IMG/VR virus record: IMGVR_UViG_3300044957_000965
Span: 1 to 28,985 of that record
Length of the DNA stretch: 28,985 bases
Source of the DNA: a virus
Reading direction: 5' to 3' (one strand)
Position numbers and translations under genes: made by a program. Shown here in pieces: positions 1 through 28,985 of this stretch (position 1 is its first letter; every line of letters begins with the position of its first letter). The notes below the pieces were generated by a model. That model was given only the letters and a program-made list of their open reading frames with translations. It was not told the origin of the DNA and did not search any database.

Positions 1-195
1 ATGTCATTGAGCCAATCAGTTGAAGAAAGTTTGAGAGAGGCAGAATCACATTTGCGAAATGCACTTGCATTTGCAGCACGACAGGAAAAACCTTATGTTG
101 GAAAACATATTTCTGAAATGATACTAGCAATTGATAATTTGATTAACACTGATGCATTTTTTGATAAATTAGACTCTATAACAAAAGAGAAATGA
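1..195 (+). CDS. Small conserved cyanophage protein (64 aa)
   Basis: A 64-residue acidic, helical protein starting MSLSQSVEESLREAE. It has no signal peptide, membrane segment or recognisable catalytic motif. It resembles a small hypothetical family I associate with T4-like cyanophages, in which an SLREAESxLRNAL helix is followed by INTD near the C-terminus; its function is unknown. The ATG is base 1 of the window, so an earlier start cannot be excluded. The stop lies three bases before the next ATG, so the two genes are probably co-transcribed. The recognition is from memory. Confidence 0.75.
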   Translation: MSLSQSVEESLREAESHLRNALAFAARQEKPYVGKHISEMILAIDNLINTDAFFDKLDSITKEK

Positions 196-198
196 TGA

Positions 199-780
199 AT
201 GATTTACAACTTCAATACTGATTTTGTTTACTATGATATTATAAAAAATCACAGTAAATATAAAGATTATTTTTATTCCGAAATAATATCTCAAAATAAA
301 CCAAAACCAAATGCAGAATATTATCATAAGTATAAATGCACTACTTCATATTATGACGTAATAAATGGAAAAAGTGATGGAATATATTATTTGGAGTTTG
401 CAAAGCAAGTAATTTATCCGCATTTGGATATTTTATTTTCAACAATGAATTTAAAGCTTCCCACTTTATCTGAAATTACATCTATATGGTATTGCAATTA
501 TGATGATGGGGGATATCACTCCATGCATATTCATCAATGTAGTAATATTAGTGGAATATATCTTTTGCATTTAGAAGGTAAAAACACCACAGTATTCTAT
601 AATCATAATATGAATCGTATATTTCATGAAGAAATGTCTACTGAAAATCTACCTGAAGGAACATTATTTATGTTCCCCTCACATTTACAACATGAAGTTT
701 TACCTTCTGACGGTAAAAAAATAGCAATAGCTTTTAATATCAATTGCCATTTTAACGATCATACTGTCTGTGACAGTTGA
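199..780 (+). CDS. 2OG-Fe(II) oxygenase family protein
   Basis: A 193-residue protein fitting the putative 2OG-Fe(II) oxygenase family common in cyanophages (PF13759 type). These are cupin-fold enzymes that couple 2-oxoglutarate decarboxylation to oxidation of a substrate. Visible signature: H107-S-M-H110-I-H112 followed by SG(I)Y at 118-121, as the first iron-ligand region. A distal FPSHLQHEV segment supplies H165, and KKIAIAFN at 173-180 is the closing strand. The position that binds the 2OG carboxylate is usually Arg in this family; here the candidates are Lys. The substrate is unknown (protein, nucleotide or small molecule). The gene starts 3 nt after the preceding stop. Confidence 0.8.
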   Translation: MIYNFNTDFVYYDIIKNHSKYKDYFYSEIISQNKPKPNAEYYHKYKCTTSYYDVINGKSDGIYYLEFAKQVIYPHLDILFSTMNLKLPTLSEITSIWYCNYDDGGYHSMHIHQCSNISGIYLLHLEGKNTTVFYNHNMNRIFHEEMSTENLPEGTLFMFPSHLQHEVLPSDGKKIAIAFNINCHFNDHTVCDS

Positions 781-785
781 TAAAT

Positions 786-827
786 TGGCACAAACCCCTT
801 TACAAGAATCAAATTTTGTGCTACAGT
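786..827 (+). promoter_or_regulatory. Sigma-70-like promoter with TGGCACA box
   Basis: TTTACA (799-804), a 17-nt spacer and TACAGT (822-827) lie upstream of the ATG at 854. The hexamers match the bacterial consensus 5/6 and 4/6. A TGGCACA motif at 786-792 sits 6 nt upstream of the -35, the same arrangement as at 5940 and 6044. Confidence 0.5.
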
Positions 828-853
828 AAATAGTAAGATCATTATTTAAACAA

Positions 854-1252
854 ATGAACGAACCAGCATCACAACATATTCCCAAACCTTCAGCAGTTGC
901 ACCGGGAAGACCTATGAAGGAAAATTCAATATCAAACTGGATAAACTCTCCAGAAACAAAGAATATACATGAAGAACTACAAAAAGCACATCAGGAAAGT
1001 ATTGAAAGGTCTGTAGGATGGTATCATATGCTTTCTAGTGAAGATAAGTATAAGGCAGTAGAAGCACTTTGCTATATTATCTGTAAAGCAGAAAAAGAAG
1101 GAACCAGTCATCGTGGATTGATGAATGAACTTGGCGTATATCCTGAGGCATTTTGGATTTCAGATTTGATGACTATACATAATGCAGTTTGGACTGAATA
1201 TCAAGAACTTGATTCAAAAAACTATACGAATCATAACAAATCACATACATAA
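854..1252 (+). CDS. Conserved hypothetical protein (132 aa)
   Basis: A 132-residue soluble protein. The first 30 residues are Pro/Ser-rich and probably disordered (NEPASQHIPKPSAVAPGRP). The core is helical, roughly residues 35-122, with SVGWYHMLSSEDKYKAVEAL and a C-terminal WTEYQ. No catalytic motif is seen. I believe similar proteins exist in other T4-like cyanophages but cannot name a function. It follows its own sigma-70-like promoter, suggesting early expression by host polymerase. Confidence 0.75.
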   Translation: MNEPASQHIPKPSAVAPGRPMKENSISNWINSPETKNIHEELQKAHQESIERSVGWYHMLSSEDKYKAVEALCYIICKAEKEGTSHRGLMNELGVYPEAFWISDLMTIHNAVWTEYQELDSKNYTNHNKSHT

Positions 1253-1263
1253 TATACAAGTGT

Positions 1264-1271
1264 GTTAGAAT
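1264..1271 (+). promoter_or_regulatory. Possible extended -10 element
   Basis: TGTTAGAAT (1263-1271) is an extended -10 (TGnTAnAAT) about 20 bases upstream of the ATG at 1292. No convincing -35 is seen 17 nt upstream. Weak candidate. Confidence 0.25.
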
Positions 1272-1291
1272 GCACATAATTTGGAGATCAA

Positions 1292-1450
1292 ATGAATCTA
1301 ACTCAATCCGAATGGAAAGAACTAAACATTCTTCGTGTGGCGATTAGTGAAAATCCTGGTGGGGTTCATCCCGATAAAATGGAAAGATTTACTGAACTAT
1401 TTGTTAAAACTATTGAGGGTAAAGGTCCATATGAATTTAAATCTGAATAG
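1292..1450 (+). CDS. Small hypothetical protein (52 aa)
   Basis: A 52-codon gene with a GGAG ribosome-binding site at 1283-1286, 5 nt before the ATG. It encodes MNLTQSEWKELNILRVAISE at the N-terminus and ends GPYEFKSE. The PDKMERFTELFV segment resembles a small family I recall from cyanophages. It is soluble, mostly helical and of unknown function. Its last 20 bases overlap the start of the next gene in another frame, which suggests translational coupling. Confidence 0.65.
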   Translation: MNLTQSEWKELNILRVAISENPGGVHPDKMERFTELFVKTIEGKGPYEFKSE

Positions 1451-2033
1451 AGAAGAGTTTGCAGAGAAACTTAAAACTGAGCATATACAGCCATTTCATG
1501 ATAAGTATATTGTTCCAATTACGGCTGAACTCTGGGAAAACATGTTATTCTTAACACTTAAATCTCTTGGATTTGATATTTCTTGGAAATGTGCAAGTCA
1601 TCAGGTTGGAACAGATCTTACAATTCACAAATTTGATGAGCACTTAAACATTTCTGCAAAATCTGGAACAATTGACAAGGATAAGAGATTGAAAAATGTG
1701 AGTAGTTATAGAACTACAAAATATAAGACATTGCAAGATAAAATAGATTACATCACAGAGTCGCATCAAGATTATTATTTTTGTCTTGCAAAAAAGACTC
1801 CATTTGTAGAAAATCCAATCTATTATTTGTATATTTTTGAAAATGACAATGTTGATTTCACAAGTGGCATCTGGACTGAAAAATATAACAAGAGCAATAA
1901 TCATACTGGATGGAATTATGAAACTGAAAACGTAAAGGCAGAAATTAAAAAAGGAACATCTGATCAACTTTGGATTAACTCATTGTCTAAGCAAATTACC
2001 AAAGAACCTATTGAAATTCAAGTAAATCTATGA
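1431..2033 (+). CDS. Possible PD-(D/E)XK-type nuclease / restriction-endonuclease-like protein
   Basis: Starting at ATG 1431 gives 200 residues. A longer frame open from 1335 uses a GTG and runs through the 52-aa gene, so I reject that start. The central strand-strand pattern VGTD62LTI...LNISAK77SG, preceded by the helix TAELWENMLFL with E33/E36, fits a PD-(D/E)XK nuclease core. D62 and K77 would be metal/catalytic residues, although the usual acidic residue two before the Lys is Ser75. The following basic helix (YRTTKYKTLQDKIDYI) and DYYFCLAKK strand also suit a type II restriction-enzyme-like fold. No methyltransferase gene is adjacent. This is a fold-level guess; substrate and activity are unknown. 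It overlaps the downstream ATG by ATGA. Confidence 0.6.
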   Translation: MNLNLNREEFAEKLKTEHIQPFHDKYIVPITAELWENMLFLTLKSLGFDISWKCASHQVGTDLTIHKFDEHLNISAKSGTIDKDKRLKNVSSYRTTKYKTLQDKIDYITESHQDYYFCLAKKTPFVENPIYYLYIFENDNVDFTSGIWTEKYNKSNNHTGWNYETENVKAEIKKGTSDQLWINSLSKQITKEPIEIQVNL

Positions 2034-2188
2034 CTAGTCACATTACCGTAAGATCTGTAGATACACTTATTCTTTGAATAAGTAAAGATTATGGAGATAG
2101 AATTGAACGACTAGAAACTGAAATCAAACAGATGAAAGTAGAAATGATGAATCTTTATGCTGGTATAGATAAGTATTATGAATGTTAA
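2030..2188 (+). pseudogene. Small coiled-coil gene interrupted by in-frame TGA
   Basis: The ATG overlaps the preceding stop (ATGA). The frame reads MTSHITVRSVDTLIL, then TGA at 2075-2077, and continues in the same frame as a clear coiled coil (DRIERLETEIKQMKVEMMNL) to TAA at 2186. Without the TGA the product would be 52 residues, with ITVRSVD and RIERLE motifs that I associate with small cyanophage proteins. No usable in-frame ATG precedes the coiled coil. It may be a decayed gene, a sequencing error or opal readthrough. Confidence 0.45.
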
Positions 2189-2216
2189 GGCATTAGGAAA
2201 TCTAATCAGTCAGCAC

Positions 2217-2245
2217 TTGACAGACCCCTCCCAATGTCCTATACT
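2217..2245 (+). promoter_or_regulatory. Strong sigma-70-like promoter
   Basis: TTGACA (2217-2222), a 17-nt spacer and TATACT (2240-2245) match the consensus 6/6 and 5/6. Transcription would begin near 2252. This places the ATG at 2234 inside the promoter spacer and supports the ATG at 2276 as the real start. Confidence 0.7.
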
Positions 2246-2266
2246 TCATATGTAAGTTCAAATTCT

Positions 2267-2271
2267 AGGAG
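2267..2271 (+). promoter_or_regulatory. Ribosome-binding site deciding the start at 2276
   Basis: AGGAG lies 4 nt before the ATG at 2276 and downstream of the predicted transcription start. No Shine-Dalgarno sequence precedes the upstream ATG at 2234. Confidence 0.6.
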
Positions 2272-2275
2272 CCTC

Positions 2276-2623
2276 ATGATCCGAACTGGTATTGGTGTTG
2301 TCACTGATAACAACACAATCGCAACAGTCTACTGCAATAAAATGGATATTGAAACTTTGATTCAAAACTATACAAGTAGTCAAGATGTTTATGATCTAGT
2401 TGAAAATGGTGACATCAACTTGCTTATGCCTGATTGTAATAGCTCAATATTCTATTCAGAAGTCTGTTATTCACGCACATTTTCTGGAACTGAGGAAATG
2501 ATAGACTATTACTACAAATGTGATTGTGAAATGGTTTTCATTTTTACACCAGAGGGCTGGGATTGTGTTAAGATTGGTGCTGATGGATCTTACCTTCTCG
2601 CTGAGCTTTACGCACGAGTATGA
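2276..2623 (+). CDS. Conserved phage protein, 'MATRSRIG' family, divergent copy (115 aa)
   Basis: An open frame reaches back to ATG 2234, but the promoter at 2217-2245 and AGGAG at 2267 favour ATG 2276. The product then begins MIRTGIGVVTDNNTIATVYC. It aligns by eye with the protein at 5297 (MATRSRIGLQYDCGGIVSVYC) and shares its order of features: N-terminal RIG strand, VYC, a DVYDLVENGDINLL helix/turn comparable to KVEELLDGGDMSSL, a YY segment, and a C-terminal FxPEGWDCV strand comparable to FVNGEWVCY. This copy has lost the HWDGYPE segment, so it is a shortened paralogue. Function unknown. Confidence 0.7.
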   Translation: MIRTGIGVVTDNNTIATVYCNKMDIETLIQNYTSSQDVYDLVENGDINLLMPDCNSSIFYSEVCYSRTFSGTEEMIDYYYKCDCEMVFIFTPEGWDCVKIGADGSYLLAELYARV

Positions 2624-2754
2624 TGTATGATTCCACACTAGATTTATTTTGCGAAAAGGCATGTGCTGAAGCATTTATGGCATTTGTTGAGGATGCTGCT
2701 TCGGAACTAGAAATAACTGTTGACTATTATCTTGAGGAATTTTTTGTAGACTAA
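2620..2754 (+). CDS. Small acidic hypothetical protein (44 aa)
   Basis: A short gene beginning ATGATG, overlapping the previous stop. It encodes an acidic helical protein whose CEKACAEAFMAFVEDAASEL segment is followed by TVDYYLEEFF. I recall similar tiny proteins in other T4-like cyanophages. Function unknown. The start could be either tandem ATG (2620 or 2623). Its TAA overlaps the next ATG (TAATG), indicating coupled translation. Confidence 0.6.
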   Translation: MMYDSTLDLFCEKACAEAFMAFVEDAASELEITVDYYLEEFFVD

Positions 2755-2987
2755 TGAAAAAAATGTATTTGATTAACTATTGGGTACCATTTCCACGCAG
2801 CGAATACGGTGGCCTAGTTGCCGTTGTAGCTGAAACTGATGAGGAGTGTTATGATCTTCTTTCAGCGGATAAGGATGAAATTGATTTTGAGTATAACTCC
2901 TTATTGAGAAAAAATATCAAAAACGCACAGGTATTTAATCTAGTTGAACCTGGACCTTCCCGGATTGTTGAACAGTTTGTTACTTGA
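2754..2987 (+). CDS. Conserved hypothetical protein (77 aa)
   Basis: A 77-residue soluble alpha/beta protein. It starts MKKMYLINYWVPFPRSEYGG with a beta strand, followed by VAVVAETDEECYDLL and a C-terminal VFNLVEPGPSRIVEQF. It looks like a compact single domain with no metal or nucleotide-binding motif. It is coupled by TAATG to the upstream gene. Function unknown. Confidence 0.7.
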   Translation: MKKMYLINYWVPFPRSEYGGLVAVVAETDEECYDLLSADKDEIDFEYNSLLRKNIKNAQVFNLVEPGPSRIVEQFVT

Positions 2988-2988
2988 T

Positions 2989-3159
2989 ATGCAAGATTAT
3001 ACAGATTATGTGAATGATATTTTAGGTTGGGCAGTTAATCGTATGATGGATCTTACTCTAGAGGGGAGGGTGGATGATGCACTCTCAATCGGAGAAGAGT
3101 TTGCTGAGTGGGGCAAGGAAGACAATTTTTTTGTTTATTCTTCAAAAATCACATCCTAA
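2989..3159 (+). CDS. Small hypothetical protein (56 aa)
   Basis: The open frame extends back to 2944, but the ATG at 2989 lies one base after the preceding stop and gives a sensible product, MQDYTDYVNDILGWAVNRMM. The protein is acidic and amphipathic, with a GRVDDALSIGEEFAEWG helix reminiscent of TPR-like helices though far too short for a repeat domain. Function unknown. Confidence 0.6.
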   Translation: MQDYTDYVNDILGWAVNRMMDLTLEGRVDDALSIGEEFAEWGKEDNFFVYSSKITS

Positions 3160-3222
3160 TATGTCAGTTGAACAACTGGCATAAGACTCTACCAATTCGC
3201 CATCAGACTTGCAATACTAAGC

Positions 3223-3468
3223 ATGTTCACTCAGATTCCAATGATTCACACACTTTCCACTGCCGAAGAGTATCAGCTAGTCGTTGAGGATGTGTTTGAT
3301 GCGGATGAAACCGCAGCAGACATCTGTATCAATGAACTCTGTGAAGAAATAGGTATTGCCAACTGCCCAGAAAATGAAGAAGAGATTATGGAAGCTGTAA
3401 TTCATTACGAGGACTTCCTTGTAACGATTTATGACCACTATCGCAATGGGCTTGAGATAGTCTGCTAG
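3223..3468 (+). CDS. Hypothetical acidic protein (81 aa)
   Basis: An 81-residue, strongly acidic helical protein (DVFDADETAADICINELCEE) with three cysteines. There is no signal or membrane segment. A start at ATG 3241 is also possible, and neither has an obvious ribosome-binding site. Function unknown; strong acidity is common among small phage proteins that bind host factors, but nothing here shows that. Confidence 0.6.
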   Translation: MFTQIPMIHTLSTAEEYQLVVEDVFDADETAADICINELCEEIGIANCPENEEEIMEAVIHYEDFLVTIYDHYRNGLEIVC

Positions 3469-3529
3469 AATGATCGCATAGGAATGGCAGCGCCTCAAAG
3501 ACTCCATTGTTCACTCTATCCTTTGTTCA

Positions 3530-3757
3530 ATGAAAACCTACAAAGTTTCGTCTAGTGCTATTGAGAAGATTGCTGTTAGCGACAATGTTGCCAACATCAC
3601 CTTCAACAACGGTCGTGAGTATACCTATGAGATTGCAAATCCAGACTGGGTTTCTGCCCTTGAATCTGTGATTGCTGATCCAGAGGGTTCTGTCGGCAAA
3701 TTTGTAAATCGTTCCATTCGTGAAGACGAATCTCTCAAAATCGTCGTCACCGTCTAA
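3530..3757 (+). CDS. KTSC-domain-like protein (75 aa)
   Basis: A 75-residue protein spanning one small domain. The pattern VSSSAIEKIAVSDN at 6-19, ANITFNNGREYTYEI at 21-35, an amphipathic helix and GSVGKFVNRSIR at 53-64 fits the KTSC fold, in which a strand-strand-helix unit ends in a conserved basic segment. KTSC domains are found alone or fused to lysyl-tRNA synthetases and phage proteins. They are thought to bind nucleic acid, but their role is not established. Confidence 0.65.
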   Translation: MKTYKVSSSAIEKIAVSDNVANITFNNGREYTYEIANPDWVSALESVIADPEGSVGKFVNRSIREDESLKIVVTV

Positions 3758-3796
3758 TACCTGGGGAATTAACTTTCCCCATATTCCCTTTATAAC

Positions 3797-3961
3797 ATGA
3801 GCTACTACTATCCAAAAGACACTTGCCAACTCAAAAAAGAGATTCGTCGTATTGAGAAAATACTCAAACGAGGTAGAATCAATGAAACTCAAAGAGAACT
3901 GCTTGAAGAGGATTTGTTAATTCTAAAACAGGATCTGCAATTTAATACCGAATACGCATAA
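3797..3961 (+). CDS. Small coiled-coil hypothetical protein (54 aa)
   Basis: A 54-codon gene encoding MSYYYPKDTCQLKKEIRRIE followed by a highly charged coiled coil (KILKRGRINETQRELLEEDL, then LILKQDL). Codon choice and charge pattern look genuine. Its TAA overlaps the next ATG (TAATG). Probably a small dimerising protein; function unknown. Confidence 0.55.
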   Translation: MSYYYPKDTCQLKKEIRRIEKILKRGRINETQRELLEEDLLILKQDLQFNTEYA

Positions 3962-4116
3962 TGTCACACTCAACCCCAATGGAGATTACCTTGGACTTTG
4001 AACAGAACACTTGGGAAAGTTTTTTTGAAACTTTTGAGGATTTTGACTCAGAAGAACTTGAATACGATGATATGACTGCCGGAGATGCTTGGGGGAATTG
4101 CGGAAATTATATGTAA
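3961..4116 (+). CDS. Small acidic hypothetical protein (51 aa)
   Basis: A 51-codon gene directly coupled to the upstream stop. The product is very acidic and aromatic (ESFFETFEDFDSEELEYDDM), with a Gly/Asn-rich tail (GNCGNYM). No motif is recognised. The reading frame ends 5 nt before a perfect hairpin. Confidence 0.5.
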   Translation: MSHSTPMEITLDFEQNTWESFFETFEDFDSEELEYDDMTAGDAWGNCGNYM

Positions 4117-4121
4117 TTTGC

Positions 4122-4146
4122 GTGGGACAGAATAATACTGTCCCAC
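4122..4146 (+). terminator. Perfect hairpin, possible weak terminator
   Basis: GTGGGACAG / CTGTCCCAC form a perfect 9-bp stem with a 7-nt loop (AATAATA) between the genes ending at 4116 and starting at 4174. No T-run follows, so it may be a processing or attenuation hairpin and not a classic terminator. Confidence 0.45.
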
Positions 4147-4173
4147 ATTATCACAAAACTCCGCATTTGCATT

Positions 4174-4611
4174 ATGGATTTCTACGAGTTCAAACAAAAG
4201 CAACCACTTGCACAAACTCAAATTAAAACTTTGATTGATTTGATTGACCAGTATTGTCAAGTTCTTCGCACCAATTATCAATCCCATTCCATTGAAATTC
4301 ATCGTCAGTCTATTTCTACAGGTGTTAATGTAGAATATCATCAAGAACAGATTGATAAATTGTGTATGGGTGAAGGTGTAGATCAATTTGTGGTACAGAT
4401 GGGTAGAAAGTACGCAAAAATCGTTCGTGTATGTAACTTCAATCAACATCAAAGTGCTCATGCCTTTGTAGATTTAACAAATGGGGATGTCTATAAATCG
4501 GCAAGTTGGAAATCTCCTGCAAAAGGAATACGATATAATCTTTTAGATGAACAATCTCGCACTGAAATGTATCAACGTGCAGATTGGGCTGGATCATACT
4601 TACACCGATAA
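4174..4611 (+). CDS. Conserved cyanophage hypothetical protein (145 aa)
   Basis: A 145-residue soluble protein. The N-terminal half (1-70) is helical. The C-terminal half has a beta segment (RKYAKIVRV), then SAHAFVDLTNGDVYKSASWK and a basic/aromatic end (RYNLLDEQSR, then DWAGSYLHR). The GDVYKxASWKxPAKGxRYNLLD pattern is one I recognise from other T4-like cyanophages and related phages. Function unknown. Confidence 0.8.
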   Translation: MDFYEFKQKQPLAQTQIKTLIDLIDQYCQVLRTNYQSHSIEIHRQSISTGVNVEYHQEQIDKLCMGEGVDQFVVQMGRKYAKIVRVCNFNQHQSAHAFVDLTNGDVYKSASWKSPAKGIRYNLLDEQSRTEMYQRADWAGSYLHR

Positions 4612-4628
4612 AAATCTAGTTGATTATT

Positions 4629-4832
4629 ATGCAAAACAAAAACGTTGAGACGATTGTAGAATGGGTTTCTACAATCATAGTACATACATTTGATTATGCA
4701 CTTGCATGTACATTCATGTGGGTATTACTTGAGGCATTTCATCAGACAACAGCTTTGCATATTATCATGGCTGGAGGTGGTGCCAAGCTGATTATGGCCG
4801 GTTTGGAAAGTGGCACAGATGAGGTTTTATGA
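4629..4832 (+). CDS. Small hydrophobic, probably membrane protein (67 aa)
   Basis: Starting at ATG 4629 (an in-frame TTG at 4620 would add three residues) gives 67 residues. One hydrophobic helix lies around 10-35 (IIVHTFDYALACTFMWVLLE) and a Gly/Ala-rich second one around 45-60 (LHIIMAGGGAKLIMAGL). It is probably an inner-membrane protein. Function unknown. Confidence 0.6.
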   Translation: MQNKNVETIVEWVSTIIVHTFDYALACTFMWVLLEAFHQTTALHIIMAGGGAKLIMAGLESGTDEVL

Positions 4833-4875
4833 GCCTTGATTTGACTTATGTTGTGTGTGTCCGAAATTGAGCCTA

Positions 4876-5001
4876 ATGATTCCTTCCTATTCATTCACAG
4901 GTGACGCTGTTACAGTTCTAGGACTGGTTGGTGTCGTCTCCACTGGCATCATTCTGGTGCTATGCTTCACTCGTTACTTCAATTCAACCCTGAGGAAGTG
5001 A
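4876..5001 (+). CDS. Single-span small membrane protein (41 aa)
   Basis: A 41-codon frame encoding MIPSYSFTGDAVTVLGLVGV and then VSTGIILVLCFTRYF with a basic tail (STLRK). It has one clear transmembrane helix (about 11-32), with a short extracytoplasmic N-terminus and a positively charged cytoplasmic end. No Shine-Dalgarno is visible. Chance open frames rarely give this topology, and it sits beside another membrane gene. Confidence 0.5.
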   Translation: MIPSYSFTGDAVTVLGLVGVVSTGIILVLCFTRYFNSTLRK

Positions 5002-5050
5002 TTACGAACCGTCCCTTCCTGACCCCTACTCACATAAGCAACCAACCATC

Positions 5051-5251
5051 ATGCATCTTCCCGGTTTTGCTCCCTGTTCCGACCTTGCCACTCATCAGAT
5101 CAAGTGGATCTCTCGTACAGATCAGATCAACAACGGTTTTCGTCCTGCCTCCCACATCCAATGGGGAATCTCTGCTGTGAGCATTGCTGCTCAGTATGCT
5201 GAGACTTATGCTGATGAGCACCCCGAATTGATTCAAACTTCCTCAGACTAG
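5051..5251 (+). CDS. Hypothetical protein (66 aa)
   Basis: A 66-residue protein beginning MHLPGFAPCSDLATHQIKWI and ending in an Ala-rich helix (AVSIAAQYAETYADEHPELI). Base composition here is visibly GC-richer than the neighbouring genes. The overlapping frame 4962-5180 gives a less protein-like, proline-rich translation and is taken as a shadow. No motif recognised. Confidence 0.5.
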   Translation: MHLPGFAPCSDLATHQIKWISRTDQINNGFRPASHIQWGISAVSIAAQYAETYADEHPELIQTSSD

Positions 5252-5296
5252 CCTACAAGGCCCCACAACACCCCAAACCATTTCCCCCTTATCATC

Positions 5297-5668
5297 ATGG
5301 CAACACGTTCTAGAATCGGTCTACAGTACGATTGTGGTGGGATTGTATCAGTATATTGTCACTGGGACGGTTATCCCGAGTTTAATGGTAAGAAATTGAA
5401 GGAACACTTCAATACTCGTGATAAAGTAGAAGAGCTACTTGATGGTGGTGATATGAGTTCCTTGTGGACAAACCACGACTTTAATCATTGTGAATCTGAT
5501 GAGTATGCTCCACTGTATTATAGCCAGAGAGGTGAAACAACCATTCCACGATTAGACACTGATCTAATAAGCTACTTGTCTAATAGTGAAGAGTATTCTT
5601 ATCTGTTTGTGAATGGTGAATGGGTATGTTATGACTGTCGTTCAAAAGTTGTCGCATTGAATGAGTAA
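5297..5668 (+). CDS. Conserved phage protein, 'MATRSRIG' family (123 aa)
   Basis: A 123-residue protein starting MATRSRIGLQYDCGGIVSVY, with YCHWDGYPEFNGKKL around 20-34, KVEELLDGGDMSSLW around 42-56, and a C-terminal FVNGEWVCYDC strand. This belongs to a widespread family of hypothetical proteins in phages and bacteria that is recognisable by MxTRSxIG and HWDGYPE. Its function is not known to me. It is the full-length relative of the gene at 2276. A strong terminator follows 33 bases downstream. Confidence 0.8.
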   Translation: MATRSRIGLQYDCGGIVSVYCHWDGYPEFNGKKLKEHFNTRDKVEELLDGGDMSSLWTNHDFNHCESDEYAPLYYSQRGETTIPRLDTDLISYLSNSEEYSYLFVNGEWVCYDCRSKVVALNE

Positions 5669-5701
5669 GTTTAGATGAGTATTATACTCTAAACTAGATT
5701 G

Positions 5702-5726
5702 AAACCGCAGAGAACCTGCGGTTTTT
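5702..5726 (+). terminator. Rho-independent terminator
   Basis: AAACCGCAG / CTGCGGTTT form a 9-bp stem around a 5-nt loop (AGAAC), followed by further Ts (run of five at 5722-5726). It closes the forward gene block ending at 5668. Confidence 0.85.
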
Positions 5727-5734
5727 ATGTATAG

Positions 5735-5835
5735 TTTTTCACAAGTTATGTGGGAAAAGTGTGTAAAACTGTGAAAAAGTATGATAATAAAAATGTATTA
5801 AAAAACGTTATTATATGTTTTAGACAAATATATGT
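5735..5835. other. DnaA-box-like cluster with adjacent AT-rich stretch (origin candidate)
   Basis: Three 9-mers within 44 bases differ by one base from the cyanobacterial-type DnaA box TTTTCCACA: TTTTTCACA at 5735-5743, and on the other strand TTTTACACA (5760-5768) and TTTTTCACA (5770-5778). A fourth, with one extra C, lies at 5749-5758. They are followed by about 60 bases of nearly pure A/T. The clustering is seen in the sequence; an origin role is inference, and T4-like phages are not known to need DnaA. Confidence 0.3.
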
Positions 5836-5939
5836 TAACTAAATGTGGTTATATTAAATGTGAGTTCTTATAGCCGTCTTGGGCTGCATTCTACCATAAG
5901 ACTCCGAAATGTCAACACCCTCTGTGACACTTTTAGAAC

Positions 5940-5982
5940 TGGCACAGCACCCCTTGACATAAGGCTGTCAAGGTCTTATAGG
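5940..5982 (+). promoter_or_regulatory. Promoter with palindromic -35 region and TGGCACA box
   Basis: TTGACA (5954-5959), a 17-nt spacer and TATAGG (5977-5982). TGGCACA at 5940-5946 is 7 nt upstream of the -35. A perfect inverted repeat, CCTTGACA / TGTCAAGG (5952-5959 and 5966-5973), overlaps the -35, as an operator might. No gene starts immediately downstream; the next promoter lies about 80 bases on. Confidence 0.45.
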
Positions 5983-6012
5983 ACAGTTCTGAAACTGGCA
6001 CAACAAAACAAT

Positions 6013-6039
6013 CTAGTTCAGCTAGTTCAGCTAGTTCAG
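6013..6039 (+). repeat. Three tandem CTAGTTCAG 9-mers
   Basis: CTAGTTCAG occurs three times without interruption, directly upstream of a TGGCACA box and promoter. Related CTAGTTCA(A/G) copies recur at 7066-7074 and 7085-7093, again just before a TGGCACA at 7112. Confidence 0.8.
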
Positions 6040-6043
6040 AAAG

Positions 6044-6086
6044 TGGCACAAGTCTAGTTGACATGGCCATAGAAGTCTGATAGAAT
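6044..6086 (+). promoter_or_regulatory. Strong sigma-70-like promoter with TGGCACA box
   Basis: TTGACA (6058-6063), a 17-nt spacer and TAGAAT (6081-6086) match the consensus 6/6 and 5/6. TGGCACA (6044-6050) lies 7 nt upstream. Transcription from about 6093 would give a roughly 260-nt leader containing the GGTTAAG repeats before the gene at 6356. Confidence 0.65.
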
Positions 6087-6115
6087 CGGATTAGAGCCTT
6101 ATGAGATTAAGATTA

Positions 6116-6272
6116 GGTTAAAATTCATAAGACTTAACGTTAAGAACAGGTTAAGGCATAAGGTTAAGAACAGGTTAAGATCTCATAAGACTCACATGAT
6201 TAACAGATTCTTATGGTTTCCCTCCCATCCCCCCCTACAGTCTAATCATGATTTGGTTAAGATTGGGTTAAG
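6116..6272 (+). repeat. Upstream GGTTAAG heptamer cluster
   Basis: GGTTAA(G/A) occurs at 6116, 6149, 6162, 6173, 6255 and 6266, all in the same orientation. Related TTAAG and CATAAG motifs lie between. The same heptamer is packed far more densely downstream of the gene at 6356. Confidence 0.75.
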
Positions 6273-6355
6273 AGTGGACAGTTTCTAAAGTGTCACAATG
6301 GGCTTGATTTAACCGGCCAGCAAAGCTAATTTATGGGAGTCGCTGAGACATTCCA

Positions 6356-7027
6356 ATGCTCACCGCTTTCACCGAGGCCAGTTCTAACATTAAGACTGGC
6401 CCCATCCCTACTAGCACTTCCGACCGTGCTACATGTTGGACCGGCTGCCCTTTCTATGACAAAGGCTGCTATGCCAAGTCCGGCCCCCAAAATATACACT
6501 GGAACAAGGTATCTGCGGGTGAGCGTGGTTACGAATGGCAGGCATTTCTATCTCTGATTCGTAAGCTTCAACGTGGTCAATTGTGGCGGCACAATGTATC
6601 TGGCGACCTGCCAGTTGTATCCGATGGTGTCATTGACGGTGATAAAGTTGCACAGTTAGTTGATGCTAACCGTGGTCGCAAGGGATACACTTACACTCAT
6701 CATCCTTTGACGGATAGCAACTTAGGTGCCATTATGTACGCCAACGCTGCAGGATTTACTGTTAATGTTAGCACCGAATCGGTAGAAGTTGCCGATTCCA
6801 TCATGACAAAGCATGGCATTCCTGCCGTCGCTGTTGTTAACTCTAACAAGACTGATAGATTCTATCGCACAGAATCAGGTCGTAAAGTTATCACCTGCCC
6901 CGCCACAATTCATGACAACGTAACCTGCAAAACTTGTGGTTTGTGTCAACAAGCGGATCGCCAGTTTGTGATAGCTTTCCCTGCACATGGCAATGCTAAA
7001 AAGACAGTTAATGCGATTGTCGGTTAG
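6356..7027 (+). CDS. Cys-rich DUF7227/GP88-like phage protein (223 aa)
   Basis: A 223-residue soluble protein. Near the N-terminus it has a Cys cluster, CWTGC-PFYDKGCYA (about 27-39), with SGPQNIHWNKV next. In the middle are GQLWRHNVSGDLP, the helix VAQLVDANRG and KGYTYTHH. The C-terminal part carries a second Cys cluster (CPATIHDNVTCKTCGLCQQA) and ends FVIAFPAHGNAKK. This order matches a phage/bacterial family I know as DUF7227, resembling the mycobacteriophage L5 gp88 family. The cysteines probably bind a metal or an Fe-S cluster; the reaction is unknown. The gene is GC-richer than the structural genes, sits between two GGTTAAG repeat clusters, has its own promoter and ends at a strong terminator, so it looks like a self-contained accessory cassette. 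Confidence 0.75.
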   Translation: MLTAFTEASSNIKTGPIPTSTSDRATCWTGCPFYDKGCYAKSGPQNIHWNKVSAGERGYEWQAFLSLIRKLQRGQLWRHNVSGDLPVVSDGVIDGDKVAQLVDANRGRKGYTYTHHPLTDSNLGAIMYANAAGFTVNVSTESVEVADSIMTKHGIPAVAVVNSNKTDRFYRTESGRKVITCPATIHDNVTCKTCGLCQQADRQFVIAFPAHGNAKKTVNAIVG

Positions 7028-7036
7028 TGTTAGTCA

Positions 7037-7062
7037 GGGGCCACACTTGTGGCCCCTTTATT
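7037..7062 (+). terminator. Rho-independent terminator
   Basis: GGGGCCAC / GTGGCCCC form a perfect 8-bp GC-rich stem with a 4-nt loop (ACTT), followed by TTTATT, beginning 10 bases after the stop of the Cys-rich gene. Confidence 0.85.
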
Positions 7063-7133
7063 AATCTAGTTCAACTGTACCAGTCTAGTTCAGCTGTGAC
7101 AGTTCATAAAGTGGCACAGTTCATAATACTTAA

Positions 7134-7216
7134 GGTTAAGGTTAAGATAAGGTTAAGACTTTAGGTTAAGATCGGGTTAAGGTTAGGTTAAGACTTTAGG
7201 TTAAGGTTAGGTTAAA
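7134..7216 (+). repeat. Dense GGTTAAG heptamer array
   Basis: In about 80 bases GGTTAAG starts at 7134, 7140, 7151, 7164, 7175, 7186 and 7199, with variants GGTTAGG at 7181 and 7205 and GGTTAAA at 7210. Copies overlap or are spaced 5-13 bases, all on the + strand. Purpose unknown. Confidence 0.8.
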
Positions 7217-7230
7217 GTCTTATGAGACCG

Positions 7231-7346
7231 ATCAGAATACGTATCAGTATCAGTAGCTGATCATGATACGTATCAGTATCAGTAGCTGATTAGAATACGT
7301 ATCAGTCTCAGACACCGATCAGAATACGTATCAGTATCAGTAGCTG
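7231..7346 (+). repeat. Four tandem 29-bp iteron-like repeats
   Basis: Exactly four 29-base units run head to tail: 7231-7259, 7260-7288, 7289-7317 and 7318-7346. The first and last are identical, the second differs at two positions, and the third is diverged in its right half. Each contains the palindrome ATACGTAT, extended to TGATACGTATCA in unit 2, and three carry TATCAGTAGCTG. The array ends 26 bases before the -35 of the promoter at 7373, so a regulator or replication initiator could bind it. Confidence 0.85.
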
Positions 7347-7372
7347 ATCCGTAAGATTATTGGGTGAACCGC

Positions 7373-7401
7373 TTGACACAATCGCGCCGGGATATTAGAT
7401 T
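7373..7401 (+). promoter_or_regulatory. Sigma-70-like promoter downstream of iterons
   Basis: TTGACA (7373-7378), a 17-nt spacer and TAGATT (7396-7401) match the consensus 6/6 and 4/6. The predicted transcription start is about 7408, the first possible ATG of the following gene. Confidence 0.5.
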
Positions 7402-7407
7402 AGAGTC

Positions 7408-7845
7408 ATGCCAGCAACTTCGTCTGGCGCTGCCGTAGTTATCATGGCCCAATTTTCAGATCTGCTGCTGGCCGCCAAAGCCACCACTAGGCTATCCCAT
7501 GAGGGTGATCAATTTAAGGCTCTACAAATAGCGAGCGACCTTACTGAGATTTTCTTTGCCGGCTCTGCCAACATTGGTTCAGATAATCCGTCAATCTGGG
7601 CAATCTGCCATAAGGCTTCATATGGGAACATTAAGTTGGGGCTTCACTCAGCACAGGCATTAGCAGCTACCGTTGAAGCAATGCTCAGCATTCGCATCCT
7701 TGGCCGTGGGCCGGTTTCCCGCATAAGTAGAAAGGCATTAATCGGATCGGCCAAAGCCTGGGGCCATCACCCGGCCAAGGCTATTGGCAAAGCCTCCACT
7801 AAAAGGCTAGGTTACTGGGCAGGGGGGATCCGGACCATCCCATGA
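7408..7845 (+). CDS. Orphan hypothetical protein (145 aa, or 133 aa from 7444)
   Basis: The frame is open from ATG 7408. Since the promoter predicts transcription starting there, translation would be leaderless, or would use ATG 7444 (MAQFSDLLLAAKATTRLSHE; 133 aa). Residues up to about 95 look like amphipathic helices (FKALQIASDLTEIFFAGS; LHSAQALAATVEAML). The tail is basic (SRISRKALIGSAKAWGHH; then STKRLGYW), suggesting nucleic-acid binding. No family is recognised. GC content and use of GCC/CTG codons differ strongly from the baseplate genes. Its place directly behind an iteron array suggests a repeat-binding or self-regulating protein, but that rests on position only. Confidence 0.45.
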   Translation: MPATSSGAAVVIMAQFSDLLLAAKATTRLSHEGDQFKALQIASDLTEIFFAGSANIGSDNPSIWAICHKASYGNIKLGLHSAQALAATVEAMLSIRILGRGPVSRISRKALIGSAKAWGHHPAKAIGKASTKRLGYWAGGIRTIP

Positions 7846-7854
7846 AGCCCATAC

Positions 7855-7894
7855 GGCCTATCAGCAATCTTAATATAAGGATTGCTGATAGGCC
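7855..7894 (+). terminator. Long perfect hairpin downstream of orphan gene
   Basis: GGCCTATCAGCAATC (7855-7869) and GATTGCTGATAGGCC (7880-7894) form a perfect 15-bp stem with a 10-nt loop, beginning 10 bases after the stop at 7845. No T-run follows, so it may protect an mRNA end or be a recognition site instead of an intrinsic terminator. Confidence 0.55.
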
Positions 7895-7909
7895 AGCCGG
7901 GACAGTTAA

Positions 7910-7927
7910 GCGGGCCTTATGGCCCGC
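7910..7927 (+). terminator. GC hairpin GCGGGCC-TTAT-GGCCCGC
   Basis: A perfect 7-bp all-GC stem with a TTAT loop follows the 15-bp hairpin. It runs into a C/G tract (7924-7940) and then TATATAAAAA. This marks the abrupt edge where GC-rich sequence switches to A/T-rich sequence. Confidence 0.5.
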
Positions 7928-7940
7928 CCCCGGGGCCCCC

Positions 7941-8143
7941 CTATATAAAAACTTTGGGTCCCTCCAAGCTATAAAACTTTAAAATTGCGATGTATATAAG
8001 AACTTCATAAAAAAAATTTTCCCAAAAAAAATCAGAATATATGTAAAAAAATTCATGAGACAACCAAACTATAACTCCATTCAAAATTTCTTTTTAAATC
8101 GTTATTTGGAAGCGTCTTATATTTCCATTACACTTTTTGAAAT
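7941..8143. other. AT-rich intergenic stretch without recognisable genes
   Basis: About 200 bases of A/T-rich sequence with A-runs. It contains an imperfect early copy of the terminator-repeat start (TATAAAACTTT near 7970). The only open frame (8055-8180, 41 codons) runs into the terminator stem and is not convincing. Confidence 0.5.
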
Positions 8144-8257
8144 TATAAAACTTTTAGCCACAAAAAAATTCCCCAGGTAAAACCAGGGGAAATCCTTTTT
8201 TATAAAACTTTTAGCCACAAAAAAATTCCCCAGGTAAAACCAGGGGAAATCCTTTTT
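8144..8257. terminator. Tandemly duplicated bidirectional terminator (2 x 57 bp)
   Basis: Two identical 57-bp units (8144-8200, 8201-8257) plus a 7-bp start of a third. Each has the hairpin TTCCCC-A-GGT / ACC-A-GGGGAA with an AAA loop. On the minus strand the stem is followed by seven Ts, ending transcripts of the gene at 8267-8755. On the plus strand it is followed by ATCC and a T-run, so it also works from the left. Confidence 0.85.
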
Positions 8258-8266
8258 TATAAAAAA

Positions 8267-8755
8267 TTATGCTCCTGGTTTAGGAATTCCTGGATCGTTA
8301 TATTGATCATAATTATCCTTCTTTTTACGTTCAGGATTTATAAGAAAGCCCTTTCTTCTCAACTCACCACGTTTTGTGAAAAAGGGTGTCTTGGGAACTT
8401 TGATTGTTTGATACATTGTTTCCATAATACTCTCTCTCCATTCTTCACTCATACTTGCCATAATTGCTACCGCTGCTTCTTGGGTATCAGCATATCCTTC
8501 ATCAAGTAAGTGTGAAAGAATTACTTCATAAATCTCATACTCATCAGCCAAGCCAAGCTTTGGTCCTTTCAACTTACTCAGAGCAGCATCTCTTTCTCCT
8601 GATACATTTGTATCTTTTGCAAGGTTACGAATCTTTCCCTGAGTTGTGGCAAGCTTTCCTGCGGCCTGATGAGCTGTTGGATTGATTTCAAAGCTAGCCC
8701 CCTCATAAACATTCTGATAAGCTGCCGTCAAAAAGTTAAGTTCTTCTGGAGTCAT
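8267..8755 (-). CDS. Conserved cyanophage protein with DEGYADT motif (162 aa)
   Basis: This 162-residue protein is the only minus-strand gene in the window. Residues 71-110 contain a segment with SHLLDEGYADT and MSEEWRESI, a helix pair I recall as a recurring module in several T4-like cyanophage proteins (usually within larger hypothetical or virion proteins). The N-terminus is helical (MTPEELNFLTAAYQNVYEG). The C-terminus is basic and Pro-rich (PERKKKDNYDQYNDPGIPKP), probably disordered. A minus-strand late promoter (8777-8783) precedes it and a duplicated terminator follows, so it is likely a late, possibly virion-associated protein. Function unknown. Confidence 0.75.
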   Translation of the reverse strand: MTPEELNFLTAAYQNVYEGASFEINPTAHQAAGKLATTQGKIRNLAKDTNVSGERDAALSKLKGPKLGLADEYEIYEVILSHLLDEGYADTQEAAVAIMASMSEEWRESIMETMYQTIKVPKTPFFTKRGELRRKGFLINPERKKKDNYDQYNDPGIPKPGA

Positions 8756-8776
8756 TTAACGTATTCGTTCTTCTCA

Positions 8777-8783
8777 TATTTAG
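8777..8783 (-). promoter_or_regulatory. Late promoter (CTAAATA) for the minus-strand gene
   Basis: Read on the minus strand, CTAAATA lies 21 bases upstream of the ATG at 8755. It matches the cyanophage/T4-type late -10 motif and is the mirror partner of the forward copy at 8798. Confidence 0.45.
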
Positions 8784-8788
8784 ATAAC

Positions 8789-8817
8789 TTGACATCTCTA
8801 AATAACCATGTTAAAAT
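8789..8817 (+). promoter_or_regulatory. Sigma-70-like promoter for the glycosyltransferase gene
   Basis: TTGACA (8789-8794), a 17-nt spacer and TAAAAT (8812-8817) match the consensus 6/6 and 5/6. It overlaps the forward late motif, so the gene could be read in both phases. Confidence 0.55.
8798..8804 (+). promoter_or_regulatory. Late promoter (CTAAATA), forward
   Basis: CTAAATA, within CTCTAAATAA, lies 36 bases upstream of the ATG at 8841 and inside the spacer of the sigma-70-like promoter. Confidence 0.45.
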
Positions 8818-8840
8818 TCACTTGTAATCTTTGAATAATT

Positions 8841-9587
8841 ATGACAAAAGGATTTACTGTAAAAGCAACTGAACCGACAAAAGCCTCGGATGAGTTTGAT
8901 CTAGAACAAGCCAAAGAAATAGTAAAGGGAAAATCTATAGTTTTCTGTATGCCGGGTAGAGGATGTTCATATACCTTTCTCAAAAATTTCGTACAACTTT
9001 GTTTTGATCTGGTTCAGGTCGGAGCAAGTATTCAAATCTCACAAGACTATTCATCCATGGTAAATTTTGCCAGATGTAAGTGTCTTGGTGCAAATGTACT
9101 TCGTGGTCCAAAACAAGTTCCTTGGGACGGAAAGCTTCCTTATGATTATCAACTCTGGATTGATAATGACATCGTGTTTAATACCGAAGCATTCTTCCGT
9201 CTGGTTACGATGAATAAGGATATCGCCGCTGGTTGGTATGCAACTGAAGATGGTCATACTACTTCAGTCGCACATTGGCTATCAGAAGAAGAGTTTAAAA
9301 AGAATCGTGGTGTGATGAATCATGAAACTGTAGAATCTATGTCAAAAAGAAAGAAACCTTTCACTGTAGACTATACCGGTTTTGGTTGGGTTTTGATCAA
9401 AAAAGGTGTCTTTGAATCTTTGACCTATCCCTGGTTTGCTCCTCAGATGCAAGTATTTGATTCTGGAGAGGTTCAAGATATGTGTGGCGAAGATGTATCC
9501 TTCTGTTTGGATGCAAAGAAGGAAGGATTTGAAATCTGGTGTAATCCTCTGATTCGTGTAGGTCATGAAAAGACGAGAATTATCTGA
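8841..9587 (+). CDS. GT-A type glycosyltransferase (248 aa)
   Basis: A 248-residue protein of a family found in many T4-like cyanophages. KGKSIVFCMPGRGCSYTFLK (30-49) is the first Rossmann strand and loop. YDYQLWIDNDIVF places D108-N-D110 as the DxD motif that binds the metal and nucleotide sugar. WYATEDGHTTSVAHW and MCGEDVSFC (E217, D218) fit the acceptor and catalytic region, and GHEK (241-244) could supply a metal-binding His. It probably transfers a sugar from a nucleotide donor to DNA, virion protein or host envelope; the acceptor is unknown. There is no signal peptide. The end overlaps the next gene by 23 bases. Confidence 0.8.
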   Translation: MTKGFTVKATEPTKASDEFDLEQAKEIVKGKSIVFCMPGRGCSYTFLKNFVQLCFDLVQVGASIQISQDYSSMVNFARCKCLGANVLRGPKQVPWDGKLPYDYQLWIDNDIVFNTEAFFRLVTMNKDIAAGWYATEDGHTTSVAHWLSEEEFKKNRGVMNHETVESMSKRKKPFTVDYTGFGWVLIKKGVFESLTYPWFAPQMQVFDSGEVQDMCGEDVSFCLDAKKEGFEIWCNPLIRVGHEKTRII

Positions 9588-9783
9588 TACCGATCTTCTT
9601 GATCTGACAAAAAAGTTCTCCATTCATATTAGTGAAGAGCTTTATAAGGATCAACTTTCTTATGAGGAAGTGGCCAATGTTCTGATGGACTTGGCCGAAG
9701 AGTTTTATGAGAATGGAGAACCAGATCCAAAAAATATAGATGTAAAAGTATTAGTGGAGAACGATTATGGCGAAGAAGTCTGA
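9565..9783 (+). CDS. Small acidic hypothetical protein (72 aa)
   Basis: A 72-residue helical acidic protein (MKRRELSDTDLLDLTKKFSI; then SYEEVANVLMDLAEEFYENG). It begins inside the 3' end of the glycosyltransferase gene and overlaps the next gene by 17 bases, so translation is probably coupled across all three. I recall similar small proteins at this place in cyanophages. Function unknown. Confidence 0.65.
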   Translation: MKRRELSDTDLLDLTKKFSIHISEELYKDQLSYEEVANVLMDLAEEFYENGEPDPKNIDVKVLVENDYGEEV

Positions 9784-9901
9784 GACGAGAAGTAAAATTG
9801 ATTCTAGGCCGAAAAATACTCGGCAGGGTGATGGTAGAAATACTAAATATAGTGCAAGTTCTCGTAATTTGCCAAGAAAGCCATCCCGAGGACAAGGATG
9901 A
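9767..9901 (+). CDS. Small basic conserved cyanophage protein (44 aa)
   Basis: A 44-codon gene encoding MAKKSETRSKIDSRPKNTRQ followed by a Ser/Arg/Gly-rich tail ending RGQG. Nearly a third of the residues are Lys or Arg, so it is probably disordered and nucleic-acid binding. I recognise the KSxTRSKIDxRPKxTRQG pattern from other T4-like cyanophages. It overlaps both neighbours, the downstream one by ATGA. Confidence 0.65.
   Translation: MAKKSETRSKIDSRPKNTRQGDGRNTKYSASSRNLPRKPSRGQG
9843..9849 (+). promoter_or_regulatory. Possible late promoter (CTAAATA) within coding sequence
   Basis: ACTAAATATAG lies inside the 44-aa gene, 49 bases upstream of the ATG at 9898. It matches the late motif, but the codons also explain it. 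Confidence 0.25.
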
Positions 9902-10494
9902 TACCAACAGACGATTTAACTTGGTTAGATTGTCATCAAAAAGATCTCTGGATCTTTGATAAATTAATTCTCTCACGGGTGTTAGAATACCGATGTGGTC
10001 CTGCCGGACTACCGGTTTCTTCACCCGATTTTTATTGTGTTCGTCCAGCAATTAATATGCTTGGCATGAGTAGACATGCAAGATTTGAATATCTTCACGA
10101 TAGTACTGAACATATTCATCCTTCAGAATTCTGGTGTGAGATCTTTCGTGGAAGGCATTTAAGCATAGACTATGAGAATAAGAAACCAATACTCACTGCA
10201 GAAGGAATCAGACACTCTTCAGATCCCTTATACAAATGGACAAAATGGGTAAAAGTTTCTGATACAATACCCTTTCCTTCAATTCTTCAGAATCTTTATG
10301 GAAGTTATTCAAAGATTAACTGTGAGTTTATAGATGGAAAGCTAATTGAAGTTCACTTACGTCATAATCCTGATTTTCAGTATCAGAATACAGAAGCAAT
10401 TCCAGTTTGGCACGATAACATTGCATCAGTTTCCGGTGAATATAGATATATTGAATCTTCAGATTATTATAGAAAAGGTTTTTTAATAAAGTAA
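9898..10494 (+). CDS. Conserved cyanophage protein upstream of baseplate operon (198 aa)
   Basis: A 198-residue soluble, aromatic-rich protein. The N-terminus is MIPTDDLTWLDCHQKDLWIF, followed by a Gly/Pro turn (CGPAGLPV), FYCVRPAINMLGMSR, and FWCEIFRGRHLSIDY around 80-94. A later IDGKLIEVHLRHNPDF leads to a C-terminal RKGFLIK. I recognise close relatives in other T4-like cyanophages at this position but know no established function. The mixture of strands and several conserved-looking His residues could suit an enzyme, though no catalytic motif can be assigned. Confidence 0.7.
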   Translation: MIPTDDLTWLDCHQKDLWIFDKLILSRVLEYRCGPAGLPVSSPDFYCVRPAINMLGMSRHARFEYLHDSTEHIHPSEFWCEIFRGRHLSIDYENKKPILTAEGIRHSSDPLYKWTKWVKVSDTIPFPSILQNLYGSYSKINCEFIDGKLIEVHLRHNPDFQYQNTEAIPVWHDNIASVSGEYRYIESSDYYRKGFLIK

Positions 10495-10504
10495 CGGAGG
10501 TCTT

Positions 10505-10747
10505 ATGAGTTTTTATAAAGTTGATAGGGATGAGTCTTATATGATGAGTATGTGGGGCACAAATCGTCTCATCACAGACTATGGGGCTATTCCGCCCCTT
10601 TCACATGAAAATACGACCGCGAAAGCCTCCGCTACTCTAGACAAAAAGCACTTGAGGCAAGAAAAAATCCACCAGAAAATAAGGAACGACGTGGACTACG
10701 ATGATTGGGAATATGGCACTGAACCAATCTTTGGAAAATCTCTATAA
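10505..10747 (+). CDS. Small hypothetical protein (80 aa)
   Basis: An 80-residue charged protein with a strong ribosome-binding site (GGAGG at 10496-10500, 4 nt before ATG). It begins MSFYKVDRDESYMMSMWGTN and ends in an acidic, aromatic stretch (DVDYDDWEYGTEPIFGKSL). No domain is recognised. Its stop codon lies within the late promoter of the next gene. Confidence 0.65.
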   Translation: MSFYKVDRDESYMMSMWGTNRLITDYGAIPPLSHENTTAKASATLDKKHLRQEKIHQKIRNDVDYDDWEYGTEPIFGKSL

Positions 10748-10750
10748 ATA
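10743..10750 (+). promoter_or_regulatory. T4-type late promoter TATAAATA
   Basis: CTATAAATA exactly matches the T4 late -10 consensus, 23 bases upstream of the gp25 ATG. It should drive the baseplate operon with the phage late sigma factor. Confidence 0.75.
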
Positions 10751-10773
10751 ACTTGAAAGACAGAATTTTTTAG

Positions 10774-11175
10774 ATGCCAGTTGCGGTTTCTAGAGCCTTT
10801 AAAGACATTAGTTTATCTTTCAAGAGGCATCCAATCACTAATGACATTGTTCTTCTTCGCAATGAAGCTGCGATTAAGAATGCTGTCATCAATTTGGTTA
10901 GAACTGTGAACGGTGAGAGATTTTTTAATTTTAGAATTGGAACTGGATTAGAAGGATCACTTTTTGAACTTCAAATTCCCGAAGTTAAATTCAATTTAGA
11001 AAATCAAATTACATCTCTTTTAGTAAATTTTGAACCCAGAATTTTTTTAAGATCTGTATCAGTAAGATTTCCAGAAGATTCTAATGATTTGGAAGTAAAT
11101 GTCGTTTATGATATTGTTGGAATTTCAGTACCTACACAAGATATAAGCTTTATATTACAACCAACAAGAGTATAA
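10774..11175 (+). CDS. 25: Baseplate wedge subunit gp25
   Basis: A 133-residue protein of the gp25-like family. In T4, gp25 sits at the inner baseplate, joining the wedge to the tail hub and sheath start. The signature N-F-E87-P-R89-I (the EPR motif), the preceding helix (AAIKNAVINLVRT), the FNFRIGTGL region and the final LEVNVVYDI strand all fit. Length is typical (T4: 132 aa). The late promoter sits just upstream, and its stop overlaps the gp6 start (TAATG). This is the first gene of the baseplate operon. Confidence 0.92.
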   Translation: MPVAVSRAFKDISLSFKRHPITNDIVLLRNEAAIKNAVINLVRTVNGERFFNFRIGTGLEGSLFELQIPEVKFNLENQITSLLVNFEPRIFLRSVSVRFPEDSNDLEVNVVYDIVGISVPTQDISFILQPTRV

Positions 11176-13070
11176 TGGCATTCACTCAATTTACGAATCT
11201 TGATTTTGATCAAATTCGTCAGTCAATCAAAGACTATCTACGATCTAATAATAATTTTACAGATTTTGATTTTGAAGGATCAAATCTGTCAATTTTAATT
11301 GATACTTTAGCTTATAATACTTATGTGGTATCATATAATCAAAACGCAGTTGCAAATGAAGCATTTCTGGATAGTGCAGTACTCCGAGAAAATGTAGTTT
11401 CTCATGCCAGAAAAATTGGTTATGTTCCACAATCTGCAAAATCATCCAGAGCGATTGTAAATATCTTTGTTCCTCTTCCAATTTCCGGAATTAGCAGTTC
11501 AACTCCAACAGTTACACTCAAAGCAGGTCTAGTTGCTGTTGGAAGTGCCAGTGATCTTAACTATACATTCTGCATTCCTCAAGATGTTACTGTTCCAGTG
11601 TCAAATGGATATGCAGAATTTGATGAATTAGTCGTTTATGAAGGAACTTATGCTACAAAAAACTTTTTGGTGGACAATTCTCAGGCAGATCAGAGATATA
11701 TTCTTCCAAATGCAAAAATTGATGTCTCCACATTGGTTGTAAAGGTCAGTCCAACTGAAAATGACACCGTTTTACAAGAATATACTAAAATTGATAACAT
11801 TGTTGGGCTTACAACAACCGCAAATAAGTACTTAATTCAAGAAGTTTCCGGTGAAAAGTATGAAATTGTGTTTGGGGATGGTATAATTGGCAAAAAACTT
11901 CAAAATAATAACTATATTCGCACCAGTTACATCATTACAAATGGAAAATCAGCAAATGGAGTGAAAAATTTATCATTTATAGGAATACTTTTAGACAATT
12001 CAAGCAATTTTATCAATCCATCTACAGTAACAATTAATACTTTAGACTCTTCCAACAATGGAGCTGACATTGAAAGCATCAAATCCATTAAAAACTTTGC
12101 TCCAAGACTCTATTCTTCTCAATTTAGAGCAGTTTCTGCAAATGACTATGAGGCAATCATTCCCTATATCTATCCAAATGCAGCATCTGTATCGGCATAT
12201 GGTGGTGAAGAGTTATCTCCTCCACAATATGGAAAGGTTTATATCGTAATTAAGCCAAAGAGTGGAGAAGTTCTATCTCTTTATACTAAGAAGGAGATTT
12301 TGAATAATCTTAAGAAGTATAGTATTTCTGGAATTGTTCCTGAAATCATTGATATGAAGTATTTGTATGTTGAATTAGATTCTACAATCTATTATAATCC
12401 AAATTTTGTTACAGATATTGATAATTTACAATCTGACATTATTAATTCACTGACAACTTATTCTGAAGAAACTGAAACAAATCAGTTTGGTGGAAGAGTC
12501 AAATATAGTAAGGTTGTAAGCTTGATTGATAACGTGAATGTATCAATTACCTCAAACATTACGAAAATAAAAATCCGAAGAAATTTAAATGCATTAATTG
12601 CGAAAAATGCTCAATATGAACTTTGTTTTGGAAATAAATTCCATCCAAAGGAAAATGGATATTCCATTAAATCTACTGGGTTTAAGATTTCCACAAATCA
12701 AAATATTTTATATCTGAGTGATATGCCAAATTCTGATAAAAAATCTGGCAAAATATTCTTCTTCTATTTAGATTTAATTGGAACTCCTGTAGTTGTAAAT
12801 CCAAGTGCAGGAATTGTAAATTATGAAACTGGAGAGATTTTTATAAGTGCCGTAAATATTGTTTCTACAGTAAAATCAGATAATGTTATTGAAATTCAAG
12901 CAATACCAGAATCTAACGATGTTATCGCTTTAAAAGACTTATACATAAATTTAAATATTGGTTCAAGTAAGTTCACGCTCATTAAAGATATTATGTCATC
13001 TGGAGATAATGTAGCTGGAACCAGATTTACAACCACTTCAAGCTTCCTTAATGGGTCATATACAAGATGA
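11175..13070 (+). CDS. 6: Baseplate wedge subunit gp6 (631 aa)
   Basis: 631 residues (T4 gp6: 660), with the baseplate-J-like architecture. A helical N-terminus contains FDQIRQSIKDYLRSNNNFTD and NLSILIDTLAYNTYV. A beta domain includes VSGEKYEIVFGDGIIGKKL, a signature of this family. A middle region with FRAVSANDYEAIIPYIYP (around 315) precedes the dimer region. gp6 forms the inner ring of the baseplate together with gp7, gp25 and gp53. Its last four bases overlap the start of the giant gp7-like gene (ATGA). Confidence 0.92.
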   Translation: MAFTQFTNLDFDQIRQSIKDYLRSNNNFTDFDFEGSNLSILIDTLAYNTYVVSYNQNAVANEAFLDSAVLRENVVSHARKIGYVPQSAKSSRAIVNIFVPLPISGISSSTPTVTLKAGLVAVGSASDLNYTFCIPQDVTVPVSNGYAEFDELVVYEGTYATKNFLVDNSQADQRYILPNAKIDVSTLVVKVSPTENDTVLQEYTKIDNIVGLTTTANKYLIQEVSGEKYEIVFGDGIIGKKLQNNNYIRTSYIITNGKSANGVKNLSFIGILLDNSSNFINPSTVTINTLDSSNNGADIESIKSIKNFAPRLYSSQFRAVSANDYEAIIPYIYPNAASVSAYGGEELSPPQYGKVYIVIKPKSGEVLSLYTKKEILNNLKKYSISGIVPEIIDMKYLYVELDSTIYYNPNFVTDIDNLQSDIINSLTTYSEETETNQFGGRVKYSKVVSLIDNVNVSITSNITKIKIRRNLNALIAKNAQYELCFGNKFHPKENGYSIKSTGFKISTNQNILYLSDMPNSDKKSGKIFFFYLDLIGTPVVVNPSAGIVNYETGEIFISAVNIVSTVKSDNVIEIQAIPESNDVIALKDLYINLNIGSSKFTLIKDIMSSGDNVAGTRFTTTSSFLNGSYTR

Positions 13071-16000
13071 TTGATAAAGATCTTCAAAGAGTAAAAATTA
13101 GTCAAGTTATTGGAACTCAGTTACCGAACTTTGTTTCTGAAGAAAATCCTTATTTTGCTGAATTTTTAAAGCAATATTATATTTCTCAAGAATATTTGGG
13201 AGGCCCAACAGATCTTGCAGAAAATATTGATCAATATGTAAATTTTGACAATTTTTTAGAAAATACTCTATTAGATGGAGATTCTACATTATCTACAAAC
13301 ATTGAATACTATGATGATGAAATTGAAGTTTCATCTACAGTTTCTTGGCCCGATAGTTATGGTCTTCTAAAAATTGATAACGAGATTATTACTTACACTA
13401 GCAAAGATTCTACTAAGTTTTATGGGTGTATTCGTGGATTTAGTGGAGTTGAAAATTTACATCAAATTAATAATGAAGAACATTTAGTATTTTCTTCTTC
13501 AAATGCAGATTCTCATTCTCTGGGAGTCAAAGTTTTTAATTTAAGTAATTTATTTCTGAAAGAATTTTGGTATAAACTCAAAAAGCATGTTCTTCCGGGA
13601 TTTGAAGATCGTGATTTTTATTCTGGAATCTCAAAAAAACTGTTCCTGTCTCGTGCAAAAGATTTCTATAAATCTAAGGGGACTGATGAGTCAATTAAAA
13701 TACTTTTTAAAGTTCTTTATGGAGAAGCAAATGCTCAGATTATCAAACCGCAAGAATATTTAATTAAGCCCTCAAATGCAGAATGGTTGGTAACTAATAA
13801 TATTGTTGCAGAAATTATAAGTGGAGATCCTACAAAGATTAAAGGATCTACTGTATTTCAAGATTCTCCCAAAGCTTTTGGATACATTTATGATACTCAA
13901 TTTATTAATACTGATGATGGAACATACTATAGATTAAAATTAAGTTTAGATTCAACTCTTGGCGATTTTACAATTTGCCCCAGTACAACAATTCTGAAAA
14001 ATATTCCAGTAAATGGAACTACAATTACTGTAGATTCTACCATAGGATTTGAAAATTCTGGAGAACTTTATATTAATGCCGGAATTGTAACTTATACATT
14101 TAAAAATAGTACTCAATTCTTAAATTGTGTTGGAGTAACAACTTCATTTTCAATTTATACTAAAGTATATCAAAATAATTTTGCATATACCTATGAAAAT
14201 AATGATAGCACTAAACCAGTTTATTTGCGAATTAATGCTCAATTGAATAAGAACGAAGAACTCATTGAAGCTGGAAAATATTTAAAGGTTGGAGATGAAA
14301 TACCAATTAGAAGTTTTGGTGAAGAGGTATTAGTTGGAAGTAATAATTTAAGATTTGATTATTGGTTGTATAATTTAAATTATGAAGTTGAAGTTCAAAA
14401 TAAAAATTTTGGTGTAACTAATACAGGTACTCCATCTACAATTAATACTAAACAGCCTCATGGATTTAAAATAAATGACGATATTACATTAATTGACACT
14501 CAAAGTGGAGAACAAATTAATGGTAGTGTGAACGATATTATTTCTGCAAATAGTTTTGTATTTGTTTTTTCTGGAAATTTATCTCAAACCACTAATTATA
14601 TTGCAAGAAAAAATATTAAACTTGCATCAAGTACCTATGGGCATTCCAATATTTCAAATTATGTCGCAGATATTCAAAATACTTACATTGACCGGAAGGG
14701 TGAGTATCTATATGTTGCAACTTCTGGATTACCATCATACCCAATTACAGCAGGAGTTCCTGTAATTTCAAATACAAAATATTTTTCAATTGGAGCAGGA
14801 TCTACAGATACTGTAACTATTTCAAATCATAATTTGTATTCTGGAGACAAGGTTGTTTTTGATTCAAATTCAAATCCAGTAACTGGAATTTCTTCCGGAA
14901 TTTATTATGTTAAAAAACTTACAGACAATACTATACAATTTGCATATAGTCCTTCTAGAATTTATTTAAATGATGTACTTATATTTTCAGGGGGAAATGG
15001 GACATCAAATTATAAAATTGTAAAGGAAGAAGTTAATAATAAAGTTTTGGGAGATCAAAGAATTCTTAAAAAATTTCCAATTACTCCCAAACCAAAAACT
15101 AAAGACTTTACTATAAAAACCGGTCCAGTTGGAATGTTTTTAAATGGAGTTGAAATTCTTTCAAGTCAATTTACTGATTCTGTATATTATGGCCAACTTG
15201 AATCTGTAGATGTTCTTGCCGGTGGTAAAAAATATGACGTATTAAATCCCCCAAATCTGATAATTTATGATTCTGTTGGATCTGGAGCAACAGGAAATGT
15301 ATGCTTAACTGGATCTATTACTGATATTATTTTAACAAATCCTGGATATGATTATAAAACAACTCCTATTATAACAATTACTGGGGGTAATGGGAGTGGT
15401 GCAACTGCTGAAGCAAAATTAAGATCTTCTTTGAACACAATTAAAATCTCAACTTTAACTGGAGTAAATACTGCAACCAATATAATTGGATTCAGTACTT
15501 ATCATAAGTTTCAAAGTGGAGAAGAAGTTATATATGAAACTTTAGGAAATACTGCAATTGGAATTGGTACAGATGGATCTGAAAATTTAACTGAATATTT
15601 GATTGATAAATCTTCGTATTTTGTAATTAAAAATAATGATCTTGAAATTTCTTTGTCAAATAGAAAATCTGATGCATTTGTCGGAATTAATACTATCAAC
15701 TTAGTTTATACTGGAACTGGAAGTCATCAATTGACATCCAGAGTTCCTAGAAGAATTATTGATAAAATTTTTGTAACTAATCCTGGAGAAGGATATTCAA
15801 ATGCAAGAATTGATATTCCATCTCAAATTTATCCACCATTAGACTATAAGTTAGTAAAAACTGCACTTGTAGGTATTAATACATTAGATAATTATATTTT
15901 TGCTAAAAATCATGGATTTTCCTCTGGAGATCTTATTAATTATGAAACTACAGGAACTTCTATTACCGGGTTAAATACTTCTCAAAATTATCACATTATT

Positions 16001-19000
16001 AAAATTGATAATGATAAATTTAAATTAGCTGTTGCAGGAATTGGAACTACTGCAACAGATGTTAATTATAGAAATAACATTTATGTTAAATTCTATGATG
16101 TTGGAATTGGTACTCATACTTTTAAATATCCTCCAATTTCACTTTCAATTACTGGAGCATCAAATATTCCAGATATTTCGGGAATATCCAGTTCTCTATA
16201 TTCAAATATAACTCAAGCTCAAGCAACTGCAATTCCTATTGTTAAGGGTTCTGTAAGAAATATTTTTATCACAACTCCAGGATCTTCCTATGGAACTTCT
16301 GAAATTTTAAATTTTCATAGAAAACCATTAGCTACAATTTCTAGTGGTTCTGGAGCAGTATTGAGAGCTATTGTTTCTAACGGTAGTATTGATCAGGTAT
16401 ATATTCTAAATGCCGGATATAATTATACCTCTACTCCAAAAATTTATGTAACTGGAACTGGAAAATATGCAGAATTGTTACCCATAGTATCTAATGGTAG
16501 AATTGTATCAGTTACGATTATTAATTCTGGAGTTGAATATGATAGTACAATTGAATTGGACGTTGTTTCTGAAGGTGTTGGGTGTGTCTTATCTCCAAAT
16601 GTTCAACTTTGGAATGTTAGCACTTATAAAAAGAATGAGGCAATTTTAACAAATCCAAATAATGATGATGATGGTCTTATAATTGAAGCTTTTAATAAAA
16701 ATTTAGATAGTTCTCAACTAGTTTCTCCAGTTGTCCCAAGAGCTTTACGATATGTACTTGAAGATAATATAGATCAGTTTTATGATGAAGTCGGAATCAA
16801 TACCGTTCACAGTCCTATTGTTGGTTGGGCATATGATGGAAATCCAATTTATGGTCCATATGGAGGTAAAAATCCCAAAACAGTTGGTAATGTTAAAGGA
16901 TTACTTTCTAGTTATACTTTAGTATCAAAACCAAATAGACCAAATTATCCATTAGGATTTTTTATTGAAGATTATGAATATACTGCAAGTGGTGATCTTG
17001 ATGAGTTCAATGGTAGATATTGTGTAACTCCAGAGTTTCCAAATGGAACTTATGCATATTTTGCAACACTTAATCAATATCCATATGTATTACTTCCATT
17101 TAAAAATGAAGCTGAATCTTTCAATTATGATTTCTCAAAGACTCAATCAACACTAGATATACTTCAAGATAGTTTATTGAGAAATGTAACTCCATATAAG
17201 TTAAATCAAATTGAAACCAAATATTATGGGTTTATTGAAATTGGAAAAAATAAAGAAAAATCTAAACTTGAAGCAATTTATACCTCAGGTATTACTTCAG
17301 TAAGAGTATCTATTCCCGGAACAAATTATCAAGTTGGCGATAAATTAATTTTCAATAATAATGAAAGTGGAGGAAGAGGAGCAGACGCTCAAGTATATTC
17401 AATTTTAGGAAGAGATATTCAAGGAATTGGTTATACTACAAATATAATAGATGGTATTGAATTTACTTATGAAAATAATTTGGTTACTGGAATTACGTCA
17501 ATTCCTCATAATCTTTCCAATAATGATCTTGTAACAATTTCTGGAATTAGTACATATTCGTTTAAATCTTTTGAGGGAACTTATAATATTGGAGTTTCTT
17601 CAATTAAAACTACTCTGGCTGCCAATATTGGATTAGTAGGTGTAACTGGACTTACCACTTATATTAGTCTTTACGAACATCCTTTAACCGGAAAAATTGG
17701 AGTTAATGATGTTATTGGAATTGGAACAGAAAAATTACTAGTATTGGATTTTAATACTTATCTGGGAACTTATAGAGTATCAAGAGCTTATGATTCAACT
17801 TTAGGTTTGGCTCATACTGCTGGAGATGTTGTATATGTAGATCAGAGAAAATTTACATATAACATTTCGGGATTGAGCACAGATAAACCAATCTTAGCAA
17901 ACAAAACAACTTATTTCAATCCAGTAGAATCTGTTGGATTAGGAAATACAATAACAAGAGTTTTAATTGGATATGGAGTATCTGAAATTACTTTAGGAAT
18001 TCAAACTGGACAAGGATCTTATACCAGACTCAATTTTAATGCAAATCCATTTAAAACTGGAGACTATGTTCAAGTAAACGCGACATCATTAAATATTGCT
18101 CAGGCTTCTGTAGTATCTGCTTCTTCTACTTCAGCCGTCATTGATTATAATAGCACTGGTGCAGTTGGAGTTGGATCTACTGGAATTGTTATTTTAAGAA
18201 AATTAAATTCCATCAATGATGGTTGTATTTTTATTCCTGGGCATAACTATCAAACTGGCCAAATTTTAAAATATTCTTATGGAAGTGGAACTGGATTGGT
18301 ATGTTCTAATAATTCAACTCTAACTCCAACATTCACTCTGGCAGATAATCAGTTAGTATATGCGGTAAAAATTGATAATGATAACATTGGAATTGTAACA
18401 ACTGCTATCGGTATTGGAAGTACTTCTAAAAAATTATACTTCACATCTTCTGCTACTGGAAATTCTCATAGTTTCACTGCAACTACAAATAATGTAACTG
18501 GATCTTTGAATAGAATTCGTGGATATATTGATACGCTTACTGATCATAATTTAAATGTAGAAGATACTTTTGATTTAACTTTAATTCCAAATAATACTGA
18601 AACAGTAATATGTAAATATGATAATGTCAATTCAAAATTATTAATAAATCCGGTAAGTTTTGGTTCAACTCAAATTGGAATTGGTTCCACTCTTTCATAT
18701 ATTCAAATTCCATCACATAATTTTAATACCGGTGATAAAGTTTTATATACTTCTTCAACTCCTGCTGGAGGACTAATAAACAATAATGAATATTACATTG
18801 TTAAAATAGACAATAATAGTGTTAAATTATCAGATTCATATTACAATTCAAACAAATTGGATTATGTTTATGTTCCAATCACTTCTGCAGTTGGTACTAA
18901 TCATATATTATCTCCGATTAATCCAAAATTAGAATTCTATAAAGGAAATATAGCGTCATTTTTAGTTTCAGATTCTTCATTACAAAATTTAAAGTTAAAT

Positions 19001-22000
19001 TTCTATTCAGATTATTACTTTAGGAATCAAGCATTTGATAATAATATTACTAGAATTAATTCTTCTGGAGCACCTAACGCTGCAGTAAACATATTATTAA
19101 ATGAAAATATTCCCCAAACGTTCTATTACAGATTAGATCCTGTAGGAATTAATACAATTTCTAATAATGCAAATTCAATTACAATTGATAAAGATACTAT
19201 AAATTACGGAAAAATTATACTAAAGAACAGTTTATATAATGATTCATATTCTGTGGTAGGATTAACTTCAACTCGGATTCATTTTAATTTAAATAAAATC
19301 CCAGAAAATAATTATAGCGTATCTGGAGTAAGTACAGTCAAATATGTAACTACTTCAAATACTGCATATGGGCCAATTAATAGAATTAAAGTTAATTTTG
19401 GTGGAGTTGGATATAAGTCTATTCCTGGGATTAGCACAATAATAAGTGAAATTGGAAATGGAGCAATCTTAAAGCCATTTTCTGCAGATATTGGAAAAAT
19501 TAAAGAGTATAGTATTAATTCTCCAGGATTTAATTTGCCAACAGATAAAACACTTTCCCCCAAAGCAGATATTCCAATCACTTTAAAAATTGTAAATAAT
19601 TTTAAATTTAAATCTATTAGTATAGTTAGCGGTGGTAAAAATTACATAACTCCCCCCACTCCTTTTGTAATTGGGAATTCTTCTGCAAAGCTACAAGCAT
19701 ATTTAATAGGATCTAGTGTAAATAATGTTATTATTTTAAACAATTCTTCTGGATTTACTGAAATTGGTCCTAGAATTATTCCAGTTAATAATACAAATGG
19801 GATTAGAGTCATTGCAGCAACATCCAACTCTGGTACAAATACACTTTCATTAAAAGCTCCTACAAATGGATTTACAGTATTCCCATTTAATGTTGGTGAC
19901 AAAATTTATGTTGAGGGAATAGTTATTACCGATTCTTATTCTGGGTATAATTCAGAAAACTATGATTATGCATTGTTTACAATAACCAGTAGAGTTACTA
20001 CTCAAGGTAGTGAAACTATATCATATTCTATTGCTGGAATTGGAAATTCTGGAGGAACTTATGATGCAGTTAATAGTGTTGGTAGAGTGATTAAATCTTC
20101 AGATTTGGCAATATTTCAGCCAGTTATGGAACAAAGTGATTTTTTTGATAATGAGCCAGTTTTCATTGGAATTCAAGCTTCAAAAGTTTCCCCAGGTGGT
20201 TGGGATAAAACTAGAAGAATTCTTAAAGTCTCTAGTAAAGTTTTTTATCCATTAGTTGGAGATATAATTTCAGGTTCACTTTCAGAAACTAAAGGAACTA
20301 TTGAAGAGGTGGTAGATACTAACTTCAATTATAATATTGGTCCTAGTGTAAAAATTAATAATAATTTTGGTTGGTTAACAGATTCCGGTCTTTTGAACAC
20401 ATCAACTCAAAAAATTCAAGATAGTGAATATTATCAAAATTTCTCATATTCAATTAAGAGTACTATTCCCAGAAGTACTTGGGAAGAGCCTGTAAATAGT
20501 TTAGTTCACTCCGTTGGATTTAAAAACTTTAGCGATCTTATTGTAAATACTCGCCCCACTTTAGGTATTGGAAGAAGTAATAATTTAAAGGTATCTATAG
20601 GTTCATCCACATTATCAACACTTATTAATATTAATAGTGTTGCATCACTCTATACTAGATTTGTATTTGATTATGCAAGTGAAGAAACTACCAATCAAGG
20701 GGTTTCAAAATATATCAATCTTCAAAATATTAAACTCACCAATTATTCAATCTGTAATACAAATAAAGCTCTAGTTATTGATAATATTAGTAATCAATTT
20801 ACAGGAATTGGAAGTTATGGTAGTATTTCAGGAATATCATCATTTTCTATAAAAAATTTAGGAGATCCTTTACTCTATAAAGTATTTGATTCTACCAATT
20901 TAAATACAGTTTCTGCGGGAAGTAGCGTAATTTATCTACCAAATCATGATTTTAGTACTGGAGAAGAATTATATTATGATCCAGGTCCAGGAGGTTCATA
21001 TATCTCAATTGCATCTACAGACAGAACTTTAGCTGGAATTTCTACTACTAAACTTCCAAATACTGTATTTGCATATAAAGTAAACTCAAATATAATTAAA
21101 TTATCTGGAATTAAAACTGATTCAACAACTAATAATATATTTTTCACCTTTAATTCATTTTCTGGTGTAGGATCTACCGTTGGTGCTGGTCAAACTCATA
21201 GTTTATCAACTTCATATGTAGATGCAAATAGTAGATCCTTGATTTTAATTGATGGAATTGTACAAAGCCCATTATATCGTAAAAAGGTTTCAACTTCTCT
21301 ATCACAAAATGTAGGTTTTGCAGATACTACAATAAGCTTGACAGGAATTACTTCAATTTCATCAAATACTTTACTTCAAATTGAATCTGAAATTTTAAAA
21401 GTAAATGTTGTAGGATTTGGATCCACAAATGTATTGACAGTAGATCGTGGAATTTTTGGAACTTCTGCAAAAACTCATGCAGTTGGAGTTGCAATAACTG
21501 TACTTGGCGGTGATTATACCATTAATCAAGGAACATTATATTTTTCTACACCACCATATGGCCCAGTGGGAGTCAGTACTTTACAACCAGGAATTTCTAC
21601 TAATTCCACTTTTACTGGAAGAATTTTCTATAGATTGGATTATAAGGAAAATTTCATTCTAGATGATATATCAACAGATTTTAACGGATCTAAAAAATTC
21701 TTTACACTTACATCTAATAATATAGACGCTACCGGTATCGTAACAAATACTACAATAAATTATGGAATATTTTTAATTAATAATATTATTCAACAGCCTA
21801 CAATTGATTACAATATTGCTGAGAAAACTTCTCCGGGAATTGGAGCATCAATTACATTCACTGGAACTAATAGTTTATCTATACCTAGAGGTGGAGTTAT
21901 TGAAAGGGTTACAGCAAAATTTGGAGCTGGGTATCAATCAATTAGTGGTGCATTTGCAAATGCAGTAGTTTCTTCTGGTGGAACTATTCAATCTGTTGGA

Positions 22001-24841
22001 CTTACTACAGGAGGTTCTGGATATAGAAATGCACCAATTGTAAGTATTGCTGATACTTTAGGTGGTGGAAGTGGCGCTTCTATTATTGCCCTTTTGGGAA
22101 GTGGATTATCTTCAGGAATTATTACCGGGTTTAATATTGTGAATGGTGGAGTTGGATACGCTCAAACAAATCCCCCATTGGTTAAAATTGGAATTCCTAC
22201 AGAATATTCTAATCTCAATTTAATTGGAGGATCTGGATCTGGATCTAAAGCTGATATTAAAATAGGTGTGGGTGGAAGTGTAATTGGATTTACTATTACT
22301 GATTTTGGATTTGGATATAAGCCAAATGATGTTCTTACAATAACTGGAATTCCAGTTGTCACTGGAATTGGAACTAGTGCATTTACATTAACAATAAACA
22401 GTGTATTTTCTGATAAATTTGTAGGATGGACCTTTGGGCAAATTGATAGATTAGATAGTTTTACTCCATATTTTAATGGTATTAGAAAAGCTTTTAACTT
22501 AACAAAAACTAACGTAGTCACTGAAGATTATAGTATTAATGCTGCACCAGGAACTGATATTAATCCTGCAAACAATTTGATAATTATTATTAATGACGTG
22601 ATTCAACAACCTGGAAGAGATTATACTTTTATTGGAGGAACTCAAGTCACATTTACAGAAGCTCCAAAATCTGGAAGTAAGTGTCAAGTACTATTCTATA
22701 AAGGTTCTTCTGCTGATGCTACAGATGTAAATATTGTCCCCACAGTAAAAGTTGGAGATTTTGTTAAATTAAACCAAAAACCACCATATGTAGATCAACT
22801 TACAAGAACTGTAGAAAGAATTTCAAAATTAGATCAAATTGAAACAATTTACTATGATGTTGGTATTTCAACTGATTTGACAGCAAATAGAATTTTAAGT
22901 TGGACAAAACAAACCAATGATGTAATCTTAAATAATGAAATTCTTTCAAAATCAAGAACTAATTATGAAGTTAGTATTAAACCATCATCACGATTAATTA
23001 AAAATGTAAATACCACAGATCTTGTAATTTATGTTGAAAACGCTTTTCCATTTTTCCGCCAATTGGATGATACTTTACAAATAGATAATTCAATTAAAAT
23101 TATAAATGACATTTATACTGAATCAGCTAAAGCAACTGTTTCAGTATCTGCAGCAAGTACTATCATAAATGCTGAAATTAGTAATGGTGGAATTGGATAT
23201 ACTGCAACTTCTCTTCCAAATGTAAGTGTTGCTTCAACTATTCCTCAAATACGAGAAGTTGGTAAGACTTGGAACATTGGAATTATTACAACCACAGCAC
23301 TATCTTATAAAGATATTGAATTTGATGGGTCAATATATGTTGCAGTTTCTGATGCAGGTTACATTTCCACATCATTTAACTTTACCCAATGGATAACTAC
23401 AAATGAATCTCCATATGATTTAACTTCAGTTGGATTTGGAGCTAATACTTGGGCAGTTCTTGGAAAAAATGGAACTGTTTTAACTTCATATGATTCAAAA
23501 AATTGGAGTAATTCTGCAGTATTTTTAAGCAGAGTATCTATCGGAAGTCAATTCTTTCAATACCAACCAATATCCCCATTTACAGCTAATTTATTTGGAA
23601 TAACTTTTGGAAAAAATAAATTTGTAGCTGTAGGTGCTGCTGGAACTGCTTTAATCTCTGAATATGGCCAAACTGGAATTGGTACTGCTTGGATTGTAAA
23701 AAGCACAACAATTAGTAACACTTTAAATTCAATTTCTTTTGGTTCTCAAACTTTTGTTGCTGTTGGAGATAATGGAAAAATCGTTACTTCCAGTGATGGT
23801 TATGTATGGAATCAAGCTGTATCTTCATCTTCTATAACTGTACAAAATCTATATCATGTTAAATATATTGTAGATAAATTTATTGCCGTAGGTGAAAATG
23901 GAACGGTCATATATTCATATGATGGAAATATTTGGTATCTTGTTGGAACAGGAGTTACAACAAGATTATATGGAGTAAATTATTATGAGGGAGTTTATGT
24001 AATTACTGGTCAAGGTGGACTTACTTTAAATTCTACATCAGGAACATACTGGAATATTAGACCTACTTCAACCACATCTACAATTAATAGATTTATTCCA
24101 TATAATAACGGACTGGTTGGAGTTGGAACTGCTGCACGATATTATTATACAACTCCAGTAATATCCAGACCAACAATTGTGCCCACAGTATCTGCCGCAG
24201 GAACTATATCCAATTTAAGTATAACTGAACCAGGATTTGGATATAATTATAATTCCTCAATACTGGCTCTAATTGGACCACCACCAGCAATACATGAAAC
24301 CATTGATAATGTTGATGTGGATGGAGATTTTGGATTAATTGTTGGAATTGGTACAAGTGCAACAGGTATAGGAACTAACACCCCAATTGTTAAATTTAAT
24401 TTTTCAATTGATGCTAGATTAAATACTTTAAAATATGGATTTATTGCTAGAAGTAAAATTGGTGTGGGAGATTACTTTGTAGTTAAAAATTCTATTGTTG
24501 GCAGAGGAGTTACAAGTTTAAATTCTACAACTGGTTATTCAACTTTGGGAATTGGTTCAACATTTATTGATACCGTTTATCGTGCAGATGAGATAATTAA
24601 TGATGGTATATCTGGAATTGTAACAGTATATTCAAATGTCAGATCAATTTCTGGAATTGGTTCAACTTCATTTGCTACTTCAAACTGTGGATCATATAGT
24701 TGGGGAAAACTTTATAACTTTAGTGTGAGATCAGCTCCTAGACAATTTAATGTAAATCTGACAATGGGATTAATTGGAATTTCCAGTGCTCCTTTAGTAG
24801 TTCGTGATAAAAATTTAAATGAAAAGTATATTATAAGTTAA
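13067..24841 (+). CDS. 7: Giant gp7-like baseplate wedge protein with repeats, YHYH and propeller domains (3,924 aa)
   Basis: Residues 1-60 (VIGTQLPNFVSEENPYFAEF) and about 192-230 (FLSRAKDFYKSKGTDESIKI, LFKVLYGEA) match the last third of T4 gp7. A second gp7 block (YYQNFSYSIKSTIPRSTWEE, VHSVGF) returns only at about 2451-2495, so the gp7 domain is split by over 2,000 inserted residues. The insert holds many Gly/Asn/Thr-rich beta repeats: an NxGxGY type (e.g. 758, 904, 1068, 1115, 2188, 2981, 3026, 3079) and an HxFxxGDxVxY type (463, 587, 811, 947, 1883, 2625). It also holds a YHYH domain at about 1240-1350 (VGWAYDGNPIYGPYGG, DLDEFNGRYCVTPE). Residues about 3400-3700 contain six to seven FVAVGxxGxIxxSxDGxxW units, a likely beta-propeller. 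T4 gp7 is 1,032 aa. No frameshift is seen. Its role is wedge assembly, and the additions are probably peripheral or receptor-contacting (inference). Confidence 0.85.
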   Translation: MIDKDLQRVKISQVIGTQLPNFVSEENPYFAEFLKQYYISQEYLGGPTDLAENIDQYVNFDNFLENTLLDGDSTLSTNIEYYDDEIEVSSTVSWPDSYGLLKIDNEIITYTSKDSTKFYGCIRGFSGVENLHQINNEEHLVFSSSNADSHSLGVKVFNLSNLFLKEFWYKLKKHVLPGFEDRDFYSGISKKLFLSRAKDFYKSKGTDESIKILFKVLYGEANAQIIKPQEYLIKPSNAEWLVTNNIVAEIISGDPTKIKGSTVFQDSPKAFGYIYDTQFINTDDGTYYRLKLSLDSTLGDFTICPSTTILKNIPVNGTTITVDSTIGFENSGELYINAGIVTYTFKNSTQFLNCVGVTTSFSIYTKVYQNNFAYTYENNDSTKPVYLRINAQLNKNEELIEAGKYLKVGDEIPIRSFGEEVLVGSNNLRFDYWLYNLNYEVEVQNKNFGVTNTGTPSTINTKQPHGFKINDDITLIDTQSGEQINGSVNDIISANSFVFVFSGNLSQTTNYIARKNIKLASSTYGHSNISNYVADIQNTYIDRKGEYLYVATSGLPSYPITAGVPVISNTKYFSIGAGSTDTVTISNHNLYSGDKVVFDSNSNPVTGISSGIYYVKKLTDNTIQFAYSPSRIYLNDVLIFSGGNGTSNYKIVKEEVNNKVLGDQRILKKFPITPKPKTKDFTIKTGPVGMFLNGVEILSSQFTDSVYYGQLESVDVLAGGKKYDVLNPPNLIIYDSVGSGATGNVCLTGSITDIILTNPGYDYKTTPIITITGGNGSGATAEAKLRSSLNTIKISTLTGVNTATNIIGFSTYHKFQSGEEVIYETLGNTAIGIGTDGSENLTEYLIDKSSYFVIKNNDLEISLSNRKSDAFVGINTINLVYTGTGSHQLTSRVPRRIIDKIFVTNPGEGYSNARIDIPSQIYPPLDYKLVKTALVGINTLDNYIFAKNHGFSSGDLINYETTGTSITGLNTSQNYHIIKIDNDKFKLAVAGIGTTATDVNYRNNIYVKFYDVGIGTHTFKYPPISLSITGASNIPDISGISSSLYSNITQAQATAIPIVKGSVRNIFITTPGSSYGTSEILNFHRKPLATISSGSGAVLRAIVSNGSIDQVYILNAGYNYTSTPKIYVTGTGKYAELLPIVSNGRIVSVTIINSGVEYDSTIELDVVSEGVGCVLSPNVQLWNVSTYKKNEAILTNPNNDDDGLIIEAFNKNLDSSQLVSPVVPRALRYVLEDNIDQFYDEVGINTVHSPIVGWAYDGNPIYGPYGGKNPKTVGNVKGLLSSYTLVSKPNRPNYPLGFFIEDYEYTASGDLDEFNGRYCVTPEFPNGTYAYFATLNQYPYVLLPFKNEAESFNYDFSKTQSTLDILQDSLLRNVTPYKLNQIETKYYGFIEIGKNKEKSKLEAIYTSGITSVRVSIPGTNYQVGDKLIFNNNESGGRGADAQVYSILGRDIQGIGYTTNIIDGIEFTYENNLVTGITSIPHNLSNNDLVTISGISTYSFKSFEGTYNIGVSSIKTTLAANIGLVGVTGLTTYISLYEHPLTGKIGVNDVIGIGTEKLLVLDFNTYLGTYRVSRAYDSTLGLAHTAGDVVYVDQRKFTYNISGLSTDKPILANKTTYFNPVESVGLGNTITRVLIGYGVSEITLGIQTGQGSYTRLNFNANPFKTGDYVQVNATSLNIAQASVVSASSTSAVIDYNSTGAVGVGSTGIVILRKLNSINDGCIFIPGHNYQTGQILKYSYGSGTGLVCSNNSTLTPTFTLADNQLVYAVKIDNDNIGIVTTAIGIGSTSKKLYFTSSATGNSHSFTATTNNVTGSLNRIRGYIDTLTDHNLNVEDTFDLTLIPNNTETVICKYDNVNSKLLINPVSFGSTQIGIGSTLSYIQIPSHNFNTGDKVLYTSSTPAGGLINNNEYYIVKIDNNSVKLSDSYYNSNKLDYVYVPITSAVGTNHILSPINPKLEFYKGNIASFLVSDSSLQNLKLNFYSDYYFRNQAFDNNITRINSSGAPNAAVNILLNENIPQTFYYRLDPVGINTISNNANSITIDKDTINYGKIILKNSLYNDSYSVVGLTSTRIHFNLNKIPENNYSVSGVSTVKYVTTSNTAYGPINRIKVNFGGVGYKSIPGISTIISEIGNGAILKPFSADIGKIKEYSINSPGFNLPTDKTLSPKADIPITLKIVNNFKFKSISIVSGGKNYITPPTPFVIGNSSAKLQAYLIGSSVNNVIILNNSSGFTEIGPRIIPVNNTNGIRVIAATSNSGTNTLSLKAPTNGFTVFPFNVGDKIYVEGIVITDSYSGYNSENYDYALFTITSRVTTQGSETISYSIAGIGNSGGTYDAVNSVGRVIKSSDLAIFQPVMEQSDFFDNEPVFIGIQASKVSPGGWDKTRRILKVSSKVFYPLVGDIISGSLSETKGTIEEVVDTNFNYNIGPSVKINNNFGWLTDSGLLNTSTQKIQDSEYYQNFSYSIKSTIPRSTWEEPVNSLVHSVGFKNFSDLIVNTRPTLGIGRSNNLKVSIGSSTLSTLININSVASLYTRFVFDYASEETTNQGVSKYINLQNIKLTNYSICNTNKALVIDNISNQFTGIGSYGSISGISSFSIKNLGDPLLYKVFDSTNLNTVSAGSSVIYLPNHDFSTGEELYYDPGPGGSYISIASTDRTLAGISTTKLPNTVFAYKVNSNIIKLSGIKTDSTTNNIFFTFNSFSGVGSTVGAGQTHSLSTSYVDANSRSLILIDGIVQSPLYRKKVSTSLSQNVGFADTTISLTGITSISSNTLLQIESEILKVNVVGFGSTNVLTVDRGIFGTSAKTHAVGVAITVLGGDYTINQGTLYFSTPPYGPVGVSTLQPGISTNSTFTGRIFYRLDYKENFILDDISTDFNGSKKFFTLTSNNIDATGIVTNTTINYGIFLINNIIQQPTIDYNIAEKTSPGIGASITFTGTNSLSIPRGGVIERVTAKFGAGYQSISGAFANAVVSSGGTIQSVGLTTGGSGYRNAPIVSIADTLGGGSGASIIALLGSGLSSGIITGFNIVNGGVGYAQTNPPLVKIGIPTEYSNLNLIGGSGSGSKADIKIGVGGSVIGFTITDFGFGYKPNDVLTITGIPVVTGIGTSAFTLTINSVFSDKFVGWTFGQIDRLDSFTPYFNGIRKAFNLTKTNVVTEDYSINAAPGTDINPANNLIIIINDVIQQPGRDYTFIGGTQVTFTEAPKSGSKCQVLFYKGSSADATDVNIVPTVKVGDFVKLNQKPPYVDQLTRTVERISKLDQIETIYYDVGISTDLTANRILSWTKQTNDVILNNEILSKSRTNYEVSIKPSSRLIKNVNTTDLVIYVENAFPFFRQLDDTLQIDNSIKIINDIYTESAKATVSVSAASTIINAEISNGGIGYTATSLPNVSVASTIPQIREVGKTWNIGIITTTALSYKDIEFDGSIYVAVSDAGYISTSFNFTQWITTNESPYDLTSVGFGANTWAVLGKNGTVLTSYDSKNWSNSAVFLSRVSIGSQFFQYQPISPFTANLFGITFGKNKFVAVGAAGTALISEYGQTGIGTAWIVKSTTISNTLNSISFGSQTFVAVGDNGKIVTSSDGYVWNQAVSSSSITVQNLYHVKYIVDKFIAVGENGTVIYSYDGNIWYLVGTGVTTRLYGVNYYEGVYVITGQGGLTLNSTSGTYWNIRPTSTTSTINRFIPYNNGLVGVGTAARYYYTTPVISRPTIVPTVSAAGTISNLSITEPGFGYNYNSSILALIGPPPAIHETIDNVDVDGDFGLIVGIGTSATGIGTNTPIVKFNFSIDARLNTLKYGFIARSKIGVGDYFVVKNSIVGRGVTSLNSTTGYSTLGIGSTFIDTVYRADEIINDGISGIVTVYSNVRSISGIGSTSFATSNCGSYSWGKLYNFSVRSAPRQFNVNLTMGLIGISSAPLVVRDKNLNEKYIIS

Positions 24842-24846
24842 TTCAA

Positions 24847-24853
24847 CTAAATA
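24847..24853 (+). promoter_or_regulatory. Late promoter (CTAAATA) before gp8
   Basis: CTAAATATATAAAAAA lies in the 29-base gap between the giant gene and the gp8 ATG at 24871. It matches the late -10 motif and may boost gp8 and downstream genes. Confidence 0.45.
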
Positions 24854-24870
24854 TATAAAAAACAAAAAAG

Positions 24871-26502
24871 ATGGCAGCTATTATTACTGATCAATTTAGA
24901 ATATTGAATGCTGAAACTTTTGTTAAAAGCTTCACGGGTATTGGCACAACTACGAATGTTTACTATACTTTTATTGGATTACCGAATTCAAACGATATAG
25001 TAACTGGTTCTGGTACTACTGATTGGAGTACCAATGTTCCTTTTCCAAAGGATATGTTTAAGGAACAGAATGATTATTACGATACTATGATTGGACTGAA
25101 AAGAATAACTTCTACTGATGTAAAAAGAGTTATTAGAAAAGTTCAATGGGTATCTGGAACAATTTATGATATGTATAGGCACAATTATAGTGCATCAAAT
25201 CCATCTCCGGTAACTAATGCAACAAACCTTTATGATTCAAATTATTATGTAGTAAATCAAAATTATAAAGTTTTTGTCTGTTTGAATAATGGATCTAGTC
25301 CCAGTAATCCTGGAGGAACTCCATCTATTGATGAACCAGATTTTACCGATATTGAACCAAGAGTTGCTGGTGTTTCTGGAGATGGATATATTTGGAAATA
25401 CATGTATACTATTTCCCCAAGTGATATTATTAAATTTGACTCTATTGATTATATTCCAGTACCTGAAGATTGGGGTACAGGTGCATCTTTAGAAATTAAA
25501 GGCAATGCTATTAATGGCCAAATTAAAACAGTTATTATCAATAATCCTGGAGGAGGTTATCAACCAATCAGTACTTCATTTAAAAATATTCCAATTTTAG
25601 GTGATGGTAGTGAAGGTAAAGTGACTGTAACTGTAGATTCTTCCGGCAAAGTTTCTAATGTAGAAGTTACTAATGGTGGAACAAACTATACTCAAGGTGT
25701 AATTCAATTTTATCCTGGTGCTCCAGGATCTGAAATTGGAGGTCCAATTTCTGGATTAAGTGCCGTAGGTTTCGGAACCACATCAATTGCATCGTTTGAA
25801 GTAATTATTCCTCCAATTGGAGGACATGGATATGACGTGTACAATGAATTAGGAGCATACCGAGTTTTAGTATATTCTCGTTATGAAGTAGATCCAACAA
25901 ATCCAGATATTATCGTTGGAAATGATTTTGCTAGAGTTGGAATTATTAAAAATCCGACAGTTTATGGAACTTCAGATCAATTATTGACGAGTTCTTTTGT
26001 CAGTGCTTTGGGTGGAATAAAACTTAAAAGTTTAAGTGGTGGTAGTATCTCCAATACTACATATTCTGTAGATACTTTTATTAATCAAACTATAGGTATT
26101 GGTTCAACTGCTCCCGCAATAGTTGCATCTTGGGACAATACTACTGGGGTTTTAAAGTACTATCAACCAGTTGGATTAGGTCTTTCTGCTTATGGATTTA
26201 GAATTCCTAAATTTACAGATGCAATTGGATATGGTGGAACTTATGTGATTCAAGGAGCATCCTCAGGTTCAAATTTGGGAATTGATACCAGTTTTGGTAG
26301 TGGAGTAAATCCAGGAACTGCAGTGACTGTAGGATCTGGAAGTAATAGTAGATTAATTCCTCTTGGTTTGAGATTTATTAACGGGATTGCTCCCCCGGAA
26401 ATTCAAAAATATTCTGGAGAAATCATCTATATAGATAACAGAGCAGCAATTCCCAGGTCAACAACCCAAAAGGAAGACATTAAAATTGTTTTAGAATTCT
26501 AA
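24871..26502 (+). CDS. 8: Baseplate wedge subunit gp8, enlarged (543 aa)
   Basis: 543 residues, against 334 in T4. The N-terminus (ITDQFRILNAETFVKSFTGI; FPKDMFKEQNDYYDTMIGLK), the middle GVSGDGYIWKYMYTISPSDI and the C-terminal GEIIYIDNRAAIPRSTTQKE match T4 gp8 segments (GDGYVWEYLFEI; GEMIYMENRPPI). gp8 is a dimeric wedge protein binding gp7, gp10 and gp6. The extra roughly 200 residues sit between the last two gp8 blocks. They contain two NxGxGY units (NPGGGYQPIS, NGGTNYTQG) of the same kind as in the giant gp7-like protein, so both wedge partners carry the same decorations. Confidence 0.88.
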   Translation: MAAIITDQFRILNAETFVKSFTGIGTTTNVYYTFIGLPNSNDIVTGSGTTDWSTNVPFPKDMFKEQNDYYDTMIGLKRITSTDVKRVIRKVQWVSGTIYDMYRHNYSASNPSPVTNATNLYDSNYYVVNQNYKVFVCLNNGSSPSNPGGTPSIDEPDFTDIEPRVAGVSGDGYIWKYMYTISPSDIIKFDSIDYIPVPEDWGTGASLEIKGNAINGQIKTVIINNPGGGYQPISTSFKNIPILGDGSEGKVTVTVDSSGKVSNVEVTNGGTNYTQGVIQFYPGAPGSEIGGPISGLSAVGFGTTSIASFEVIIPPIGGHGYDVYNELGAYRVLVYSRYEVDPTNPDIIVGNDFARVGIIKNPTVYGTSDQLLTSSFVSALGGIKLKSLSGGSISNTTYSVDTFINQTIGIGSTAPAIVASWDNTTGVLKYYQPVGLGLSAYGFRIPKFTDAIGYGGTYVIQGASSGSNLGIDTSFGSGVNPGTAVTVGSGSNSRLIPLGLRFINGIAPPEIQKYSGEIIYIDNRAAIPRSTTQKEDIKIVLEF

Positions 26503-26506
26503 AAAA

Positions 26507-28985
26507 ATGCCTCAAAATACTAATCTCAATACTACTCCATATTATGATGATTTTAATGAAGATGATAATTTTAAGAGAGTTCTTTTTAAACCAGGAACTG
26601 CTATTCAATCTAGAGAATTAACGACACTACAATCAATTCTCCAAAATCAGATTGAAAAGTTTGGTCAATATTTCTTCAAGGAAGGTGCAAAAGTAATTCC
26701 TGGGCAAACTTCATATGATAATCAATTAGAATATGTTAAATTAGATCCTACATTTTTTGGAGTTAATCTTAGAGATTATATTGAGCTTTTAGTAGATCAA
26801 ACAATTATTGGAGAAATTTCAGGAGTAACTGCAAAAGTATTAAAAGTAATTACCGACGTAGAATCTGATGGGAATAGTAATACACTTTATATAAAATATA
26901 TTAAAGGAAATAGTACAGATTTTAGAGATTCTAAATTTACAGACGGAGAAAGATTGATTGTAGAATCAACAATTACCAATGATAATATTACAATTCAATC
27001 CGGAAATTCATTTGCTACTTGTGTTTCTTCTTCTGCAACTGGAACTGCATCTTCTGCATCCATTTCTGATGGAATATATTTTTTGAGAGGTCATTTTGTA
27101 AAAGTCTTAAATGAAACTATCATTTTAGATCAATATAGCAATACTCCTAGTAATAGAGTTGGATTATTAATCAGTGAGGAATTTATTACTGCTTATGACG
27201 ATTCTTCTTTATATGATAATGCTCAGGGTTATTCTAATTTTTCTGCCCCAGGAGCAGATAGATTTAAAATTTCTACAAATTTAATTAAAAAAGGTCTTGA
27301 AGATTTCAATGATGAAAATTTCATTGAACTGATGAGAATTATTGATGGAGTTTTGCAAGTTTTTCCAAAGGAAAATATTTCTGATAATATTCGTGATGAA
27401 CTTGCTAGAAGAACCTATGATGAATCTGGAGATTATATTGTAGAACCATTTGAACTTTTTGCAAAAGAAAGTCTCAATGATCTTCAAGGTAATGGTGGAA
27501 TTTATAATTCAAGTCAAAAAACTTCAGAAGGAAGAACTCCAGATGAAAATTTAGCAATTATTCAAGTTTCTCCGGGGAAAGCTTACGTCAGAGGTTATGA
27601 TATTGCAAAAATTAATTCAACCTTTGTAGATATTGAAAAACCAAGAACTTCAAATACTGTAGATTCATTTTCATTATCATTCAATAGTACAAATAAAGTA
27701 ATTGTAAACAATGTGTTTGGAAGTCCTCCAGTTGGACTTGGAACAACTACAATAATTAAACTTATTGATAGCCGAATTGGATCCAGTGGCTATGTTGCTG
27801 GTGGAAATGAAATCGGTGTAGCTAGACTGTATGATTATAAATTAGAAAATTCAAAATATAGTGATCCAACTACAACTGCAGAAGCTTACTTATATGATAT
27901 TCAGACTTATACTAAAGTTTCTTTATCTTCCAATGTAACTTTAAGTACTCCTGCACATATTCGTGGAAATAGTAGTGGTGCAGTTGGATATCTTCAATCT
28001 ACAGTATCTAATACTCCAAATTTAGTATTATATTGCACTAATGGATCGTTTTTACTTGGAGAATCTGTTTCTGTAAATGGAATTAGTTCAACCCCAACAA
28101 TTTCTAGTATTCGGGATTATGATTTAACTGATGTAAAGTCATTATATACACGTGTTGGAATTAATACATTTAATGCAGATCTCCTATTAAATACTCCAAA
28201 GTATCTTGCTCCACAAGGAACACAATTTACATATACCAATGGTACAGTTACTGTAGGAATTACTTCTGCTGCTTCTGTTGGTATTAAAACTGGAGATATT
28301 ATCAAATATACTCGTTCGGGATTTACGACATCAACTTATAATAAAGTAACTGCCGTAAGTCCTCAATTAAATACCTTTACAGTAACTGGAGTTTCTACAG
28401 TATCTGGAGTTTGTGATGGGCAAGCCAGCACTAGCACTTTTACTATCAATGATTTAACTATCGTAAGTTCTTCGCTGTATAATGCAAATAAGTCAGCTCT
28501 CATTAATCCCCTACCCAATCAAGATATTAGTGGAATTAATTTAGATAGTTCTACAATTAAGATAAGAAAAACTTATACTACTACTGCTTCTGGAAATCAA
28601 GTAAGTATTACAGAAACTGATAATAATTTGTTTTTTGTAAATTTTGATGTTGAAGATTATTTGTTAACATATTCTGATGGAACTGTTGAACCTTTAACAA
28701 GTGGAAATCTAATATTAACCAATGGCGGAAAAACTATAACATTTATTCAATTATCTAAAGCTTCAGATAGTAGTGTAAAAGTTATAGCAACTTTAGACAA
28801 AATTAAAACATCATCTAAACAAAAATTCCTAAATCGTTGTGCAACTGTAACTATTAGAAGGTCATCGTTAACTCAATCTGGAATTGGAACTTCTTCATTG
28901 AATGACGGACTGACTTTCAGTTCAATTTATGGAACACGAGTCCAAGATCCTGAAATTTCCTTAAATGTTCCAGATGTTCTTCGTG
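26507..28985 (+). CDS. DUF4815-type virion protein, 3'-truncated by window end
   Basis: The frame opens at ATG 26507, 4 bases after the gp8 stop, and stays open to the window end (826 codons visible). The N-terminus (MPQNTNLNTTPYYDDFNEDD; FKPGTAIQSRELTTLQSILQ; NQIEKFG) and the block with DELARRTYDESGDYIVEPF and SPGKAYVRGYDI are characteristic of the DUF4815 family that follows gp8 in T4-like cyanophages. DUF4815 proteins are thought to be virion structural proteins, probably baseplate-peripheral or fibre-attachment. It was missed as a complete frame only because its stop is outside the window. Confidence 0.85.
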   Translation, partial: MPQNTNLNTTPYYDDFNEDDNFKRVLFKPGTAIQSRELTTLQSILQNQIEKFGQYFFKEGAKVIPGQTSYDNQLEYVKLDPTFFGVNLRDYIELLVDQTIIGEISGVTAKVLKVITDVESDGNSNTLYIKYIKGNSTDFRDSKFTDGERLIVESTITNDNITIQSGNSFATCVSSSATGTASSASISDGIYFLRGHFVKVLNETIILDQYSNTPSNRVGLLISEEFITAYDDSSLYDNAQGYSNFSAPGADRFKISTNLIKKGLEDFNDENFIELMRIIDGVLQVFPKENISDNIRDELARRTYDESGDYIVEPFELFAKESLNDLQGNGGIYNSSQKTSEGRTPDENLAIIQVSPGKAYVRGYDIAKINSTFVDIEKPRTSNTVDSFSLSFNSTNKVIVNNVFGSPPVGLGTTTIIKLIDSRIGSSGYVAGGNEIGVARLYDYKLENSKYSDPTTTAEAYLYDIQTYTKVSLSSNVTLSTPAHIRGNSSGAVGYLQSTVSNTPNLVLYCTNGSFLLGESVSVNGISSTPTISSIRDYDLTDVKSLYTRVGINTFNADLLLNTPKYLAPQGTQFTYTNGTVTVGITSAASVGIKTGDIIKYTRSGFTTSTYNKVTAVSPQLNTFTVTGVSTVSGVCDGQASTSTFTINDLTIVSSSLYNANKSALINPLPNQDISGINLDSSTIKIRKTYTTTASGNQVSITETDNNLFFVNFDVEDYLLTYSDGTVEPLTSGNLILTNGGKTITFIQLSKASDSSVKVIATLDKIKTSSKQKFLNRCATVTIRRSSLTQSGIGTSSLNDGLTFSSIYGTRVQDPEISLNVPDVLR

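Follow-up and report, generated by a model that had tools for sequence, protein, structure and literature searches.

The DNA analysed here, the 28,985 nucleotides of IMG/VR record IMGVR_UViG_3300044957_000965 (hereafter the window), is a contig from a T4-like freshwater cyanophage in which four phased 29-bp sites stand next to an array of 11-bp repeats. This composite is present in two unrelated kinds of cyanophage, the T4-like phage of the window and cyanosiphoviruses resembling S-CBS4, and represents the main new finding of the analysis. The best reading, on which our confidence is evenly balanced, is that the 29-bp units form an operator array for a DNA-binding protein met by both phage types, probably encoded by the host, and that this protein acts on the adjacent promoter.

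The arrays lie in an island of higher G+C content (5.7-8.0 kb) that comprises two short cassettes, the DUF7227 gene and a small gene starting at 7444, each with its own promoter. The island is followed by gp25 and gp6 type genes (10774-13070), an order that is the same in phages DSL-LC03, S-RIM32 and S-SRM01. The features of the region are as follows.

5735 to 5778, no strand assigned: four one-mismatch cyanobacterial DnaA boxes within 44 bp; the boxes at this place in the relative L001 are exact (TTTTCCACA)
6058 to 6086, plus strand: promoter TTGACA-17-TAGAAT (11/12) upstream of the DUF7227 gene
6137 to 6272, minus strand: further GGTTAAG copies (6149, 6162, 6173, 6255 and 6266) at 11/13-bp spacing, upstream of the DUF7227 gene
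6356 to 7027, plus strand: DUF7227 gene (PF23872, E 2.5e-85), first gene of the island, with no assigned role
7036 to 7057, plus strand: intrinsic terminator after DUF7227
7134 to 7216, minus strand: Pho-box-like array of seven exact copies of GGTTAAG on the plus strand (CTTAACC on the minus strand), directly upstream of the 29-bp array
7229 to 7349, plus strand: 29-bp tandem array, with four units starting at 7229, 7258, 7287 and 7316
7373 to 7401, plus strand: sigma-70-type promoter TTGACA-17-TAGATT (10/12) for the downstream gene
7410 to 7428, plus strand: leader hairpin GCCAG-N9-CTGGC in the predicted 5' UTR, as read from the sequence
7444 to 7845, plus strand: gene for a small helical protein of 133 amino acids with a basic tail (145 amino acids if started at 7408)
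7855 to 7894, plus strand: inverted repeat GGCCTATCAGCAATC...GATTGCTGATAGGCC after the 7444 gene, terminator-like but lacking a T tract, as read from the sequence

The closest relatives, with DUF7227 in the same place, are Synechococcus phage DSL-LC03 and the IMG/VR contigs L017-L025. In L001, L017, L019 and L021, DUF7227 is followed by the gene of a small basic protein that ends in ASxxRLxxWxxxxN. A GP88 (PF17338) or DUF7227 (PF23872) gene is consistently found in the islands of unrelated cyanophages (L148 6522-7397, L013 3014-4117, L124 4631-5362, window 6356-7024 and L131 2-718), and members of both families display, close to the N terminus, a short motif of the CP-x-C type. An hhalign comparison did not establish that DUF7227 and the GP88-type siphovirus proteins are homologous (probability 1.4), and the structure model of DUF7227 was unusable (pLDDT 55, with fold matches to TIM-barrel-type enzymes at a TM of about 0.3). 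In S-SRM01 (L124) a GP88-type gene (PF17338) replaces DUF7227, and its island contains a different repeated word, ATTCTCGACGAG, at 970-1020, 3440-3545 and 6190-6310. An imperfect palindrome, GACAGTTY-N3-AAASTGKCAC, is located upstream of the island promoters at 5926, 5982, 6277 and 7098 of the window, and occurs in the DSL-LC03 relatives as well.

The 29-bp array was detected by TRF as a 29-bp period repeated 4.1 times between 7230 and 7349 with a score of 184, compared with a score of 62 for the best array of period 15-60 in 60 shuffled windows. Dinucleotide shuffles predict 0.01 matches to a degenerate pattern of the unit, and the window contains four. The unit starts are 29 bp apart, and the four exactly phased units described in the initial annotation are thus borne out. 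Its further statements, that the first and last units are identical and that each unit carries a common word, hold equally: units 1 and 4 are the same in the 29-bp register from 7230, and ATACGTAT occurs four times in the array, once per unit. Each unit consists of a 23-bp near-palindromic core with the consensus TGATCANRATACGTATCAGTATC, built of the words TGATCA-TGATAC-GTATCA-GTATC, and of a 6-bp spacer that reads AGTAGC or AGACAC. Unit 4 is followed by a partial fifth unit, TGATC, and a 6-bp autocorrelation is visible in the array. No Rfam family matched above threshold near the array. This is a real repeat array just upstream of a promoter, and one that is probably bound by a protein.

Directly upstream, and 12 bp from the 29-bp array, is a second array (7134-7216) that is absent from the initial annotation. 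Its GGTTAAG copies follow one another at spacings of 6, 11, 13, 11, 11 and 13 bp, and it holds three of the five exact GGTTAAG pairs at 11 bp found in the window, compared with none in 100 shuffles. With the Pho box defined as at least two CTTAACCT-type repeats at an 11-bp period, this array would qualify as one, and it resembles the Pho-box consensus of the cyanobacterial phosphate regulator SphR/PhoB, in which CTTAACCT repeats are separated by 3-bp linkers (PMC1906773). The boxes of the window point the opposite way to the gene and outnumber those of host Pho promoters. The 29-bp unit itself is not a Pho box, as no CTTAACC is present in the units and the array lacks CTTAACCT direct repeats with a 3-bp linker. 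In vitro, some cyanophage promoters are bound by host PhoB, but the same study reports that Pho boxes predicted in phage genomes are unreliable (PMC10976474).

Searched elsewhere, as the initial annotation had proposed, the 29-bp unit was found in S-CBS4-like cyanosiphoviruses and not in known phages, plasmids or cyanobacterial genomes. In IMG/VR only L027 and L108/L109 match the degenerate unit pattern, apart from a near-identical twin of the window. The four units of L027 are spaced 29, 29 and 30 bp apart, and their cores are on average 81% identical to those of the window, versus 35% for the 6-bp spacers. Genes are shared among L027, L108/109, L008 and L013 and also with the cyanosiphovirus S-CBS4, and the group is therefore unrelated to the T4-like phage of the window. 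A scan for GGTTAAG at an 11-bp period retrieved 29 contigs, many of them with S-CBS4-like phage genes. The 29-bp register recurs in L137 (steps 29 and 29), L140 (355/442/471/500/529) and L148 (8010/8097/8126/8155), and in all three the phased array abuts CTTAACCT boxes with an 11-bp period and 3-bp linkers, L148 having 12 consecutive exact CTTAACCT pairs. In the GGTTAAG-selected contigs, every strong core match is no more than 300 bp from a GGTTAAG pair (9/9), and none was obtained in 20 rounds of shuffling. When the siphovirus form of the core was used as the query, six contigs were returned, all from the S-CBS4-like group. The single-motif loci of an earlier 17-mer scan (L007, L010, L015 and L016) were discarded as chance-like, with no array around them.

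The same 23-bp core at a 29-bp step is thus shared with the S-CBS4-like phages, and the arrays of L027, L137, L140 and L148 also resemble that of the window in standing near a DUF7227 or GP88 gene and in adjoining CTTAACCT arrays (3/4 loci). They differ in the core variants GATTCG and CCGTATCC, in the unrelated phage type that carries them and in their position, which is upstream of the GP88/DUF7227 gene, whereas the window array comes after DUF7227. Moreover, some 0.6-1 kb separates them from the next family gene, and they do not sit right at a promoter. A literature search found no description of these S-CBS4-like 29-bp arrays. The recurrence in two phage types could reflect recombination between phages sharing a host, as opposed to independent retention, and this would still require the module to be useful in the window phage or to have arrived there recently.

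Among the T4-like cyanophages themselves, the locus often carries tandem arrays built of other units, so that the initial annotation, which knew of no such array in this group, was wrong in general. In L059, L074, L085, L092 and S-SRM01, arrays with non-coding units of 20-35 bp are located as in the window, in the same island before gp25, but their unit sequences are unrelated to that of the window. The array of L085 lies 63 bp before a near-consensus promoter. Altogether, 42 tandem arrays of various units were found in 205 kb of island sequence compared with 4 in 436 kb downstream, a difference that is partly accounted for by the richer non-coding DNA of the island.

The TTGACA that had been noted downstream of the array is indeed present, at 7373, 23 bp after the array and with a 17-bp spacer to TAGATT, an arrangement consistent with a sigma-70-type promoter (TTGACA, 16-18 bp, TATAAT). 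Because promoter-like matches in the region number nine, against 7.0 expected by chance, use of this promoter is suggested by its position and by the conservation of both hexamers in the twin contig. The ATG at 7444 is a likelier start of the downstream gene than 7408, since the leader hairpin (7410-7428) would otherwise fall inside the gene and the relatives also have leader hairpins, L001 and L017 showing comparable inverted repeats.

Comparison of the 7444 product with Pfam and PHROGs gave no match, and none with PDB entries was significant; the structure model of the product is all helix (pLDDT 43). Sequence searches among viral contigs retrieved no relatives except in the twin, and the best match among all ORFs of the fetched loci was the syntenic L021 gene (E 0.18). 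A family profile scored 10.5 bits on the protein, compared with at most 7.9 in 2000 shuffles, which is suggestive only. The C-terminal motif ASxxRLxxWA is common to the 7444 protein and the DSL-LC03-type gene that follows DUF7227, and the end of the protein, ASTKRLGYWAGG, resembles the ASxxRLxxWxxxxN end of the relatives. The 7444 gene is therefore the probable counterpart of the fast-evolving gene for a small basic protein that follows DUF7227 in the relatives. A specific tie between the array and this gene was rejected, as the siphovirus arrays sit upstream of GP88/DUF7227-type genes. The relation of the array to the promoter-proximal GATACGCTGATCATTCAGG element of the relatives is at word level only.

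The layout had been likened to that of iteron-regulated initiators or partition systems. What stands of this comparison is a repeat array just upstream of a promoter, with a 29-bp phase that recurs; no initiator or partition protein was found, given the lack of Pfam, PHROG and significant PDB matches for the 7444 product. Iteron replicons combine tandem direct repeats of about 17-30 bp, as seen here, with an adjacent Rep gene, which could not be recognized in the 7444 protein by those same comparisons. No ParA/ParM/TubZ-type NTPase and no ParB/ParR/TubR-type binder was detected with Pfam in the seven ORFs between 4174 and 9584, nor were par families detected with PHROGs in the same set excluding the 7444 start. 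The window resembles iteron-type plasmid origins in having a small gene close to direct repeats about 20-30 bp long, with DnaA boxes in relatives, but it differs from them in the lack of a Rep and of an exact DnaA box and in showing no similarity to 72,556 plasmids. Iterons of known phages or plasmids were discarded, as no significant array match was found in 50,697 phages or in those plasmids. A strict scan of genome contigs with a 22-bp unit pattern, which weaker single sites would escape, gave four scattered matches, none cyanobacterial. A Rep/iteron or Par system is thus not supported, although the 7444 product may be a Rep too diverged for profile detection.

The twin contig (L002/L014) is 99.7% identical to the window over 6.9 kb and keeps the array. 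Its unit 2 lacks the 6-bp word GTATCA, which results in a spacing of 29/23/29 and implies that strict 29-bp phasing is not indispensable in this phage. The point changes of the twin are clustered at 7291-7392; the -35 and -10 hexamers remain intact, and the downstream gene reads the same in both contigs throughout its coding sequence. The loss in unit 2 and the clustered changes indicate that the array region is changing fast.

In the operator reading, the four units would be four sites for one sequence-specific DNA-binding protein, with the 6-bp spacer setting the 29-bp step. Together with the Pho-box-like array, they would form the control region of the 7373-7401 promoter, from which the small, fast-evolving 7444 gene would be expressed. 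Since unrelated cyanosiphoviruses have the same core and step, likewise paired with Pho-box arrays, the binder would most likely be a regulator of the picocyanobacterial host; alternatively, both phages may carry the regulator. An operator or enhancer is favoured by the surrounding host-regulator sites, by a core that is kept while the spacer varies freely at a fixed step, and by a promoter 23 bp further on. Several observations argue against it, namely the lack of a cyanobacterial genome match, the position of CTTAACC on the strand opposite to the gene, which is an unusual Pho-box orientation, the broken step of the twin, the distance of the siphovirus arrays and the unreliable prediction of phage Pho boxes. 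The array, the contrast between its core and spacer, its recurrence at the same step, its place beside CTTAACCT arrays, the promoter and the DnaA-box enrichment in relatives are computed results; binding, a host-encoded binder, control of the promoter with its sign, and any effect on replication are what we infer from the sequence, which cannot tell activation from repression.

The DnaA-box clusters in the relatives make a role in replication the foremost rival. The island would then be a replication origin or control region, the units being iterons for an initiator or a host protein (DnaA with partners) and the promoter giving a priming transcript as at T4 R-loop origins; we consider this unlikely. 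It is favoured by the distribution of TTTTCCACA, the cyanobacterial DnaA box (PMC4674748). In the complete genome of DSL-LC03 (OR003938), 7/10 such boxes are at 80123-80579, within the same island, and all five boxes of S-RIM32 are about 5 kb before gp25. Across 88 related loci there are 103 boxes per 272 kb upstream of the neighbouring gene and 4 per 425 kb downstream; a non-redundant set yields 79 versus 4, and the reversed-word control 2 versus 5. The four one-mismatch boxes in 44 bp of the window, about 1.5 kb upstream of the 29-bp array, are in line with such a role; however, no exact TTTTCCACA box is present in the window, and no initiator was found. In DSL-LC03 the locus is not marked by a switch in GC skew. 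Since the replication machinery of T4-like phages can be expected to differ from that of S-CBS4-like phages, a shared initiator site is unlikely unless a host factor is involved.

Two further explanations are less likely than a role in replication. The arrays might be decoys that soak up host SphR/PhoB, DnaA and LexA early in infection, expression of the adjacent gene being secondary. This is improbable: titration would call for a copy number that is high relative to the protein, and the window has only four units, placed at promoter distance. It would nevertheless agree with some siphovirus islands, where up to 12 consecutive exact CTTAACCT pairs, versus two or three repeats in host Pho promoters (PMC1906773), and perfect LexA-type palindromes (TAGTACAAATGTACTA) inside GGTTAAG arrays or beside 29-bp units are found. 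Even more improbably, the repeats could be functionless by-products of replication slippage in fast-changing non-coding DNA, an explanation that fits the many unrelated tandem units of the locus (42 versus 4), the 6-bp word lost in the twin and the 6-bp autocorrelation. Slippage leaves unexplained the occurrence, in unrelated phages and with differing spacers, of one and the same 23-bp core, 29-bp step and CTTAACCT neighbour, and this composite in two kinds of cyanophage is the strongest argument against a neutral product.

Extending the operator reading, it is possible, if doubtful, that T4-like and S-CBS4-like lytic cyanophages share a single-copy hub of cis-elements, in which phased 29-bp sites for a host factor are combined with arrays for host regulators (SphR Pho boxes, with LexA and DnaA boxes in relatives), and that early expression or replication is set by this island, which would sense or titrate the physiological state of the host. 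Should a protein bind the sites, they would offer a concrete way into the question of how regulation in picocyanobacteria is sensed or taken over by freshwater cyanophages. That two unrelated phage types have the same sites suggests a factor common to both, which may be recoverable by affinity purification. The DnaA-box clusters in islands of T4-like cyanophages raise the question of replication start or sequestration of host DnaA, and a literature search for DnaA boxes in cyanophages found no cyanophage study.

Several minor observations concern the same islands. Many T4-like cyanophages have clusters of 4-9 copies of TTTTCCACA in the non-coding island that precedes gp25 (OR003938 80123-80579; KU594606 60807-61880; L017, L019, L025, L036, L042, L044, L053, L060, L094 and others), with hardly any copies downstream. 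Perfect LexA-type palindromes of the form TAGTAC-N4-GTACTA, identified with the cyanobacterial LexA consensus (PMC3091678), lie within or beside the S-CBS4-like arrays at L108 1533, L008 8817, L138 12019, L153 9236, L158 12413, L159 11892 and L135 2954. Fur-box-like sequences, GATAATGATTCTC and GAGAATCATTCTC, recognized by pattern alone, occur near the arrays of siphovirus islands (L108 1680-1690, L149 6936-6990 and L137 247). In the window, a perfect 57-bp tandem duplication (8143-8264) contains an intrinsic terminator for the minus-strand gene at 8267-8755. The loop of the DUF7227 terminator (7036-7057) is inverted in the twin (CACTTG to CAAGTG), as if template switching between the stem arms had flipped it.
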